In this document: in pieces, positions 1 to 64,000 of the stretch | How positions within the stretch are numbered: the stretch's first letter is position 1 | Layout: each line of letters opens with the position of its first letter | Origin: Tissierellia bacterium | GTDB taxonomy: Bacteria; Bacillota; Clostridia; Tissierellales; Peptoniphilaceae | DNA: 64,000 bases | Direction: 5' to 3' | Assembly: GCA_030532305.1 (NCBI GenBank) | Contig: JAUNLJ010000004.1 | Coordinates: 1-64,000 of the forward strand | Made by a program: the position numbers and the translations under genes | Notes under the pieces: model-generated | Database searches by the model: none | What the model was told of the DNA's origin: nothing | Seen by the model: the letters and a program-made list of their open reading frames with translations, nothing else

Positions 1-64
1 TGAGTCTTCTGTGGGTTATTGTTTTTCTTTATCAACACTATTTGACAAAGAGCCGAAAGAAGCC

Positions 65-328
65 TCAGCTTAATTTGTTTAATTTTTGAGTTAGACGGCC
101 TAGTTTACGGGAAGCCGTATTCTTATGGATTACATTCTTAGAAACTGCCTTTTTAAGCTTTTTATCCACATCTTGAAGTAGGGCCCTTGCTTGTTCGACT
201 TCCCCAGCAGCTAAGGCTTCTTCAAATTTACGGATAGCTGTTTTAGATGCAGTTCTAATAGGTTTATTCCGCTCAGTTTGTTTTTTGGATAGATCTATTC
301 TTTTAATAGCAGATTTAATATTAGCCAT
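65..328 (-). CDS. rpsT: 30S ribosomal protein S20
   Basis: Small, very basic 87-residue protein of the normal S20 length, with the family start MANIKSAIKR and the helical Lys/Arg-rich pattern that includes HKNTASRKLGRL near the C-terminus. S20 binds 16S rRNA in the body of the 30S subunit. The start codon is preceded by a strong ribosome binding site (complement of cacctcc at 334-340). The gene is divergent from lepB, as in many Bacillota where rpsT lies next to lepA. It has its own promoter. No downstream partner is visible before the window edge. Confidence 0.97.
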   Translation of the reverse strand: MANIKSAIKRIDLSKKQTERNKPIRTASKTAIRKFEEALAAGEVEQARALLQDVDKKLKKAVSKNVIHKNTASRKLGRLTQKLNKLS

Positions 329-386
329 GTTGTCACCTCCGATGTTTTCGTATTCCAGGATTAAAATATCTCCATTAACCTAAGCT

Positions 387-415
387 ATTTTACCACTTAT
401 CATAGGAAAAAGCAA
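387..415 (-). promoter_or_regulatory. Sigma-A promoter of rpsT
   Basis: Read on the - strand, a -35 TTGCTT (410-415) and a -10 TAAAAT (387-392) are separated by 17 bp, with an upstream TG giving an extended -10. The -10 lies about 60 bases upstream of the rpsT start codon, leaving a short leader. Confidence 0.7.
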
Positions 416-454
416 GAATAAATTCTACTTATGTCTTTTATTCCCTGCCACAAG

Positions 455-488
455 GGTCCCTTCTGGGACCTGGGCAAGGGGGGATTTT
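455..488 (+). terminator. Hairpin with T-run in the rpsT-lepB divergent gap
   Basis: GGTCCC (455-460), loop TTCT, GGGACC (465-470) form a perfect stem, with further imperfect pairing outside it. It is followed by a G-run and ATTTTT at 484-488. It sits between two divergent genes, so it is not the end of either. It could be an attenuator or the end of a small transcript; the function is unknown. Confidence 0.4.
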
Positions 489-530
489 TGTAAGCTTAGG
501 CAATTAAATTATGCAGGATAAGAAAAATTA

Positions 531-539
531 TGTTAAAAT
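531..539 (+). promoter_or_regulatory. Extended -10 promoter element of lepB
   Basis: TGTTAAAAT at 531-539 combines a TG extension with a TAAAAT -10 hexamer about 50 bases before lepB. No convincing -35 hexamer is visible at 17 bp, so the call rests on the extended -10 alone. Confidence 0.5.
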
Positions 540-588
540 AATATGTTAGGAATGAAGCTATCTACTTAGAGAAAGGAAGTCCCCTAAG

Positions 589-1125
589 ATGGAAAAAGAA
601 AACAAGGAAAAAGAAGGTCTAATGGGCTGGGTGCAAACCATTCTTGTGGCCCTGGTCCTGGCCTTTTTAATTCGTTCATTTATATTTAATACCACACTGG
701 TTATTGGGGAAAGCATGGAGCCCACCCTCCATGAAAGAGACCGGCTCATTTGCCTTATTTTCCCCTTTTATTTTTCTGACCCAGACTATGGGGATATCGT
801 CATTATTGATGCCCCCAACGGGTCTGGGGAAGAATATGTTAAAAGGGTTGTAGGAAGGCCGGGCGATAGGATAGACATTGACCAGGGCCGGGTTTACAGG
901 AATGGGGTCCTCCTGGAAGAGGACTATATCCACCAATTTGTAGAGACCGAGACCTATTATGGAGACCAGTGGGAGCTAGGGGAAGGGGAGTTTTTTGTCA
1001 TGGGGGACAACCGTCATCCTCAAAAATCCATAGACAGCCGGGCCTTTGGCCCCGTCCATAAGGACCACATTAATTCCCGGGCCTTTTTAAGGTATTATCC
1101 CTTTTCTAAAATAGCTAAATTGTAG
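589..1125 (+). CDS. lepB: Signal peptidase I
   Basis: Membrane-bound serine protease that removes signal peptides from secreted proteins. The 178-residue length is typical of the short Gram-positive type. After a charged N-terminus there is one transmembrane segment (about residues 12-34). The catalytic Ser lies in [14 protein letters not shown] (about residue 43), the Lys region is [11 protein letters not shown], and the C-terminal box is [19 protein letters not shown] ribosome binding site (aaagga) precedes the ATG. The gene lies 8 bases upstream of lepA and is probably cotranscribed with it. Confidence 0.95.
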
Positions 1126-1133
1126 GAGGTAGC

Positions 1134-2936
1134 ATGAAGCAGGAGAACATTCGGAATTTTTCAATTATTGCCCACATAGACCATGGCAAGTCTACCCTGG
1201 CCGACCGGTTAATTGACCAGACGGGCAACTTGACGGCCCGGGAGATGGAAGACCAGGTTTTAGACAGTATGGACCTGGAAAGGGAACGGGGCATTACCAT
1301 TAAGCTCAAGTCCTTTCGGCTTATCTACCAGGGGCAAGATGGGGAGGAATACGTCTTTAACCTCATTGACACCCCAGGCCATGTGGACTTTAATTATGAG
1401 GTGAGCCGGTCTCTAGCTGCCTGCGAAGGGGCCCTTTTGGTGGTGGATGCCAGCCAGGGGGTGGAGGCCCAAACCTTGGCTAATGTCTACCTGGCCCTGG
1501 AACAGGACCTAGAGCTGGTTCCTGTTGTTAATAAGATTGACCTGCCCTCAGCCCGGCCGGAGGAGGTCAAAGAGGAGATAGAGGATATTATTGGCCTAGA
1601 AACAGACCATGCCCCTCTAATTTCAGCTAAGAGTGGTTTGGGGATTGAAAAGGTCCTAGATGCCATTATAGACTATATCCCCGCCCCCACAGGAGACTCC
1701 AAGGCCCCCCTTAAGGCCCTTATTTTTGACTCTGAATTTGATTCCTACCGGGGGGTTATTTGCTACATCCGGATTTTTGAAGGGACGGTGAAAAAGGGCG
1801 ACCAAATTAAGATGATGGCCACGGGCCACGTCTTTGAAGTCACCGAGGTGGGGGTTAACGCCAATGGGCATATCGCCACGGACCAACTGAGTGCAGGGGA
1901 GGTAGGCTACCTAACAGCCAGCATCAAGGAAGTCCGCCAGGCCAATGTGGGGGATACCATTACCCATGCCAACCGGCCCACCCCAGAGGCCTGCCCTGGC
2001 TACAAGGAGGTGGTCCCCATGGTCTATTCCGGGGTCTATCCGGCAGAAGGGGAAGAATATACCAATGTGAGGGATGCCCTGGAAAAACTTCGGGTCAACG
2101 ATGCGGCCCTGGTCTTTGAACCAGAGACCTCAGTGGCCCTGGGCTTTGGTTTTAGGTGCGGCTTTTTAGGCCTCCTCCACATGGAGATTATCCAGGAAAG
2201 AATGGAAAGAGAATTTGACCTGGACATGATTTCCACAGCCCCCTCTGTTATCTACCAGATCAACCTAAAGGACGGGAGCCGGCTAGAAATTCAAAACCCC
2301 TCGGACCTACCGGACCTTAGCCTGGTGGAAAGTATCGAAGAACCCTTTGTTCGGGCAGAGATTATGGCCCCCTCCGCCTATATTGGAGCCGTCATGGAGC
2401 TTTGCCAGGACCGGCGGGGACGGTTTATAAATATGGAATATTTAGAAGAAACCCGGGTAACGATCCACTATGACATGCCCCTAAATGAGGTCATCTATGA
2501 TTTTTTTGATGCCCTAAAATCCAACACCCGGGGCTACGCCTCCTATGACTACGACCTCATCGGCTACGAGCCAGGGGACCTGGTTAAACTAGACATCCTC
2601 ATTAATGAGGAGCTAGTGGACGCCCTGTCCCTTATTGTCCACAGGGACAAGGCCTATGAGAGGGGGAGAAAGATCTGCCAAAGGCTGGTCAAGGAAATTC
2701 CCAGACACCAATTTGCCATCCCCATCCAGGCCGCTGTTGGGTCCAAGATCATAGCTAGGGAAACCATCAAGGCCCTAAGAAAGGACGTCTTGGCCAAGTG
2801 CTATGGTGGGGACATTAGCCGGAAGAAGAAACTACTTGAAAAACAAAAAGAAGGTAAGAAGAGGATGCGCAATATTGGGTCTGTGGAAGTTCCCCAAGAG
2901 GCCTTTTTGGCAGTCCTTAAATATGATGAAGACTAA
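1134..2936 (+). CDS. lepA: Elongation factor 4 (LepA), ribosome back-translocating GTPase
   Basis: 600 residues, the standard LepA length. The N-terminal GTPase domain shows G1 AHIDHGKST (residues 13-21), the switch region RERGITIK, G3 DTPGH and G4 NKID. An EF-G-like domain II and the LepA-specific C-terminal domain ending in [15 protein letters not shown] follow. The protein acts on stalled or mispositioned ribosomes. GGAGGT just before the ATG fits the start. It sits between lepB and hemW, a common Bacillota order. Confidence 0.97.
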
Positions 2937-2951
2937 GAGAAGATGGGAAGG

Positions 2952-2980
2952 AAAAGCAGTTCGAAAGGGACTGCTTTTTT
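2952..2980 (+). terminator. Rho-independent terminator between lepA and hemW
   Basis: A perfect 9-bp stem, AAAAGCAGT (2952-2960) against ACTGCTTTT (2970-2978), with a 9-nt loop and a run of T. The hemW ribosome binding site begins only a few bases later, so it may act as a partial terminator inside a continuous gene series. Confidence 0.75.
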
Positions 2981-2996
2981 TAGAGAGGTGGTTTTT

Positions 2997-4130
2997 ATGA
3001 AGCTGGGCCTGTATATCCATATCCCCTTTTGTAAAAGCAAGTGTGCCTATTGTGATTTTCTCTCCTGGAGACCAGAAAGCCAGGAAGATATAGGGGCCTA
3101 CCTGGACTTGTTAGGTAAGGAAATGGCCCTGTATGCCCCCCTTTTAAGAAAAAGGAAACTGGAATCGGTCTTTATAGGGGGAGGGACCCCCTCCCTGGTG
3201 GAGACGGAAAAATTAAGGGGCCTTTTGGCTAAGCTGGGGACCTACCAGGACCTAGAAGGCCTGGAAGTGACCCTGGAGGCCAACCCTGAAAGCCTCCTAG
3301 ACCAGGACCTGGAGGCCCTAAAAAAAGCCGGGGTCAACCGGCTAAGCCTGGGGGTCCAGTCTAGCCAAGACCGGCTTTTAAAAAAGATCGGCCGGATCCA
3401 TACGGCGGACATGGCCAAGGAGGCCTTCTATCGGGCCAGAGAGGCGGGCTTTGACAATATTAATCTGGACTTTATTTCTGGCCTGCCTGGGGAGGACCGG
3501 GCCGACATTGGGGCCAACCTAGCTTTTATTAGGGACCTAGACCCTGACCACCTGAGCTATTACGCCCTTATAATAGAAGAAAATACCCCCCTTTACGAGG
3601 CCAGAAAGGGAGGCGACTTTGAAGAGCTCAGCCAGGAAGAGGACCGGTGGCGGATCCACCATATAGAAGACCAGCTAGAAAAACTAGGCTACGGCCAGTA
3701 CGAAATTTCCAACTTTGCCAAGCCGGGAAAGGCCTCCAGGCACAACCGGCTTTATTGGGAGCTGGGGGAATATATCGGCCTGGGACTAGGGGCCCATTCC
3801 AACCTGGGAGACAGGCGGTATTGGAATACAGATCGGCTGGCGGCCTATAAGGACGACCTAGACCAGGATAAAAAACCCATAGGGGGTGGGGAAGACCTTT
3901 CAGGGGCCGAGAGAGACCAGGAGCTGGCCATCTTTGGCCTGAGAATGAACCAGGGGATTGCCCTAGATACCCCCCTCCATGATGGAGAGACTTTTTCAGA
4001 CCGCTACAAGGAAGTCATAGAAGACCAAATCCAGGCCGGCCTCTTAATAGAAGAAGGGGGCCGGGTCCGTTTAAGCCGGCTGGGAAGAGACCTGGCAGGC
4101 CAGGTGGAGCTGGCCTTTTATATGGCCTAG
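2997..4130 (+). CDS. hemW: Radical SAM protein HemW (heme chaperone family)
   Basis: HemW belongs to the CPO-like radical SAM family and is a heme-binding chaperone rather than a true coproporphyrinogen oxidase. The N-terminus MKLGLYIHIPFCKSKCAYCD contains the CxxxCxxC [4Fe-4S] motif, and GGGTPS follows near residue 56. Length is 377 residues. The ATG at 2997 is chosen over an upstream in-frame ATG at 2943 because AGAGGTGG lies just before it and the conserved family start begins there; the upstream start would also lie within the terminator hairpin region. Confidence 0.93.
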   Translation: MKLGLYIHIPFCKSKCAYCDFLSWRPESQEDIGAYLDLLGKEMALYAPLLRKRKLESVFIGGGTPSLVETEKLRGLLAKLGTYQDLEGLEVTLEANPESLLDQDLEALKKAGVNRLSLGVQSSQDRLLKKIGRIHTADMAKEAFYRAREAGFDNINLDFISGLPGEDRADIGANLAFIRDLDPDHLSYYALIIEENTPLYEARKGGDFEELSQEEDRWRIHHIEDQLEKLGYGQYEISNFAKPGKASRHNRLYWELGEYIGLGLGAHSNLGDRRYWNTDRLAAYKDDLDQDKKPIGGGEDLSGAERDQELAIFGLRMNQGIALDTPLHDGETFSDRYKEVIEDQIQAGLLIEEGGRVRLSRLGRDLAGQVELAFYMA

Positions 4131-4182
4131 GCCCAAAAAAGAGGAGAAAAGGACAAAATCTAGATTTCTTTTGCTTTTAGGA

Positions 4183-4211
4183 TTGACAAGGGGAGGGAAA
4201 GGGTATATCAT
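4183..4211 (+). promoter_or_regulatory. Heat-shock operon promoter
   Basis: -35 TTGACA (4183-4188), 17-bp spacer, -10 TATCAT (4206-4211). The CIRCE operator starts 12 bases downstream, in the right place for HrcA to block initiation. Confidence 0.8.
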
Positions 4212-4222
4212 GAATAGTGAAG

Positions 4223-4249
4223 TTAGCACTCAATAGCAAAGAGTGCTAA
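4223..4249 (+). promoter_or_regulatory. CIRCE operator (HrcA binding site)
   Basis: Perfect inverted repeat TTAGCACTC (4223-4231), 9-base spacer, GAGTGCTAA (4241-4249), matching the CIRCE consensus exactly. It lies just upstream of hrcA, so the operon is expected to be autoregulated by HrcA and induced by protein misfolding. No other CIRCE was seen in the window. Confidence 0.98.
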
Positions 4250-4271
4250 CAGATCCAGAAGGGGTGATACT

Positions 4272-5288
4272 ATGGACGAACGCAAGATCAAAGTACTCAT
4301 GGCCGTTATCCATTCTTATATCTCTTCCCCTATGGCAGTAGGGAGTCGGACCCTTTCAAAAGAATATGACCTGGGGGTCAGTTCAGCCACCATTCGCAAT
4401 GAGATGAGCGATTTAGAAGACTTAGGCTATCTGATTAAGCCCCATACCTCTTCGGGTAGGATCCCCTCTGACAAGGCCTTTCGCTTTTATGTCAACGAGC
4501 TCCTAAGCCAGGTAGACCTAAGCTTGGGGCAAGAAAAAAAGGAAAGGACCCTGCCCTTGGACCTGGTCCAGGGAACGGAAGAATTTTACGAGGGAGTGGC
4601 CAAGAACTTGGCCGACCTGACCAAGAGTATGGTCTATATTGTGACACCAAAGAAAAGAGACACCAGTATTCACTTACTAGACCTACTCCTCATTGAAGAG
4701 AGGCTGGCCCTAGTCATTGTCGTAGGCAACCAGGGGGTAGTGGAAAGAACCCTCCTTCCCCTAGAAGAGCCCATGACAGAAGAAGACCTATCTTATATAG
4801 CAGACCGGCTTAGGAAGGCCCTAATTGGCTTGGATTTTGAACAAATCTCCAATTTAAAGCTAAAACTATCGCCTGATATGGTCCCCTACCAGGACTTTAT
4901 CCTGAAGGTGATAGAAACCCTAGCCCATGCCGTCTATAAGGTAGATGAGATAGATATTTATGAAAGTGGTTTGATTAACCTATTGAACTATGAGGAATTT
5001 CAAGATATTCAGATAGCTCAAGAAATTATGTCCTATATGAGTGAAAAGGATAATGTGCTAAAAATTATCAGTCAAATTCCCAAGGGAGAAGACCTCCATA
5101 TTCTTATTGGTTCTGAAAACCCGGACAAGATTTTAAGGACTAGCTCCATCCTAGCTACAGACTACCAAGCAGGAGATCAAAGTAGTGGACGGATAGCCCT
5201 AATAGGACCCGTTCGCATGGACTATAGGTATTTAGTCCGGACTCTTATTGATTTTTCAAAGGAACTCAGTTGGATTTTAGGGGGCTAA
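4272..5288 (+). CDS. hrcA: Heat-inducible transcription repressor HrcA
   Basis: 338-residue repressor that binds CIRCE and loses activity when chaperones are titrated by unfolded protein. An N-terminal winged helix-turn-helix (about residues 5-75, with SSATIRNEMSDLEDLGYL and HTSSGRIPSDKAFR) is followed by the GAF-like HrcA domain. First gene of the CIRCE operon hrcA-grpE-dnaK, with GGGGTGATACT before the ATG. Confidence 0.97.
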   Translation: MDERKIKVLMAVIHSYISSPMAVGSRTLSKEYDLGVSSATIRNEMSDLEDLGYLIKPHTSSGRIPSDKAFRFYVNELLSQVDLSLGQEKKERTLPLDLVQGTEEFYEGVAKNLADLTKSMVYIVTPKKRDTSIHLLDLLLIEERLALVIVVGNQGVVERTLLPLEEPMTEEDLSYIADRLRKALIGLDFEQISNLKLKLSPDMVPYQDFILKVIETLAHAVYKVDEIDIYESGLINLLNYEEFQDIQIAQEIMSYMSEKDNVLKIISQIPKGEDLHILIGSENPDKILRTSSILATDYQAGDQSSGRIALIGPVRMDYRYLVRTLIDFSKELSWILGG

Positions 5289-5309
5289 GCATTTAAAAGA
5301 GGTGATAAT

Positions 5310-5837
5310 TTGAGCATACATGAGGAAAAACAGCCAGATTTAGAAGAAGAGGTCCAAGAGACGGCTTCCCAAGAAGACCAAGAAGCTGGGTCTTTAGGCC
5401 AAGAGGAGCCTGAAGATAAGGAGCTGGAAAAGGTAAAGGATCAGTTTCTTCGCCTGCAGGCAGACTACAGCAACTACAAGCGGAGGACAGAAAATGAAAG
5501 GCAAGAGTACTACAAACTAGGTGTAGAGAAATTAGCCTTAGGCCTTCTGGAAGTTTTGGACAACTTCGACCGGGCCCTAGAGACTGGGGAGGACAAGGAA
5601 GATGCCTTTTATGAAGGCATGAGCCTTATTTCCAAGCAGCTTTACGGCATTCTGGAAAAGAATAATATAGTAGAAATAGAGGCCATCAACCAAGACTTTG
5701 ACCCCAACCACCACCACGCCGTCCTTGTGGAAGAAGTGGAAGGTGTAGAAGAGGGCAAGGTGGTAGAGGTTTTGCAAAAGGGTTACCTTTACGGAGACAA
5801 GGTCATCCGGCCTGCCATGGTAAAGGTATCTCAGTAG
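5310..5837 (+). CDS. grpE: Nucleotide exchange factor GrpE
   Basis: 175-residue cochaperone that releases ADP from DnaK. It has an acidic, disordered N-terminus (residues 1-45), a long coiled coil (QFLRLQADYSNYKRRTENER) and the C-terminal beta domain with NFDRALE and the closing GYLYGDKVIRPAMVKVS. The start codon is TTG at 5310, supported by AGAGGTG a few bases upstream; no ATG lies before the conserved domain. It sits between hrcA and dnaK. Confidence 0.96.
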   Translation: MSIHEEKQPDLEEEVQETASQEDQEAGSLGQEEPEDKELEKVKDQFLRLQADYSNYKRRTENERQEYYKLGVEKLALGLLEVLDNFDRALETGEDKEDAFYEGMSLISKQLYGILEKNNIVEIEAINQDFDPNHHHAVLVEEVEGVEEGKVVEVLQKGYLYGDKVIRPAMVKVSQ

Positions 5838-5863
5838 GATAAATTTAAGGAGGAAAAATAATT

Positions 5864-7678
5864 ATGGGAAAAATTATTGGAATAGATTTAGGTACAACTA
5901 ACTCAGCCGTTGCCGTTATGGAAGGTGGCGAGGCGGTTATTATCCCTAACATTGAAGGGAACCGGACCACACCTTCTGTGGTGGCCTTTACAAAAGATGG
6001 GGAAAGACTTGTTGGGGAAACAGCCAAAAGACAAGCCATCACCAACCCTGACCGGACCATTGCCTCCATTAAGAGGGAAATGGGCAGCGACTACAGCGTT
6101 AAGATTGATGGCAAGGACTACACCCCCCAAGATATTTCAGCCATGATCTTGCAAAAGCTAAAGGCCGATGCAGAATCCTATTTAGGCGAAACAATTAAAG
6201 AGGCAGTTATTACCGTTCCAGCCTACTTTACCGATGCCCAAAGACAGGCCACCAAAGATGCTGGCCGGATTGCCGGCTTAGATGTCAAGAGAATTGTCAA
6301 CGAGCCCACAGCGGCGGCCCTAGCCTATGGGGAAGATGAGACCTCTGATTCTTCCACCATTATGATCTATGACCTAGGTGGGGGAACCTTTGACGTGTCT
6401 ATCCTTGAGCTATCTGACGGGGTCTTTGAAGTCCATGCCACCCGAGGCAACAACCGTCTAGGCGGGGATGACTTTGACAACCGGATTATTGACTATATTG
6501 CCGAAGAATTTAAGAAGGAAAATGGAGTCGACCTTAAGGCCGACAAGATGAGCCTGCAAAGACTTAAGGAGGCCGCTGAAAAGGCTAAGAAGGAACTGTC
6601 TTCTACCATGACCACCAACATCAACCTACCCTTTGTGACTGCCACTGCTTCAGGCCCCCTTCACTTAAATATGGACCTAAGCCGGGCCAAGTTTAATGAG
6701 CTTACTGGGGACCTAGTAAAGGCCACAGAAGAACCTGTTCGTTCAGCCCTAAAGGATGCGGACCTAGCTGCTTCTGATATTGACAAGGTCCTTCTTGTGG
6801 GAGGGTCTACCCGGATTCCTGCAGTCCAAGAAGCAGTTAAGAAGATCATTGGCAAGGACCCACAAAAGGACATTAACCCTGACGAATGTGTGGCCCTAGG
6901 TGCAGCCATCCAAGCTGGGGTCTTAAGTGGAGACGTTAAGGACCTTCTTCTCCTAGACGTAACCCCTCTTTCTCTAGGTCTTGAAACCATGGGGAATGTG
7001 ACCACTCGGCTTATTGAAAGAAATACCACCATCCCCACCAAGAAGAGCCAAGTCTTTACAACTGCTGCAGACAACCAAACTGCTGTAGACATTCACGTTC
7101 TTCAAGGGGAACGGCAAATGGCCAAAGACAACACCACCTTGGGCCGTTTCCAACTGGATGGGATTGCCCCTGCCCGTAGGGGGGTTCCACAAATTGAGGT
7201 GACCTTTGATATTGACGCCAACGGCATTGTCAATGTATCTGCCAAGGACCTAGGCACTGGTAAGGAACAACACATTACCATTACCTCTTCCACCAACCTA
7301 AGCGAAGATGAAATTGAAGCCAAGGTCAAGGAAGCAGAAGCCCACGCAGAAGAAGACAAGAAGAAGAAGGAAGAAATTGAAGTTAAGAACAATGCGGACT
7401 CCATGATCTACGCTTCTGAAAGTGCCTTAAAAGAAGTAGAAGGCAAGATCTCTGAAGAGGACAAGAAAAAGGTAGAAGACGCCATGAAGGCCCTAGAAGA
7501 GGTCAAAGAAGGCAGTGACGTGGAAGCCATTAAAGAAAAAACAGAAGAACTTCAACAAGCCCTCCACGGTGTTTCTGAACAAATCTACCAAGAAGCTCAA
7601 GCTGGCCAAGCAGGAGCTCCAGAAGAAGATGTTGTTGATGCCGATTATGAAGTTGTCGATGAGGACGAAGAAGAATAA
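5864..7678 (+). CDS. dnaK: Chaperone protein DnaK (Hsp70)
   Basis: 604-residue Hsp70 that holds and refolds client proteins in an ATP cycle with DnaJ and GrpE. The ATPase domain starts [16 protein letters not shown] and contains [13 protein letters not shown] and [11 protein letters not shown]. The substrate-binding domain begins near residue 365 ([16 protein letters not shown]), and the acidic tail ends [14 protein letters not shown]. It lacks the long insert of Gram-negative DnaK, as expected for Bacillota. AAGGAGG precedes the ATG. Codon use is that of a highly expressed gene, with more GAA, GTT and CTT than its neighbours. Confidence 0.99.
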
Positions 7679-7693
7679 TCCTGTAAGGATATG

Positions 7694-7729
7694 GGGCAAT
7701 TCTCAGATAAGTGAGAATTGCCCTTTTCT
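7694..7729 (+). terminator. Terminator after dnaK
   Basis: 12-bp perfect stem GGGCAATTCTCA (7694-7705) and TGAGAATTGCCC (7712-7723), loop GATAAG, then TTTTCTT. It separates hrcA-grpE-dnaK from dnaJ, so dnaJ depends on read-through or on its own start; an AT-rich TATAAAAT at 7745-7752 could be a -10. Confidence 0.9.
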
Positions 7730-7784
7730 TTTGCTTATAAGTCGTATAAAATAAAGGATTAGAGTAAAAGAAATAGGTGGTTAA

Positions 7785-8918
7785 ATGAGAGACTTTTATA
7801 AAATTTTGGAGATAGACCGGGATGCCTCTTCCAGCGACATAAAAAAAGCCTACCGGAAGATGGCAAAAAAATACCACCCGGACCTACATCCAGATGATGA
7901 GGAAGCAGAAAAGAATTTTAAGGAGGTCAACCTGGCCTACGAGGTCCTATCAGACGACCAAAAGAGAAAGACCTATGACCTCTACGGGGAAGAGGGCCTT
8001 AACAACAGCTTTTCAGGAGGTGGAGGCTCCGGATTTGGGGGTTTTGGCGATATCTTTGATGATATTTTTGATATCTTTGGTGGGGGCTTTGGGTCCAACT
8101 ATTCTTCTGGATCCGTCAACCCCAAGGCCCCAAAACAGGGGGCCAACATCCGTTACGACCTCCAGCTAGAATTTAGGGAGGCGGTCTTTGGAACAGAAAA
8201 GAAAATCCATATCCGCCGGCAAGAAAACTGCTCCAGCTGTGGGGGAACTGGGGCCCAAGAGGGCAGCCATGTGGAACGGTGTGAGACCTGTGGAGGGTCT
8301 GGCCAGGTCCGTAAAAGGACCCAGTCTGCCTTTGGGCAATTTGTCCAGGTGGTGACCTGCGAGGACTGCCATGGGACTGGGGAGATCATCGAAGAGGCCT
8401 GCCACCACTGTAAGGGGACAGGCCGGGAAATGGTCAACCGGACCCTGGAAATTAAGATTCCTCCTGGAATTTATGACCAGGCTGTGATCTCTGTTGGTGG
8501 CGAGGGCCACGAGGGTGTCTATGGGGGCCAACCTGGAGACGTCTATGTCTACATCCATGTTAAGGAAGATGAGATCTTCCACAGGGAGGGCAGCGACCTC
8601 TATCTTAGGATGCCCATTAGCTACACCGATGCCGTCCTAGGGGGGACTGTTAAGATCCCCACCCTGGAAAAGTTGGTGGACTATGACATTCCTCCTGGAA
8701 CTGAAGGGGGGAGGGTCCTCCGCCTAGAGGGCCAGGGGGTTCCCCACCTAAGGGGCAAGGGCCGAGGGGACCTTTACTTTACTGTGGACATTATTATCCC
8801 TAAAGAAGTAGACGAGGAACAAAGAAAGATCCTAGAACTTTTAAGAGAGTCCAGTAAGGGCCAGGAAGAAAAGGAACACAAGGGATTTTTTGAGAAGATA
8901 AAGAATCTTTTTGACTGA
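7785..8918 (+). CDS. dnaJ: Chaperone protein DnaJ (Hsp40)
   Basis: 377-residue class I J-protein that delivers substrates to DnaK and stimulates its ATPase. It shows the J domain (residues 1-70, HPD in KKYHPDLHP), a Gly/Phe-rich linker, four zinc-binding repeats from about residue 148 ([32 protein letters not shown]) and C-terminal beta-barrel domains. It has its own ribosome binding site (aggtgg) and lies downstream of the dnaK terminator. Confidence 0.98.
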
Positions 8919-8937
8919 CCAGGAAGGCAGGGACAAA

Positions 8938-9858
8938 GTGATCTATGAGGCATTGACCATAAAAAGTAAAGATAAGAAGGCTTGGGAAGTCCAGGCTCTT
9001 TTAAGTGCCTATGGCATTGACCAGTTTGAGGAGTCTAGCCGGCAGCTCATCCAGGAGCTAAACCGGCCTGATTTGGCCTGGGACTATGTGGACCCAGACC
9101 TGATTGACCTGGAGGAGGGAGACTACCAGGTCACCTTCTACCTGGCAGAGGACCAGGACAAGAGCTTCCTAGAGGACCTAAAAAGGGACCTGGAAGACAG
9201 GGGCCTGGGAGAGCTTTTAGTAGACCAGGTCCAGGAAGAGGACTGGGCCAACAATTGGAAAAAATACTACAAGCCCATAGACCTAAACGAGAGTTTGGCC
9301 CTTGTCCCCAGCTGGGAGGACTATGAGCCCAAAGAAGGCCAAGAGGTCCTCTATATAGACCCGGGGATGGCCTTTGGGTCTGGGACCCATGAGACCACCT
9401 ATATGTGTATGGAAGAGGTCTACGACCTAGTCCAGGAGGGAGACCGGGTCATAGATATTGGCTGTGGGTCTGGGATTCTCTCTTTAGTGGCCCTAAAAAA
9501 GGGAGCCCAGGAGGCCCTGGGGGTGGATATAGACCCGGTCTGTATCACCGCCTCTAGAAACAATAGCCGGCTTAATGGCCTGGAAGACCGCTTTAAACTT
9601 TTTGAGGGCAACCTTCTAGATGTGGTAGAGGGAGAGGCCCAAGTTATTGTCTCCAATATTGTGGCTGAAATTATTGTAACCATGATAGGGGACCTAAGGG
9701 ACCACCTTAAGCTAGGGGGCTACTTTATCACGTCTGGAATTATCTTAGACAAGAAGGACCTGGTGGTTTCTGAGCTTGAAAATCAGGGTTTTGAGGTTCT
9801 AAGGGAAAGGACCAAGGGAGAATGGGTGGCCCTGGTGGCCAAGAGGACCCGTCCATGA
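8938..9858 (+). CDS. prmA: Ribosomal protein L11 methyltransferase
   Basis: SAM-dependent enzyme that trimethylates ribosomal protein L11. The C-terminal Rossmann methyltransferase domain holds DPGMAFGSGTHETT, VIDIGCGSGILSL and SNIVAEII. The start is ambiguous. GTG at 8938 is chosen: AGGAAGG lies 10 bases upstream and the family N-terminus aligns there (306 residues). An in-frame TTG at 8911, overlapping the dnaJ stop, would add nine residues but has a weaker ribosome binding site. It follows dnaJ in the usual Bacillota order. Confidence 0.93.
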   Translation: MIYEALTIKSKDKKAWEVQALLSAYGIDQFEESSRQLIQELNRPDLAWDYVDPDLIDLEEGDYQVTFYLAEDQDKSFLEDLKRDLEDRGLGELLVDQVQEEDWANNWKKYYKPIDLNESLALVPSWEDYEPKEGQEVLYIDPGMAFGSGTHETTYMCMEEVYDLVQEGDRVIDIGCGSGILSLVALKKGAQEALGVDIDPVCITASRNNSRLNGLEDRFKLFEGNLLDVVEGEAQVIVSNIVAEIIVTMIGDLRDHLKLGGYFITSGIILDKKDLVVSELENQGFEVLRERTKGEWVALVAKRTRP

Positions 9859-10601
9859 GGCAGTTTTTTCTAGAGGACAAGGGCCAGGTGGGCCAGGAGG
9901 TCCTTTTAAGCCTCGAGGACTCCCACCACCTTATTCATGTTTTAAGGGCCCAGGCCCAGGAAGAGATCCAGCTGGTTTCTGGAGGCCAGGTCTTTGAGGC
10001 CGTCTACCTCCGGGAGGAGGGGGGCCGGGCCCGGGTCCGCCTGGTCCAGGAGAAGGCCTCCCACCAGACCAAAAGACGGGTCATCCTCATCCAGGCCATG
10101 GTCAAGGGGCAGAAGTTTGAGACCATCCTCCAGCATGGGACCGAGGTGGGGATAGATGGTTTTTATCCCATCCAGCTGGCCCGGTCCGTTTCAGACATTA
10201 GGGCCAAGTACCCTAAAAAACGAGACCGGTTTGAAAAAATCCTAAGGGGGGCGGCAGAACAGTCTAACGCCCTAGAGATCCCCTTTTTAGGGGACTACTT
10301 GACCCTAAAGGATATAGGGGGGCTTTTGGGGCCAGAGGACCTACTTTTAATCCCCTATGAGGAGGAAAAACCTGGCCAAGACCTGGCCAATCTTCTAGGA
10401 GGGGTCCAAGGGGATATTTACTATCTTATAGGGCCAGAAGGGGGCTTTAGCCCAGAAGAAATTGCCTATCTCAAGAAGATAGGGGGCAGGACCCTTAGCC
10501 TGGGTCCACGGATTTTACGGTCAGAGACAGCGGCCCTTGTGGCCGGTTTTATGTTAAAAAACCACTTAGAAGGGAGCCGGCGTGAAGACATATCGGATTG
10601 A
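9855..10601 (+). CDS. rsmE: 16S rRNA (uracil-1498-N3)-methyltransferase
   Basis: SPOUT-class methyltransferase that makes m3U1498 in 16S rRNA. The N-terminal PUA-like domain is followed by the SPOUT knot with YLIGPEGGFSPEEI and LGPRILRSETAAL, both diagnostic of RsmE. The ATG at 9855 overlaps the prmA stop by ATGA and yields 248 residues, the normal length; an upstream ATG at 9822 would extend into prmA with no family similarity. Confidence 0.95.
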   Translation: MRQFFLEDKGQVGQEVLLSLEDSHHLIHVLRAQAQEEIQLVSGGQVFEAVYLREEGGRARVRLVQEKASHQTKRRVILIQAMVKGQKFETILQHGTEVGIDGFYPIQLARSVSDIRAKYPKKRDRFEKILRGAAEQSNALEIPFLGDYLTLKDIGGLLGPEDLLLIPYEEEKPGQDLANLLGGVQGDIYYLIGPEGGFSPEEIAYLKKIGGRTLSLGPRILRSETAALVAGFMLKNHLEGSRREDISD

Positions 10602-11883
10602 GACCTTGGGCTGCAAGGTAAACCACTATGAAAGTCAGTCCTTGGAAGAGATTTTTCAAAAGGGGGGCTACCAAAAGGTGGAAGAGGGCCAGGCCAGTGA
10701 TGTGACCGTGGTCAACACCTGTACGGTAACCAACCTAAGCGACAAAAAGAGCCGCCAGGCCATTCGACAAGCCAAAAGAAGAAGCCCCCAGGGTCTGGTG
10801 GTGGCCATGGGGTGCTATAGCCAGGTTAAGCCGGAAGAGGTGGCAGAGCTTGAGGAGGTGGACCTGGTCCTTGGGACGGCCCATAAGGGGCAAATCCTAG
10901 AGGAGATTAACCGGCTTAAGAAGGAGAGGGCCACCCCCATTGAAGTGGAGGATATGCTGGACTTTGGTCTTTTTGAAGACCTCCATATCCATGACCAGGG
11001 GGCCATGACCCGGGCCTACATGAAGGTCCAAGACGGGTGCAACCAGTTTTGCTCCTACTGCATTATTCCCTATGCCCGGGGCAGAATCCGGTCTAGGAAG
11101 ATGGACCAGGCCCTAGAAGAGGCCAGGGACCTGGTGGCCTCAGGCTACAAGGAGATTGTTTTAACAGGCATCCATATTGGGTCCTATGGCAAGGACCTGG
11201 AGGGGGACCTGGGTCTTATAGACCTTATAGAGGCCATGGCCAAAGTGGAGGGCCTGGAGAGGATCCGCCTGTCCTCCATTGAGCCCATGACCATCAGCCG
11301 GGACTTTTTGCAAAGGGCCCTGGACACGGGCAAGCTCTGTGACCACTTCCACCTGAGCCTGCAAAGTGGGTCAGACACCACCCTAGAGGCCATGAACCGG
11401 AAATATAGGACAGAAGACTACAAGAGGACCGTGGACCTGATCCGGGAATACATGCCCCATGCAGGGATTACCACGGATATTATTGTGGGCTTTCCTGGAG
11501 AAGAGGAGGTCCACTTTAAGGAGACCCTGGACTTTGCAAAAGAGATCGGCTTTGCAAGGATCCATGTCTTCCCCTACAGCCCCCGGACAGGGACCCCGGC
11601 GGCCGCAAGGAAGGACCAGGTCCATGGCCAGGTCAAGAAGGACCGGGCCAAGGTCTTAGCCCAGCTGGCTGAGGACCTACAAAGGGACTTTGTAAAAAGG
11701 GAAATGCCCTATAGGCAGTCTATTTTATTTGAAGAGAAAATCCAGGATAGGGTCTATGGCTACACCAGTAACTATATCCGGGTCTATGCCCAGACAAATA
11801 AAGACCTTAATAACCAGGTGTTTTATGGTAAAATAAAAGAAGAAGGCTTAGAACCTGTAGAAGTTATTCCATGGGAGGGATAA
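10582..11883 (+). CDS. mtaB: tRNA t6A37 methylthiotransferase MtaB
   Basis: Radical SAM methylthiotransferase that converts t6A37 to ms2t6A37 in ANN-decoding tRNAs. It begins MKTYRIETLGCKVNHYESQ (UPF0004 domain) and carries the radical SAM motif CNQFCSYCIIPYARG near residue 154. A TRAM-like C-terminal region follows. Start codon GTG at 10582 overlaps rsmE by 20 bases, with GAAGGGAG upstream. Length 433 residues is typical. Confidence 0.96.
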   Translation: MKTYRIETLGCKVNHYESQSLEEIFQKGGYQKVEEGQASDVTVVNTCTVTNLSDKKSRQAIRQAKRRSPQGLVVAMGCYSQVKPEEVAELEEVDLVLGTAHKGQILEEINRLKKERATPIEVEDMLDFGLFEDLHIHDQGAMTRAYMKVQDGCNQFCSYCIIPYARGRIRSRKMDQALEEARDLVASGYKEIVLTGIHIGSYGKDLEGDLGLIDLIEAMAKVEGLERIRLSSIEPMTISRDFLQRALDTGKLCDHFHLSLQSGSDTTLEAMNRKYRTEDYKRTVDLIREYMPHAGITTDIIVGFPGEEEVHFKETLDFAKEIGFARIHVFPYSPRTGTPAAARKDQVHGQVKKDRAKVLAQLAEDLQRDFVKREMPYRQSILFEEKIQDRVYGYTSNYIRVYAQTNKDLNNQVFYGKIKEEGLEPVEVIPWEG

Positions 11884-11885
11884 GT

Positions 11886-12230
11886 ATGGAAGACTGTATT
11901 TTTTGTAAAATTATAAACCAAGAGATCCCCTCGACAAAAGTCTATGAAGATGACCTTGTCTACGCTTTTAAGGATGCCGATCCCCAAGCCCCTGTCCACT
12001 TCCTTGTGGTTCCCAAGGTCCATATTCCGTCAGCCAATGACCTAAAAGAAGAAGACCAGGCCCTCTTAGGCCATATCCTCCTAGTGATTAGTAGGCTGGC
12101 CAAGGACCTAGGCATTGCCGAGGCCGGCTACAGGATTGTCAATAATTGTGGGGAAGACGGAGGCCAGACCGTAGGCCACCTCCACTACCATATTTTAGGA
12201 GGACGGAGCCTCCAATGGCCACCAGGCTAA
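11886..12230 (+). CDS. HIT family protein (HinT-like nucleotide hydrolase)
   Basis: 114-residue histidine triad protein of the HinT group, which hydrolyses purine nucleoside phosphoramidates. It starts MEDCIFCKIINQEIPS and ends with the triad HLHYHILGGR. The ATG at 11886, immediately after the mtaB stop, is preceded by GGGAGGG and matches the family start; an in-frame ATG 15 bases upstream lies inside mtaB and is less likely. Last gene of the dnaJ-prmA-rsmE-mtaB series. Confidence 0.95.
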   Translation: MEDCIFCKIINQEIPSTKVYEDDLVYAFKDADPQAPVHFLVVPKVHIPSANDLKEEDQALLGHILLVISRLAKDLGIAEAGYRIVNNCGEDGGQTVGHLHYHILGGRSLQWPPG

Positions 12231-12250
12231 AAAGAAAAGTTTCAAGTAGG

Positions 12251-12278
12251 TGCACCCCAGGGGGTGCATTTATTTTTT
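12251..12278 (+). terminator. Terminator after the HIT gene
   Basis: Perfect inverted repeat TGCACCCC / GGGGTGCA (12251-12268) with a very short loop, followed by TTTATTTTTT. It closes the heat-shock and tRNA-modification gene series. Confidence 0.88.
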
Positions 12279-12361
12279 GACCCCTTCCATCCCAAAAGGG
12301 GACGGATAAGTAGGCTTAAGAGTGGGTATTTATAAAGTATATGTCCCTCTAGGAGGGGGAC

Positions 12362-12390
12362 TTGTGAAAAAGGAAGAGGACCTATAAAAT
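12362..12390 (+). promoter_or_regulatory. Probable promoter of the aromatic pathway operon
   Basis: TTGTGA (12362-12367), 17 bp, TAAAAT (12385-12390), 35 bases before aroF. A hairpin (GTCCCTC...GAGGGGGAC, about 12343-12360) lies directly upstream of the -35. No T-box or other attenuator is visible before aroF. Confidence 0.55.
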
Positions 12391-12424
12391 ATAAGAAACA
12401 AGCAAAAAGAGGGGAGGGATAGAC

Positions 12425-13435
12425 ATGATGCTTATTTTAAAAAAGGGCCTGGGCCAGGCAGAAAAAGAGGCCCTGGTCCAGAGATTTAAGGGCCTGGGCT
12501 ATGGGGCCCGGCTTTCCCGAAAAGAAGGACAGGCCCTCCTTGTCCTAGATAGGCCAGCAAGTAGCCTGGACCTAAAAAAGCTAGGGGCCCCAGCCTGGTT
12601 GGAGGACCTGGTGGTCCAAGAAGACCCTCCCAAAAAAGTCAGCTGGGCATGGAAGGGGGAGCCTAGTCAAATAGATTTAGGAGGCCGGAAGATAGGGGGC
12701 GGCCATTTTCAGGTGATTGCTGGCCCCTGTTCTGTAGAGTCCAGGGACCAGATTGTGGCCATTGGCCAGGCTGTCAAGGCCTCGGGCGCAGGTCTTTTAA
12801 GGGGTGGGGCCTACAAGCCCAGGACCTCCCCCTATTCCTTCCAGGGTCTGGGCCAGGAGGGCCTGGACTTTCTCATGGAGGCCAAAAAAAAGACCGGCCT
12901 TCCCCTGGTGGCAGAGATTATGGACTACAGGGACCTGGACAAGTTTGAGGGGGTGGACCTCCTCCAGGTAGGGGCCCGAAATATGCAAAACTATGGCCTC
13001 TTAAAGGCCCTGGGCAAGGTAAAGAAACCCATCCTTTTAAAGAGGGGGTTTGCCAACACCTATGAAGAGTGGCTTATGAGTGCAGAATATATTATGGCTG
13101 GGGGCAATGAGGAGGTTATCCTATGTGAAAGGGGAATCCGGACCTTTGAGACCCACACCCGGAACACCCTAGACTTGACCAGCATTCCTGTCTTAAGGGA
13201 GATGACCCACCTGCCTATTATTGTGGACCCCAGCCACGGGACGGGCAAGGCCTCCCTGGTGGAACCCATGGCCCTGGCAGCAGCAGCCTGTGGGGCCGAT
13301 GGGCTCATGATAGAGGTCCATAACGATCCGGAAAAGGCTCTTAGTGATGGGGACCAGGCCCTGGACCCCCAGGCTTTTGATCGCTTGATGGACAAGATTA
13401 AAAGTCTAAGGGCCTGTATGGAAGGCTGGGTCTGA
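12425..13435 (+). CDS. aroF: 3-deoxy-7-phosphoheptulonate synthase (DAHP synthase)
   Basis: First step of the shikimate pathway: PEP plus erythrose 4-phosphate to DAHP. 336 residues of the type I-beta class: an N-terminal ferredoxin-like regulatory segment (residues 1-70), then a TIM barrel starting near IAGPCSVES with KPRTSPYSFQG, LLKRG and DPSHGTGK. No chorismate mutase is fused to it, unlike the B. subtilis enzyme; the mutase is instead on the aroE-aroK gene at the other end of this operon. ATG 12425 has GGGGAGGG upstream; ATG 12428 is a possible alternative. Confidence 0.96.
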   Translation: MMLILKKGLGQAEKEALVQRFKGLGYGARLSRKEGQALLVLDRPASSLDLKKLGAPAWLEDLVVQEDPPKKVSWAWKGEPSQIDLGGRKIGGGHFQVIAGPCSVESRDQIVAIGQAVKASGAGLLRGGAYKPRTSPYSFQGLGQEGLDFLMEAKKKTGLPLVAEIMDYRDLDKFEGVDLLQVGARNMQNYGLLKALGKVKKPILLKRGFANTYEEWLMSAEYIMAGGNEEVILCERGIRTFETHTRNTLDLTSIPVLREMTHLPIIVDPSHGTGKASLVEPMALAAAACGADGLMIEVHNDPEKALSDGDQALDPQAFDRLMDKIKSLRACMEGWV

Positions 13436-13460
13436 CCTTAAAGGAGAAAGGAGGAGGAGG

Positions 13461-14507
13461 ATGCTAAAAAAACTTTATATGCCTCTAGATAGGCCCTATA
13501 AGGCTTATATAGGAAAGAAGGCCTGGGAGGAGATCCCTGCCCTTATAAAAAGCCTGGGCTGGGACAAGGTCTGTATCGTTAGCGATAGGCAGGTGGCCTC
13601 CCTCTACCTATCCCCCCTCCAAGAGGTCCTGGCCCAGGGGGACTGGGAGGTCCACCACCATATCATAGAAGGGGGGGAGGCCTCCAAGGATCTGGCCCAC
13701 TACTTAGGTCTGGTTCAGGACCTTTTGGAGAAGGGCTTTAGCCGCCAGGACGGGGTCCTGGCCCTGGGAGGGGGTGTCGTTGGGGACCTGACTGGCTTTG
13801 CCGCCGCTAGCTTTATGCGGGGGATAGACTTTATCCAAGTCCCCACTAGCCTTTTGGGGGCCGTGGATGCCTCCCTTGGGGGCAAGACCGGCATCAACCT
13901 GGACCAGGGGAAAAACCTCCTAGGAGCCTTCCACCAGCCTAGGGGGGTCTTTATCCAACCCCAGGTCTTCCAGACCCTGGCCCCGGAAAGCTACCAGGAG
14001 GCCTTTGGGGAGATTATTAAGTATGCCATGATCGCTGATGAGGACCTCTTTAGCCAGCTGGAGGCTGGGACATGGACCATGGAAGACCTGGTTTTTCGCT
14101 GCCTAAGCATAAAAAAAGACCGGGTCCTGGAGGATGAGAAAGACCAGGGGATCCGGAAGACCCTCAATTTTGGTCATAGTTTTGGCCATGGGATAGAGAA
14201 GGCCTCCGGCTACCAAGTCTCCCATGGCCAGGCCGTAGCCATGGGCATGGTCCTAGTGGCCAGGGCCGCCCTTGAAGAGGGCTTTCCCGAGGAAGACTTC
14301 CACCGGATGCGGGCCCTTTTAGACCACTTTGGCCTAAATAGGCCCTGCCCCTTTGGGGAAGAGGAGATCTTTAGGGCCCTCCTAGCAGATAAGAAGAGGA
14401 GGCCAGGGGGGCTAGACCTGGTGGTCCCTAAAAAGATTGGGCAAGTGGAAATTAGGCCCATGGACCTGGAAGAGGTCCGGGTCTGGCTAAAGAGGGGCTT
14501 ATCATGA
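13461..14507 (+). CDS. aroB: 3-dehydroquinate synthase
   Basis: NAD- and metal-dependent enzyme turning DAHP into 3-dehydroquinate. 348 residues with GGEASKDLAHY, the NAD-binding GGGVVGDLTGFAA, DASLGGKTGINL, and metal ligands in EIIKYAMI and NFGHSFGHGIE. A Gly/Ala-rich ribosome binding region GGAGGAGG precedes the ATG. It lies between aroF and aroA and overlaps aroA by ATGA, so translational coupling is likely. Confidence 0.97.
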   Translation: MLKKLYMPLDRPYKAYIGKKAWEEIPALIKSLGWDKVCIVSDRQVASLYLSPLQEVLAQGDWEVHHHIIEGGEASKDLAHYLGLVQDLLEKGFSRQDGVLALGGGVVGDLTGFAAASFMRGIDFIQVPTSLLGAVDASLGGKTGINLDQGKNLLGAFHQPRGVFIQPQVFQTLAPESYQEAFGEIIKYAMIADEDLFSQLEAGTWTMEDLVFRCLSIKKDRVLEDEKDQGIRKTLNFGHSFGHGIEKASGYQVSHGQAVAMGMVLVARAALEEGFPEEDFHRMRALLDHFGLNRPCPFGEEEIFRALLADKKRRPGGLDLVVPKKIGQVEIRPMDLEEVRVWLKRGLS

Positions 14508-15763
14508 AGGCCAAGATAAGCCCCTCTTCCTTAGGGGGCGAGGTCCTGGCCCGGAACTCTAAGTCCCATGCCCACCGGCTTTTGTTGGCAGCGGCCCTGG
14601 GGGATGGGCCCAGCCAGGTCCTCCTGAGGGACCCTTCAGAGGATATAGAGGCCAGCCTAGCCTGCCTCTTGGCCCTGGGAGCCAGCCTAGAGCCAGGGGG
14701 CTGGGTCTGGCCCATAAAAAAACCCTATCCCCAGGAAGTGGACCTCTACCCAGGAGAAAGTGGAACTACTTTTCGCCTCTTGGTCCCCCTTCTTTGTGCC
14801 CTAGGGATCCGGGGCCGTTTCCACCTGGAAGGGAGCCTCTACAAGCGGCCCATGGAGGACCTCTACCAGGCCCTGGAGGCCCATGGGGTCACCATTAGGG
14901 GGAGGGGGAGTCGGGCGCCCTCTTTTTCAGGCCAGCTCCAGGCCGGGACCTATAGGCTAAGGGGGGATATTTCCTCCCAGTTTTTCTCAGGCCTGGCCTT
15001 TGCCCTCCCCCTCTTGGAAGGCCCCAGCCTTATTGAGATAGTGGGCCCCCTAAAATCTAAGCCCTATCTGGATATGACCCTGGAGGTCCTAGGGACCTTT
15101 GGCCTAGACTTAAAAAAAGAAGGGTCTCAAATAGCCATAAGGGGTGGCCAGTCCTACCAGTCTCCAGGCCGGATGGAAGTAGAAGGGGACTGGTCCAATG
15201 GGGCCTTTTGGCTGGGGGCCGGTCTTTTTTCCAAAGAAGGCATCCTGGTTAGGGGCCTGGACCCAAAAAGCTGCCAGGGGGATAGGCAGGTGGTGGCCAT
15301 CTTAAGGCAAATGGGAGGCCATATCCGTGAGATAAGGGGGGGTCTTTTAGCCCAGTCTTCCCAGCTCAGGGGCCTAGAGATTGACGGGAGCCACATTCCT
15401 GATTTGGTTCCAGTCCTGGCCCTTGTGGCCTCCCTAGCCCAGGGGCAAACCAAGATCTATGGAATAGGCCAGCTTCGCTACAAGGAAAGCCACCGGCTAG
15501 AGACCATAGGCCAGGTCTTAAGGGACCTGGGTGGCCGGGTCCAAGTTGGGGAGGACTGGCTCCTTATTGAGGGGGTCCCCCATTTAAAAGGAGGCCGGGT
15601 CAAGACCTGGGGGGACCACCGGCTGGTTATGATGGGGGCCCTTGGAGGCAGCCTGGCCCAAAAAGAGGTCCTTATAGAGGGGGCCCAGGCCGTCAACAAG
15701 TCTTACCCTAAATTTTTCCAAGACCTAAAGGCCCTGGGTGGCCAGGTCACCATAGGAGGTTAA
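14504..15763 (+). CDS. aroA: 3-phosphoshikimate 1-carboxyvinyltransferase (EPSP synthase)
   Basis: Joins shikimate 3-phosphate and PEP to give EPSP. 419 residues, with the substrate motif NSKSHAHRLLLAAAL near the N-terminus, ESGTTFRLLVPLLCALG, the KRPMEDL segment, RGDISSQFFSGLAFALPLL, IPDLVPVLA, YKESHRL and GDHRLVMMGAL. The start overlaps the aroB stop. All the expected active-site segments are present, so it should be functional. Confidence 0.97.
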   Translation: MKAKISPSSLGGEVLARNSKSHAHRLLLAAALGDGPSQVLLRDPSEDIEASLACLLALGASLEPGGWVWPIKKPYPQEVDLYPGESGTTFRLLVPLLCALGIRGRFHLEGSLYKRPMEDLYQALEAHGVTIRGRGSRAPSFSGQLQAGTYRLRGDISSQFFSGLAFALPLLEGPSLIEIVGPLKSKPYLDMTLEVLGTFGLDLKKEGSQIAIRGGQSYQSPGRMEVEGDWSNGAFWLGAGLFSKEGILVRGLDPKSCQGDRQVVAILRQMGGHIREIRGGLLAQSSQLRGLEIDGSHIPDLVPVLALVASLAQGQTKIYGIGQLRYKESHRLETIGQVLRDLGGRVQVGEDWLLIEGVPHLKGGRVKTWGDHRLVMMGALGGSLAQKEVLIEGAQAVNKSYPKFFQDLKALGGQVTIGG

Positions 15764-15765
15764 GC

Positions 15766-16860
15766 GTGTCATCAATATATGGAGAACATCTAAAAATGAA
15801 CCTGTTTGGCGAATCCCATTCCCAGGGGATCGGGGTGGTCTGTGATGGGCTAGAACCTGGTTTTCTGCTAGACCTAGACCGGCTCCAGGCCCTTATGGAC
15901 CGGAGGGCGCCAGGAGGGGCCTATCGGTCTAGCCGGAGGGAGAAGGACCAGATAGAAGTCCTGTCTGGCCTCTTCCAGGGCCGGACCACCGGGACCCCCC
16001 TGGCCCTCTTAATAAGAAACCAGGATGCCCGGTCCAAGGACTATGAGGCCCTAAGGGACCTGCCCAGGCCGGGCCACGCCGACCTAACAGGCCACTATCG
16101 TTATGGGGGCTTCCAGGACTACCGGGGAGGGGGCCATTTTTCAGGCCGCCTAACGGCCCCCCTGTGCGCAGGTGGGGGGATTGCCCTCCAAATCCTAGAG
16201 GCCAGGGGCATCCATATAGGGGCCCATATCTACAAGCTAAAGGAGGCCTATGACACGGCCTTTGACCCGGTCCATCTGAAAAGAGAGGACCTAGAAGGGC
16301 CCAGGCAAAGAGACCTGGCCACCCTGTCCCAGGAGGCCGGGGAGACCTTTAAAAAGATCATCAGCCAGGCCCAGAGAGAGGGAGATTCTGTAGGGGGCCT
16401 TATTGAAGTGGGGGTCCTGGGCCTGGAGCCGGGCCTGGGGGACCCTATCTTTTCAGGCCTGGAAAGTCGCCTGGCCCAGATGATTTTTGCCATCCCCGGG
16501 GTCAAGGGCCTGGAGTTTGGTAATGGCTTTGCCGCCACCGACCTCTACGGGAGCCAAAACAATGACGACTTTTATCTGGCAGAAGGGAAGATTAAGACCT
16601 CCACCAACCACCATGGGGGGATCCTGGGGGGGATTAGTTCCGGCATGCCCCTGATCTTTAGGGGGGCCATCAAGCCCACCCCCTCCATTGGAAAAGTAGA
16701 AAAGACCGTCAACCTAAGGACCCTGGAGGAAACGGACCTAAGAATAGGCGGTCGCCACGACCCCTCCATTGTCCTAAGGGCCCTGCCTGTCTTTGAAGCG
16801 GCCACAGCCTGGGTCCTTTTGGACCTAATCTATGGAGGTGGGTCCCATGGCAGATATTAA
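15766..16860 (+). CDS. aroC: Chorismate synthase
   Basis: FMN-dependent enzyme making chorismate from EPSP. 364 residues with GESHSQGIGVVCDGLEPG, DRRAPGG, RPGHADLTGHYRYG, the GGGHFSGRLTAPL segment, GGILGGISSGMPLIFR and GRHDPSIVLRALPV. The start is GTG at 15766, two bases after the aroA stop, with AGGAGGT just upstream. The 3' end overlaps the next gene by 14 bases. Confidence 0.97.
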   Translation: MSSIYGEHLKMNLFGESHSQGIGVVCDGLEPGFLLDLDRLQALMDRRAPGGAYRSSRREKDQIEVLSGLFQGRTTGTPLALLIRNQDARSKDYEALRDLPRPGHADLTGHYRYGGFQDYRGGGHFSGRLTAPLCAGGGIALQILEARGIHIGAHIYKLKEAYDTAFDPVHLKREDLEGPRQRDLATLSQEAGETFKKIISQAQREGDSVGGLIEVGVLGLEPGLGDPIFSGLESRLAQMIFAIPGVKGLEFGNGFAATDLYGSQNNDDFYLAEGKIKTSTNHHGGILGGISSGMPLIFRGAIKPTPSIGKVEKTVNLRTLEETDLRIGGRHDPSIVLRALPVFEAATAWVLLDLIYGGGSHGRY

Positions 16861-18352
16861 GGACCTTAGGCAGGAGATAGACCAAATTGACCGGGACCTG
16901 GTCCAAATTTTTAAAAGACGGATGGCCTGGTCCCAGGCCATAGGGGCCTACAAGAAGGCCCAGGGGATCCCGGTCCTGGATAAAAAAAGGGAGGAAGAGG
17001 TCCTAGAAAGGCTGACCCAGGGGGAGGATGAAAGCACTAAAAAGGCCATAGAGGGCCTCTATGACCGGATTTTTGCCCTGAGCCGGGCCCACCAGGAGGG
17101 CCTCCTGGGAAAGGACCCGGAGGAAAAGATCTATGGCCTTGTGGGAGAAAAACTAGGCCACAGCTTTTCCCCTAGAATCCACCAGCTCCTATCAGGACGC
17201 CCCTACGGTCTCTATGAAGTGGCGCCAGAAGACCTGGAAGCCTTTTTAGGCCGGGAGGATATAGGGGGGCTGAATGTGACCATCCCCTATAAAAAAAGAG
17301 CCTTTGCCCTCTGTGACCAGGTGAGCCCCAGGGCCAGCCGCCTAAAAAATGTCAACAGCCTCCTTAAAAGGCCCGATGGGAGCCTGTGGGGGGACAATAC
17401 AGACTATGGGGGCTTTGTCTACCTACTTAGGGACCTGGCCTATGACCCCCAGGGGAAAAAGGCCCTGGTCCTGGGAACAGGAGGAGCTGGCCAGACCGTA
17501 AGGGCCGTCCTGGAAGACCTGGGGGCCCAGGTCCACATGGTTTCTCGCTGGGGCCCCCTGGACTATGAGGGGGCCTACAGGGAGGAGGGGGTCCAGTTGG
17601 TGGTTAATGCCACCCCAGTGGGCATGTACCCCCATAATGGGAAGAGCCCCCTGGACCTAAGCCGGTTTCCTAGCCTGGAGGCCTGCCTTGACCTGGTCTA
17701 TAATCCCCTAAAAACAGCCCTTATCCTCCAGGCCCAGGCCCTGGGCCTGCCTGCCCGCTCAGGCCTGGGTATGCTGGTAGACCAGGCCCGTTTGTCGGCA
17801 GAAATTTTCCAAGGGGAGGCCCTCCCCCCCTCAAAAACCAGAGAAATCCAGGCCCTTTTGGAAGGGGAACTTAAAAACCTGGTCCTTATAGGCATGCCCT
17901 CCTCTGGAAAAACCTCCATTGGCCAGGTTTTGGCCCAAAAACTAGGCAAGGACTTTGTGGACCTGGACCAGGAAATTGAAAGGCGGACAGGCCTAGGGAT
18001 ACCGGACTATTTTAAGGTCCATGGGGAGGAGGCCTTTAGGGACTTGGAAAGCCAGCTTATAGAAGTCTTTGGCAAAAGGACAGGCCAGGTCATAGCCTGT
18101 GGGGGTGGGGTAGTAGAAAGAAAAGAAAACTACCTCCCCCTTAAGCAAAATGGAACCCTCATCCTTATAAAAAGACCCCTAGAGGACCTAAGTAGCCAGG
18201 GTCGGCCCCTGTCCCAAAAGGAAGGGGTGGAGGCCCTCTATAGGCGGCGGCGGGGCCTTTATCTTAGCTGGGCAGACTTGGCCCTAGATAATAGGGGGAT
18301 CCAAGAGACAGCAGGGCAAATAGAGGCCCTCTTTAAGACGGGGGCCCTTTAG
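16847..18352 (+). CDS. Trifunctional chorismate mutase / shikimate dehydrogenase / shikimate kinase fusion
   Basis: One uninterrupted 501-residue frame holding three enzymes. Residues 5-85 are an AroQ-type all-helical chorismate mutase (LRQEIDQIDRDLVQIFKRRM). Residues 94-340 are shikimate dehydrogenase: GEKLGHSFSPRIH, NVTIPYKK with the catalytic Lys, NTDYGG, and the NADP-binding VLGTGGAGQT. Residues 344-501 are shikimate kinase: P-loop IGMPSSGKTS, DLDQEIERRTG, FRDLE and ACGGGVV. Motifs are intact in all three parts. ATG 16847 has GGAGGTG upstream and overlaps aroC; ATG 16832 is less likely. It supplies steps 4, 5 and the post-chorismate branch to prephenate. Confidence 0.95.
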   Translation: MADIKDLRQEIDQIDRDLVQIFKRRMAWSQAIGAYKKAQGIPVLDKKREEEVLERLTQGEDESTKKAIEGLYDRIFALSRAHQEGLLGKDPEEKIYGLVGEKLGHSFSPRIHQLLSGRPYGLYEVAPEDLEAFLGREDIGGLNVTIPYKKRAFALCDQVSPRASRLKNVNSLLKRPDGSLWGDNTDYGGFVYLLRDLAYDPQGKKALVLGTGGAGQTVRAVLEDLGAQVHMVSRWGPLDYEGAYREEGVQLVVNATPVGMYPHNGKSPLDLSRFPSLEACLDLVYNPLKTALILQAQALGLPARSGLGMLVDQARLSAEIFQGEALPPSKTREIQALLEGELKNLVLIGMPSSGKTSIGQVLAQKLGKDFVDLDQEIERRTGLGIPDYFKVHGEEAFRDLESQLIEVFGKRTGQVIACGGGVVERKENYLPLKQNGTLILIKRPLEDLSSQGRPLSQKEGVEALYRRRRGLYLSWADLALDNRGIQETAGQIEALFKTGAL

Positions 18353-18355
18353 GAA

Positions 18356-18405
18356 CCTGGCCCTAGCAAGCTAAGGGTCAAAAACAAGGCCAGGGCTTAT
18401 TTTAA
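18356..18405 (+). terminator. Probable terminator of the aromatic operon
   Basis: CCTGGCC (18356-18362) can pair with GGCCAGG (18388-18394), and an inner CCCTAGC/GCTAAGGG hairpin is nested in it. TTATTTTA follows. The loop is large, so efficiency is uncertain. Confidence 0.5.
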
Positions 18406-18423
18406 GGATTTGTAAAAAATAGT

Positions 18424-18452
18424 TTGCCTAAGATTACAAGATATGGTATAAT
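18424..18452 (+). promoter_or_regulatory. Promoter of rpsB
   Basis: TTGCCT (18424-18429), 17 bp, TATAAT (18447-18452) with an upstream TG extension at 18444-18445. It gives an untranslated leader of roughly 95 bases. Confidence 0.85.
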
Positions 18453-18486
18453 ATGCCGATGATTAAATTACACACATCTTTGGAGG

Positions 18487-18531
18487 GGCTGGGGTTGCCG
18501 AAAGGTTAGCAGCCACTTATGAAGAAGGTGG
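18487..18531 (+). promoter_or_regulatory. Structured rpsB leader, possible S2 autoregulatory element
   Basis: GGCTG (18487-18491) pairs with CAGCC (18510-18514), enclosing GCC-GAAA-GGT (18497-18506), a GNRA-capped stem. A second short stem CCAC/GTGG follows to 18531, just ahead of the ribosome binding site. No terminator is present, so any control would act on translation. The structure is seen by eye; regulation by S2 is inference. Confidence 0.4.
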
Positions 18532-18556
18532 AGGAAAAAACCAAGGAGGTTTAAAA

Positions 18557-19363
18557 ATGTCAGTAGTAAGTATGAAAAGCCTGCTAGAAGCAGGGGTGCA
18601 TTTTGGACACCAAACCAGACGCTGGAACCCTAAGATGAAAAGCTATATCTTTGCAGAAAGAAATGGCATCTATATCATTGACCTACAACAAACCGTCAAG
18701 ATGTTGGATGATGCCTATAGTTTTGTAAGAGATGTGGCGGCTAGAGGGGGAGAAGTTCTTTTTGTAGGAACTAAAAAACAAGCCCAAGATGCCATTGGTA
18801 AAGAAGCCCAAAAGTCTGGCATGCACTATGTCAGCCAACGTTGGTTGGGGGGTCTTCTTACAAACTTTAACACCATTAAGAAGAGTATTAACCGTCTAAA
18901 AGAATTAGAAGAAATGGAAGTCAACGGGACCTTTGATGTTCTTCCTAAGAAGGAAGTTATTGGTCTTCGCCGGGAAAGAGAACGTCTAGAAAAATTCCTT
19001 GGCGGGATCAAAAACATGGAAAAGTTACCCGATGTGATTTACATTGTGGATCCTAAGAAAGAAAATATTGCCGTTAGGGAAGCCAGAATCCTAGGTATTC
19101 CTATTGTGGCAACCATTGACACCAACTGTGATCCTGATGAAATTGACTATCCTATTCCAGGCAATGATGACGCCATTCGTGCCGTTAAGCTCATTACTGA
19201 AACTATTGCCAATGCCGTTATTGAAGGTAGGCAAGGGGTTCAAACTGAAGATATAGATGAAGAAGAAGGTCAAGAAAGTCCCCAAGAGGTGACTGAAGAT
19301 GAGGACCTAGAAGAAGCAGCAGAAGCCGAAGAGGCTGAAGAAAGTGAAGAAGCTGCTGAGTAA
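18557..19363 (+). CDS. rpsB: 30S ribosomal protein S2
   Basis: S2 is a late-binding 30S protein at the platform-head junction. The first ~230 residues are the standard S2 domain: [41 protein letters not shown] and [19 protein letters not shown]. The protein continues to 268 residues through a very acidic Glu/Asp/Ala-rich tail (about residues 230-268) not needed for the S2 fold. AAGGAGGT precedes the ATG. Codon use is of the highly expressed type. It pairs with tsf, as in most bacteria. Confidence 0.97.
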
Positions 19364-19373
19364 GCCTGTGAAA

Positions 19374-19409
19374 AATAAGAGTTCTATCACTTTAGAGCTC
19401 TTATTTTTA
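19374..19409 (+). terminator. Terminator between rpsB and tsf
   Basis: AATAAGAG (19374-19381) pairs with CTCTTATT (19398-19405), extended inward by four more pairs, and is followed by a T-run. It can attenuate transcription from rpsB into tsf. Confidence 0.8.
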
Positions 19410-19428
19410 TGATAAGTTCACGACTTTA

Positions 19429-19437
19429 TGGTATGAT
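19429..19437 (+). promoter_or_regulatory. Extended -10 promoter element of tsf
   Basis: TGGTATGAT (19429-19437) gives a TG-extended -10 about 35 bases before tsf and just after the rpsB terminator. No good -35 is seen at 17 bp. Confidence 0.5.
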
Positions 19438-19472
19438 ATACTTGAATAATTCTGAAAGGGGATTGAAAGACA

Positions 19473-20117
19473 ATGGAAATAACAGCAAAAATGGTAAAGG
19501 AGCTTAGAGATAGAACTAGTGCCGGGATGATGGATTGTAAAAAGGCCCTAAAGGAAGCTGATGGGGACATTGAACGGGCAGTAGATATCCTAAGAGAACA
19601 AGGACTTAACGCCGTTAGCAAGAAGGCAGGCCGGATTGCTGCAGAAGGTCTAGTGGATGCTTACATTCATGGGGGCCGGATCGGAGTTCTTATTGAAGTT
19701 AACTCTGAAACTGACTTTGTCGCTAAGAATGAAGACTTTAAAAACTTCGTAAGGGAAATGGCCATGCAAGTAGCTGCCACAGCACCTAAGTATGTGTCCA
19801 GGGAAGAAGTGCCTGAAGAAGTTCTAGAACACGAAAAGTCTGTCCTTAAGGAACAAGCCCTTAACGAAGGGAAACCTGAACACATTGTGGAAAAAATGGT
19901 GGCCGGCCGTCTAGAAAAATTCTATGAAGAAATTGTCCTTCTTGACCAAGTCTACATCAAAGATGGGGACGTAAAGGTTAGGGACCTAGTTAACGACCTA
20001 ACTGCTAAAATTGGTGAAAAGATCTCAATTCGCCGCTTTGCCCGTTTTGAAGTAGGAGAAGGCCTAGAAAAGAGAGAAGAAGATTTCGCAGAAGAAGTTG
20101 CAAAGCAACTTAAGTAA
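19473..20117 (+). CDS. tsf: Elongation factor Ts
   Basis: Guanine nucleotide exchange factor for EF-Tu. 214 residues: N-terminal UBA domain [19 protein letters not shown], then [28 protein letters not shown] and [13 protein letters not shown]. The length is that of the compact Bacillota form with one core repeat. A ribosome binding site (AAAGGGG) precedes the ATG. It lies between rpsB and pyrH in the conserved rpsB-tsf-pyrH-frr order. Confidence 0.97.
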
Positions 20118-20140
20118 AAAATTTAGGAGGGGCAATGACC

Positions 20141-20848
20141 ATGGAGCCGAAGTTTAAGAGGATCGTTTTAAAGTTAAGCGGTGAGGCCATGGCTGGCACC
20201 AAGGGAATTGGCATTGACTCAGCAATGGTAAAACTCTATGCCCAGCAGATCAAGAAGATCTGGGAATCTGGGGTGGAAACCAGCATTGTTGTAGGCGGTG
20301 GAAACTTTTGGCGAGGCCGAGACAGCAAGGACATGGACCGGGCTACCTCCGACTATATGGGGATGCTAGGGACCGTTATGAATGCCTTGGCCCTCCAAGA
20401 TGCCCTAGAGCAAATGGATGTGGTAACCCGGGTTATGACCGCCATTGAAATGAAGGATGTGGCCGAGCCCTATATAAGGCGGCGGGCCATCCGCCACCTG
20501 GAAAAAAAGAGGGTGGTTATCTTCTCAGGCGGCATTGGCAACCCCTACTTCTCCACAGACACCACGGCAGCCCTAAGGGCGGCAGAGGTGGGCGCCGAGG
20601 TGATCCTACTGGCTAAAAAAGGCGTAGATGGCATCTATGATGCAGACCCCAACCTAGTGGAGGGGGCTGAGAAGTACGACAGCCTAAGCTATTTTGAAAT
20701 CCTAAGTAAGGAGCTCAAGGTCTTAGATAGCACCGCCACCTCCCTATGCATGGAAAATGGCCTTCCCCTCATTGTCTTTGGCATAGATGAGGTAGACAAT
20801 ATTTATGATGTGGTAATGGGAAAAGAAATAGGAACCTATGTAGATTAA
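20141..20848 (+). CDS. pyrH: Uridylate kinase (UMP kinase)
   Basis: Bacterial-type UMP kinase of the amino acid kinase family, UMP to UDP. 235 residues: [44 protein letters not shown] and the C-terminal GKEIGTYV. Two start codons are possible, ATG 20135 and ATG 20141. The AGGAGGGG at 20125-20132 is too close to 20135 but well spaced for 20141, so the latter is chosen. Confidence 0.96.
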
Positions 20849-20861
20849 GGAGACAGGAGTC

Positions 20862-21422
20862 ATGTCTATTAAAGCAATTAAAAATGAAATAGCAGGAAGA
20901 ATGGATAAGACGCTAAGAAGCTATGAGGAAGAGTTACACACCATCCGGGCTGGCCGGGCCAATCCCACTCTTTTAGATCGGATCACTGTAGAAGCCTATG
21001 GCCAACAAACCCCCCTTAATCAAGTGGCAGGAGTTTCAGCTCCAGAAGCTAGGTTGCTTACCATCCAACCTTGGGATGCTGGCCTAATTCCAGAAATTGA
21101 AAAGGCCATCTTAAAATCAGACCTAGGCCTAAACCCTTCCAATGATGGCAAACTCATCCGCCTAACCATTCCCCAACTAACTGAAGAGCGTAGAAAAGAC
21201 CTCATCAAGCTGGTGGGAAGCTACGAAGAAAATGCCAAGATTGCCCTAAGAAATATTCGCCGGGAATATATGGACAAGGTTAAGCAGATGGAAAAGGACA
21301 AGGAAATCTCAGAAGACGAAGAAAGAGTCTACGAGGAAGAAGTCCAAAAGGTTGTCAAAGACTATATGAAGAAAATTGAAGATATCTCAGCTAAAAAAGA
21401 AGCCGAGCTTATGGAAATTTAA
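20862..21422 (+). CDS. frr: Ribosome recycling factor
   Basis: 186 residues, the universal RRF length. It shows the coiled-coil tRNA-mimic fold with EELHTIRAGRANPTLLDRITVEAYGQQTPLNQVA and LTEERRKDLIKLV. Together with EF-G it splits post-termination ribosomes. AAGGAGACAGG precedes the ATG. It follows pyrH by 13 bases. Confidence 0.98.
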   Translation: MSIKAIKNEIAGRMDKTLRSYEEELHTIRAGRANPTLLDRITVEAYGQQTPLNQVAGVSAPEARLLTIQPWDAGLIPEIEKAILKSDLGLNPSNDGKLIRLTIPQLTEERRKDLIKLVGSYEENAKIALRNIRREYMDKVKQMEKDKEISEDEERVYEEEVQKVVKDYMKKIEDISAKKEAELMEI

Positions 21423-21423
21423 T

Positions 21424-21449
21424 AAGACCCCGAAAGGGGTCTTTCTACT
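21424..21449 (+). terminator. Terminator after frr
   Basis: AAGACCCC (21424-21431), GAAA tetraloop, GGGGTCTT (21436-21443), then TCTACTTTT. The stem is strong but the T-run is interrupted, so some transcription probably continues into uppS. Confidence 0.75.
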
Positions 21450-21468
21450 TTTAAGGGGGCAAGATTAA

Positions 21469-22200
21469 ATGAAAAATCTAGCAGAGGCAGGACTGGATCC
21501 GGCTAAAATGCCTAGGCATGTGGGTCTTATTCTAGATGGCAATGGCCGCTGGGCCAAAAAAAGAAACCAGCCTAGGATCTTTGGCCATAAAGAGGGTAGT
21601 AAAAGGGTCCTTGAGATTGTCAAGTCAGCCTATAGTCTAGGCATACCCTATCTTTCTTTTTATGCTTTTTCTACAGAAAACTGGAAGAGGCCCCAGGCTG
21701 AAGTCCAAGGTCTTATGCGGCTCTTGGCTGGATTTATAAACCAGTATTTAGAAGAAATGGACCAGATGAATATCCGCTTAAATATTATGGGAGATAGGTC
21801 TGCCTTTACCGGGGACCTGGCCAGGCAGTTAGAAAATGCGTTGTCACGAACTGCAAACAATGATACAATGATAGTTAATATAGCTTTAAATTATGGGGGT
21901 CAAGATGAAATTGTGTGGGCTACAAAAAAGATTGCCCAGGCAGTTAAGGAGGGGCAGCTAGACCTGGAAGACATTAATAAAGAGGTCTTTGCCTCCCAGC
22001 TTTATACAGGGGGCCAAGCTGAGCTTGACCTGGTCATCCGGTCTAGCGGAGAACTTCGGGTCAGTAACTTTATGCTTTACCAACTGGCCTATAGTGAATT
22101 TTGGTTTTCTGATATTTATTGGCCCGACTTTACAGAAGATGTCTTTATTGAGGCCCTAAGAGACTTTCAACAAAGAGATCGGCGTTTTGGGGGTATCTAA
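21469..22200 (+). CDS. uppS: Isoprenyl transferase (undecaprenyl diphosphate synthase)
   Basis: cis-prenyltransferase that builds undecaprenyl diphosphate, the lipid carrier for peptidoglycan. 243 residues: LILDGNGRWAKKRNQPR with the catalytic Asp, GHKEGSKRV, FYAFSTENWKRP and the C-terminal DLVIRSSGELRVSNFMLYQLAYSEF. AGGGGGC lies before the ATG. First of the membrane and isoprenoid genes uppS-cdsA-rseP-ispG. Confidence 0.96.
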   Translation: MKNLAEAGLDPAKMPRHVGLILDGNGRWAKKRNQPRIFGHKEGSKRVLEIVKSAYSLGIPYLSFYAFSTENWKRPQAEVQGLMRLLAGFINQYLEEMDQMNIRLNIMGDRSAFTGDLARQLENALSRTANNDTMIVNIALNYGGQDEIVWATKKIAQAVKEGQLDLEDINKEVFASQLYTGGQAELDLVIRSSGELRVSNFMLYQLAYSEFWFSDIYWPDFTEDVFIEALRDFQQRDRRFGGI

Positions 22201-22201
22201 T

Positions 22202-22975
22202 TTGTCAGACATGAAAAAGCGGCTGGTGACAGCCCTTTTGGCCTTGAGCTTTTTAATAGGAATGTTATATATAGGGGGCTGGCCCCTGAAGATAAGTCTC
22301 CTCTTGACGGGCCTGATTATGGTCCATGAGTGGGTCCAGGCCTTTGATGAGGCTGGGGACAAACTGCCTAAGGGCATATTATTTTCAGCCAGCCTTATGC
22401 AGTTTGCGATCTTGCTTTACAAGCCTTCTCTGGCTAGTTTAGGCCTACTCTTGGTCCTACTTGTTCTGGCTGTAGACTTTGTCTTAGACCCAGAAAAAAC
22501 CGTCAGAGAAATGGCGGTCTCTTTGCTTGCCTTTATTTACATCCCCTTCAACCTCTTTTTCTGTTTTGAATTTTTACATACCCAATTTCTCTACCTGGTC
22601 TTTGTCATCGCCTTTTCCACAGATACCATGGCCTATCTTATAGGCAATCTTTTTGGAAGGCATAAGCTCATTCCCCAGGTCAGCCCCAATAAAACCCTAG
22701 AGGGGGCCCTGGGTGGCCTAGGAGGTGCTGTTTTAGTGACCTTCTTCTACTTTCGTTTTTTGGGCCACCCCATCCAAAGTATAGACCTGGTCTTGGTGGG
22801 ACTGGCCTCTGTGGCTGGCCAACTAGGAGACCTTTTTGCATCCAGGATTAAGAGACAAACGGGGATTAAAGACTTTGGCAAGATCCTGCCAGGTCATGGC
22901 GGTCTTTTAGACCGGTTTGATAGTATTTTGTTTATCATTCCCATGGTATATGCTTTATTTGTATTTTCAAAATAG
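22202..22975 (+). CDS. cdsA: Phosphatidate cytidylyltransferase (CDP-diglyceride synthase)
   Basis: Integral membrane enzyme forming CDP-diacylglycerol for phospholipid synthesis. About 257 residues, seven or eight hydrophobic segments, and the family signature near the C-terminus, SRIKRQTGIKDFGKILPGHGGLLDRFDS. The start is uncertain: TTG 22202 has GGGGG eight bases upstream and is chosen; ATG 22211 would give MKKRLVTALLA with poorer spacing. Adjacent to uppS, one base after its stop. Confidence 0.93.
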   Translation: MSDMKKRLVTALLALSFLIGMLYIGGWPLKISLLLTGLIMVHEWVQAFDEAGDKLPKGILFSASLMQFAILLYKPSLASLGLLLVLLVLAVDFVLDPEKTVREMAVSLLAFIYIPFNLFFCFEFLHTQFLYLVFVIAFSTDTMAYLIGNLFGRHKLIPQVSPNKTLEGALGGLGGAVLVTFFYFRFLGHPIQSIDLVLVGLASVAGQLGDLFASRIKRQTGIKDFGKILPGHGGLLDRFDSILFIIPMVYALFVFSK

Positions 22976-22983
22976 GAGGGAGC

Positions 22984-23982
22984 ATGGCGACCTTATTAGG
23001 AAGTATTTTTGTATTTTTATTAGTAGTTGTACTCCATGAGTTGGGCCATTTTTTAGTGGCTAAAAAAGTAGGCATCCGGGTCAATGAATTTTCCATTGGC
23101 ATGGGGCCGGGCCTTTATAGGCGGCAGGGGGAAGAAACCCTCTATTCCCTAAGGGCCCTGCCCATAGGTGGCTATGTGGCCATGGAGGGAGAAGAGGAGA
23201 GTTCAGAGGACCCTAGGTCCTTTGGCAATGCCAGTGTAGGCCAACGGATGGCTGTGGTCCTAGCTGGGGCAGGCATGAATTTTGTCCTGGCCATTGTGGG
23301 CTTTTTTTTGGCCTTTTTAATCATGGGGACCCCCACCACCAGCCTAGGCCAGGTTCAAGCAGGGTCTCCTGCGGCCCAGGCCGGTCTAGAAGTAGGAGAC
23401 AAGATCCTAAGCATCAACCAGGTGGAGATGACCTCCTGGGAGGAGATTCCCCTGGCCATTGACCAGTCCTCTGGCCAGGTGGACCTGGTGGTCTTAAGGG
23501 AGGGCCAAGAAGAGCAGGTCCAGGTGGCAACAGAGGACTATGAAGGCCGGCAGATTATAGGGATTAGCCCCCAAAAGACCAGAAATATTCCCCTGTCCCT
23601 AAAAAATGCCTTTCTTATGACGGGCATGGTTATTTTTTCTATTGTAGAGCTCTTTAAACTCATTTTTTCAGGCGATTTTTCTATAGATATGCTTTCAGGC
23701 CCTGTGGGGGTGGTCCAATTTATAGGCCAGTCCACTAAAAATGGCTTAGGAGACCTTTTATTTACCCTGGGCTTTATCTCTGCCAATTTAGGCCTGGTTA
23801 ACCTACTGCCTATCCCCGCCCTAGATGGGGGCAAGTTTGTGTTTTTAGCCATTGAGGGCCTTAGGGGCAAGCCTGTCAGCGAAAAGCTAGAAGTAGGCCT
23901 GTCCATGGTGGGCATTAGTCTCTTATTTGCCTTGATGATCTATGTCACGGTATTTGGGGACCTGGCTCGAATTTTAGGCTAG
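22984..23982 (+). CDS. rseP: RIP metalloprotease RseP (site-2 protease)
   Basis: Intramembrane zinc protease. The first membrane helix holds the active-site motif VVLHELGHFLVAKK (HExxH), followed by a PDZ domain (about residues 115-190) and the distal LLPIPALDGGKFVF motif with the third zinc ligand Asp. 332 residues is the short one-PDZ form. AGGAGGGAGC precedes the ATG. It lies directly after cdsA; dxr, which commonly separates these two genes in Bacillota, is absent. Confidence 0.95.
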   Translation: MATLLGSIFVFLLVVVLHELGHFLVAKKVGIRVNEFSIGMGPGLYRRQGEETLYSLRALPIGGYVAMEGEEESSEDPRSFGNASVGQRMAVVLAGAGMNFVLAIVGFFLAFLIMGTPTTSLGQVQAGSPAAQAGLEVGDKILSINQVEMTSWEEIPLAIDQSSGQVDLVVLREGQEEQVQVATEDYEGRQIIGISPQKTRNIPLSLKNAFLMTGMVIFSIVELFKLIFSGDFSIDMLSGPVGVVQFIGQSTKNGLGDLLFTLGFISANLGLVNLLPIPALDGGKFVFLAIEGLRGKPVSEKLEVGLSMVGISLLFALMIYVTVFGDLARILG

Positions 23983-23995
23983 AAGAGGAGGAATT

Positions 23996-25060
23996 ATGAG
24001 ACGACAATCAAGACAAATTTTTCTAGGAGCAACCCCCATAGGGGGGGATGCTCCTATTTCTGTCCAGTCCATGTGTAACACGGATACCAAGGATGTGGAG
24101 GCCACAGTGAGCCAGATTCTGGACCTGGAGGAGGCCGGCTGTGATATTATCCGCCTGGCCGTCAACTCCTTGGAGGATGCCAAGGCCCTGCCCAAGATTA
24201 GGGACCGGATCCACATTCCCATTATTTCTGACATCCAGTTTGACTACAAGCTGGCCCTTTATGCCATTGACCATGGGACAGAGGGCCTTAGGCTAAACCC
24301 TGGCAATATTGGGGCCGACTGGAAGGTGAAGGAAGTGGTTGGGGCCTGTAAACGGGAGGGGGTTCCCATCCGGGTAGGGGTCAACAGTGGGTCCATTAAG
24401 CAGGCCTTTTTGGACAAGTACCAGGGGGTCAATGAAAACTCTATTTGCTATTCTGCCCTAGAACAGGTTAGGCTTTTGGAAAAGGAGGGCTTTTATGATA
24501 TTAAGGTGGCCCTTAAGTCCAGTGACGTGGGTCTTAGCGTGGCCTCTTACCGGAAGTTTGCCCAGATGACCGACTACCCCCTCCACCTGGGGATCACCGA
24601 GGCAGGCCCCCTCTATGCGGGGACCGTCAAGTCTGCCATTGGCATAGGGTCCCTGCTCTTAGAGGGGATTGGGGACACCCTTAGGTGTTCTCTTAGCGCC
24701 GACCCAGTGGAAGAGGTTAAGCTGGGCCGGGAAATTTTAAAGTCCCTGGGTCTTTTAAAGGATGGCATTGAAATTGTCTCCTGTCCCACCTGTGCCCGGA
24801 CCAAGATCGACCTCTTTGGCCTGGTTGAAGAGGCCCAGAAGCGCTTAGGCCCTGATCTAGGCAACCTAAAAATTGCCATTATGGGCTGTGTGGTCAATGG
24901 ACCTGGCGAGGCCCGGGAGGCAGATTATGGGATTACAGGCGGAGAAGGCCAGGGGGTTATTTTTAAGAAGGGGCAAATTGTGGACAAGGTCCCCGAGGAA
25001 GACCTTCTGGAGACCCTCATAGAAAGGATAAAGAAGGATCAGCATGAATCTCTTAAATAA
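23996..25060 (+). CDS. ispG: 4-hydroxy-3-methylbut-2-en-1-yl diphosphate synthase
   Basis: [4Fe-4S] enzyme of the MEP isoprenoid pathway, making HMBPP. 354 residues with ISVQSMCNTDTKDVEAT, GLRLNPGNIG, RVGVNSGS, and the cluster ligands in SCPTCARTKIDL and IMGCVVNGPGEA. AAGAGGAGG precedes the ATG. It shows the MEP pathway is used, which makes the missing dxr in its usual place notable. The 3' end overlaps polC by 17 bases. Confidence 0.97.
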   Translation: MRRQSRQIFLGATPIGGDAPISVQSMCNTDTKDVEATVSQILDLEEAGCDIIRLAVNSLEDAKALPKIRDRIHIPIISDIQFDYKLALYAIDHGTEGLRLNPGNIGADWKVKEVVGACKREGVPIRVGVNSGSIKQAFLDKYQGVNENSICYSALEQVRLLEKEGFYDIKVALKSSDVGLSVASYRKFAQMTDYPLHLGITEAGPLYAGTVKSAIGIGSLLLEGIGDTLRCSLSADPVEEVKLGREILKSLGLLKDGIEIVSCPTCARTKIDLFGLVEEAQKRLGPDLGNLKIAIMGCVVNGPGEAREADYGITGGEGQGVIFKKGQIVDKVPEEDLLETLIERIKKDQHESLK

Positions 25061-28000
25061 ACTCGCCTCCCTCCAGGGCGTGGAGGTGGCCTCCTATATA
25101 GAAAAGGGGATCCGGTTAGAGGAAGTTCAGGTGTCTAGGAAGAAGAGGACCCTGACCTACCAGCTGGTCCTAGACAAGCCTTTAGGAAAGGAGGACAGGG
25201 AGGAGACCCTGTCCGGTCTTAGGACCCTTTTAGGGAGCCTTTTTAAGGACTACCAGGCCCAATTTAAGATAGAAGAAAATTTTAGCCCACCTGAGGACCT
25301 GGTGGGGGAGGTTAAAAAGATTATCTTGGCCTACTCCCCCTCAGCCTCCTCCTGGATGGACAGCCTGGACATCCAGATTCAAAAGACCCAGGTGGACCTG
25401 GCCATTTCTGACTATTCCCTCTACTTTTCCCTAAGTAACAATGGCCTAAAAGACCGGATAGAAAAAGACCTGGGGGCCTATGGCAACTACCAGGTGGCCT
25501 TTTCCTGCCTGGACACCCATAAGGACCTGGGGTCTGGGGAGGCCCGGGCCAATTTTTGTGAGAAATTAGACCAGGACGAAGAAGGGCTTTGCTCTGATTT
25601 TTCCAAGATGACCCCACCCAAGAAAGAGACCAAGCAAGTAGCAGTCCAGGAAGAGGAAAAAGACTATGCCTATGGCAAGGGGACCTTTAAGGAGTCCACC
25701 CCCCTAAACCAGATTATGAGCCCCTCCCGGGTGACGGTGGAGGTGGATATTTTTGATATAAATATTTTTGTGCCCAAGGATCCTAAAAAGAAATTAGTGG
25801 TCAAGCTCTCTTGTACCGACCGGAAGACCTCTATTTTGGCCAAGGCCTTTGTCAAGCCTGAGGATATAGGCGACTTTACCAGCCACTTTAAAAAGGGGAC
25901 CCATGTCCTAATCTTGGGCCGTTACGACTTTGATGACTTTGACAAGACCCACTGCTTAAGTGTTAGCAAGATGGCCCCCAGCCCCAAGGTCATACTTATG
26001 GACGGGGCCCAGGAAAAAAGAATAGAATTCCACCTCCACACCAATATGAGTAATATGGACGGGGTCAATGGGGCCAAGGACTTTATCGCCCGGGCAGCTG
26101 CCTGGGGCCATGAGGCCCTGGCCATTACCGACCACAATGTGGTCCAGGCCTTTCCAGAGGCCATGGAGGCAGGGGAGAAGGCCGGCTTAAAGATCATCTA
26201 TGGCCTGGAAGCGGACATGGTGGACGACCAGAAAAAGATCATCAAAAACTATGACCCCCACAAGACCTATTCTTCCTATGTGGTTTTTGACGTGGAGACC
26301 ACAGGCTTTTCTCCCATCAACAACCAACTTATTGAGATTGGGGCCGTTAAAATTAAGGATGGGGTCTTGGTGGATTCCTTTGGAGAATTTATTAATCCCG
26401 GCGTCCCCATTCCTGAAAAGATTACTGACCTAACAGGAATCTCTGATGCCATGGTCCTGGGAGCGGATAATGTAGACCAGGTTATGGACCGGTTTTTGGA
26501 CTTTTGCCAGGACAGTGTCCTGGTGGCCCACAATGCAGACTTTGACATGGGCTTTATTAGTAACAACCTGCCCCCGGGAAGAGAGGACCTGGTCTTTCCC
26601 TCTGTGGACACCCTGCTTTTGGCCCAGTGTTTGGTGGAGGATACTAAAAACTACCGGCTGGGGACCCTGGCCAAAAAATTTGGCATTAAGCTAACGGATG
26701 CCCATAGGGCCGTCTATGATGCCAAGGCCACGGGAGAACTCTTCCTGGTCCTTCTGGACCTGGCCCAAAAAGAAGGCTACCCCAGCCTAGAGGCCATTAA
26801 CCAGCTGAGCCATCCCCAGGCAGAAAAGCTCTTTCCCACCCATGTGACGGTCTATGCTAAGGACCAAGAGGGGCTTTTTGACCTCTACAAGCTGGTTTCT
26901 AAAAGCCATATGGAGACCTTCTATAGGACTGCCCGGATAAAAAGGTCGGACCTGGTGGCCAAGAGGGACCACCTTATCCTGGGCTCTGCCTGCCTGGAGG
27001 GAGAGCTTTTTGATGGCCTGGTCCGGGGAAGGGATCCAGAAAGCCTAAGAAAGCTAGCCAGCTTCTATGACTTTTTAGAAGTCCAACCCCCCATCCTCTA
27101 TAAGGAGCTTTTAAAAAGTGGCCTGGCCCTAGATGAGGACCAAATCCAGACCTTTATTAAGGCCATTTGCCAGCTGGGAGACCACCTGGGGATCCCGGTC
27201 TTGGCCACAGGCGATGTCCACTACTTGGATCCAGAGGATGAAATCTTCCACAAAATTATCCATGGGGCCAAGAACTTTGCCAGCGACAGCCCCAAGGAAG
27301 GGGCCTATTTTAGGACCACAAAAGATATGCTAGAGGCCTTTGCCTTCTTGGGCTGGGAAAAGGCCCATGAGCTTGTGGTAGAGGCTCCCCGGGCCCTCAA
27401 TGAAAAGATTGAGACTCTTAGGGCCATTCCCAAGGAAAAGTGCCCTCCCAAGATTAAAAATGCCGACCAGGACCTAAGGCAGTCTGTCATGGACAAGGCC
27501 CGGGCCCTCTATGGGGACCCCCTGCCAGAGCTTGTGGCTAAACGCCTGGACAAGGAGCTGGACTCCATTATAAAAAATGGCTATGCAGTCATGTACCGGA
27601 TCTCCCAGGCCCTGGTTAAAAAATCCAATGAAGATGGCTACTATGTAGGCAGCCGGGGGTCTGTAGGCTCTTCCCTGGTGGCCACCATGAGCGATATTAC
27701 CGAGGTCAACCCCCTGCCCCCCCACTATATCTGCCCCCACTGCCAATATAGTGAGTTTGTAGAAAACCCCCTCCACTCCTCTGGCATAGACCTTCCCGAC
27801 AAGGTCTGTCCCTCCTGTGGGACCCCCCTAATTAAGGAGGGCCATACCATCCCCTTTGAAGTCTTCCTAGGCTTTTATGGCGACAAGGAGCCGGATATAG
27901 ACCTAAACTTTGCCGGGGAATACCAGTCTAGGGCCCACCAATTTATAGAAGACACCTTTGGCCATGACTTTGTTTTTAGGGCCGGGACCATAGGAACCAT

Positions 28001-29321
28001 GGCGGAAAAAACAGCCTATGGCCATGTGGCCAAGTATTGTGAAAAAAACAATCTCCATTTACCCAATGTGGAAATTAACCGTTTGGTGGCAGGCTGTGTG
28101 GGCGTTAAAAGGACCTCTGGCCAGCACCCCGGGGGGATCATGATTGTTCCCAAGGACAGGGATATCCATGACTTTACCCCCATCCAGTACCCAGCCGACA
28201 AGAAGGAGTCCCAGGTGATAACCACCCACTTTGCCTATGAGGCCATTGCAGAAAATATCCTCAAGCTAGATATCCTGGGCCATGATGCCCCCTCCATCTT
28301 AAAGATGCTAGAGGACGCCACGGGGGTGTCCATGGACCAGATCAACTTAAATGACCCAGAGACCATGAGCCTCTTCCTATCCGATGAGGCCCTTAAGGCG
28401 GACCCAGAAATCTTTTCAGAAGAGGTGGGGACCTTAGGCATACCCGAGTTTGGGACCCCTTTTGTCCAAAAGATGCTCCAAGAAACCCGGCCCACCACTT
28501 TTTCTGAACTAGTCAATATTTCCGGCCTTTCCCACGGGACCGATGTCTGGGTAGGCAATGCCAAGGACCTAGTCAATTCAGGACAGGCCAGCCTGTCCGA
28601 GGCCATCTGTACCCGGGAGGACATTATGAACTACCTGATCCAGGCCGGGGCCGACAACAAAATGGCCTTTGACGTCATGGAAAAGGTTCGTAAGGGCAAG
28701 GGGATTCCAGAAAAATACATGGACCAGCTGACCCAGCTGACGCTGCCTCCCTGGTATCTAGACTCCTGTTCCAAGATAAAGTATATGTTCCCCAAGGCCC
28801 ATGCCGTGGCCTATGTAACCACCTCTGTTCGCATTGCCTGGTACAAGGTCCACTATCCCCAGGCCTTTTATGCCGCCTTTTTTACCACTAAGCTAACGGA
28901 CTTTGACGGCCAGCTCATCTACGAGGGTTTAGAGGCGGTCAAGGAAAGGATGGAGACCATCGATAGTCTAGGCGATGGGGCCAGCCCCAAGGACAAGGCT
29001 GAGCGCCTGGTCTTCCAAGTGGTCCTGGAAATGTATGGCCGGGGCTACAGCTTTTTACCCGTGGACCTCTACCAGTCTAAGGACTCTAAGTTTACCGTAG
29101 AAGAGGGAAAAGTCCGCATGCCCCTCCAAGCCCTGGTGGGGGTAGGGGAAAATGTGGCTGGGAGAATCTATGAGGAGGCTAAAAAAGGCCCCTTCCTCTC
29201 CATAGAGGACATGACCCAAAGGACCGAGGCAAGTAAAACGGTCATCCAAGCCCTAGAAAGGCATGGCTGTCTAGATAATTTTCCTAAAGAAAATCAACTT
29301 AGTCTCTTTGATTTCAACTAG
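25044..29321 (+). CDS. polC: DNA polymerase III subunit alpha, Gram-positive PolC type
   Basis: Replicative polymerase with built-in proofreading. 1425 residues. An N-terminal domain leads into an OB fold (about residue 230, VTVEVDIFDINIFVP), then a PHP domain (about 329, EFHLHTNMSNMDG). A DEDD 3'-5' exonuclease is inserted at about 412 (VVFDVETTGFSPINNQLIEIGA). The polymerase has the PolC zinc motif CPHC...CPSC (about 896) and catalytic EPDIDLNF (about 950). Domain order and length are as expected. This gene alone places the organism in Bacillota or a close lineage. Confidence 0.98.
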   Translation: MNLLNKLASLQGVEVASYIEKGIRLEEVQVSRKKRTLTYQLVLDKPLGKEDREETLSGLRTLLGSLFKDYQAQFKIEENFSPPEDLVGEVKKIILAYSPSASSWMDSLDIQIQKTQVDLAISDYSLYFSLSNNGLKDRIEKDLGAYGNYQVAFSCLDTHKDLGSGEARANFCEKLDQDEEGLCSDFSKMTPPKKETKQVAVQEEEKDYAYGKGTFKESTPLNQIMSPSRVTVEVDIFDINIFVPKDPKKKLVVKLSCTDRKTSILAKAFVKPEDIGDFTSHFKKGTHVLILGRYDFDDFDKTHCLSVSKMAPSPKVILMDGAQEKRIEFHLHTNMSNMDGVNGAKDFIARAAAWGHEALAITDHNVVQAFPEAMEAGEKAGLKIIYGLEADMVDDQKKIIKNYDPHKTYSSYVVFDVETTGFSPINNQLIEIGAVKIKDGVLVDSFGEFINPGVPIPEKITDLTGISDAMVLGADNVDQVMDRFLDFCQDSVLVAHNADFDMGFISNNLPPGREDLVFPSVDTLLLAQCLVEDTKNYRLGTLAKKFGIKLTDAHRAVYDAKATGELFLVLLDLAQKEGYPSLEAINQLSHPQAEKLFPTHVTVYAKDQEGLFDLYKLVSKSHMETFYRTARIKRSDLVAKRDHLILGSACLEGELFDGLVRGRDPESLRKLASFYDFLEVQPPILYKELLKSGLALDEDQIQTFIKAICQLGDHLGIPVLATGDVHYLDPEDEIFHKIIHGAKNFASDSPKEGAYFRTTKDMLEAFAFLGWEKAHELVVEAPRALNEKIETLRAIPKEKCPPKIKNADQDLRQSVMDKARALYGDPLPELVAKRLDKELDSIIKNGYAVMYRISQALVKKSNEDGYYVGSRGSVGSSLVATMSDITEVNPLPPHYICPHCQYSEFVENPLHSSGIDLPDKVCPSCGTPLIKEGHTIPFEVFLGFYGDKEPDIDLNFAGEYQSRAHQFIEDTFGHDFVFRAGTIGTMAEKTAYGHVAKYCEKNNLHLPNVEINRLVAGCVGVKRTSGQHPGGIMIVPKDRDIHDFTPIQYPADKKESQVITTHFAYEAIAENILKLDILGHDAPSILKMLEDATGVSMDQINLNDPETMSLFLSDEALKADPEIFSEEVGTLGIPEFGTPFVQKMLQETRPTTFSELVNISGLSHGTDVWVGNAKDLVNSGQASLSEAICTREDIMNYLIQAGADNKMAFDVMEKVRKGKGIPEKYMDQLTQLTLPPWYLDSCSKIKYMFPKAHAVAYVTTSVRIAWYKVHYPQAFYAAFFTTKLTDFDGQLIYEGLEAVKERMETIDSLGDGASPKDKAERLVFQVVLEMYGRGYSFLPVDLYQSKDSKFTVEEGKVRMPLQALVGVGENVAGRIYEEAKKGPFLSIEDMTQRTEASKTVIQALERHGCLDNFPKENQLSLFDFN

Positions 29322-29337
29322 ATAGGCCATTGAATGC

Positions 29338-29366
29338 TTGAAATTTTAGGAAAATAAAGGTATAAT
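29338..29366 (+). promoter_or_regulatory. Promoter of rpsU-yqeY
   Basis: TTGAAA (29338-29343), 17 bp, TATAAT (29361-29366). It gives a leader of about 45 bases before rpsU. Confidence 0.85.
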
Positions 29367-29420
29367 AGGGAGGCATTAGCCGTTTGGCTACGACTCTTTA
29401 GTAAAGAGGGGAGGGAAAGT

Positions 29421-29603
29421 ATGTCCGAAATTCGTGTTGGCGAAAATGAAACTCTTGAGAACGCTTTAAAAAGATTTAAAAGATCTTGTGCTTCCAGCGG
29501 AGTTCTTAGAGAGGCCCGTCGTAGAGAGCACTACGAAAAGCCCAGTGTCAAGAGAAAAAGAAAAGCCGAAGAAGCTCGTAGAAAGAAAAGACGTAAATAC
29601 TAA
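29421..29603 (+). CDS. rpsU: 30S ribosomal protein S21
   Basis: 60-residue, very basic protein of normal S21 length, with [18 protein letters not shown] and a Lys/Arg-rich tail. S21 sits near the anti-Shine-Dalgarno region of 16S rRNA. GAGGGGAGGG lies before the ATG. It is paired with yqeY, 16 bases downstream, an arrangement common in Bacillota. Confidence 0.97.
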
Positions 29604-29619
29604 ATGAAGGAGTGTCAAA

Positions 29620-30063
29620 ATGTCTTATAAGGACAGACTGATGGCAGACCTAAAGGATGCCATGAGAAACAAGGACAAGTTGAAAAAAGATACCATCACC
29701 ATGGTTCGTGCCGCCATCAAACAAAAAGAAGTAGATGAGCGTAAGGACCTAGGGGATGAGGATATCCTGGGCCTGATCTCTAAAGAGGTCAAGGAAAGAC
29801 GGTCTAGTATTGAAGAATTCAAAAAAGGAAATCGACAGGACCTTGTAGATAAGACACAGAAAGAGATAGACCTCCTAATGGACTATTTGCCAGAGCAACT
29901 TTCCCCAGAGAAAGTAGAAGCCATGGTCAAAGAGACCATAGACAAGAAGGGGCTTTCTGGTATGAAGGACATGGGCGCCCTGATGGCAGAGCTAATGCCT
30001 CGCCTAAAGGGGAGGGCCGATGGAAAACTCGTCAACCAGCTGGCCAGTAAATTCTTAAAATAA
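29620..30063 (+). CDS. yqeY: GatB/YqeY domain-containing protein
   Basis: 147-residue YqeY family protein: YKDRLMADLKDAMRNKDKLKKDTITMVRAAIKQKEVD at the N-terminus, then DLLMDYLPEQLSPEKVEAMV and a GatB-like tail GRADGKLVNQLASKFL. The tail resembles the tRNA-binding domain of GatB, so a link to tRNA or translation is suspected, but the biochemical role is not established. Cotranscribed with rpsU. Confidence 0.94.
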   Translation: MSYKDRLMADLKDAMRNKDKLKKDTITMVRAAIKQKEVDERKDLGDEDILGLISKEVKERRSSIEEFKKGNRQDLVDKTQKEIDLLMDYLPEQLSPEKVEAMVKETIDKKGLSGMKDMGALMAELMPRLKGRADGKLVNQLASKFLK

Positions 30064-30070
30064 TAGATGA

Positions 30071-30096
30071 ACCCGGGGTCCTCTCCGGGTTTTTTT
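30071..30096 (+). terminator. Terminator after yqeY
   Basis: ACCCGG (30071-30076) and CCGGGT (30085-30090) with an 8-nt loop, followed by seven T. It ends the rpsU-yqeY unit. Confidence 0.88.
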
Positions 30097-30162
30097 GATT
30101 GATATTTCCTGGGATAGGGTATTTATATTATGTAAGTTATGCCCATTAAAGGAGGGAGATTT

Positions 30163-30891
30163 ATGGCCAAAAAAAGACAGATAGGCGGTTTTTTTCTATT
30201 GGTTTTCCTTATGCTACCTAAGCTGGCCTATGCCCTGGGAGAGGGGGTAGACTTTTTAGACCTTTTAGAAAACACCTGGGTCCTGGCCCTCTTGGTTATT
30301 CTAGGAATGGCCGGCCTGGTGGTGGAGCTTTTTACCCCAGGTTTTAGTTTTGGAGGCCTGGTGGCTGGACTGTCCTTTATCCTGTTTTTTACGGGTAGTA
30401 TAGGCAATGAAATATCTAGCTTCTTAAGCCTCTTTGTTTTTATTTTAGGGATCCTCTTACTTATGATAGAGGTCCTTATTCCAGGTTTTGGCCTGCCAGG
30501 CATAGCGGGTTTAGTGGCCATGGTAGGGGGGCTGGTTATGGCCTCACCCTCCCTAAGCGCAGCGGCCTTTACCCTGGCCGTGGCCCTTCTTATTTCTGGC
30601 GCCCTCTTTTTCTTCTTTGTAAAAAATGGCTACCAGTCTCAATATATTAGGCGAATTATCCTAGCCAACAAAACCATGACCCCACCGGGCCAAGGAAGGG
30701 AAGAGGACCTTCAGGTCCAGGAGGGCATGGAGGGAAGTAGCCTGTCCCCCTTAAGGCCTTCTGGCTTTATAGATATTGACGGTCAGCGGATTGACGCCAT
30801 GACCGAGGGAGACTTCATTGAAGGAAGAAGGCCTGTTGTGGTAACCCGGGTCTTAGGCAAGCTTGTCTATGTAAAAGAAAGGCAAGACTAG
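30163..30891 (+). CDS. NfeD family membrane protein
   Basis: 242-residue integral membrane protein. A cleavable-type hydrophobic N-terminus ([15 protein letters not shown]) is followed by several transmembrane segments rich in Gly/Leu with the NfeD patterns [12 protein letters not shown] and [18 protein letters not shown]-terminal OB-fold region (about residues 195-242) ends GKLVYVKE. NfeD proteins pair with flotillins in membrane microdomains, and a flotillin-like gene follows. Start ATG 30163 is chosen for its AAGGAGGG; an ATG at 30139 is upstream of that site. Confidence 0.9.
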
Positions 30892-30966
30892 AGACCCTAG
30901 TTTTTACTGGAGGCCCTAGAAAAGAGGGCCCTGGTGGAAGAAAAAGCAAGTTAGCCCTAAAAAAAT

Positions 30967-30983
30967 GCTCCCTTGCCGGGAGC
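30967..30983 (+). other. Hairpin upstream of floA
   Basis: Perfect stem GCTCCC (30967-30972) and GGGAGC (30978-30983) with a 5-nt loop, preceded by a second hairpin GGCCCT...AGGGCC at about 30912-30930. Neither has a T-run, so they look like mRNA structures rather than terminators in the nfeD-floA gap. Confidence 0.35.
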
Positions 30984-31004
30984 CCAAGTAAAGGAGTAGA
31001 AGAC

Positions 31005-31976
31005 ATGCCTGCAATCATCTTTAGTTTTGGGATTATCATCCTGATTATTATCCTTTTGATCCTATTTTTCACCTTTGTGCCGGTGGGCCTTTGGATTACC
31101 GCCTTTTTCTCAGGGGTAAGCATTAGCCTGTCCACCCTTGTGGGCATGCGCCTTCGCCGGGTTAGGCCAGGCCACATTGTCAACCCCATGATTAAGGCCA
31201 CCAAGGCTGGGCTAAGCCTGGATATTTCCAGCCTAGAAGCCCACTACCTGGCCGGGGGAAATGTAGACACCCTAGTGGATGCCCTTATTGCAGCCCAAAG
31301 GGCAGATATTCCCCTAGACTTTGAAAGGGCAGCGGCCATTGACCTGGCCGGCCGGGACGTCTTGGAGGCTGTCCAAGTGTCTGTTAACCCCAAGGTTATC
31401 CAAACCCCTAATATTTCAGCCGTCGCCCAAGACGGGATTGAAGTGGTGGTTAAGGCCAAGGTCACCGTCCGGGCCAACATTGCCCGCCTGGTAGGGGGAG
31501 CTGGAGAAGACACCATTGTAGCCCGGGTAGGGGAAGGGATTGTTACCACTGTGGGGTCCTCTGAAAACTACAAGGGGGTCCTAGAAGATCCAGACAATAT
31601 TTCTAAAATGGTCCTGGAAAAGGGTCTAGATTCAGGCACAGCCTACGAGATCCTATCCATAGACATTGCAGATGTGGACGTGGCTAGAAATATTGGGGCC
31701 AGACTACAAACAGACCAGGCTGAGGCCGACAAACGGATTGCTGAGGCCAAGGCTTCTGAAAGACGGGCCATGGCCATGGCTAGGGAACAGGAAATGAGGG
31801 CCGCTGTAGTAGAAGCAGAAGCCCAAGTGCCCCTGGCCCTAGCAGAAGCCTTAAAATCAGGCAACCTAGGCGCCCTGGACTACTATAAATTAAGAAACAT
31901 GGAAAGCGACACGGCCATGAGGGAAAGCATCTCCTACGGGGCCAAGAAAAAAGCTGAAAAAAGAAAAGATGATTAG
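31005..31976 (+). CDS. floA: Flotillin-like protein FloA
   Basis: 323-residue scaffold of functional membrane microdomains. N-terminal membrane segment (residues 2-40), then the SPFH/PHB-like domain ([59 protein letters not shown]). A long Ala/Glu-rich coiled coil follows, with [26 protein letters not shown] precedes the ATG. It lies downstream of nfeD and two bases before the unknown basic protein. Confidence 0.95.
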
Positions 31977-31978
31977 CC

Positions 31979-32458
31979 ATGGAAGGTCTCATCATATTCA
32001 TTCTCATAGGTCTTTATACCCACTATAAAAGAAACCAGGAAAAGGCCTTTAAGGACCTTCATGAAGAAGGAGCCCCCCAGGAAAAAAGGGGAGACTTTGC
32101 CAAAAAGGCCCCCTCCCAAGGGCAAAAGAAAAAGCCGGGGACCTGGGTCTTGCCCAGTAAAAGGCAGAAAAAGGCTATTCCAGACAAGAGAGAAAAGTCC
32201 TGGGCCAAACAGAAGGCCCAAAAGGCCAAAAAGGGCAAAAAAAATCGAGACCAGGGCCAAAAGAAAAAACCAGACTATATCTTGGAGCCAGAGAGGCTGG
32301 TGGAAGATGACTATAGCCTGTCTGCCTATCTTAGGGACAAGGAGGCGGACCCAGCCTCTTCTAACAAAGAAGACCTGGAAACAGACAAGTTACTAGAGGG
32401 TATTATTATGAGTGAAATCCTGGGACCACCTGCGTCCCAGAGGGAAGATAGATTTTAA
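31979..32458 (+). CDS. Unknown Lys-rich protein with an N-terminal membrane anchor
   Basis: 159 residues, not recognised. A short hydrophobic stretch GLIIFILIGLY at residues 3-13 is followed by a very basic middle part (about residues 18-95) packed with Lys and Gln, including KKAPSQGQKKKPG and KAQKAKKGKKNRDQGQ. The last 60 residues turn acidic (RLVEDDYSLSAYLRDKEADP). The likely topology is a membrane-tethered, largely disordered cytoplasmic tail. It lies two bases after floA and 14 before phoH, so it is cotranscribed. Frame and ribosome binding look real, but no homologous family is known to me. Confidence 0.75.
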   Translation: MEGLIIFILIGLYTHYKRNQEKAFKDLHEEGAPQEKRGDFAKKAPSQGQKKKPGTWVLPSKRQKKAIPDKREKSWAKQKAQKAKKGKKNRDQGQKKKPDYILEPERLVEDDYSLSAYLRDKEADPASSNKEDLETDKLLEGIIMSEILGPPASQREDRF

Positions 32459-32472
32459 AGGAGAGTGAGTTT

Positions 32473-33513
32473 TTGACAGAACGGGTCTCACAAGAGATTG
32501 CCATAGAGACGAGCCAAGAACAGAAAGAACTCTATGGGCATTTAAATGAAAATATCAAGCGGATCGAGGAGGCCTTTCATGTAAGGGTCTCCTATACGCA
32601 GTCTAGCCTAGAAATTACAGGGGACCAGGAAGAGGTCAGGCAAGCCTCTATTCTTATAAATAATTTAAAGGACTTAATCAGGCGGCAAAAGACCATAGAC
32701 AAGCGGGATGTAGCCTATAGTATTTCCCTAATTAAGTCAGGCATAGAAGATTCCATTGTCAGCCTCTTAGAGGAGCCCATTGTCTTTACAGAAAGGGGCA
32801 AGGCCATTCGGCCCAAGACCCTGGGGCAAAAACGTTATATTGACGCCATTAGGGACCATGATGTGGTCTTTGGGGTGGGGCCAGCCGGAACGGGTAAGAC
32901 CTACATTGCCATGGCCTGTGCCGTGAGTGCCTTTAAGAAAAAAGAGGTCAACCGGATTATCCTAACCCGGCCAGCTGTGGAGGCAGGAGAAAGCCTAGGC
33001 TTCTTGCCTGGAGACCTCCAAAGCAAGGTGGACCCCTATTTAAGACCCCTCTATGATGCTCTTTTTGAGATGCTGGGGACAGAGGCCTTTAACAAGTATG
33101 TGGAAAAGGGCATGATTGAGGTGGCCCCCCTGGCCTATATGCGGGGACGGACCCTAGATAATGCCTATGTTATCCTAGACGAGGCCCAAAACACCACCAA
33201 CGAGCAAATGAAGATGTTTTTGACCCGGCTGGGCTATGGGTCCAAGGCCATTGTCACTGGAGATATTACACAAATTGACCTTCCCAGGGGGAAAAAGTCT
33301 GGCCTAAAGACGGTCCTCCATATTTTAAGACAGACCAAGGGCATAGGCATTTCCTATTTGGGCCGCAATGACATTGTCCGCCACCCCCTTGTCCAAAGGA
33401 TTATTAAGGCCTATGAGGACTATGAGGAGGAGGAAAAGGAAAAACGCCAGGCCCAGGAAGACAAGAGCCTGTCCCAAAAGCCAGAAGGGGCCAAGAAAGA
33501 GGGGGCAAAATAA
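32473..33513 (+). CDS. phoH: PhoH family ATPase
   Basis: 346-residue PhoH-like protein (YbeZ/PhoH type). An N-terminal KH-like segment leads into an ATPase domain: [17 protein letters not shown] (P-loop), [17 protein letters not shown], and [23 protein letters not shown]. These proteins are linked to RNA metabolism and ribosome work together with YbeY. The start is TTG at 32473, with AAGGAGAGTGAG upstream and no better ATG. The C-terminus is Lys/Glu-rich. It directly precedes ybeY, the usual pairing. Confidence 0.93.
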
Positions 33514-33514
33514 C

Positions 33515-33976
33515 TTGCTGACTATTTATTTTGACAACCGCCAGGCGGACCCGGTTTTAAGTCCCCAGGTCAAGGCCATGGTCCACCAGGTTGTGGAGGC
33601 TGGCCTAGAAGTCCTGGGAGAAGAGGGGGACCTGGAGGTCTCCATCTCCTATGTAGACGATGAGGAGATAAGACAGCTCAACCGGGACTATAGGCAGGTA
33701 GACAAGGTCACCGATGTCCTTAGTTTCCCACTTTTTGAGACCTACCCTGGCCAGCCCAAGCAGCTAGGAGATATTGTGATTAACATAAAACAGTGCCAAA
33801 GGCAGGCCCAGGAGTTTGGCCACAGTTTTGAAAGGGAGCTCACCTACTTGACGGCCCACAGCCTGCTCCACCTCTATGGTTACGACCATATAGAGGAAGA
33901 AGACAAGGCCAAGATGCGGCCCTTGGAGGAAGAAATCCTAAGGCACTACGGGAAAAAAGGAGGGTCCCAAGTATGA
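33515..33976 (+). CDS. ybeY: Endoribonuclease YbeY (16S rRNA maturation)
   Basis: 153-residue zinc metalloprotein involved in 16S rRNA 3' processing and ribosome quality control. The three-His motif is HSLLHLYGYDHIEEEDKAKM, preceded by LNRDYRQVDKVTDVLSFP. The start is TTG at 33515, two bases after the phoH stop, with AGAGGGGG nine bases upstream. The same frame is open further 5' inside phoH, but the family N-terminus LTIYFDNRQ begins here. Overlaps the next gene by ATGA. Confidence 0.94.
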   Translation: MLTIYFDNRQADPVLSPQVKAMVHQVVEAGLEVLGEEGDLEVSISYVDDEEIRQLNRDYRQVDKVTDVLSFPLFETYPGQPKQLGDIVINIKQCQRQAQEFGHSFERELTYLTAHSLLHLYGYDHIEEEDKAKMRPLEEEILRHYGKKGGSQV

Positions 33977-34680
33977 AAAGAGGCAATTTCATCCGGACCT
34001 TTAACTTTGCTGTCCAGGGAATTATCTCAGCCATTAGGACAGAACGCAATATGAAGTTCCACTACCTGGCTGCCCTGGCGGTGATTATAGGGAGTTTATT
34101 TTTTAACCTCAGCCGGTTGGAATTCTTGATTCTCTTTTTTGCCGTGGTTTTTGTGGTCACAGCAGAAATGTTTAACACAGCCATAGAGAGGACCATTGAT
34201 TTGATCACCCAGGACTACCATCCCATGGCCAAGCTGGTCAAGGATATTAGTGCCGGGGCCGTCCTCCTATCGGCCATCAATGCCCTTGTGGTAGCTTATT
34301 TATTATTTTTTGACCGTTTGAACACCTGGAGCCACATGGCCCTGGTCCGGATCAAGAACTCTGGCCCCCACCTGACCTTTGTGGCGGTCCTCTTGGTCTT
34401 GATTTTGACCGTTGGCCTAAAGACCTTTTTAAGGGACCATAGCCGGGGGTCCTACTTCCAAGGCGGGGCTGTTAGTGGACACGCCGCCCTGGCCTTTTGC
34501 CTGGCCACCTCGGCCGCCTTTATATCCATGAATGGGATTGTGGCCATCATCAGTTTCACCCTGGCCCTTCTGGTGGCAGAAAGCCGGGTAGAAGGTGGCA
34601 TACATGAGCTTAAGGAGGCCGTCCTTGGGGGGATCTTAGGTTTAGCTGTGGCGATTATATTATTTTCTTGGATGGGGTAG
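33973..34680 (+). CDS. Undecaprenol kinase (DgkA) fused to a PAP2 phosphatase domain
   Basis: 235 residues in two parts. Residues 1-115 are a DgkA-like integral membrane lipid kinase: FNFAVQGIISAIRTERNMKFH and the motif VTAEMFNTAIERTIDL. Residues 125-235 are PAP2-like with KTFLRDHSRGS, VSGHAALAF and ESRVEGGIHELKEAVLGG; the last Asp of the phosphatase triad motif is replaced by Glu. Gram-positive DgkA enzymes phosphorylate undecaprenol, and PAP2 enzymes dephosphorylate undecaprenyl diphosphate, so both domains feed the same lipid carrier pool. That link is inference. Confidence 0.85.
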   Translation: MKRGNFIRTFNFAVQGIISAIRTERNMKFHYLAALAVIIGSLFFNLSRLEFLILFFAVVFVVTAEMFNTAIERTIDLITQDYHPMAKLVKDISAGAVLLSAINALVVAYLLFFDRLNTWSHMALVRIKNSGPHLTFVAVLLVLILTVGLKTFLRDHSRGSYFQGGAVSGHAALAFCLATSAAFISMNGIVAIISFTLALLVAESRVEGGIHELKEAVLGGILGLAVAIILFSWMG

Positions 34681-34682
34681 TG

Positions 34683-35087
34683 ATGAAAGAAAAAGACTTA
34701 ATTTTACAAGCAAAAGAAGCCCAAAAAAGGGCCTATGTTCCCTACTCGGGTTTTCCTGTAGGGGCGGCCATCTTAACAGAAAAGGGGGAGGTCTATACCG
34801 GCTGTAACATTGAAAATGCCGCCTACACCCCCACGGTCTGTGCAGAGAGGGTGGCTATTTTTAAGGCTGTTAGCCAGGGAGATACCCGGGTTAAGGCCCT
34901 GGCTGTCGTAGGAGGGGACAAGGAGAAAGCCTTTCCCTGTGGAGTCTGCCGCCAGGTCCTTAGTGAATTTGGAGATGGGGCAAAGATCATTGTGGCTAGG
35001 GATGAAGAGGACTATGAAGTCTATGACTTTGAGGACCTGCTTCCCCATCATTTTGGTCCCAAGGACCTAGGAGGTCAAGATGTATAA
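34683..35087 (+). CDS. cdd: Cytidine deaminase
   Basis: Zinc enzyme of pyrimidine salvage, cytidine to uridine. 134 residues with AYVPYSGFPVGAAI, the catalytic GCNIENAAYTPTVCAERVA (Glu and first zinc Cys) and PCGVCRQVLSEF (two zinc Cys). ATG 34683 follows the previous stop by two bases and is the family start; an in-frame ATG at 34668 lies inside the upstream gene. It precedes era, the usual Bacillota order. Confidence 0.96.
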   Translation: MKEKDLILQAKEAQKRAYVPYSGFPVGAAILTEKGEVYTGCNIENAAYTPTVCAERVAIFKAVSQGDTRVKALAVVGGDKEKAFPCGVCRQVLSEFGDGAKIIVARDEEDYEVYDFEDLLPHHFGPKDLGGQDV

Positions 35088-35979
35088 ATCAGGTTTTGTA
35101 ACAGTCATAGGCCGGCCCAATGTGGGCAAGTCCACCTTGCTTAACAGCATTTTGGGTCAAAAGATGACCATTACCTCAAATAAGGCTCAGACTACGCGAA
35201 ATAAGATATCCCTTATCCATAGCGAAGACCGGGGGCAGATTGTCTTTATAGACACCCCGGGCATCCAAAAGCCTAGAAATGAGCTGGGGAAATTTATGCT
35301 AGGGGAGTCCCTATCTTCCTTGGAGGGGATAGATATTGTCATTATGATGGTGGAGCCCGATGAAAAGATAGGAAAGAAGGACCGGAATATCCTAGAGCGA
35401 ATCCGGGGCCTTAAGGGGACCCATCCCTTGTTTCTTGTCATCAATAAGGTGGACAGCCTAAACAAGGACCAGGTTCTTCCTGTTATAGGCCGCTATGCAG
35501 AGGAAGAGATTTTTGACGAGATTATCCCCCTTTCTGCCAGGACAGGAGACAATGTGGACCGGCTACTGGACCTGATCTATGACCGCTTGGAAGAAGGGCC
35601 TAAGTACTATCCAGAGGACATGTTAACGGACCAGCCTGAGCGCTTTGTTATTGCAGAGCTTATTCGGGAAAAGGGCCTTAGCTACCTACAAGAAGAGGTC
35701 CCCCACGGCCTGGCTGTGGAGATCAATAGTATGAAAGAAAGACAGGACAAGGCCCTTTATGATATTGATGCCACCATCTATGTGGAAAGAGATTCCCACA
35801 AGGGGATTATTATAGGCAAGGGGGGGGCCATGCTCAAGCGGATAGGCATGGAGGCCAGAAGGGACATAGAAAACCTCCTGGGGCAAAAGGTAAACCTCCA
35901 GCTTTGGGTCAAGGTCAGCAAAAACTGGCGAGACAAGGATGAAAGGGTCAAGCACTTTGGCTACCAAGCGGAGTCTTGA
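35080..35979 (+). CDS. era: GTPase Era
   Basis: 299-residue ribosome assembly GTPase that binds the 3' end of 16S rRNA. GTPase motifs are VIGRPNVGKSTLLN, TRNKI, FIDTPG and NKVD; the C-terminal KH domain contains KGIIIGKGGAMLKRIGMEARRDIE. It overlaps cdd by 8 bases. Part of the phoH-ybeY-dgk-cdd-era-recO cluster that joins rRNA maturation with repair. Confidence 0.97.
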   Translation: MYKSGFVTVIGRPNVGKSTLLNSILGQKMTITSNKAQTTRNKISLIHSEDRGQIVFIDTPGIQKPRNELGKFMLGESLSSLEGIDIVIMMVEPDEKIGKKDRNILERIRGLKGTHPLFLVINKVDSLNKDQVLPVIGRYAEEEIFDEIIPLSARTGDNVDRLLDLIYDRLEEGPKYYPEDMLTDQPERFVIAELIREKGLSYLQEEVPHGLAVEINSMKERQDKALYDIDATIYVERDSHKGIIIGKGGAMLKRIGMEARRDIENLLGQKVNLQLWVKVSKNWRDKDERVKHFGYQAES

Positions 35980-36685
35980 AAGTCGGGGGATAGTCCTTTC
36001 TGAAGCCCAGTACCGGGAGACCAGCAAGATTATCCAGGTCTATACAGAAGAACTAGGAAAGATCTCCGTCCTCTGCAAGGGGGCCCATAGGCCCTCCTCC
36101 TCCCTCCTCTTTCTAACCCAGTCCTTTTCCCACAATGACTTTATCCTAGGTCGGGGCCGGAGTTTTTATTACCTGCAAGGGGGGCAGATTATTGAGTCTA
36201 ACCTGGCCCTTCGCCGGAACTTTACCAGCATGGTCCATGCCTCCTTAATTACGGAGATCATAGAAAAGACCTCCCTGGAAGGCCATGGCCACCGGAAGGT
36301 CTATGGCCTTCTAGCCAGAACCCTAGACCTGGGCCGGGACATAAAAAATTGGGAGGCCCTTTTGGCCGCCTTTATTATAAAATATGTCAGCTACATGGGC
36401 TATAGGCCCCGGCTAGACCTAAGTAAGGAAGACCTAGAGGAAGAGGTCTCCTTTGTCATAAATAAGGGAGGACTTGTGGTGGCGGGCCCCTTGGAAGTAG
36501 GAGGCAGCCGCCTAAGTCCTAGGGAGATTTACAGCTTGCAACAAATGTTATATAATGCATTAAATAAGGCTTTTTTGGACGACCTACCCAGGGACATGTC
36601 TAAAAAATTAAGTGGTCTAATGGTGGACTATCTACAATACAATTTGGAAATTAATAAACTTCATTCTTTAAGCCTAATGGAATGA
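35957..36685 (+). CDS. recO: DNA repair protein RecO
   Basis: Recombination mediator of the RecFOR pathway. 242 residues: an N-terminal OB fold ([36 protein letters not shown]) and a helical C-terminal part. The Cys cluster that binds zinc in many Gram-positive RecO proteins is missing: after [11 protein letters not shown] no CxxC appears, and the only Cys is near residue 40. TTG 35957 is chosen (GAAAGGG nine bases upstream); ATG 35939 is possible. It overlaps the era 3' end. Confidence 0.85.
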
Positions 36686-36696
36686 AAGGGAGGAAT

Positions 36697-37590
36697 ATGA
36701 GTATGCATTTTCAAGATATGATGCAAAAACTACAAAATTATTGGAAAGAGCAGGGTTGCCTGATCCTAGAACCCTATGACATCGAGCTAGGGGCGGGGAC
36801 CATGAACCCCAACACCTTTTTTAAGGCCCTGGGTCCTGAACCCTGGCGCACAGTCTATGTAGAGCCTTCAAGACGGCCTGCAGACGCCAGGTACGGGGAC
36901 AACCCCAACCGGGTCTACCAGCACCACCAACTTCAAGTTATCTTGAAGCCATCTCCAGAAAATATCCAAGAGCTTTACCTAAACAGCTTGATTGTTTTAG
37001 GCATTGACGTCAACCAACATGACATTCGTTTTGTGGAAGACAACTGGGAATCCCCCACCCTTGGGGCCTGGGGTCTAGGCTGGGAAGTTTGGCTAGATGG
37101 GATGGAAATTACACAGTTTACTTATTTCCAACAAGTAGGCAGCATCAACTGCGATCTTGAAAGTGCTGAGCTAACCTATGGTCTTGAACGGATAGCCATG
37201 TATTTACAAGATGTAGAAACCGTCTATGATATCCAATGGAACGATCAATATACTTATGGAGACATCTTCCACAAGGCAGAGTATGAGCATTCTGTCTACA
37301 GCTTTGAACTAGCTAGTAAGGACCTGCTTATTGGTCTTTTTGACCAGTATGAAAGAGAAGCCAAACGGGTCCTAGAAGAGGGGATTGTTCTTCCTGCCTA
37401 TGACTATATCTTAAAGTGTTCCCATACCTTTAATGTCCTAGATGCCCGGGGGGCCATCTCTGTAAGCCAAAGGCCCAGCTATATTGCCAGGGTCCGGGCC
37501 ATGGCCAGGGAAGCGGCCAAGGGCTATTTACAGCAAAGAGAAGAGATGGGTTTTCCTTTTTTGAAGGAGGGAGAAGACAAGCATGAATAA
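36697..37590 (+). CDS. glyQ: Glycine--tRNA ligase alpha subunit
   Basis: Catalytic subunit of the heterotetrameric bacterial glycyl-tRNA synthetase. 297 residues: [54 protein letters not shown] and [16 protein letters not shown] 36697 has AAAGGGAGG just upstream; ATG 36703 is also possible. No Gly T-box precedes it; the upstream space is occupied by recO. Overlaps glyS by 8 bases. Confidence 0.96.
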
Positions 37591-39658
37591 GTATTTGATA
37601 GAAGTGGGTGTGGAGGAACTTCCCTCCCACTATATAGAACCTGCCCTAAGCGATTTTGAAAATGCCCTAGCGGGTGCCTTGGAAGTGGAAAGGGTGGCCT
37701 ATGAAAATATTAAGGCCTATGCCAGCCCAAGACGTCTTACCCTGATTATAGAGGGCTTAGCAGACCGGCAAGAAGACGTCCATGACAAGGTCCGGGGGCC
37801 GGCTAAACGGATTGCCTACCTGGAAGATGGGTCCATTAACAAGCCCCTAGAAGGCTTTATGAGGTCCCAGGGGGTAGAAGAAAAGGACATTGTTCTGGAA
37901 GAATACAAGGGGGAAGACTATGCCTTTGCCCTTATCCACCGGGAGGGTCAAGAAACAAAAGACCTCCTAAAGACTTTGGTTCCCCAGGCCATCCGGGCCA
38001 TCCATTTCCCCAAAATGATGCGGTGGGGAGGCAAAAACCTACGCTTTGCCCGTCCCATCCGCTGGCTGGTCTCCCTTTACAATGACGAGGTCCTAGCCTT
38101 TGACCTAGAGGGGATCCCCCTAGACCGCTATACCCGGGGCCACCGTTTTTTAGGCAGCGACCACATTGAAATAAAAAGGGTGGAGGACTATGAGGGCCTC
38201 TTAGAAGAAAACTATGTCCTTGTGGACCAAGACAAGCGGCGGGAATCCATCCAATACCAAACCCAAAGAATGGCCAGGACCCTGGGTGGCGAAACCCATC
38301 CCGACCCAGACCTCCTAGAAGAGCTAACCTATATTGTAGAATACCCCACCGCCATTTTGGGCCGGGTAAAAAAAGACCACCTCTCCCTACCCGACATTGT
38401 TATTACCACCTCCATGCGGGAGCACCTAAGATATGTTCCCGTCTATGATGTGGAAGGCCAGCTTATGCCCTACTTTATTACCATCAGGAATGGGACAGAC
38501 GACTACAAGGAAGTGGTCAGCCAGGGAAATGAAAAGGTCCTAGGGGCCCGGCTAGAAGATGCCATTTTCTTCTATGAAGAAGATAGCAAGAAGCCCCTAG
38601 AAGACTTTGTGCCCGCCCTAGAAGGGATTATCTTCCAAGAAGAACTAGGTACCATGGCCGATAAGGTAAAGAGGACCCAGGCCCTGGTGGCCAAGCTGGG
38701 CAACCGTCTTGGGGTGGGCAAGACCACCATTGCGGCCTCCCAAAGGGCGGCCTATTTAGCCAAGGCAGACCTAACCAGTAACCTGGTCCAAGAATTTACA
38801 GAACTAGAAGGCACCATGGGCCGGATCTATGCCCTAAATTCTGGGGAAGATGATATTGTAGGCCAGGCCATTGAAGAACACTACATGCCCAAGGGAGCCA
38901 AGGGGGACCTACCCAAGAGCACCACAGGCAGTATCCTATCTATAGCCGACAAGCTGGACACCATCTGTGGCCTTTTTGCCATTGAAAAACTACCTACAGG
39001 CAGCCAAGACCCCTTTGGTCTAAGGCGCCTAGTCATTGGGATCCTCCGTATTCTTAGGAACAAGAATTGGAATATAGGCATCGATGGGATGGTGGAATCT
39101 TCCCTCTTTACCTATGTGGACCAGCAGGGGCTAACCTTTGACCACGAAGAGGTGAGGGGCAAGGTCCTAGACTTTATGCTGGGCCGGGCTTCTAATATGC
39201 TTTTAGATGAGGGCGTCCCCTATGACGTGGTGGATGCCGTGGTGGCCTCTACAGAAGACCTATCTGCCAGCATCTTTACCAAGGCCAGAGACCTAGAAGA
39301 TTTCTTAAAAGAAGATGGGGCCAAGGCCTTTGTTGAGGCGGCAGAACGCTTGGGCAACATGGCCAAGCACCGTGAAGAGACCATGACCTTTAAAGAAGAC
39401 CTTCTAGAGGAGAGCGAAGAGGGACTTTACAAGGCCTATAGAGCCATAAAACCCCAGTGGGAAGATGCCTTCTCCAGGGGAAAATATAGGGAGGCCCTAG
39501 ATATATTGGCCAGCCTAACAGGGCCCATCCATGACTACTTTGAAGCCAATATGGTCCTAGTAGAGGATCCAGCCCTTAGGGCCAATCGTCTAGCCCTCCT
39601 TGGGGCCATTGATGAAAAAATAAAGAAAATCTTTGACAGTGCCAATATTGTCATGTAA
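37583..39658 (+). CDS. glyS: Glycine--tRNA ligase beta subunit
   Basis: 691-residue beta subunit, which binds tRNA-Gly. It begins [19 protein letters not shown] and carries [14 protein letters not shown], the [20 protein letters not shown] region and a C-terminal anticodon-binding DALR-like domain ending [17 protein letters not shown]. Normal length for the subunit. The 8-base overlap with glyQ suggests translational coupling for equal subunit supply. Confidence 0.97.
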
Positions 39659-39673
39659 GAGGTGGTGACGGGC

Positions 39674-40294
39674 GTGAATTTATCCCTAAGACAGGAAGAA
39701 ATCTTGACCATTGTCAAGGAAAACCAACCCATTACAGGAGGCCATATAGCCAAAAGACTGGGCTTGTCACGGGCAACAATTCGGCCAGATTTAACGGTTT
39801 TAACCATGCTAGAAATTTTGACAGCCCGTCCCAAGGTAGGCTATTTTTACACAGGAAAAAATCTAAGTTTTAATTTTGTATCCCGGGCTAGAAATCGGCA
39901 GGTCAAATCCTATATGTCCCTGCCTGTTAATATGAACTATGAAGATTCTGTCTATGACGGCATTGTCAGCATCTTTTTAGAAGATGTGGGCACCCTTTTT
40001 GTCCTCAAGGACCAGTCCCTAGAAGGGGTGGTTTCTAGAAAGGACCTCCTTCGTTTTTCCATGGGGGAGACGGACCTAGAAAAGACCCCCCTGTCTGTGA
40101 TTATGACAAGGGTCCCCAATGTGGAGACCATAGGTCCTGAAGAGTCCATTTTAGCAGCTGCCAAGAAGATTAGCGAAAAAAACATCGATTCGCTGCCAGT
40201 GGTAGAGGAGAAAGAGGGGAAACTCCGTGTCCTAGGCCGGATTAGCAAGACAAGTATCACTCAGATATTCGTGGAATGGGGAGAAGAAAAATGA
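39674..40294 (+). CDS. ccpN: CcpN-like transcriptional repressor with CBS domains
   Basis: About 206 residues: N-terminal winged helix-turn-helix (EEILTIVKENQPITGGHIAKRLGLSRATIRPDLTVL) followed by two CBS domains (about residues 75-200; PLSVIMTRVPNV and KISEKNIDSLPVVEE). CcpN in B. subtilis represses gluconeogenic genes and is encoded beside the PPDK regulator yqfL, as here. GTG 39674 follows AGAGGTGGTG; two further GTG codons at 39662 and 39665 are alternatives. Overlaps the next gene by ATGA. Confidence 0.88.
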   Translation: MNLSLRQEEILTIVKENQPITGGHIAKRLGLSRATIRPDLTVLTMLEILTARPKVGYFYTGKNLSFNFVSRARNRQVKSYMSLPVNMNYEDSVYDGIVSIFLEDVGTLFVLKDQSLEGVVSRKDLLRFSMGETDLEKTPLSVIMTRVPNVETIGPEESILAAAKKISEKNIDSLPVVEEKEGKLRVLGRISKTSITQIFVEWGEEK

Positions 40295-41157
40295 AAAGAC
40301 CTGAAATTATAGGTATCAACGATGCCGATGGCTTGGATCCTTTAGCCGTATATGTCATCTCAGATAGTATCGGAGAAACGGGAGAACTCATTGCCAAGGC
40401 CACGGTCAGGCAATTTGATGATGTGGACTATGTCATTAAACGGTATCCCTACCATAATAGCATCGAGCAAATTGGTCCTCTTTTAGAAGAGGTGGCTCAA
40501 AAGAAAAGGGCCCTGATTGTCTATACCAATGTAGACACAGACACCAGAGAATATATAGCCAGAAAGCAAAAGGAGCTGGGCCTCTATATGGTAGATGTCA
40601 TGGGCCCGCCCATGGACGAGCTCCAGTCTCTTTTAGGCTATGAGCCCAAGAGGGAACCCGGACTTATCCGGAGGCTGGATGAAAACTACTTCAAGAAGGT
40701 GGAGGCCATTGAGTTTGCCGTTAAGTATGACGATGGGAAAAATCCCCAGGGCATTGTCAATGCGGATATCTGCCTAGTAGGGGTCAGCCGGACCTCCAAG
40801 ACCCCCCTGTCCATGTACCTGGCCCACCAGTTCTACAAGGTGGCCAATGTGCCCCTGGTGCCAGAAATTATGGTCCCTGATGAAATTTTCCAAAAGGACC
40901 CCAACCGGGTCTTTGGCCTGGTGGCTAATTCCGACAAGCTCTATACCATCCGGGAGGAAAGACTCCGGGCCCTGGGCCTAAATTCCCGGGCCAAATATGC
41001 CAACGTGGACCGGATTAGGGAGGAAGTGGCCTATTCTAAAAGGGTCATGGACCAAATTGGCTGTGAGGTCATTGATGTGTCCAACAAGGCCCTAGAGGAG
41101 ACCGCGCAAATTATTATTGGCCATTTAAAAAACAAGGGTCTGTCTAAAAAAGACTAG
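40291..41157 (+). CDS. yqfL: Pyruvate, phosphate dikinase / PEP synthase regulatory protein (YqfL family)
   Basis: 288-residue bifunctional serine/threonine kinase and phosphorylase of the DUF299 family, which switches PPDK or PEP synthase off and on by ADP-dependent phosphorylation. The nucleotide-binding motif is VGVSRTSKTPLSMYLA, with VYVISDSIGETGELI at the N-terminus. ATG 40291 overlaps the ccpN stop; an ATG at 40276 is less likely. Together with ccpN and the window-edge pyruvate carboxylase it fits control of the PEP-pyruvate node. Confidence 0.93.
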   Translation: MKRPEIIGINDADGLDPLAVYVISDSIGETGELIAKATVRQFDDVDYVIKRYPYHNSIEQIGPLLEEVAQKKRALIVYTNVDTDTREYIARKQKELGLYMVDVMGPPMDELQSLLGYEPKREPGLIRRLDENYFKKVEAIEFAVKYDDGKNPQGIVNADICLVGVSRTSKTPLSMYLAHQFYKVANVPLVPEIMVPDEIFQKDPNRVFGLVANSDKLYTIREERLRALGLNSRAKYANVDRIREEVAYSKRVMDQIGCEVIDVSNKALEETAQIIIGHLKNKGLSKKD

Positions 41158-41177
41158 ACCCCAGGGAGGTGGAAGCC

Positions 41178-42194
41178 ATGACAATACGAGAAAGGTCAGA
41201 GGCCCTGGAAAAAAAGATCCTGTCTCCCCGGGCCTGCCTGTCCTCAAAAACCAAGGGGAGGCAGGTATGGGAAGAGCCTTGCGATATGCGAACAGACTTC
41301 CAGAGGGACCGGGACCGGATTATTCATTCCAAGGCCTTTCGGAGGTTAAAGCACAAGACCCAGGTCTTTATCTCTCCTGAGGGAGACCACTACCGGACCC
41401 GGCTAACCCACACCCTGGAAGTCAGTCAAATTGCCAGGACCATGGCCAGGGCCCTCCAGCTCAATGAAGACCTGGTGGAGGCCATTGCCCTGGGCCACGA
41501 CCTGGGCCATACCCCCTTTGGCCATAGTGGGGAGAAGGTCTTAAACGACCTCCACCCCCAGGGCTTTAGGCACAACGACCACAGCCTAAGGGTGGTGGAC
41601 CTTTTGGAAAGCTCCAGCAAGAGGCAGGGCTTAAACCTGACCTATGAAGTGAGGGAGGGGATCAAAAAACATACAGGACCAGACCTGCCCCAGACCTATG
41701 AGGGCCAGCTTATCCGGTATGCCGACCGTTTTGCCTATATTAACCACGATATAGACGATGCAGTCAGGGCCCAGGTCCTAAGGCTAGAAGACCTGCCCAA
41801 GGACCTGGTGGAGATTTTAGGGGTGGGCCATTCCCAAAGGATCAATAGCATGATCCGGTCCCTGGTCAAAAGCAGTTTGGACCAAGGAAAAATCACCATG
41901 GACCAGGAAGTGGGTGGGGCCACCCAAAGGCTAAGGGCCTTTATGTTTGAGACCGTCTATTTTAATCCCAAGGCCAAGAGCGAGGAAGAAAAGATCTCCC
42001 ATATCCTAAGGGAGCTCTACCACTATTATAAAAAACATATAGACAAGATCCCCAACCACCTAGTAGGCGTCTATGGGGATGGGGACTATACGGACGATGA
42101 TCTCATTGTAGACTATATTGCCGGCATGAGTGATAAGTTTGCCCTCCATGTTTGGCAGAAGATTTTTGTCCCAAAATTTTGGGCCCTAGACTAG
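41178..42194 (+). CDS. dgt: Deoxyguanosinetriphosphate triphosphohydrolase family protein
   Basis: 338-residue HD-domain dNTPase of the Gram-positive type: FQRDRDRIIHSKAFRRLKHKTQVF, HTLEVSQIARTMARAL, and the HD pair in LGHDLGHTPFGHSGE. It hydrolyses dNTPs to nucleoside and triphosphate, so it may tune dNTP pools near replication genes; the exact substrate is unknown. ATG 41178 has GGGAGGTGG upstream. Directly precedes dnaG, a common Bacillota order. Confidence 0.93.
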   Translation: MTIRERSEALEKKILSPRACLSSKTKGRQVWEEPCDMRTDFQRDRDRIIHSKAFRRLKHKTQVFISPEGDHYRTRLTHTLEVSQIARTMARALQLNEDLVEAIALGHDLGHTPFGHSGEKVLNDLHPQGFRHNDHSLRVVDLLESSSKRQGLNLTYEVREGIKKHTGPDLPQTYEGQLIRYADRFAYINHDIDDAVRAQVLRLEDLPKDLVEILGVGHSQRINSMIRSLVKSSLDQGKITMDQEVGGATQRLRAFMFETVYFNPKAKSEEEKISHILRELYHYYKKHIDKIPNHLVGVYGDGDYTDDDLIVDYIAGMSDKFALHVWQKIFVPKFWALD

Positions 42195-42205
42195 GAGGTT
42201 AGAGG

Positions 42206-44005
42206 ATGGCAGCCATTATTGATGACTTGGTCATAGAGCAGGTCAAAGACCAAGCTGACATTGTGGAGATTATAGGCCGGAGTGTAGACCTTAAAAAACA
42301 GGGAACCAGCTACATGGGCCTTTGCCCCTTCCACCATGAGAAGACCCCCTCTTTTTCCGTCCAAAGGGAAAAGGGATACTACCACTGTTTTGGCTGTGGG
42401 GCAGGAGGGGACGTGATCTCCTTTGTGATGGAAAGTCAGAACATGAGCTTTATTGAGGCGGTCACCTACCTGGCTGAAGACCTCCATATCCCCCTAAGAC
42501 AGGGGAACCAGGAGGCAGAAAAAAGAAAGAAAAAACGAGACCGGATCTACCAGATGAACCGGGAGGCCGCCCTCTACTACATGAAGATTTTAAGCCGGCA
42601 CAGCTATGGCCTGGCCTATTTAGAGAGCCGGGGGATCAACCACAAGACCCTCCTTAAGTTTGGCCTGGGCTTTGCCCCCTCAGGAGGGGACCAGTTAAGA
42701 AACCATCTTTTAAAAAAGGGCTACAAGGAGGAAGAGCTGTATGAGGCCGACCTCCTATCTTATAATGAGGAAAAAAACCACTACTTTGACCGTTTTAGGA
42801 ACCGGCTGATCTTTCCTATTATTGACACCCGGTCCCGGGTCATTGGTTTTGGGGGCCGGGTCTTGGGAGAGGGCCTTCCCAAGTACCTTAACACCAAGGA
42901 AACCCCGGTCTTTACCAAGGGGACCATGCTCTATGGCCTAAACCTCTTGGCCAAGGAATCGGACCGGTCTAAGATACTTTTGGTGGAAGGCTATATGGAT
43001 GTTATAGCCCTCTATAAAAGTGGTATAAATTATAGTACAGCCTCCCTAGGGACAGCCCTAACCCGGGACCAGGCCCGGCTTATTAAACGGTATGGCAAGG
43101 AAGTCTATATTTGCTATGACGGAGACCAGGCTGGGGTAAGGGCCAGCAAACGGGCCATCCAGGTCCTTTTCCAGGAGGATATCCATCCTAAGATTGTCCA
43201 ACTTAAGGATGGGCTGGACCCAGACGACTTTATTAAAAAGTATGGGGTCTTTGAATTTGAGGCCGCCCTTAAGGGGGCCATAACAGCCGTGGCCTTTTAT
43301 ATCCAGGAGGCAGAAAAAAACTTTAACCTGTCTTCCACAGAGTCTTTTTCTAACTTCTTACGGGAGATTGCGGCCATCCTATCTAGGATCCAATCTCCTG
43401 TGGAACAGGACGTCTATTTAGACAGGGTGGCCCAGGCCTATGGGGTTAGCAAGGAGGCCCTCCGGCTAGAAATGGGCCGGGTCCCCCCTAGGGCCCAGAG
43501 CCTGGACTTAAAAAAAGAGAGGGAAAAAAAGCCCCGGGATCCTTCCAATAACCGGATCCTGACCCTTTTAGCCTATAGCCTGGAGTCCCAAGACTTTTGT
43601 AGCCTGGTAGGCAGGGGCCTTGGGGAAAAGCTAGACCTAAAGGACAAGTGGAAGGAGGTCCTAGAGGGCCTAGGCCAGCTCTACCAGGAGGGGCTAAAGA
43701 CCAGGGACCAGCGCATAGAGGCCCTTCTAAGTCGCCATCCAGAATATAGGCAAGAGATAGAAAAGATCTTAGAGATTAAACTGGACCTTCCCCAAGGAGA
43801 AAAAATTATTCAAGAGCTGATAGATAGTATCTATAGGCAAGAGCTGGAGCAAGAACGGGATATGCTTTTAGGCAGGATCCGCCACCTAGAGGGGTTAGCA
43901 TCCCCCTCAGAAGAAGAAAGAAAAAGGTTAAAGGATCATTTAATAGAACTCACAGAGATAGTCCATAAGCTTGGATCAGTAAGTCGAGGAGGTTTAAATG
44001 GATAA
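42206..44005 (+). CDS. dnaG: DNA primase
   Basis: 599-residue primase making RNA primers at the replication fork. N-terminal CHC2 zinc domain (about residues 35-65: [29 protein letters not shown]), RNA polymerase core, TOPRIM region with [12 protein letters not shown] (about 255), and a C-terminal helicase-interacting region. Normal length. AGGAGGTTAGAGG precedes the ATG. It overlaps rpoD by 8 bases in the classic macromolecular synthesis arrangement. Confidence 0.97.
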
Positions 44006-45089
44006 AAAGACTTTTGATAACTATGAGTCTAAAGAAGCTATTATAAAGGAATTAAAAGACAAGGGAAAAAAGAAGGGGAAATTAACCTACGAAGAAATTA
44101 TTGACGCCCTAGATGAGATTGAATTAGGCTCAGAGGATATTGAGGACTTATATTCCAGCTTTGAAGAAGTGGGCATTCAAATCGTAGACGAAGACGATGA
44201 GGATGAAGACGACAAGAAAAAGAAGAAAGAATCCAAAGAAATCAAAGCACCTAAGGGAGTCAGTGTAGATGACCCTGTCCGTATGTACCTCAAGGAGATT
44301 GGGAAGGTAGACCTGCTCACGGCAGAAGAAGAAATTGCCATTGCCAAGCGGATTGAGGCAGGGGACGAAAGCGCCAAGCAGGAGCTGGCTGAGGCCAACC
44401 TCCGCCTAGTGGTGAGTATAGCCAAACGCTATGTGGGCCGGGGCATGAGCTTTTTGGACCTGATCCAGGAGGGAAACCTGGGCTTGATGAAGGCGGTAGA
44501 AAAGTTTGACTACACCAAGGGCTTTAAGTTTTCCACCTATGCCACCTGGTGGATTAGGCAGGCCATTACCCGGGCCATTGCCGACCAGGCCCGGACCATC
44601 CGGATTCCAGTCCACATGGTGGAAACCATCAACAAGCTAGTTAGGGTCCAAAGGCAACTGGTTCAAGAGCTAGGCCGGGACCTAACCCCAGAAGAAATTG
44701 CTGAAGAAATGGGCATGACCGTAGAAAAGGTCCGGGAAATTCAAAAGATTGCCCAGGAGCCAGTGTCTCTTGAAACCCCCATAGGGGAAGAAGAAGATTC
44801 CCACCTAGGGGACTTTATCCCCGATGACGATATAGAATCCCCCCAAGATGCGGCCACCTTTACCCTTTTAAAGGAACAATTAGACGATGTTCTAATGACC
44901 CTAACAGAAAGGGAAAAGGAAGTTTTAACCCTGCGTTTTGGTCTTATTGACGGACGGGCCAGGACCCTAGAGGAAGTAGGCAAGGTCTTTGATGTGACCC
45001 GGGAGCGGATCCGTCAAATTGAAGCCAAGGCCCTAAGAAAACTCCGCCATCCCAGCCGGAGTAAAAAACTAAAGGATTTTCTAGAATGA
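43998..45089 (+). CDS. rpoD: RNA polymerase sigma factor RpoD (primary sigma)
   Basis: 363-residue primary sigma factor of the Bacillota SigA size. An acidic region 1.1 with a [13 protein letters not shown] stretch leads to region 1.2 ([20 protein letters not shown]), region 2.1-2.4 ([39 protein letters not shown]) and region 4 ([32 protein letters not shown]). AGGAGGT precedes the ATG inside the dnaG end. The promoters seen in this window match its TTGACA/TATAAT specificity. Confidence 0.98.
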
Positions 45090-45748
45090 TAGGCCTGTCC
45101 CCCCGGCTAGAGGCCATAGCCAGCCTAGTAAGTCCTGTGGGCACCCTGGCCGACATAGGGACCGACCATGGCCTCTTGCCTGCCTTCCTCCTAGAAGAGG
45201 GGCAGGTGGGCCAGGTTATTGTCACCGACATTTCGCCGGCCAGCCTAAATAAGTCCCGGGTCCTTTTAGGCCGGCGCTTTGAAAAAGACCAGTTTTCCTG
45301 CCGGGAGGGAGACGGGCTAGGCCCCCTAGAAGAAGGGGAGGCCCAGGCCCTGGTTATAGCCGGCATGGGGGGGCTTCTTATTGGTGACATCCTAAGCCAA
45401 AAAAGAGGCCTGGTCCAGTCCCTGGACTATCTGATCCTCCAACCCATGCAGGCCCAAGAAGACCTGTGGGACTGGCTAAGTCAAGAAAATTTTGAACTTT
45501 TAGATAGGGCCTTGGCCAGAGAAGGGGACCGTTTTTACCCCATAGTTAAGGTGAAATCTGCCAAGAAGAAGTGGGATTTACCCATCTCTTGGGAGGACTT
45601 TAAGGACTGTAACCACTTTGAGGCCCTGGTTAAAAGAAATCATGGCCACTATCTGAAGATAGAAGAAGAGATAAAAAGACGTGCAAAGACAAAGGACCAG
45701 ATAGACGAAGTCCAAAGATTGAGAAAGCAATGGGAGGCCTACTTATGA
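45086..45748 (+). CDS. trmK: tRNA (adenine(22)-N(1))-methyltransferase TrmK
   Basis: 220-residue Rossmann methyltransferase that makes m1A22 in tRNA. SAM-binding motif [19 protein letters not shown], then [28 protein letters not shown] and [16 protein letters not shown], all typical of TrmK. ATGA overlap with rpoD at its start and with the nif3 gene at its end; the rpoD-trmK-nif3 order is standard in Bacillota. Confidence 0.95.
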
Positions 45749-46509
45749 AGCTAGAAGAGGTCATAGCCTATATGGACTCTTGGGCCCCGGAAGAGAGCCA
45801 GGAAGACTGGGACAATTCGGGGCCTCAAATTTATTTTAAGGACCAAGACCTAAAGGGGATTTTAGTCTGCATGGATATTAACCAGGCAGCCTATAAAAAA
45901 GCCAAGGACCTGGGGTGCAACCTACTTATTAGCCACCACCCCTTGTTTTTTTCGCCCATTAAATCCCTAAGAGAGGATAGCTACAAGGGCCAGCTGGTTA
46001 TGGACCTTATCCAGTCCAGGATCCAGGTCTACTCTGCCCATACCAATCTGGACAAGGCCACCGATGGGGTCAACCACCAATGGCTGGCCCTGCTTAAGCT
46101 GTCTCAAGTGGAAAAACTAAGTGAGGAAGACGGCATAGGCCTTGTGGGCCAGGGAGAGTGGACCCTAGAAGACCTGGATGGTCTTTTTAAGGACCTGGGC
46201 TTTAGGCATGTAAGGTATTATGGCAAAAAGAGGGCCTATTTTAACCGCCTAGCCATCTGTGGTGGGTCTGGGGCCGACTATCTAGAAGAGGCCAAGGCCA
46301 AGGGGGCCCAGGTCCTTATAACGGGAGATGTGAAATACCACCAGGGGCAAAGGGCCTATGAAGAGGGGATGACCTTAATTGACCTTGGCCATTTTGAAAG
46401 TGAGAGCCTTATTTTAGACCGGATAAGTAGCCGGCTAAAGGTGGCCTTTCCCCATGTGGCTATTTACACCCATAAAGAAGCAGATTATAGCTTTGAAATA
46501 GACCCATAA
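45745..46509 (+). CDS. Nif3-like dinuclear metal center protein (YqfO family)
   Basis: 254 residues of the Nif3/YbgI fold: APEESQEDWDNSG, NLLISHHPLFF, VYSAHTNLDKATDGVN, GGSGADYL and ITGDVKYHQGQRAYEEGMTLIDLGHFESE, supplying the His/Asp/Glu metal ligands. It is the short form without the PII-like insertion found in B. subtilis YqfO. The function of the family is not settled; GTP cyclohydrolase-like activity has been proposed. ATG 45745 overlaps the trmK stop. Confidence 0.92.
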   Translation: MKLEEVIAYMDSWAPEESQEDWDNSGPQIYFKDQDLKGILVCMDINQAAYKKAKDLGCNLLISHHPLFFSPIKSLREDSYKGQLVMDLIQSRIQVYSAHTNLDKATDGVNHQWLALLKLSQVEKLSEEDGIGLVGQGEWTLEDLDGLFKDLGFRHVRYYGKKRAYFNRLAICGGSGADYLEEAKAKGAQVLITGDVKYHQGQRAYEEGMTLIDLGHFESESLILDRISSRLKVAFPHVAIYTHKEADYSFEIDP

Positions 46510-46520
46510 TGTGGTAAAAT
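46493..46520 (+). promoter_or_regulatory. Promoter of rnpB
   Basis: TTGAAA (46493-46498) and TAAAAT (46515-46520) are separated by 16 bp with a TG extension at 46512-46513, lying partly in the 3' end of nif3 and about 10 bases before the RNA. Confidence 0.6.
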
Positions 46521-46529
46521 AAAAGAATA

Positions 46530-46870
46530 GAGTTCGAGTACGTTGGTCGACTGCGCGTCATGCGAGGAAAGTCCGTGCTCCACAGAGCAAAGGTGCTGGA
46601 TAACGTCCAGTAGGGGCGACCCTAAGGCTAGTGCAACAGAGATATACCGCCAAGTTGACTTGGTAAGGCTGGAAAGGCGAGGTAAGAGCTCACCAGCACA
46701 TAGGCGACTATGTGGCTATGTAAACCCCATCTGGAGCAAGACCAAGAAGGAGCAAAAGGGTGGCTGCTCGTCACCTTCCATAAGGTAGGTCGCTAAAGCT
46801 TTTTGGTGACAAAAAGATTAGATAGATAGTCGATGAATACAGAACACGGCTTATAGATGTAGTCGGACTC
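46530..46870 (+). ncRNA. rnpB: RNase P RNA
   Basis: Catalytic RNA that trims tRNA 5' leaders. The invariant P4/J3 block GAGGAAAGTCCGTGCTC lies at 46563-46579 and the 3' partner ACAGAACACGGCTTA at 46840-46854. AAACCCCAT (P11-12 side) is also present. The 5' end GAGTTCGAGTAC (46530-46541) pairs with GTAGTCGGACTC (46859-46870), forming helix P1 and fixing both ends. Total length about 341 nt is normal. An open frame inside it is not a gene. Confidence 0.95.
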
Positions 46871-46891
46871 AATCCCTAAGGGAAAAAAAGA

Positions 46892-46923
46892 GGAGCCATA
46901 GGAAGACCTAGGGCTCTTTTTTA
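46892..46923 (+). terminator. Terminator after rnpB
   Basis: GGAGCCATAGG pairs with CCTAGGGCTC across a short loop with one mismatch, followed by TTTTTT. It separates rnpB from the T-box promoter. Confidence 0.85.
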
Positions 46924-47006
46924 TAGGCAAGAAAGTCAGGGAAGCCTGTAAAAGGAGAATTATTTTATAAAAATCCAAAAGTTTTAAATTTTTTAAGAAA
47001 AATCCC

Positions 47007-47035
47007 TTGACAAAAAAATAAAATACCCTTAAAAT
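47007..47035 (+). promoter_or_regulatory. Promoter of the triple T-box / trpX-like transcription unit
   Basis: Consensus TTGACA (47007-47012), exactly 17 bp, TAAAAT (47030-47035). It lies about 35-40 bases before the first T-box. No comparable promoter is visible between the three T-box copies, so all three appear to be in one transcript. Confidence 0.88.
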
Positions 47036-47077
47036 ATGTTCCAAGCTAAGAAAAAGCAGGACCTATAGGGAAAATTA

Positions 47078-47258
47078 ACAGAGAGCCGGGAGAGCTGAGA
47101 GCCTGGCAATTGGAAGTATGGGTCGTTTCACTTTGGAGCTGGTGGGCTGATAAGGCCTATCCCGTATCCCGCGTTAAGGGTCCAAGAGATAGGTAAGACC
47201 TATAAAAAAGGTGGTAACGCGAGCACTTCGTCCTTTTGGCGGAGGGCTTTTTTATTTA
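47078..47258 (+). promoter_or_regulatory. T-box riboswitch, copy 1 (probable Trp)
   Basis: T-box leader ending in the antiterminator core AAGGTGGTAACGCG (47208-47221) and CGTCCTTTT (47229-47236), followed by a terminator arm GGCGGAGGGCTTTTTT. Uncharged tRNA would pair with the specifier codon in stem I and with the TGGT bulge, preventing termination. The best specifier candidate is TGG at 47140-47142. Its 5' half differs from copies 2 and 3; its 3' half is identical to copy 2. Confidence 0.88.
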
Positions 47259-47668
47259 AGAAAATAAGCTAAGAAAAAGCTAGATAAACATGGAAGATTG
47301 ACAGAGAGCCGGGGGAGCTGAGAGCCTGGTAATGGGAAGTGTTTGTCATTTCACTTTGGAGCTGGTGGGCTCATAAGGCCCTCCCGTATCCCGCGTTAAG
47401 GGTCCAAGAGATAGGTAAGACCTATAAAAAAGGTGGTAACGCGAGCACTTCGTCCTTTTGGCGGAGGGCTTTTTTATTTAAGAAAATAAGCTAAGAAAAA
47501 GCTAGATAAACATGGAAGATTGACAGAGAGCCGGGGGAGCTGAGAGCCTGGTAATGGGAAGTGTTTGTCATTTCACTTTGGAGCTGGTGGGCTCATAAGG
47601 CCCTCCCGTATCCCGCGTTAAGGGTTCAAGAGATAGGTAAGACCTATAAAAAAGGTGGTAACGCGAGC
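47161..47668 (+). repeat. 222-bp tandem duplication covering T-box copies
   Basis: Bases 47161-47446 match the sequence 222 bases downstream with a single difference (47404 against 47626). The unit covers one complete T-box plus the spacer TTTAAGAAAATAAGCTAAG. Near-identity in non-coding DNA indicates a recent duplication or ongoing homogenisation. Confidence 0.93.
47300..47480 (+). promoter_or_regulatory. T-box riboswitch, copy 2 (probable Trp)
   Basis: Same layout as copy 1: stem I region from 47301, candidate specifier TGG at 47363-47365, antiterminator core AAGGTGGTAACGCG (47430-47443), then CGTCC and a terminator with six T. CGCGTTA at 47392-47398 is exactly complementary to TAACGCG of the core, a possible competing structure. 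It is nearly identical to copy 3. Confidence 0.88.
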
Positions 47669-47705
47669 GCCCTCGTCCTTTTGGATGGGGGCCCATTTAT
47701 TTTTA
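47522..47705 (+). promoter_or_regulatory. T-box riboswitch, copy 3, next to the gene (probable Trp)
   Basis: Third copy, identical to copy 2 except for one base (T at 47626) until 47668. Its terminator arm then diverges: GCGCCCTCGTCCTTTTGGATGGGGGCCC replaces the copy 1/2 sequence and the T-run is TTTATTTTT. Candidate specifier TGG at 47585-47587; antiterminator core at 47652-47665. It directly controls the downstream lipoprotein gene. Confidence 0.88.
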
Positions 47706-47719
47706 AGGAGGAAGGAAAG

Positions 47720-48700
47720 ATGAAAAAGTTATTGGCCTGTCTTATGGCCCTAAGTGTCCTGGTGACAGCCTGTAGTTCTGGAGCTGGTGAGACGGCAGGG
47801 TCAGACCAGGCTGGGTCTGGGGAGGAGCTTGTTATCGGTATTATTCAATATATGGACCATGTGTCTCTAGATGCAGCCAATAGGGGTTTTCAAGAGGAGC
47901 TAGAAGCCTCTGGCAAGAAGGTCCGCTTTATAGAGCAAAATGCCAATGGAGACCTGGCTACGGTCAGTCAAATTGGAGCCAAGTTCCAGGCTGAAGAGGT
48001 GGACCTGGTCTATGCCATTGCCACCCCGGCAGCCCAGGGCATGCAAAACCAGCTAGATAAGACCCCCCTGGTCTTCTCTGCCGTCACCGACCCCCAAGGG
48101 GCAGACCTGGTAGAGAGCCTAGAATCCCCTGGGGGAAATATGACCGGGGTCAGCGACTATATAGATCCCAAGACCCAGCTAGAAAGATTCATCAGCCTCT
48201 ATCCTGAGGCCAAGACCATAGGGGTCATCTACAACACCGGGGAGCAAAACTCCAGGGTCCAGGTGGAAGAACTTAGGCAGGCAGCCGAGTCTCTGGGCCT
48301 AGGCCTTAAGGAAGTGGGCATTAGCCAAATTGCCGATGTGTCCCAGGCCATCGCCTCCTTGGCAAAAGACATAGACGGTCTTTTTGCCCTGACAGACAAT
48401 ATGGTGGCCAGTGCAGGCCCCACGGTGGCCAAGGCCCTTTTAGATAAAAAAATCCCCTCTGTATCAGCAGAAGAGGGTCAGGTAAAAAATGGTCTCCTTT
48501 TTAGTGAGGGGGTCAACTATGAAGAGCATGGCCGCCAGGCCGGAAGAATGGCCCTAAAGATTTTAGAGGGCCAGGCTCCCAAGGACTTACCTGTAGAATT
48601 TAATGAGGTCAATCATTTACTAGTTAACGAAGAGACAGCCAAGGCCCTGGGTCTGGATTTAAATCATCCAGCCCTTCAGGAAGGTACCCTGGTAAAATAA
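47720..48700 (+). CDS. ABC transporter substrate-binding lipoprotein, TrpX-like (first copy)
   Basis: 326 residues. Lipoprotein signal peptide with lipobox LVTAC (Cys18), then a type I periplasmic-binding fold of the ABC_sub_bind (PF04392) family: IGIIQYMDHVSLDAANRGFQ, YAIATPAAQGM, VFSAVTDPQGADLVESL, GVIYNTGEQNS and ALTDNMVAS. Members of this family include streptococcal TrpX for tryptophan uptake. ATG 47720 follows AGGAGGAAGG. An upstream extension of the frame to 47561 runs through the T-box and is not coding. It has no permease of its own; those follow the second copy. Confidence 0.9.
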   Translation: MKKLLACLMALSVLVTACSSGAGETAGSDQAGSGEELVIGIIQYMDHVSLDAANRGFQEELEASGKKVRFIEQNANGDLATVSQIGAKFQAEEVDLVYAIATPAAQGMQNQLDKTPLVFSAVTDPQGADLVESLESPGGNMTGVSDYIDPKTQLERFISLYPEAKTIGVIYNTGEQNSRVQVEELRQAAESLGLGLKEVGISQIADVSQAIASLAKDIDGLFALTDNMVASAGPTVAKALLDKKIPSVSAEEGQVKNGLLFSEGVNYEEHGRQAGRMALKILEGQAPKDLPVEFNEVNHLLVNEETAKALGLDLNHPALQEGTLVK

Positions 48701-48703
48701 GTC

Positions 48704-48732
48704 TTGACAAAGTGTCTTCTATACTTTACACT
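48704..48732 (+). promoter_or_regulatory. Promoter of the fourth T-box
   Basis: TTGACA (48704-48709), 17 bp, TACACT (48727-48732), starting three bases after the stop of the first substrate-binding gene. It makes the second substrate-binding gene a separate transcription unit. Confidence 0.8.
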
Positions 48733-48738
48733 GGTAAA

Positions 48739-49021
48739 CAAATTATATAAAAGGCGAGATATGAGAGAAGAACAAGGGGAGACTTTCCAGAGAGCTATCG
48801 GCAGGTGGAAGATAGCAAGAGAAGCTTGTTATATATACACTCATATAGCTGACTGGCTGAAGGAAAGTAGGCCAGTCCGGAGACCCCCGTTAGCATAGGT
48901 TGAGGATTAACTCTTAGAGGTAATTATATTTATAATTACAAATCAGGGTGGTACCACGAGATATGACCTCTCGTCCCTGTAAACCGTTTGTGTTTGCAGA
49001 GACGGGGGGTAATTTTTTTTG
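48739..49021 (+). promoter_or_regulatory. T-box riboswitch, copy 4 (probable Trp), diverged from the other three
   Basis: Classical T-box. Lower stem I pairs ACTTTCC (48782-48788) with GGAAAGT (48862-48868); AGCTAT (48793-48798) pairs with ATAGCT (48845-48850). The specifier loop contains GACTGGCTGAA, best read as TGG (48854-48856). The core AGGGTGGTACCACG is at 48945-48958. The terminator pairs CGTCCCTGTAAAC (48972-48984) with GTTTGCAGAGACG (48992-49004) and ends in eight T. The sequence is quite unlike copies 1-3, so it is not part of the recent duplication. Confidence 0.9.
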
Positions 49022-49031
49022 GAGGTAAAAA

Positions 49032-50045
49032 ATGAAAAAAAATCTTAGAAAAAAAGCCTTAGTTAGCCTTTTTCTGGGTCTAACCATGGCCCTCGTAGGA
49101 TGTAGTCAAGGTACAGGATCCAATAAGACAAATACCAGTCCAGAAGAAGAAAAGACCTTAAAGATTGGTGTTGTACAATTGGCTGAACATGTGGCTTTAG
49201 ACCGTGCCAGACAGGGTTTTGAAGAGGAATTACAAGACCAGGGCATCAAGGCAGAAATTATTTATGAAAATGCCCAGGGGGAACTTCCTTCTGTCATGAC
49301 CATTAGCAAAAATTTTATCAAAGAAGAGGTAGACCTGGTCTACGCCATAGCAACACCAGCAGCCCAAGGGGCCCAAAATGCCTTAGCTGATACAGACATT
49401 CCCCTTATCTTTAATGCCGTCACAGACCCGGTGGATGCGGGCCTAGTGGAAAGTTTAGAAAAACCTGGTGGACAGGTAACCGGAGTTAGTGACTATATTG
49501 GACCCAAGGACCAGTTAAAGGCCTTTGTAGACTTGTTCCCAGAAATTAAGACCCTGGGGGTCCTCTACTCCACCAACGAGGCCAACTCCGCCAGACAAAT
49601 AGAAGACCTAGAGGCAGCCTGTGATGAATTGGGCATCGAGCTTATGGTTAAGGGGATTAATAACATTAATGATGCTAGCCCCACCATGGCCAGCATTGTG
49701 ACCCAAATAGACGGCCACTTTGCCATTACAGACAATATGACCTCCTCATCAGCTGCCGCCATAGGCAAGATCTTAAAAGAAAATAAAATTCCTTCCTACG
49801 CCGCAGAAGAAGGCCCTGTTGAAAGTGGCCTCCTCCTATCGGATGGGGTTAGTTACCAAGAACTAGGCCATCTAGCAGGAAGACAAGCCATAGATATCCT
49901 AGTCGAAGGCAAGTCTATCAGTGATATGCCTGTTGGTTTTGCAGAAAACACCACCCGGGTAGTCAACGAAGAAGTAGCCCAGGCCCTGGGATTAGACTTA
50001 GCCATTTTTAAAGAGGCCAAATTCGTAAAAACAAGAACAGAATAA
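49032..50045 (+). CDS. ABC transporter substrate-binding lipoprotein, TrpX-like (second copy)
   Basis: 337 residues, a paralogue of the protein at 47720. Lipobox LVGC (Cys24), then the same landmarks: IGVVQLAEHVALDRARQGFE, YAIATPAAQGAQNAL, FNAVTDPVDAGLVESLEKPGG, VTGVSDYIGPKDQL and AITDNMTSSS. It is followed by permease and ATPase genes, completing an importer of the TrpXYZ type. Its own T-box and promoter lie directly upstream. GGAGGT precedes the ATG. Substrate is inferred from family and T-box, not shown. Confidence 0.9.
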   Translation: MKKNLRKKALVSLFLGLTMALVGCSQGTGSNKTNTSPEEEKTLKIGVVQLAEHVALDRARQGFEEELQDQGIKAEIIYENAQGELPSVMTISKNFIKEEVDLVYAIATPAAQGAQNALADTDIPLIFNAVTDPVDAGLVESLEKPGGQVTGVSDYIGPKDQLKAFVDLFPEIKTLGVLYSTNEANSARQIEDLEAACDELGIELMVKGINNINDASPTMASIVTQIDGHFAITDNMTSSSAAAIGKILKENKIPSYAAEEGPVESGLLLSDGVSYQELGHLAGRQAIDILVEGKSISDMPVGFAENTTRVVNEEVAQALGLDLAIFKEAKFVKTRTE

Positions 50046-50056
50046 AGAGGGACAAC

Positions 50057-50935
50057 ATGCAAGAGATACTTTTAGCCTCCCTGGAACAGGGACTTATTTT
50101 CTCCCTGCTGGCTGTGGGGGTCATGATTACGTTTAGACTATTGGATATTGCCGACCTATCGGTAGAAGGGACCTTTCCTTTGGGGGCCTTTGTCCTAGCC
50201 TGGGGCTTTGCTTCAAACTTAAACCCCTTTTTGGGCTTGGTCCTGGCCTTTGTGGCCGGATCCCTAGCCGGGCTTTTCACTTATTTTTTATACAAGAAGC
50301 TAGCCATTCCTGCCATCCTAGCCGGGATCCTCACCATGACCATCCTCTACACGGTCAACCTAAAGATCAACGGGACCTCTAATGTGCCCCTGGCCACAGA
50401 GACCACTCTTTTTGACCTGTCCCAGGCCCTACCCGATGTCCTTATTTTAGGGGTCATTGTCCTGGTGATGAAGCTGGCCCTAGACTGGTTCTTGCAGACG
50501 GAACAGGGCTACCTTTTGAAGGTAACAGGAGACAATGACAGCCTGGTGAGAAGTCTAGGCCAAAACCCCAACCGCTACCTGGCCCTGGGGCTTTTGCTCT
50601 CCAACGGCCTGGCCGCCCTAAGTGGGGCCTTAATGGCCCAGTACCAAGGCTTTGTAGATATTACCATGGGCCAGTCCATGATTGTAACGGCCCTGGCCTC
50701 CATTGTCATAGGAGAGGCCATCTTCCGCTACAATAAGAGCCTAAAAATTACCAGCCGGGGCATTCTAGGGGCCCTTATCTATAGGATAATCTATGGCCTA
50801 GCCATTCACTTTGGCCTAAACCCCGATGACCTAAAGGCGATTACAGCCCTGATCGTTATTGCCTTTATTGCCTACAATAACCTATCCGCTAGCCAAAAAA
50901 GAAGGCAGCAGATTAGAAAAGCAAAGGAGCAATAA
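50057..50935 (+). CDS. ABC transporter permease, TrpY-like
   Basis: 292-residue multi-spanning permease of the BPD_transp_2 (LivH-like) group, with GLIFSLLAVGVMITFRLLDIADLSVEGTF near the N-terminus and about eight hydrophobic segments. A conserved cytoplasmic loop LLKVTGDNDSLVRSLGQNPNRY should contact the ATPase, and GFVDITMGQSMIVTALASIVIGE follows. It lies between the second substrate-binding gene and the ATPase, 11 bases after the former. Confidence 0.93.
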   Translation: MQEILLASLEQGLIFSLLAVGVMITFRLLDIADLSVEGTFPLGAFVLAWGFASNLNPFLGLVLAFVAGSLAGLFTYFLYKKLAIPAILAGILTMTILYTVNLKINGTSNVPLATETTLFDLSQALPDVLILGVIVLVMKLALDWFLQTEQGYLLKVTGDNDSLVRSLGQNPNRYLALGLLLSNGLAALSGALMAQYQGFVDITMGQSMIVTALASIVIGEAIFRYNKSLKITSRGILGALIYRIIYGLAIHFGLNPDDLKAITALIVIAFIAYNNLSASQKRRQQIRKAKEQ

Positions 50936-50936
50936 G

Positions 50937-51713
50937 ATGTTGTCTATAAAGCATTTACAAAAGACCTTTTATCCAGGCACCCCGGAAGAAAATCGGGTCT
51001 TCAAGGATTTTAACCTAGAGACCCAGGACCATGGCTGTATTGCCATCCTAGGCCCCAACGGCTGTGGGAAATCCACCCTCTTTAACCTGGTCACAGGGGG
51101 TCTTCAGGCTGATGCAGGAAAAATTGAATTAAACGGGCTAGACCTGACCCCCATTTCTGAAGTGGACCGGGCCAAGTATATTGGCCGGGTCATGCAGGAC
51201 CCCTCTAAGGGGGTTAGCCCCAACCTGACCATCCTAGAAAACCTCTATCTTTCCCGCCTAAAGGGACAGAAGTTTGGCTTTTCCTCCCTAGTCAAAAAAG
51301 ATATCCAGGACGAGCTGGTAGACAAGCTAGCTAGTGCCAAGCTAGGCCTAGAAAACAAGCTTAACACCCAGGTCAAGTATCTTTCTGGAGGTCAAAGGCA
51401 GACCGTGAGCCTTATTATGGCCACCTACAACCGGCCAGACCTCCTCCTTTTAGACGAGCACACAGCCGCCCTAGACCCAAAAACCTCTTACCTGGTCTTA
51501 GAAAAGACCCGGGACCTCATTGACAGGGAAAAGATCCTAACCCTGATGATTACCCATAATCTAAGGACGGCCATTGATTTTTCAGACCGGATTATTATGA
51601 TGCTGGCAGGCAAGATTGTCCTAGACGTGCCCGGAAAAAGCCTAAGTGAGGAAGAGCTCACCAGGATCTACCATGAAAAGATTGACAAGCAGAGGATAAG
51701 TTTGGCCTCCTAG
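50937..51713 (+). CDS. ABC transporter ATP-binding protein, TrpZ-like
   Basis: 258-residue ATPase: Walker A LGPNGCGKSTLF, Q-loop VMQDPSKGVSPNLTI, signature KYLSGGQRQTVSL, Walker B LLLLDEHTAALDP and the H-loop MITHNL. ATG 50937 has AAAGGAG upstream and begins LSIKHLQKTF; the longer frame into the permease gene is not supported. Last gene of the T-box 4 unit. Confidence 0.94.
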   Translation: MLSIKHLQKTFYPGTPEENRVFKDFNLETQDHGCIAILGPNGCGKSTLFNLVTGGLQADAGKIELNGLDLTPISEVDRAKYIGRVMQDPSKGVSPNLTILENLYLSRLKGQKFGFSSLVKKDIQDELVDKLASAKLGLENKLNTQVKYLSGGQRQTVSLIMATYNRPDLLLLDEHTAALDPKTSYLVLEKTRDLIDREKILTLMITHNLRTAIDFSDRIIMMLAGKIVLDVPGKSLSEEELTRIYHEKIDKQRISLAS

Positions 51714-51749
51714 GTCCCTTTAAGAGGTGAAAAAAACTAGAGAATGTTG

Positions 51750-51755
51750 TATAAT
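51750..51755 (+). promoter_or_regulatory. -10 element before the glutathione-peroxidase-like gene
   Basis: Perfect TATAAT at 51750-51755, 20 bases before the ATG with an AGGGAGGGG ribosome binding site between. GTGAAA at 51727-51732 is at 17 bp as a weak -35. Confidence 0.55.
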
Positions 51756-51775
51756 GGGGTAAGGGAGGGGATTTC

Positions 51776-52237
51776 ATGAATATTTATGCCACGTCCGTTA
51801 AAACCATAGAAGGCAAAAAAACTGATCTTAAGGCCTACCAAAATCAAGTTTTACTCATTGTCAATACGGCAAGCCAATCTAGCAGGAGTATTCAACTAGA
51901 AGGCCTCCAAAGGCTCTATGATATTTACAAGGAAGACGGATTCGCCGTTTTGGCCTTTCCATGCAATCAATTTAACCAAGATGAACCTGGTGATGATGCT
52001 GAGATTTTGGCCCGAATGAGGGGAGAATTTGAAATCTCATTCCCGATTTTTTCAAAAACAGATGTAAAGGGACCAGAAGCCCACCCGCTCTTTGTTGGCT
52101 TAACCCAGGACATAGAGGGGGAAGTAGAAGACAATTTTGAAAAGTTCTTAGTGGACCGGGACGGCCAGCTAGTAGCCCGTTTCCCCACAGGAAAGCAACC
52201 CATTGACTTAAAAGATGATATTGATGAGCTGATTTAA
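51776..52237 (+). CDS. Glutathione peroxidase-fold protein lacking the peroxidatic cysteine
   Basis: 153 residues, collinear with bacterial GPx/BsaA proteins: an IYATSVKTIEGK start, LLIVNTAS, LEGLQRLYDIY, VLAFPCNQF, HPLFVGLT and NFEKFLVDRDG. In the family the motif NTASKCG carries the catalytic Cys or Sec; here it reads NTASQSS, with Ser at position 35 (codon TCT, not TGA). The Trp of WNF is Asp119, and the resolving-Cys position is also not Cys; Gln65 and Asn120 remain. Ordinary peroxidase chemistry is therefore unlikely. It has its own promoter and terminator. Confidence 0.85.
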   Translation: MNIYATSVKTIEGKKTDLKAYQNQVLLIVNTASQSSRSIQLEGLQRLYDIYKEDGFAVLAFPCNQFNQDEPGDDAEILARMRGEFEISFPIFSKTDVKGPEAHPLFVGLTQDIEGEVEDNFEKFLVDRDGQLVARFPTGKQPIDLKDDIDELI

Positions 52238-52244
52238 TAGAAGG

Positions 52245-52275
52245 GATTCCCCATCCACATGGGGGATCTTTTTTT
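52245..52275 (+). terminator. Terminator after the GPx-like gene
   Basis: Ten-bp stem GATTCCCCAT (52245-52254) / ATGGGGGATC (52259-52268) with loop CCAC and eight T. Very strong. Confidence 0.93.
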
Positions 52276-52333
52276 ATGGTCTTGTGTGAAAGATTAGTGA
52301 TAGGCCGATGAAAGATTCATGAAGGGGCCTTAA

Positions 52334-52351
52334 TTTACCTAAACTTTACAA
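52334..52351 (+). promoter_or_regulatory. Probable Pho operator before the permuted pstS
   Basis: TTTACCTAAACTTTACAA: two TTTAC units 11 bp apart, the helical-turn spacing of PhoP/PhoB boxes. A copy with only one base different lies before pstC. TATAAA at 52360-52365 may serve as -10. Binding by the response regulator encoded at 56932 is inferred. Confidence 0.65.
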
Positions 52352-52425
52352 TAAGTGGATATAAATCTAACCCATCTTAGGTAAACTAAGGGACAGTAGA
52401 TCACATGAATTAAGAGGAGGAAAAA

Positions 52426-53385
52426 ATGAACAATATTAAAAGAATTGGTCTAATTGCTAGTATGACTGCCCTAAGTTTAGCCCTTGTTGCTTGTGGTGGA
52501 AACGAAGCTGCCAACAACGGTGGAGAAAATGCCGCCAACAACACTGAAGCCAATGCAGGAAACAATGTAGCTACAGAAGAAGCTGCTGATCCTTCTGAAC
52601 TAGGTGCTATTGCAGTAGTTAGCCGTGAAGATGGGTCCGGAACTAGAGGGGCCTTTGTTGAAATCGTCGGCATTCTTGAAGAAGACGAAAATGGCGAAGA
52701 AATTGACATGACCACCCAAGAAGCCGATATCCAAAACTCTACCAATGGGGTTATGACCACTGTAGCTGGAAACCCTTCAGCCATTGGCTATATCTCTTTA
52801 GGCTCTCTTAACGACACCGTTAAGGCCCTAAGCATTGATGGGGTTGAACCTACTGCTGAAACTATTATTGCTGGCGACTATGCCATTGCAAGACCCTTCC
52901 TACTAGTAACTAAGGGAGCACCTGCTGAAGGTTCTATTGAAGAAGACTTCCTAAAGTTTGCTCACTCTAAAGAAGGTCAAGACCTAGCTGAACAAGAAGG
53001 CTATGTCAGGGTAGCTGGTGAAGAAGAATACGAAGCTGCAGGCCTTTCTGGTTCTATTACTGTAGCAGGTTCTACTTCTGTAACTCCCCTTGTAGAAGTT
53101 CTTGTTGAAGCCTACACTGCCCACAACCCAGATGTAACCATCGAAATCCAATCTACCGGTTCTTCTGCAGGTATCCAAGCTGCCACAGAAGGAACAGCTC
53201 AAATTGGTATGTCTTCTAGAAACCTAAAAGATGAAGAAAAAGGCGAACTTGAAGAACTTGTTCTAGCCCAAGACGGGATTGCTGTTATCGTAAATACTGA
53301 AAATCCCCTAGCTGATATGTCCCTTGAAAATGTTAAAAACATCTTCCTTGGGGAAATGGCTGACTGGTCTGAACTTGCAGAATAA
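52426..53385 (+). CDS. pstS: Phosphate-binding lipoprotein with circularly permuted PstS domain
   Basis: 319 residues. Lipobox LVAC (Cys23), Asn/Ala/Glu-rich linker (24-58), then the two PstS halves in reversed order. Residues 60-200 are what is normally the second half: IAVVSREDGSGTRGAF, QNSTNGVMTTVAGNPSAIGY, ARPFLLVTKG and SKEGQDLAEQEGYVRV. Residues 208-319 are normally the first half: SGSITVAGSTSVTPLVEVL, EIQSTGSSAGIQAATEG, QIGMSSRNLKDEE and VKNIFLGEMADWSEL. All phosphate-binding loops are present once. GAGGAGG precedes the ATG, and codon use is of the highly expressed type. Function as the phosphate receptor for pstCAB is inferred from its position. Confidence 0.88.
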   Translation: MNNIKRIGLIASMTALSLALVACGGNEAANNGGENAANNTEANAGNNVATEEAADPSELGAIAVVSREDGSGTRGAFVEIVGILEEDENGEEIDMTTQEADIQNSTNGVMTTVAGNPSAIGYISLGSLNDTVKALSIDGVEPTAETIIAGDYAIARPFLLVTKGAPAEGSIEEDFLKFAHSKEGQDLAEQEGYVRVAGEEEYEAAGLSGSITVAGSTSVTPLVEVLVEAYTAHNPDVTIEIQSTGSSAGIQAATEGTAQIGMSSRNLKDEEKGELEELVLAQDGIAVIVNTENPLADMSLENVKNIFLGEMADWSELAE

Positions 53386-53440
53386 GCTAGACCCTAAAAA
53401 CCCTAACTTTCTTTAAGAAAATAGGATTCCTAAAAATCTA

Positions 53441-53475
53441 ATTGGCATGGCGACCCAGGTCCCATGCCAATTTTT
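53441..53475 (+). terminator. Terminator after pstS
   Basis: Perfect ten-bp stem ATTGGCATGG (53441-53450) / CCATGCCAAT (53462-53471), then TTTTA. It ends the pstS transcript. Confidence 0.92.
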
Positions 53476-53730
53476 ATTGGCTAGGATCGTCTGGAAAAAA
53501 AGTCTAGCTTAAAATTGGGCCAGGGACAAGGCCTCATCAGCTAGAAAAAGGAAGGGGACCTGGCTTAAAACCCTTAAAATTTTTATGGAAAAACCTCAAG
53601 GCTATTTAAAGACCATGTAAAGGATGGCCGGGGCCTAGATAAAAAATAGGTAAAGCCAGGCCCCTTTGTAAAGGGAATGACCTAAGATTGGGGAAATTTT
53701 CAGCTTATGCAAGGGATTTCCCCTCTAAAC

Positions 53731-53748
53731 TTTACATAAACTTTACAA
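53731..53748 (+). promoter_or_regulatory. Probable Pho operator before pstC
   Basis: TTTACATAAACTTTACAA, identical to the pstS-upstream element in 17 of 18 bases, again with an 11-bp repeat period. TATATT at 53759-53764 could be the -10. It lies about 60 bases before pstC. Confidence 0.65.
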
Positions 53749-53806
53749 TTCAGCTAAGTATATTTGACCCTGGCTTGCTATGCTAGGGAACAAAGGAGGA
53801 GAACAA

Positions 53807-54664
53807 ATGAAGTCTAAAGGATTTGAAAAGTTCTGGGAGATTGTATTTTTTATCTGCTCTCTCGTTTCAGTGGCTTCCATCATCGTCATCTGTTATTTTA
53901 TTTTTTCCAACGGCCTTCCATTTATTTTGAATTATGGCCTGAGTGATTTTCTTTTAGGAACAGATTGGCGGCCAACGGCAGGCAACCCTAAATTTGGGAT
54001 TCTGCCCATGATCATGGGGTCCATCTATGTGACGATTGGAGCTTGTATTGTAGGTATTCCTATCGGTGTCTTAACAGCTATTTACTTAGCCTATTTTTGC
54101 CCGGATAGAATTTATCGTTTTATTAAACCCGCTGTTAACCTGATGGCAGGCATTCCATCTATCGTCTATGGTTTCTTTGCCCTTATGGTCATGGTTCCCT
54201 TTATTAGGGGCTTTGCCGGAGGAACCGGGATGAGTGTTTTTACAGCTTCTGTCCTACTGGGCATTATGATCCTGCCCACCATTATTGGTCTGTCTGAAAG
54301 TTCCATTCGGTCAGTCCCCAGGTCCTATTATGAGGGGTCTATTGCCCTGGGGGCCACCCATGAAAGGTCTGTTATGCGGATTGTGGTTCCTGCAGCCAAG
54401 TCCGGTATTTTAGCAGCCATCATCCTAGGCATTGGCCGGGCTATTGGGGAAACCATGGCCGTTATTTTGATTGCCGGTAACCAACCCCGGATGCCCAAGG
54501 GGATCTTTAAGGGGGCCCGGACCATGACAGCCAACATTGTTATTGAAATGGCCTATGCGGCAGGCGCCCATAGGGAGGCCCTCATCGCTACAGGTGTCGT
54601 CCTATTTATATTTATCTTGATCATTAACTTAATTTTTAATCTTGTTAAAAGGAGGATGAATTAA
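53807..54664 (+). CDS. pstC: Phosphate ABC transporter permease PstC
   Basis: 285-residue inner-membrane permease with six predicted helices. NPKFGILPMIMGSIYVTIGA near the N-terminus, the PstC/PstA patterns LMAGIPSIVYGFFALMVMVPF and SIALGATHERSVMRIVVPAAKSGI (ATPase-coupling loop), then GRAIGETMAVILIAGN. ATG 53807 has AAAGGAGGAG upstream; an in-frame ATG 27 bases earlier lies before that site. The stop overlaps pstA by one base. Confidence 0.96.
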   Translation: MKSKGFEKFWEIVFFICSLVSVASIIVICYFIFSNGLPFILNYGLSDFLLGTDWRPTAGNPKFGILPMIMGSIYVTIGACIVGIPIGVLTAIYLAYFCPDRIYRFIKPAVNLMAGIPSIVYGFFALMVMVPFIRGFAGGTGMSVFTASVLLGIMILPTIIGLSESSIRSVPRSYYEGSIALGATHERSVMRIVVPAAKSGILAAIILGIGRAIGETMAVILIAGNQPRMPKGIFKGARTMTANIVIEMAYAAGAHREALIATGVVLFIFILIINLIFNLVKRRMN

Positions 54665-55491
54665 TGAATCGGAAGACCCAGGCGCATCTGATGCGTTTTA
54701 TTATTCATCTTAGTGCAGCCATAACCGTAGCCGCTTTAGCCTTTATTGTTATCTATATTATCATTAGAGGGGTCCCCAACCTCTCTTCCAGCCTCTTTGC
54801 CCTGGAATATACCACAGACAATGTATCCATGTTCCCGGCCATTATCACCACCCTTGTGGTGGTCCTATTGACCCTTCTTATTGCCACCCCCCTAGGCATC
54901 TTTACCGCCTTTTACCTAGTGGAATATGCTAAGAAGGGGTCTACTGTGGTAGATATTATCCGGGTAACCACAGAAACCCTCCAAGGGATCCCATCCATCT
55001 TATATGGTCTTTTTGGGATGCTCTTTTTTACGGTCTTTTTAGGCATGGGCTATTCCATTATTTCTGGGGTCTTGACCCTATCTATTATGGTCCTTCCCCT
55101 AATTATCCGGTCTACAGAAGAAGCCCTTATTGCCGTAGACGATAGCCTAAGACAGGGGAGCTTTGCCCTAGGGGCAGGTAAGCTTAGGACCATTATTAAG
55201 GTGGTCCTTCCTGTAGCCACCCCCGGGATCCTGTCTGGGGTCATCCTGGCCATTGGCCGGTGTGTGGGGGAAACGGCGGCCCTAATGTTCACCCTGGGAA
55301 CGGCCACAGCCATGCCCACAGGGCTCCTGTCTTCTGGGAGGACCCTGGCCCTACACATGTATGTATTATCCACAGAAGGACTTCATGTCAACGAGTCCTT
55401 TGCCGTTGGATTTGTATTAATCATTCTGACCCTACTCATTAACAGCTTGTCAGAATATGTGAGTCGGAGATTTGTTGAAGGAGGAAAATAA
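54664..55491 (+). CDS. pstA: Phosphate ABC transporter permease PstA
   Basis: 275 residues, six membrane segments: VSMFPAIITTLVVVLLTLLIATPLGIFTAFYL, ETLQGIPSILYGLFGMLFF, QGSFALGAGKLRTIIKVVLPVATPGILSG and GRCVGETAALMFTLG. Partner of PstC in the phosphate importer. The 1-base overlap with pstC and direct abutment with pstB indicate one mRNA. Confidence 0.96.
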   Translation: MNRKTQAHLMRFIIHLSAAITVAALAFIVIYIIIRGVPNLSSSLFALEYTTDNVSMFPAIITTLVVVLLTLLIATPLGIFTAFYLVEYAKKGSTVVDIIRVTTETLQGIPSILYGLFGMLFFTVFLGMGYSIISGVLTLSIMVLPLIIRSTEEALIAVDDSLRQGSFALGAGKLRTIIKVVLPVATPGILSGVILAIGRCVGETAALMFTLGTATAMPTGLLSSGRTLALHMYVLSTEGLHVNESFAVGFVLIILTLLINSLSEYVSRRFVEGGK

Positions 55492-56244
55492 ATGCCCAAA
55501 ATGCAGATTAAGGACGTGGACTTATACTACGGTGATTTCCAAGCCCTAAAGAAAATCAATATGGATATCGCAGCCAACGAGGTGACTGCCTTTATTGGCC
55601 CCAGTGGATGCGGAAAGTCCACCATGCTAAAGTGCCTAAACCGGATGAATGACCTGGTTGAAAATTGCCGGATTGAGGGTCTGATGACCCTAGACGGGGA
55701 GGACATCTACGCAGACAACTACGACCTAAACCTCCTTCGTAAAAGGGTGGGCATGGTCTTCCAGCACCCCAACCCCTTCCCCATGAGCATCTATGACAAC
55801 ATTGCCTATGGGCCCAGGACCCATGGGATTACCGACAAAAACGAGCTAGATGAAATTGTAGAAAGATCCCTAAAGGGAGGGGCCATCTGGAATGAAGTTA
55901 AGGACAAACTCCACCAAAAGGCCACTGAAATTTCCGGGGGCCAACAACAAAGGGTTTGTATTGCCCGGGCCCTAGCCGTATCACCTGAAGTCCTCCTTAT
56001 GGACGAACCCACCTCTGCCTTGGACCCTATTTCCACCTTAAAGATAGAAGAACTTGTCCAAGACCTAAAAAAGGATTATACTATAGTAATAGTTACCCAC
56101 AACATGCAACAAGCCACACGGGTCTCCGATAAGACAGCCTTCTTCTTGACAGGCGAGGTTATTGAATTTGATAACACAGAAAAACTATTCTCTTCCCCAG
56201 AAGACCAACGGACAGAGGATTATATCACAGGTCGATTTGGTTAA
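55492..56244 (+). CDS. pstB: Phosphate ABC transporter ATP-binding protein PstB
   Basis: 250-residue ATPase of the high-affinity phosphate importer: [19 protein letters not shown], Walker [23 protein letters not shown]-loop [21 protein letters not shown], signature [17 protein letters not shown], Walker [13 protein letters not shown] and [11 protein letters not shown]. Begins immediately after the pstA stop with GAAGGAGG just upstream. Confidence 0.98.
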
Positions 56245-56262
56245 TAAAAAAGGAGGGATCTT

Positions 56263-56922
56263 ATGCGTAAAAATTATGACCGTGAGTTGGAAGTTTTAAA
56301 CCACAATATTATAGAAATGGCCGCCTTTGTAGAAAGAGCCATTTTAAACGCCTTGACGGCCCTGGAAACCAGAGATGCAGACCTAGCTAAACGTGTCATA
56401 AAAAGAGACGAAGAAGTGGATGATATGGAAAGGGACATTGAAGACATGTGCCTAAGCCTGATTCTTCGTCAACAACCTGTTGCCAGTGACTTAAGATTTA
56501 TTTCTGCAGCCCTTAAGATTATCACTGACCTAGAGCGGATTGGGGACCATGCCCAGGACATTTCAGAAATTTCCTTGGCCATGCCAGACTCACCCCTTTC
56601 TTCAGAACTGGATGCCGTCCTAAAGATGTACAATGAAAGTTCCTACATGATTAAGACCGCGGTGGATGCCTTTATCACCCGGGACGAAGACCTGGCCAAC
56701 GAGGCCATTGCCCATGATGATGTGGTAGACCAACTCTTTGTAGATTTTAAGGATCAAATTATAGAGGACCTAAAGGGCGGCAGCAAAGATGCCGAAGAAT
56801 ATATTGACCTTCTACAAATTTCCAAATACCTTGAAAGAGTAGGGGACCATGCTGAAAATATTGCCGAATGGGTTATTTTCTCCATTACTGGCGAACACGT
56901 TGATGTAGACTTTGAAGAATAA
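56263..56922 (+). CDS. phoU: Phosphate signalling complex protein PhoU
   Basis: 219 residues, two repeats of a three-helix bundle: REVLNHNI-type start (YDRELEVLNHNIIEMA), RDEEVDDMERDIEDMCLSLILRQQPVASDLRFI in the first repeat and DHAENIAEWVIF in the second. PhoU links PstB activity to the PhoR sensor and dampens uptake and signalling when phosphate is plentiful. It sits between pstB and the two-component genes. Confidence 0.96.
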   Translation: MRKNYDRELEVLNHNIIEMAAFVERAILNALTALETRDADLAKRVIKRDEEVDDMERDIEDMCLSLILRQQPVASDLRFISAALKIITDLERIGDHAQDISEISLAMPDSPLSSELDAVLKMYNESSYMIKTAVDAFITRDEDLANEAIAHDDVVDQLFVDFKDQIIEDLKGGSKDAEEYIDLLQISKYLERVGDHAENIAEWVIFSITGEHVDVDFEE

Positions 56923-56931
56923 GGTGATCTT

Positions 56932-57609
56932 ATGATTTACTGTGTGGAGGATGAAGCTAACATCCGTGACCTAGTGGTTTATGCCTTAAAAAACAACGAC
57001 CATGAGGTGAGGGGCTTTGAAAAGGGGTCCGAGCTTTTTCAGGCCATGAAGGACCAGGTCCCCGATATGATTCTTCTAGACATTATGCTGCCTGAAGAAG
57101 ACGGATTGGAAATCCTAGAAAAGATCCGCCAGGATACCCGCTATGAGGATATTCCGGTGATTATGCTAACGGCCAAGTCCTCAGAGCTAGATCGGGTTCT
57201 GGGTCTAGACAAGGGGGCCGATGACTATATGGTCAAACCCTTTAGTGTCCTAGAGCTCATTGCCCGTGTGAATGCCTTGTTTAGAAGGATGAGAAAACAA
57301 GAGGGTGGCTCTGACAATATTGAGATCGAGGGGGTCAGAATTGACAACCAACGCCGGCAGGTCTTGGTAGAGGGTCAAGAAATCAACCTGACCTACAAGG
57401 AATTTGAACTCTTGCTTTATCTTTTTCAAAATAAAAATATTGTCCTTAACCGGGACAAGATTATGAGTCATGTTTGGGGCTATGATTTTGAGGGAGAAAG
57501 CCGGACTGTGGATGTCCACATTGCTTCCTTAAGACAAAAATTAAAGGACAAGGCCTATTTAATTGAAACCGTACGCAACATTGGTTATAAAGTAGGGACC
57601 AGTGAATGA
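56932..57609 (+). CDS. Response regulator, PhoP/PhoB-like (OmpR family)
   Basis: 225 residues: receiver domain (VEDEANIRDLVVYAL, phosphoacceptor in MILLDIMLP about residue 51, VIMLTAKSS, GADDYMVKPFS) and C-terminal winged helix (TYKEFELLLYLFQNKNIVLNRDKIM, GESRTVDVHIASLRQKL). Location after phoU and beside a PhoR-like kinase makes it the probable phosphate regulator and the probable reader of the shared 18-bp repeats. Overlaps the kinase by 4 bases. Confidence 0.92.
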   Translation: MIYCVEDEANIRDLVVYALKNNDHEVRGFEKGSELFQAMKDQVPDMILLDIMLPEEDGLEILEKIRQDTRYEDIPVIMLTAKSSELDRVLGLDKGADDYMVKPFSVLELIARVNALFRRMRKQEGGSDNIEIEGVRIDNQRRQVLVEGQEINLTYKEFELLLYLFQNKNIVLNRDKIMSHVWGYDFEGESRTVDVHIASLRQKLKDKAYLIETVRNIGYKVGTSE

Positions 57610-59321
57610 AAAAGAGGTCTCTAGTTTATGGTTTAGCCATGTCCTTATTTGTGAGCCTAATTTTTCTTTTGTCCCTGTCCCTAAGTAGCTACCACCGGAT
57701 TATAGGGATGGAAGAAGCGGGCTTTATGTCCCTTGGCCAGGTCCTAGAGGGCCTAGAAAATAGCCAGGCCAGGATCCAGGTCCTAGAGGCCAAGACCCGG
57801 GAGAACAAGGAAAAGAAGTATATACTTGTCAATCAAGTAGGAGATCCCCTATATGCCAACCTGGATATGGAGGATCTCCCTTCTTACATAAGCTGGGAAG
57901 AACTTCAGGCCCTGGATAAGAGCCAGGAAAAAACCAGCTTACAAATCCTAGAGAGGTCCTGGAGAGAGGGCATGGCCCAGTCTATTTATGCCCTAGATTC
58001 AGGAGGCTATCTTGTTCAAATAGACCAGCAAGAAAGCCTTGTTGCCTATATCCTAAGTAATTTGCCCATTAGCCTTGTTATCTTCATTATAGGGAGTTTT
58101 TTGAATACCCTGATTTTGGAAAGGCTCTTTGACAAAAAGAAAAGGCAGGCCCAGTTTTTAGTCCGAAACCTGGGTGGGCTGGTGGAAGACCCCAGCCTGG
58201 ACCTACCCCTAGATCCGGACTTTAAGGAGGCTGGCCTTATGGCCAAGGAAGAGGCCCAAAAGATCCAGGACCAGATCCAGAGGATGGAGAGCCAATTAAG
58301 TGGATTAAAGGATATGATTGTCAACATGCGGGAGGGGGTTATCCTGGTGGGGGAAGATCGAAAGATCATCTCCATCAACCAGTCTGCCGTGAAGATCGTA
58401 AATGCCTCCATCTATATTAACTATATGGACAAGGACATCCTCTATCTTTGCCGGGAGCTGGACTTTATCCGGATCTTTAACAAGGCCTTTGAAGAGGCCC
58501 TGCCCGGCATTGAGACCATGGAAATAGGCGGCCGGACCATAAAAATCTTTTTAAATCCAGTTTTTACAGCAGAGAACATCTTCTTTGGGATGATGCTCCT
58601 TTTAATTGATGTCACCGAGGCCTCCCGGGCAGAAAAACAAAGGCGGGAATTTACCTCCAATGTAACCCATGAGCTAAAGACCCCCCTAACCTCTATTAGG
58701 GGCTATGCCGAGCTTCTCCAGACTGGTCTGGTCCAGGAAGAGGACCAAAAAAAGTTTCTGGCCATTATCTTGGAAGAGAGCCAGCGGCTCTTTGAACTAA
58801 TTGACGCCATTATCTCCATGTCCCGGCTGGAAGAGGATATCCAGGAGGGGGAGATGGAGCTTTTAGACCTAAAGGGCCTGGTGGAATCTATTTTAAGAAG
58901 CCGGGAGCCTGATATTAAGGCCAAGGACCTTCATATCCAGACCCATTTTTCTAAAGATAACCGGCTCTACACCCACCCCCGTCTCATGGAGGAGATCCTT
59001 AGAAACCTTCTGGACAATGCCATTTCCTATAATGTCAAGGGAGGGACCATTGCCATCACCATTAAGGATGCGGAAGATGAGCTGGTCTTTTCCATCAAGG
59101 ACACGGGCATTGGGATTGCCTATGACCACCAGGACCATATCTTTGAGCGGTTTTATATGGTGGACCAGTCCAGGTCCTACAACAAGAAGTCCACAGGCCT
59201 GGGCCTATCCATTACCAAGCACAATGTAGACAAGCTCAAGGGGCGGATTGACCTGGTTTCCCAAAAGGGCAAGGGGAGTCTTTTTACCGTCACCCTGCCA
59301 AAAACCCAGAAATCACAATAA
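57606..59321 (+). CDS. Sensor histidine kinase, PhoR-like
   Basis: 571 residues. Two transmembrane segments (about 8-30 and 145-170) flank an extracellular region; then a PAS domain (MREGVILVGEDRKIISINQSA). The HisKA domain has the phosphoacceptor FTSNVTHELKTPLTSIRGY, and the HATPase shows LLDNAISYNVKGGTIAI, VFSIKDTGIGI and KKSTGLGLSITKH. The architecture matches Gram-positive PhoR. Coupled to the upstream regulator by ATGA. Confidence 0.93.
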   Translation: MKKRSLVYGLAMSLFVSLIFLLSLSLSSYHRIIGMEEAGFMSLGQVLEGLENSQARIQVLEAKTRENKEKKYILVNQVGDPLYANLDMEDLPSYISWEELQALDKSQEKTSLQILERSWREGMAQSIYALDSGGYLVQIDQQESLVAYILSNLPISLVIFIIGSFLNTLILERLFDKKKRQAQFLVRNLGGLVEDPSLDLPLDPDFKEAGLMAKEEAQKIQDQIQRMESQLSGLKDMIVNMREGVILVGEDRKIISINQSAVKIVNASIYINYMDKDILYLCRELDFIRIFNKAFEEALPGIETMEIGGRTIKIFLNPVFTAENIFFGMMLLLIDVTEASRAEKQRREFTSNVTHELKTPLTSIRGYAELLQTGLVQEEDQKKFLAIILEESQRLFELIDAIISMSRLEEDIQEGEMELLDLKGLVESILRSREPDIKAKDLHIQTHFSKDNRLYTHPRLMEEILRNLLDNAISYNVKGGTIAITIKDAEDELVFSIKDTGIGIAYDHQDHIFERFYMVDQSRSYNKKSTGLGLSITKHNVDKLKGRIDLVSQKGKGSLFTVTLPKTQKSQ

Positions 59322-59337
59322 TATCACACAAGGGGCC

Positions 59338-59343
59338 TATAAT
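59338..59343 (+). promoter_or_regulatory. -10 element before the second two-component pair
   Basis: Perfect TATAAT (59338-59343), 20 bases before the next ATG, in the short gap between the two two-component pairs. No good -35 is seen, so an activator may be needed or the second pair may be read from the pst transcript. Confidence 0.4.
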
Positions 59344-59362
59344 AGGGGAAAAGAGGTGACAT

Positions 59363-60043
59363 ATGTTTAAAATTCTTGTGGTAGACGATGAAGCAAAAAT
59401 CAGGGAGGTCATTAGGACCTACGCCGAATTTGAAGGCCACCAAGTGGTGGAGGCCTCTGATGGCTTAGAGGCTGTAGAAATATGTAGAAATGAAGACTTT
59501 GATGTAATTGTCATGGACATTATGATGCCCAGGCTATCGGGTTTTTCAGCCTATAAGGAGATTAAAAAGTTTAAGGATATTCCTGTCCTTATGCTATCGG
59601 CTAGAAAAGACGAGTATGACAAGCTCTTTGGTTTTGAAATAGGGATTGATGACTATGTGGTCAAGCCCTTTTCCCCCAAGGAACTTATGGCCCGGCTCAA
59701 TGTCATAGTCAAACGAAACAAAAACATCCATGACAACCGGATCATGACCTTTGAAGGCCTGCAAATTGACCTAGACGGCCGCCAGGTCTATGTAGACAAG
59801 GTCCCTGTGGACCTGACCCCCAAGGAGTATGACCTCCTGGTCTACCTGGCTGAAAATGAAAATATAGCCCTTACCCGGGACCGGCTTTTAAACAAGGTCT
59901 GGGGTTATGACTTCTACGGGGACGACCGGACTGTGGATACCCACATAAAAATGCTTAGAAATAGTGTGGGGCCCTACCGGGACTTTATTGTCACCGTTCG
60001 TGGGGTGGGTTATAAATTTCAACCGGGAAGTGGCATCCTGTGA
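59363..60043 (+). CDS. Response regulator, OmpR/PhoB family (second pair)
   Basis: 226 residues: ILVVDDEAKIREVIRTYAEFEGH, phosphoacceptor in VIVMDIMMPRLSGF, VLMLSARKDEYDKLFGFEIGIDDYVVKPFSPKEL, then a winged helix with VDLTPKEYDLLVYLAENENIALTRDRLLNKVWG and DDRTVDTHIKMLRN. More like VanR/WalR-type regulators than the PhoP-like protein upstream, though assignment to a subgroup by eye is weak. AAGAGGTGAC precedes the ATG. Target genes unknown. Confidence 0.92.
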   Translation: MFKILVVDDEAKIREVIRTYAEFEGHQVVEASDGLEAVEICRNEDFDVIVMDIMMPRLSGFSAYKEIKKFKDIPVLMLSARKDEYDKLFGFEIGIDDYVVKPFSPKELMARLNVIVKRNKNIHDNRIMTFEGLQIDLDGRQVYVDKVPVDLTPKEYDLLVYLAENENIALTRDRLLNKVWGYDFYGDDRTVDTHIKMLRNSVGPYRDFIVTVRGVGYKFQPGSGIL

Positions 60044-61464
60044 GAAAGCAAGCCATAGATGGGAAGTCAATCCGGATCAAATTTTGGATCTACTTTTCTA
60101 TCCTGGTGGTCTTTATCCTCCTCCTCCTCTGGCTCCTCCAGATTGTCTTTATCAACTCTTTTTACCAGTCCATGAAGACCCAGGAGATTGAAAAGATCGG
60201 CCAGGAGATTGTCTCCGAATTTGGCCAAGAGGACTTCCAAGAAACCGTCCTAAGTTATAGCTTTGAAAAGGGGGTCAATATCCAGATCCTAGATGGCTTT
60301 GGCCGCCGGTATTTTCCCCTAGAACCCATTGACGTCTTCCAGCAACCTGCCCTAAGAAAAGATGACTACGACAAGTATATCCTCCCCCTCATTAAGGGCA
60401 ACCTGGCCAGTAGCACCTACCTAGAGTCCATAGGGGACACAGGCACCAGCTCCATCCTCCATGTGGCCTATTTGGGGGAGGAGGCCAACGACCGTTATTA
60501 TCTCATGGTCAACACCATCCTAGATCCGGTGGACACCACTGTGGATGTCCTAGTCAACATCCTTCTCATTGTGTCCGTTATAGCCATGTTTTTGGCCTTT
60601 GGCCTGGCCTATTTTCTTTCCAACCGCCTGGCCGCCCCCCTTACCAACATGGCCAAGACAGCCCGGCAACTGGGCCAGGGGGACTATGATGTCAGTTTTG
60701 AAAAGGGGGACTACACGGAGATTAACGACCTGGCCAGGACCCTAAACTATGCCAAGGAAGAGCTAACCAAGACCATAGAGGTAAGAAAAGACCTTATTGC
60801 CAATGTCAGCCACGACCTCAAGACCCCCCTAACAGTCATCAAGTCCTATGGGGAGATGATCCGGGATATTTCCGGAGACAATAGGGACCTAAGAAACAAG
60901 CATATAGACACCATCCTCCAGGAGACCGACTATTTGACAGAATTTGTCAATGACCTTTTGGACCTGTCCCGGGTGGAGTCTGAGCTAGAAGACTTAAATA
61001 AAAGGCCCTTTGACCTGGTGGACCTAGCTAAGAAGACCCTGGAACGCTTTGAACTTTTAAAGAAAAAGGACGGCTACCAGCTGGATATGGAGGCCCCCAA
61101 GACCTGCATCATCCTGGGAGACAAGGACAAGATCCGGCAAGTTATCTACAACTTTATCTCCAATGCCATCAACTATTCCAGGGACCGCAAGTATGTCCTT
61201 CTTAAGATCACCCAGAAAAAGACCTGTGTCCGCCTATCGGTCATTGACCATGGGATAGGGATTCCAGCAGACAAGCTGGAGGATATCTGGGACCGGTATT
61301 TTAGGGCCCGGGATAATTATGAAAGGCAGGTTGTAGGCACAGGCCTGGGCCTGCATATCTGTAAGACCATCTTGGAGCTCCATGACTTTAACTATGGGGT
61401 GATCTCCCAAGAAGGCCGGGGGAGCGAGTTCTATTTTGAAGTCCCCCTTTATGATGAAAACTAG
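60040..61464 (+). CDS. Sensor histidine kinase (second pair)
   Basis: 474 residues, GTG start overlapping the upstream regulator by 4 bases. Membrane segments at about 14-36 and 165-190 with an extracellular domain between them. A HAMP domain (LSNRLAAPLTNMAKTARQLGQGDY) follows, then HisKA with DLIANVSHDLKTPLTVIKSYGEM. The HATPase shows FISNAINYSRDRKYVLL, VIDHGIGIPADKLEDIWDRYF and GTGLGLHICKTIL. The stimulus is unknown. Confidence 0.93.
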   Translation: MRKQAIDGKSIRIKFWIYFSILVVFILLLLWLLQIVFINSFYQSMKTQEIEKIGQEIVSEFGQEDFQETVLSYSFEKGVNIQILDGFGRRYFPLEPIDVFQQPALRKDDYDKYILPLIKGNLASSTYLESIGDTGTSSILHVAYLGEEANDRYYLMVNTILDPVDTTVDVLVNILLIVSVIAMFLAFGLAYFLSNRLAAPLTNMAKTARQLGQGDYDVSFEKGDYTEINDLARTLNYAKEELTKTIEVRKDLIANVSHDLKTPLTVIKSYGEMIRDISGDNRDLRNKHIDTILQETDYLTEFVNDLLDLSRVESELEDLNKRPFDLVDLAKKTLERFELLKKKDGYQLDMEAPKTCIILGDKDKIRQVIYNFISNAINYSRDRKYVLLKITQKKTCVRLSVIDHGIGIPADKLEDIWDRYFRARDNYERQVVGTGLGLHICKTILELHDFNYGVISQEGRGSEFYFEVPLYDEN

Positions 61465-61468
61465 ATAA

Positions 61469-61517
61469 AAATAAGAAAGACCGACCCCCTTATGGCAGGG
61501 GCCGGTCTTTCTTATTT
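61469..61517 (+). terminator. Strong terminator after the second kinase
   Basis: A 15-bp perfect stem (61469-61483 with 61503-61517, inner sequence AAAGACCG/CGGTCTTT), extended by CCCC/GGGG after one mismatch. A-rich and T-rich outer flanks mean it could work in both directions. Confidence 0.93.
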
Positions 61518-61581
61518 GGCTTTCTTAGGGTGGGTCTCTGCCTTAGGTCATAAAAGAGCCAGGCTCTTATGGGCCCATCAA

Positions 61582-61628
61582 AAAAACCGGCTGAAGACGT
61601 CTTATACTAACGCCTTCAGCCGGTTTTT
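61582..61628 (-). terminator. Terminator of pyc
   Basis: ACCGGCTGAAG (61586-61596) pairs with CTTCAGCCGGT (61614-61624), flanked by A-runs on the left and T-runs on the right, so it is symmetric. Read on the - strand it lies about 20 bases after the pyc stop codon. Confidence 0.9.
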
Positions 61629-61648
61629 GTCTAGCTAGGCTCTTGGTC

Positions 61649-64000
61649 TTATTCCATAACTACCAGGAGCTGGCCACTTTCTACAGCATCGCCAGCAGAA
61701 GCCAAGATCTCCTTGATCTTACCACTGGTGTTGGCTACAATATTGGTTTCCATCTTCATGGCCTCAGCCACAAGAAGGAGGTCGCCTTCTTTAACCTCTT
61801 GGCCCACGTCCACAAGGACCTTGATAATGGTTCCAGGAATACTAGAGCCCACTTCTAGGACATTGTCGGGGTCAGCCATGGGAAGGCTGGCCTTAGCAGA
61901 GGCATGAAGGGGGATGGTCTTGTCTTCAATGAGGATAAAGCGGCGGCTACCGTTCATTTCAAAGGTCAATTGCCGCTTGCCATTTTCATCCAGCCGGCCC
62001 AGCTCAATAAAGCGGACCATCATGGTCTTGCCATCGGCAATTTCGATTTCGGCGGTTTCTCCTTCCCTTAGGCCGTGGAAGAAGATATCAGACCCCATCC
62101 GCCATATATGCTGGTAGTCCTTCCAATTTTCGATATATTCATCAAAGACCTTGGGGTAGAGGGCATAGGATAGGAGGTCTTTTTCGCTGGGCTCTTCCTC
62201 CATGGTCTTTTTGAGGTGGTCTCGAATACCCTCAAAGTCTTCGTCTTCTAGGAGGAGGCCAGGCCGGACGGTAATGGGCTCTTCTCCCTTTAGGACTAGT
62301 TTTTGGAGCCGCTCAGGGAAGCCCCCATAGGGTTGGCCCATCATGCCCTTAAAGTAGGTGACCACAGAGTCAGGATAGTCTAGCTTGGCCCCCTTGTCGT
62401 AGATATTTTCGGGAGTTAGGTCATTTTGGACCATAAAGATGGCCATGTCCCCCACCATCTTGGAGGAGGGGGTCACCTTGATAATGTCCCCCACCATATC
62501 GTTGACGGACTTGTACATTTCCTTGACTTCCTTAAACTTGTGGCCTAGGCCAAAGCTTTCCACCTGGGGTTTAAGGTTAGAGTATTGGCCTCCAGGAATT
62601 TCGTACTTGTAGATTTCGGTGGTCCCACTCTTGAGGTCAGACTCAAAGTTTTCATAGACAGGACGAACGGCGGCCCAGTAGTTGGAGATTTCTTCGATCT
62701 TGTCCAGGTCTAGGCCAGTGGCCCTTTTAGTACTTTCTAGGGCAGCCACCACAGAGTTTAGGGCAGGCTGGGAAGTAAGCCCACTCATGGAGTTGACGGC
62801 CGTATCCACAATATCCACGTCGGCTTCAGCCGCCATTAGGATGGTGGCCACCCCATTTCCGGTGGTGTCGTGGGTGTGGAGGTGGATGGGGATGGAAATT
62901 TCGTTTTTAAGGGCCTTAACCAGCTTGTAGGAGGCGTAGGGCTTTAAGAGTCCACTCATGTCCTTAATCCCAATCATATGACAGCCAGTGGCCTCCAGCT
63001 CTTTGGCCAGGTCAATATAGTATTGGAGGGAGTACTTGTCCCTATATTCATCTAAAATATTGCCAGTGTAGCACATGGTGGCTTCGGCAATCTTGCCGGC
63101 AGCCAGGGTTTCGTCAATGGCTAGACGCATGCCCCCAATCCAGTTAAGGGAGTCAAAGATCCGGAAGACGTCCACGCCAGACTTGGCAGATTGACGGATA
63201 AAACGCTTAACCACGTTGTCGGGGTAGTTCTTGTAGCCGACAGTGTTGTTGCCCCGGATCAGCATCTGCATGAGGATGTTGGGCATAAGGGCCCTAAGTC
63301 TTTCTAGCCGGTCCCAGGGGTCTTCGTGGAGGAAGCGCAGAGCCACGTCAAAGGTGGCCCCTCCCCACATTTCTACAGAGAAGAGCTCCCGCATATTGTA
63401 GTTGACAGCCGGGGCAATCTTCACCAAGTCCTTGGTCCGGACCCGGGTAGCCATAAGAGACTGGTGGGCGTCCCGCATGGTGGTGTCAGTTAAAAGGAGT
63501 TGGTCCTGGGTAAGGACCCATTGGGCCAAGCCCTTGGGGCCCATTTCATCAAAGAGCTGCTTGCTGCCTTTAAACTCTTCTTTTTCATAGTCAGGGACCA
63601 AGGGGACCTCGAAGGTCTTTTCTAGGGCGTTGGCATCGTTGACGATAATATTGCCCACATAGGACATGACCCGGGCCTCTTCGTCAGTTCGGGCCTCAAT
63701 ATCAAAGAGTTCAGGGTGCTCGGCAATAAAGCCAGTGTGGCAGTCGCCTGCCTTAAAGTCATCAGACTGGAGGACATTTAGGAGGAAGCCGATATTGGTC
63801 CGGACCCCACCAATTTGAAGTTCCCTCAAGCTCCGGCCCGCCTTGTTGATGGTGTCCTGCCAGGACCGGCCGTGGGTAATAACCTTGACCAAAAGGGAGT
63901 CATAGTAGGGGGAGATGTTGGCCCCTTGGTAGGCAGTCCCCCCGTCTAGACGGACCCCAAAGCCAGAAGAGGACCGGTAGAGGTTGATCCGGCCGGTATC
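61649..64000 (-). CDS. pyc: Pyruvate carboxylase, 3' part (truncated by the window edge)
   Basis: 783 codons of a frame that continues beyond the window. It starts in the end of the biotin carboxylase domain (YRSSSGFGVRLDGGTAYQG, SPYYDSLLVKVI). The carboxyltransferase domain follows: LLTDTTMRDAHQSLMATRVRT, SVEMWGGATFDVALRFL, NTVGYKNYPDNVV, IHLHTHDTTGNGVAT. The biotin carrier domain has the biotinyl-Lys motif AEAMKMETNIVA near the C-terminus. It converts pyruvate to oxaloacetate with ATP and bicarbonate. An internal start at 63892 is not the real one. Convergent with the two-component genes. Confidence 0.97.
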   Translation of the reverse strand, partial: DTGRINLYRSSSGFGVRLDGGTAYQGANISPYYDSLLVKVITHGRSWQDTINKAGRSLRELQIGGVRTNIGFLLNVLQSDDFKAGDCHTGFIAEHPELFDIEARTDEEARVMSYVGNIIVNDANALEKTFEVPLVPDYEKEEFKGSKQLFDEMGPKGLAQWVLTQDQLLLTDTTMRDAHQSLMATRVRTKDLVKIAPAVNYNMRELFSVEMWGGATFDVALRFLHEDPWDRLERLRALMPNILMQMLIRGNNTVGYKNYPDNVVKRFIRQSAKSGVDVFRIFDSLNWIGGMRLAIDETLAAGKIAEATMCYTGNILDEYRDKYSLQYYIDLAKELEATGCHMIGIKDMSGLLKPYASYKLVKALKNEISIPIHLHTHDTTGNGVATILMAAEADVDIVDTAVNSMSGLTSQPALNSVVAALESTKRATGLDLDKIEEISNYWAAVRPVYENFESDLKSGTTEIYKYEIPGGQYSNLKPQVESFGLGHKFKEVKEMYKSVNDMVGDIIKVTPSSKMVGDMAIFMVQNDLTPENIYDKGAKLDYPDSVVTYFKGMMGQPYGGFPERLQKLVLKGEEPITVRPGLLLEDEDFEGIRDHLKKTMEEEPSEKDLLSYALYPKVFDEYIENWKDYQHIWRMGSDIFFHGLREGETAEIEIADGKTMMVRFIELGRLDENGKRQLTFEMNGSRRFILIEDKTIPLHASAKASLPMADPDNVLEVGSSIPGTIIKVLVDVGQEVKEGDLLLVAEAMKMETNIVANTSGKIKEILASAGDAVESGQLLVVME

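Follow-up and report, generated by a model that had tools for sequence, protein, structure and literature searches.

Three tandem T-boxes read as phenylalanine-specific ahead of a predicted aromatic amino acid importer in a Tissierellia bacterium

Why should a single lipoprotein gene lie behind three riboswitches in a row, what might the additional copies add to its control, and how did the arrangement come about? These questions are raised by a locus in the window, a 64,000-nucleotide stretch of a Tissierellia bacterium genome, where a complete T-box is repeated three times behind one promoter and where the platform of the third copy looks weak. We consider it highly probable that these are three phenylalanine-specific transcription-antitermination T-boxes which, in tandem, control a lipoprotein, predicted to bind phenylalanine, that serves an ABC importer of aromatic amino acids.

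The array and its specificity

A previous, sequence-only reading of this DNA had placed three T-boxes in series between a single promoter and a lipoprotein gene, and this was confirmed when the Rfam T-box covariance model (RF00230) gave three consecutive matches on the forward strand of the window, each full-length (model positions 1-219 of 219). Copy 1 occupies 47039..47262 (model match 47039-47238; 87.1 bits, E 5e-19), copy 2 occupies 47262..47484 (match 47262-47460; 96.9 bits), and copy 3 occupies 47484..47704 (match 47484-47683; 98.1 bits). The gathering score of the model is 93 bits, which copy 1 misses by about 6 bits, so that a default scan returns just copies 2 and 3; the three matches that the sequence-only reading had anticipated were thus obtained, the first of them below the gathering score, and its E-value leaves little doubt that copy 1 is a T-box. 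Likewise, Tandem Repeats Finder reports a single repeat array at 47043-47684, with a period of 222 and 2.9 copies. The array therefore begins at about 47039, some 40 bases before the start originally assigned to it (47078).

Upstream of the array lies an RNase P RNA gene (46535-46869), followed on its 3' side by a terminator-like hairpin with a U-run (approximately 46887-46922; -19.1 kcal/mol). The promoter, TTGACA-17-TAAAAT, is found at 47007..47035 on the forward strand (11/12 in a consensus scan), which would put the transcription start near 47042, at the base of Stem I of copy 1. Internal promoters, which would leave copy 3 alone relevant, were rejected, as the consensus scan of the array's forward strand found no promoter-like sites within it.

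The specifier codon is UUC (Phe) in every copy, at 47127..47129 in copy 1 (calibrated register) and at 47350..47352 and 47572..47574 in copies 2 and 3 (site table), all on the forward strand. The register was calibrated on 26 leaders of the binding-protein genes SBP1 and SBP2 (see below) in relatives and on two T-boxes of the same genome, reading AAC and UAC, whose genes we take from their translations to be asnA and tyrS, respectively. An alternative specifier for the array, AUU (Ile), was rejected, given that copy 1 shows GUU at that place, while UUC is invariant and in the calibrated register. A family search for tRNA genes recovered two identical tRNA-Phe genes in this genome, each with a GAA anticodon and an ACCA 3' end, and the antiterminator bulge of copies 1, 2, and 3 reads UGGU, complementary to that ACCA end. 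Together, the UUC specifier and the UGGU bulge match tRNA-Phe, and all three copies are therefore read as Phe-specific. The family search, the sole means by which tRNA genes were sought, did not find tRNA-Tyr in this draft genome. In addition, the T-box before tyrS (L013; G000:C16:19909-20030) gave a short match of 122 nt and 42.5 bits with no good terminator found after it, and may be reduced or divergent.

The copies also share departures from the usual T-box. In the T-box region (47210-47221, 47432-47443, and 47654-47665), UGGUAACGCG replaces the consensus UGGUACCGCG in all copies, and the letters AAC stand in place of ACC after each UGGU bulge. Furthermore, Stem II of the array copies is without the AGUA/GAA S-turn that relatives have; this missing turn and the altered T-box region could reduce affinity for the tRNA. 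From their specifiers and bulges, the three copies are predicted to bind uncharged tRNA-Phe and antiterminate. Elsewhere in the same genome, the T-box region of L011, before part of another transporter described below, reads UGGUAACGUG.

The controlled genes and their relatives

The gene behind the array, SBP1 (47720..48700, forward strand), encodes a substrate-binding lipoprotein of the ABC_sub_bind family (PF04392; TrpX/CD0873 type; Pfam E 3.7e-70), with relatives in the PDB that include 6hni, 3lft, and 3lkv, the first of which is presumably CD0873. CD0873 itself is a tyrosine-import lipoprotein (PMC6816091). SBP1 is predicted to bind phenylalanine, a prediction drawn from its T-box specifier only. 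Beginning 3 nt past the SBP1 stop codon, a second promoter, TTGACA-17-TACACT (48704..48732, forward strand), precedes a fourth T-box at 48748..48981 (forward strand), which has the top RF00230 score in the window (113.8 bits) and carries the specifier UAC (Tyr) at 48836-48838 (forward strand; site table). The genes that follow on the same strand encode SBP2 (49032..50045), a second ABC_sub_bind lipoprotein that is 51% identical to SBP1 and, by its specifier, predicted to bind tyrosine, as well as an ABC permease (BPD_transp_2; 50057..50935) and an ABC ATPase (50937..51713), the latter two identified with Pfam. The gene set of a TrpXYZ-type importer, consisting of an ABC_sub_bind lipoprotein, a BPD_transp_2 permease, and an ATPase, is thereby complete, and its specifiers and relatives such as CD0873 predict that it takes up an aromatic amino acid. 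The layout points to one predicted importer under split control, with a Phe leader for SBP1 and a Tyr leader for SBP2, the permease, and the ATPase. No terminator was seen between the SBP1 unit and the Tyr T-box unit, such that SBP1 transcripts may run on into the Tyr T-box.

T-box control of such an importer has been established experimentally for TrpX of Streptococcus suis, where a binding protein of this type is regulated together with its permease and ATPase; however, trpXYZ has one Trp T-box, compared to three Phe T-boxes for SBP1 and one Tyr T-box for SBP2-permease-ATPase in the present case (PMC9382623). The genome contains a third ABC_sub_bind gene, with a T-box in which the specifier was read as UGG (Trp) (L006; G000:C22:14366-14613, reverse strand); this would give the organism Phe, Tyr, and Trp versions of one transporter type. 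Finally, T-boxes stand both before the binding protein and before the permease/ATPase of a polar amino acid ABC transporter in this genome (L002 and L011; G000:C26:90413-91788, reverse strand), with specifiers read as the Arg codons AGG and AGA, a split layout like that of the Phe/Tyr importer.

Within the family (Tissierellia/Peptoniphilaceae), an SBP1 relative at E <= 1e-20 is encoded in 67 of 130 genomes. An Rfam scan found T-boxes at 15 of the 16 best SBP1-relative loci, with exactly one before the best-matching binding-protein gene at those T-box loci, and at 11 loci of that set a T-box also precedes a second binding protein. Among the relatives examined, every SBP1 leader carries the specifier UUC and every SBP2 leader carries UAC. 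The constant specifiers and the single Phe T-box of relatives indicate that the Phe/Tyr split is conserved and the triplication is not; the triple array is, judging from these leaders, a lineage-specific expansion. A triple-core pattern with a spacing of 208-238 occurred in this genome alone among 391 of the class, although the pattern is not a census, as it would miss arrays with a different spacing or with variant cores. Double-core patterns within the family were found in G063, G107 (before ilv genes), and G072, and those of G094 were set aside because they look like unrelated repeats. The G107 locus (L140; G107:C1:1311492-1312012) consists of two tandem T-boxes upstream of ilv genes, with a specifier read as AUC (Ile), and is apparently an independent recent duplication. 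The G063 locus (L141, approximately 1325-1780; G063:C78) has two dissimilar tandem T-boxes, followed by a gene resembling 2-isopropylmalate/citramalate synthase.

Terminators and serial gating

The sequence-only reading had also given each copy its own terminator. This holds for copies 1 and 2, whose hairpins (47223-47247, with a U-tract from 47248, and 47445-47469, both on the forward strand) are canonical and score identically (nT 5.64, d 22.6), and it holds only in part for copy 3. The copy 3 hairpin (47669-47692, forward strand) is the strongest of the three at -18.6 kcal/mol, yet it is without an adjacent U-run; its U-tract is displaced into the U-rich tail CCAUUUAUUUUU, and its score (nT 2.21, d -1.9) falls under the usual U-tract threshold, whereas in relatives the leaders of SBP1 and SBP2 have an nT of 3.9-6.4. 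Since copy 3 has no adjacent U-run, its terminator may be leaky, and copies 1 and 2 probably carry most of the gating.

It is a serious possibility, if not quite a probable one, that the labour is divided outright, with copies 1 and 2 as the gates and copy 3 without an effective terminator, leaving what is effectively a double T-box. The low scores of copy 3 relative to both its neighbors and the leaders of relatives argue for this, whereas the strength of its hairpin, a tail that is still U-rich, and an intact antiterminator argue against it, as does the nature of nT and d, which are heuristic scores after d'Aubenton Carafa and not measurements.

For the preferred reading, in which all three Phe-specific T-boxes act on SBP1, the following course of events is proposed. 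When tRNA-Phe is charged, transcripts would end at the terminator of copy 1 or of copy 2. When it is uncharged, the tRNA would pair in each copy with the UUC of Stem I and the UGGU of the antiterminator bulge, and RNA polymerase would continue; to yield full-length SBP1 mRNA, transcription would thus have to pass, by antitermination, the two efficient gates of copies 1 and 2 as well as a probably leaky third. From the features described above we infer termination and antitermination in vivo, the identity of the transporter's substrate, and a leaky copy 3. Tandem T-box arrays have been read in the literature as gating at successive terminators (PMC12452182), in keeping with the original proposal that antitermination is needed at each stage, but two stages may dominate here in view of the apparent leakiness of copy 3.

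An illustrative gating model, with an assumed read-through per stage of 5% in the OFF state and 80% in the ON state, gives an induction of 16-fold for one stage, 256-fold for two, and approximately 4,100-fold for three, or approximately 400-fold if the third is leaky. Under the same assumptions, three stages raise the apparent Hill coefficient only from 1.0 to 1.24 and move the half-point to higher uncharged tRNA. Because serial, independent stages multiply, the OFF level should fall greatly while the response should steepen only modestly. Of the very tight and steep output that had been predicted for the array, tightness is consequently a fair expectation, but the gain in steepness is modest in this model.

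Origin and maintenance of the array

The middle copy holds a clear trace of how the array was formed. Up to 47381, all 20 informative sites of copy 2 carry the letter of copy 3 and not that of copy 1; from 47404 on, the terminator included, its variable sites all follow copy 1 and depart from copy 3. This pattern is explained by one crossover within the 23-base interval 47381-47404, and copy 2 is, on the evidence of these sites, a chimera of the kind that unequal crossing-over within an older two-copy array leaves behind. One T-box would have become two, the present copies 1 and 3, after which out-of-register pairing and unequal crossing-over would have produced three, with a middle unit whose front came from copy 3 and whose back came from copy 1. 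A search of the literature for tandem T-boxes formed through unequal crossing-over returned nothing relevant.

Have all copies been maintained since? Stem I of copy 1 differs from that of copies 2 and 3 at 17 sites. Within the helix above the specifier loop, the differences comprise three double and one single pair-preserving changes and no broken pairs, an outcome seen in about 1 of 10,000 trials with the same number of changes placed at random and in about 2% of trials with random letters at the observed positions. The Stem I structure was derived from the tested sequences themselves, which biases the pairing test in its favor and makes it supporting evidence only; both Stem I versions do fold separately into that helix, which is also present in the Rfam alignment. 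The pair-preserving changes suggest that both versions are maintained, and specifier, bulge, and antiterminator are retained in every copy.

These observations bear on the doubtful alternative that a lone ancestral Phe T-box does the regulating, the extra copies being a recent, neutral tandem duplication that awaits deletion and adds little control. Such a view is consistent with the near identity of copies 2 and 3, with the exact 222-lag run of 244 nt in the array, with the sufficiency of one copy in relatives, and with the fact that the recombination that built the array could also shrink it. However, about 20 sites separate copies 1 and 3 in the 5' part, with compensatory changes, and the two-copy state is therefore not recent and both copies are pairing-competent. 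The retained elements and the full terminators of copies 1 and 2 speak against neutrality as well, and a working upstream terminator must lower read-through, which makes at least some effect of the copies likely.

It is improbable that the count of three is an artifact of assembly and that the real number differs. The assembly is a draft in 34 contigs and the 244-nt exact repeat exceeds many short reads, but the longest stretch identical between copies 1 and 3 measures only 42 nt and copy 2 switches from one parent to the other within 23 nt, such that a false chimera built from a two-copy array would require very short assembly words, and real reads across 47381-47404 would imply at least three copies. 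An assembler is thus unlikely to have invented the chimera, presuming ordinary read and word lengths, although identical middle units could have been collapsed across the exact repeat, and three is best taken as a minimum.

Returning to the three-T-box reading, the array belongs to a known kind. Two or three T-boxes precede thrZ and trpE (PMC2494555), and triple T-boxes have been described for thrS (in 13% of its tandem cases), ilv, artQ-glnQ-artP, and the Streptococcus macedonicus trp operon (PMC12452182). Three in a row, called rare when the array was first noticed, is indeed rare, but it is already documented, and well beyond the tryptophan genes then cited (PMC2494555; PMC12452182). Like the array, the thrZ and thrS leaders of Bacillus consist of two or three complete T-boxes with their own terminators, in series before one gene (PMC2494555; PMC12452182); they are threonine-specific and precede a synthetase, whereas the array is Phe-specific and precedes a transporter binding protein. 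The ilv, artQ, and S. macedonicus trp triples likewise consist of three contiguous T-boxes, and artQ also belongs to an amino acid ABC transporter, but the genes and transporter families are others, and the main text of that paper mentions neither phenylalanine nor trpX (PMC12452182). The near-identical tandem copies of the G107 ilv pair, apparently a local duplication, resemble the array in kind, and differ in being two, read as Ile-specific, and set before a biosynthetic operon instead of a transporter. No Phe-specific triple array came up in a partial search of the literature. What is new here is a Phe-specific case with an unusually clear record of its formation.

A broader suggestion, which we think unlikely, is that unequal crossing-over tunes the number of gates, making it variable among strains and setting the depth of the shut-off of phenylalanine uptake, with a weak last gate. 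In the array itself, the middle copy records one crossover between the older first and last copies and thereby shows the birth of a tandem riboswitch. Together, the one-copy relatives and this array form a natural one-to-three-copy series in which the effect of added gates can be studied.

Follow-up and report, generated by a model that had tools for sequence, protein, structure and literature searches.

A circularly permuted phosphate-binding protein, PstS, in the Pst importer operon of a Peptoniphilaceae bacterium and in its relatives

The pst Locus and its Surroundings

The DNA analyzed here (the window) is a stretch of 64,000 nucleotides, positions 1 to 64,000 of the forward strand of contig JAUNLJ010000004.1, from a Tissierellia bacterium of the family Peptoniphilaceae. 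The genome (assembly GCA_030532305.1; 1.52 Mb, 97.5% complete) is a draft of 34 contigs. A complete open reading frame of 319 amino acids at 52426–53385, forward strand, encodes a PstS whose two halves stand in swapped order. It is followed on the same strand by genes for the permeases PstC (53780–54664) and PstA (54664–55491), the ATPase PstB (55492–56244), PhoU (56263–56922), a PhoB-type response regulator (56932–57609) and, judging by the list of open reading frames and the neighborhoods of relatives, a PhoR-type histidine kinase (57606–59321). Of 80 named loci with a permuted pstS, 79 have a pstC homologue behind it, 76 a pstA, 75 a pstB, and 70 a phoU homologue; all three of pstC, pstA, and pstB lie downstream in 75 of the 80, and the response regulator is the usual downstream neighbor in relatives. 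A Pho-box-like site, TTTACC-N5-TTTACA with one mismatch, lies upstream of pstS (52334–52350, forward strand) and a perfect Pho box, TTTACATAAACTTTACA, upstream of pstC (53731–53747, forward strand). The form TTTACA-N5-TTTACA is that reported for pneumococcus (PMC4913102). Matches with at most one mismatch numbered three in the window against 0.19 expected. Ahead of the permuted pstS of 76 named relatives, the box was perfect in 30 and had at most one mismatch in 49, with none in shuffled sequences.

Other features have also been noted in the window. A second pair of response regulator and histidine kinase genes lies immediately 3′ of the PhoBR-like pair, at 59363–61464. Three T-box leaders (47262–47460, 47484–47683, and 48748–48981), two of them in tandem, precede two genes for ABC-type binding proteins (open reading frames at 47561 and 49032) accompanied by permease and ATPase genes, and the genes behind these leaders probably encode a tRNA-sensing amino-acid importer. 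A class A RNase P RNA lies at 46535–46869; the small open reading frame listed at 46543–46788, which overlaps it, is probably not a gene.

Order of the Halves and Predicted Fold

The chain begins with a signal peptide and the lipobox of a PstS lipoprotein (LVAC; 52426–52494), whose Cys23 is invariant in an alignment of 12 relatives. A low-complexity linker (52495–52605; pLDDT below 50 at residues 19–51) leads from the lipid anchor to the permuted domain. The C-terminal half of PstS comes first (52606–53016, residues about 61–197; positions 164–294 of the TIGR02136 PstS profile, colinear with the structure 4h1x) and contains the SREDGSGTR phosphate-binding loop. A linker of residues about 198–206 (53017–53043), placed by alignment, bridges the former C- and N-termini. 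The N-terminal half (53044–53376, residues about 206–317; profile positions 32–157) carries the motifs GSTSVTP, GSSAG, and GMSSR and stops at the normal mid-protein junction, WSEL. In the DNA-level search, profile positions 164–294 fell at 52609–53010 and 32–157 at 53029–53382; in the protein-level search, residues 203–318 matched positions 33–156. Each half is present once, both match TIGR02136, and they do so as two stretches in swapped rather than the normal N-to-C order. In its native order the protein scored 198.6 bits in two pieces; rotated to the normal order it scored 218.3 bits as a single match. The curated cut-off is 206.6 bits, and the family model splits on the native protein and falls just short of that value because the chain order has been rewired. 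By its sequence, the protein is thus a member of a permuted PstS subfamily and not a canonical TIGR02136 member. The break falls between profile positions of about 157 and 164, as in the clade of SP_2084, the protein of structure 4h1x. A reading made from the window's sequence alone had proposed swapped PstS halves, each occurring once, behind a lipobox and a long linker, and these profile and sequence data bear it out.

The best sequence match in the PDB is 4h1x (Streptococcus pneumoniae SP_2084, deposited as "PstS 2"), which aligns as a single colinear stretch over residues 55–317, in contrast to the PstS of Clostridium perfringens, which aligns as two crossed stretches. An AlphaFold2 model, with the window protein and eleven relatives as input, had a pLDDT of 85, reaching at least 90 across most of the domain. 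It superposed end to end on 4h1x (Z 36, 256 residues, 1.4 Å, 48% identity), but with the ordinary PstS structures listed the match was confined to roughly half of the chain (140 residues at Z 12.2 with 1twy, 134 residues at Z 10.7 with 4gd5). It follows that the pneumococcal protein in the PDB is permuted as well, and that a crystal structure of a permuted PstS has been in existence since 2012. The model thus shares the two-lobed type II binding-protein fold of that crystal structure, and the window protein in all likelihood forms a single binding protein of two lobes. Among the grounds on which the sequence-only reading would have been withdrawn, a model whose halves fail to make up one such protein does not apply.

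Distribution of the Permuted Form

A search of related genomes for the same order of halves, also proposed at the outset, has yielded 124 permuted (C-N) proteins, collected together with 23 ordinary (N-C) and five tandem (N-C-N-C) ones. By our own counts, the permuted form occurs in 28 of 37 Peptoniphilaceae genomes (one divergent case included), in about 56 of 291 sampled genomes of the window's class (55 plus one divergent), and in 14 of a phylum-wide sample of 398 genomes. Named carriers include Peptoniphilus, Anaerococcus, Blautia, Agathobaculum, Anaerotruncus, Granulicatella, Desemzia, Facklamia, and Aerococcus, as well as Paraeggerthella and Adlercreutzia of the Eggerthellaceae and one Synergistaceae MAG; the Lactobacillales are among the groups with this order. 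Desemzia has a permuted and an ordinary pstS operon about 4.5 kb apart. The permuted order is thus no oddity of one genome. It belongs to a clade that is old and widespread, that includes proteins of many gut and oral anaerobes and of the pneumococcus, and for which a structure has been solved. On sequence evidence, the open reading frame at 52426–53385 is confirmed as encoding a naturally circularly permuted PstS lipoprotein, a real, widespread, and probably functional variant rather than a damaged gene. Two adjacent permuted pstS genes precede pstCAB in six loci of Anaerococcus, Anaerosphaera, and relatives (L041, L042, L058, L063, L066, and L120), and in L041 one of the two copies has strongly diverged. 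A divergent permuted pair, L044 and L163, has a long linker between the halves, the altered motifs SRDESSGTR and GSSDGYK, and pstC as the next gene; it could be a permuted subfamily of its own or stem from another permutation.

Phosphate Binding

The alignment of 12 relatives shows no variation at R67, S71, G72, T73, S216, S218, and S246. The phosphate ligands T10, F11, S38, R135, S139, G140, and T141 of Escherichia coli PstS have counterparts by motif in T217, S218, S246, R67, S71, G72, and T73, which are mostly invariant in the same alignment; the ligand Asp56 is not kept. This conservation suggests that the window protein binds phosphate; its fine specificity is presumptive, since the position of Asp56 is occupied by Ser264.

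Pneumococcus provides the strongest evidence for a permuted PstS at work in living cells. SP_2084-8 constitutes the Pst1 system, and the pst operon is activated by PnpRS (PMC6722419). The pstS1 transcript rose about 210-fold at 10 µM Pi, and deletion of pst1-phoU1 roughly halved the initial uptake rate (PMC4913102). The names cross, in that "PstS 2" of the PDB is the PstS of "Pst1."

Tandem Proteins and the Junction

The five tandem double PstS proteins (L038, L039, L040, L145, and L146), of 527–559 amino acids, each adjoin pstC. They stem from three distinct fusions, with closely related copies inside each lineage, and they show that the duplication intermediate arises readily in the PstS family. 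The sequence-only reading had suggested that a tandem duplication came first and that the outer halves were then lost; with N-C-N-C proteins now found in related bacteria, this is probably the best route to the permutation. The known tandem proteins themselves have been rejected as direct ancestors, as the tree places them in lineages of their own, outside the permuted clade.

The same reading had seen a scar of the event in the DNA at the junction. The similarity is really in the sequence (ADPSELG against ADWSELA, with 14 of 21 bases and five of seven residues identical), but as a trace of the event it has been rejected. Equally good pairs of in-frame windows within the pstS gene numbered 64 of 40,186, and across 118 permuted relatives the N-terminal flank resembled the C-terminus no more than shuffled flanks did. 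The event is far too old; no DNA trace of it is to be expected because it predates the divergence of the families.

Alternative Explanations

That the swapped order is an assembly error, or a rearranged remnant of a normal pstS, is hardly credible. The draft state of the genome, in 34 contigs, would allow for it, but the 124 collected proteins, several of them encoded by genomes assembled as one contig, show the same order and junction, and so does a crystal structure. The operon is intact, and a search of the contigs of this 97.5% complete genome with the PstS profile found no second pstS, so that neither of the other grounds on which the sequence-only reading would have been withdrawn, a misassembled order or a complete second copy, has materialized. 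Several independent permutations at one junction are a more serious, if unlikely, alternative. When the halves were re-ordered for tree building, 39 of the 43 permuted rows came together in one clade (SH-aLRT 95) with 4h1x inside it; the window protein was not a row of this tree and is placed in that clade by its 66% identity to the member L009. In the free quick tree, four permuted rows (L044, L163, L147, and L028) did not join the main clade, as repeated events would predict, and the chain may tolerate breaks at this junction. These outsiders are mostly long branches, however, and all permuted proteins have one breakpoint in common. A tree constrained to hold all sampled permuted rows together, the only one in which L044 and L163 joined the clade, scored 10.9 lnL above the free tree (AU p 0.72). 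When four long rows were dropped, the trees of the single halves each had a branch with the permuted rows to one side, at weak SH-aLRT values of 50 and 77. A single ancient permutation is the most economical reading of these sequences.

As to how that permutation arose, there is a minor but real chance that pstS was split into half genes that were later re-fused in the other order. Fission and re-fusion would give the same end product as duplication and trimming, and the tree has revealed no ancestral double gene among the collected proteins; against this route, no split pairs of half genes were noticed among the collected loci, whereas in-frame tandem double PstS genes have appeared on at least three occasions, in pst loci. 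As to function, a protein that binds another oxyanion, or acts as a sensor instead of importing phosphate, is very unlikely. The replacement of E. coli Asp56 by Ser264 could be taken to point that way, but the same Ser stands in the ordinary C. perfringens PstS, whose structure 4gd5 holds phosphate. The PstCAB-PhoU-PhoBR neighbors, the Pho boxes, and the standing of the window gene as the only pstS-like gene of its genome likewise argue for phosphate import.

Proposed Model

The preferred reading, to which we assign a probability of about 0.93, is that the product of the window gene is the functioning lipoprotein that captures phosphate for the organism's only Pst importer, with a permuted flytrap of inherited topology. 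The folded chain would start at the strand with the SREDGSGTR loop, which is mid-chain in ordinary PstS, run on to the former C-terminus, continue across the short linker into the former N-terminal end, and finish at what was once the mid-protein junction. The usual two-lobed Venus-flytrap would be expected, with phosphate in the cleft, from where it would be passed to PstCAB under the control of PhoBR and PhoU. The lipid tether would meet the fold at a changed place. The topology would have been inherited, most simply from a single ancient event, in which pstS was probably duplicated in tandem and in frame (N-C-N-C) and the first N-half, with the signal peptide kept, and the last C-half were then lost.

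Precedent and Significance

No description of a permuted PstS was found in the open-access full-text literature, subscription papers being outside the scope of the search. The term "permut" is absent from open-access texts on pneumococcal Pst, SAR11 PstS, Xanthomonas citri PhoX, and the Enterococcus faecalis pst genes, and none was found to state that 4h1x is permuted. The family, the importer, and a solved homologue are known; the permuted topology as a trait of a whole clade appears to be undescribed in open-access literature. We lean, with modest confidence, toward the wider view that a large, old PstS clade spanning anaerobic Bacillota, gut Actinomycetota, lactic acid bacteria, and pneumococcal Pst1 is permuted and undescribed, that tandem proteins beside pstC reveal the duplication route, and that the moved tether may alter docking to PstCA. 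PstS is a textbook binding protein, and a clade that includes a protein of a major pathogen, with its structure deposited, shows that a flytrap receptor survives natural permutation. Normal, double, and permuted PstS form a natural series within one gene family for the evolution of circular permutants, and the permuted proteins are ready-made scaffolds for phosphate sensors.

Comparison with Known Systems

A published precedent is MglB-2 (Tp0684) of Treponema pallidum, a natural circularly permuted lipoprotein related to the binding proteins of ABC importers (PMC4990184). It differs in its sugar-binding type I fold and in its breakpoint, and kinship with PstS is not claimed. Canonical PstS proteins (4gd5 and 4q8r of C. 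perfringens, 1twy of Vibrio cholerae) have motifs, ligand residues, and the type of operon in common with the window protein; unlike it, they have the normal half order and match it half by half. The tandem double PstS proteins contain the permuted unit, C1-N2, and sit in pst loci as the window gene does, but they have kept their outer halves and belong to lineages separate from the permuted clade. The closest counterpart is S. pneumoniae SP_2084 (4h1x). In pneumococcus and the Lactobacillales the regulator genes lie 5′ of pstS, whereas in the window they lie 3′ of phoU, and pneumococcus has a second Pst system whereas the window genome has one pstS; the order of the halves and the junction of this PstS of the Pst1 importer are the same as in the window protein.
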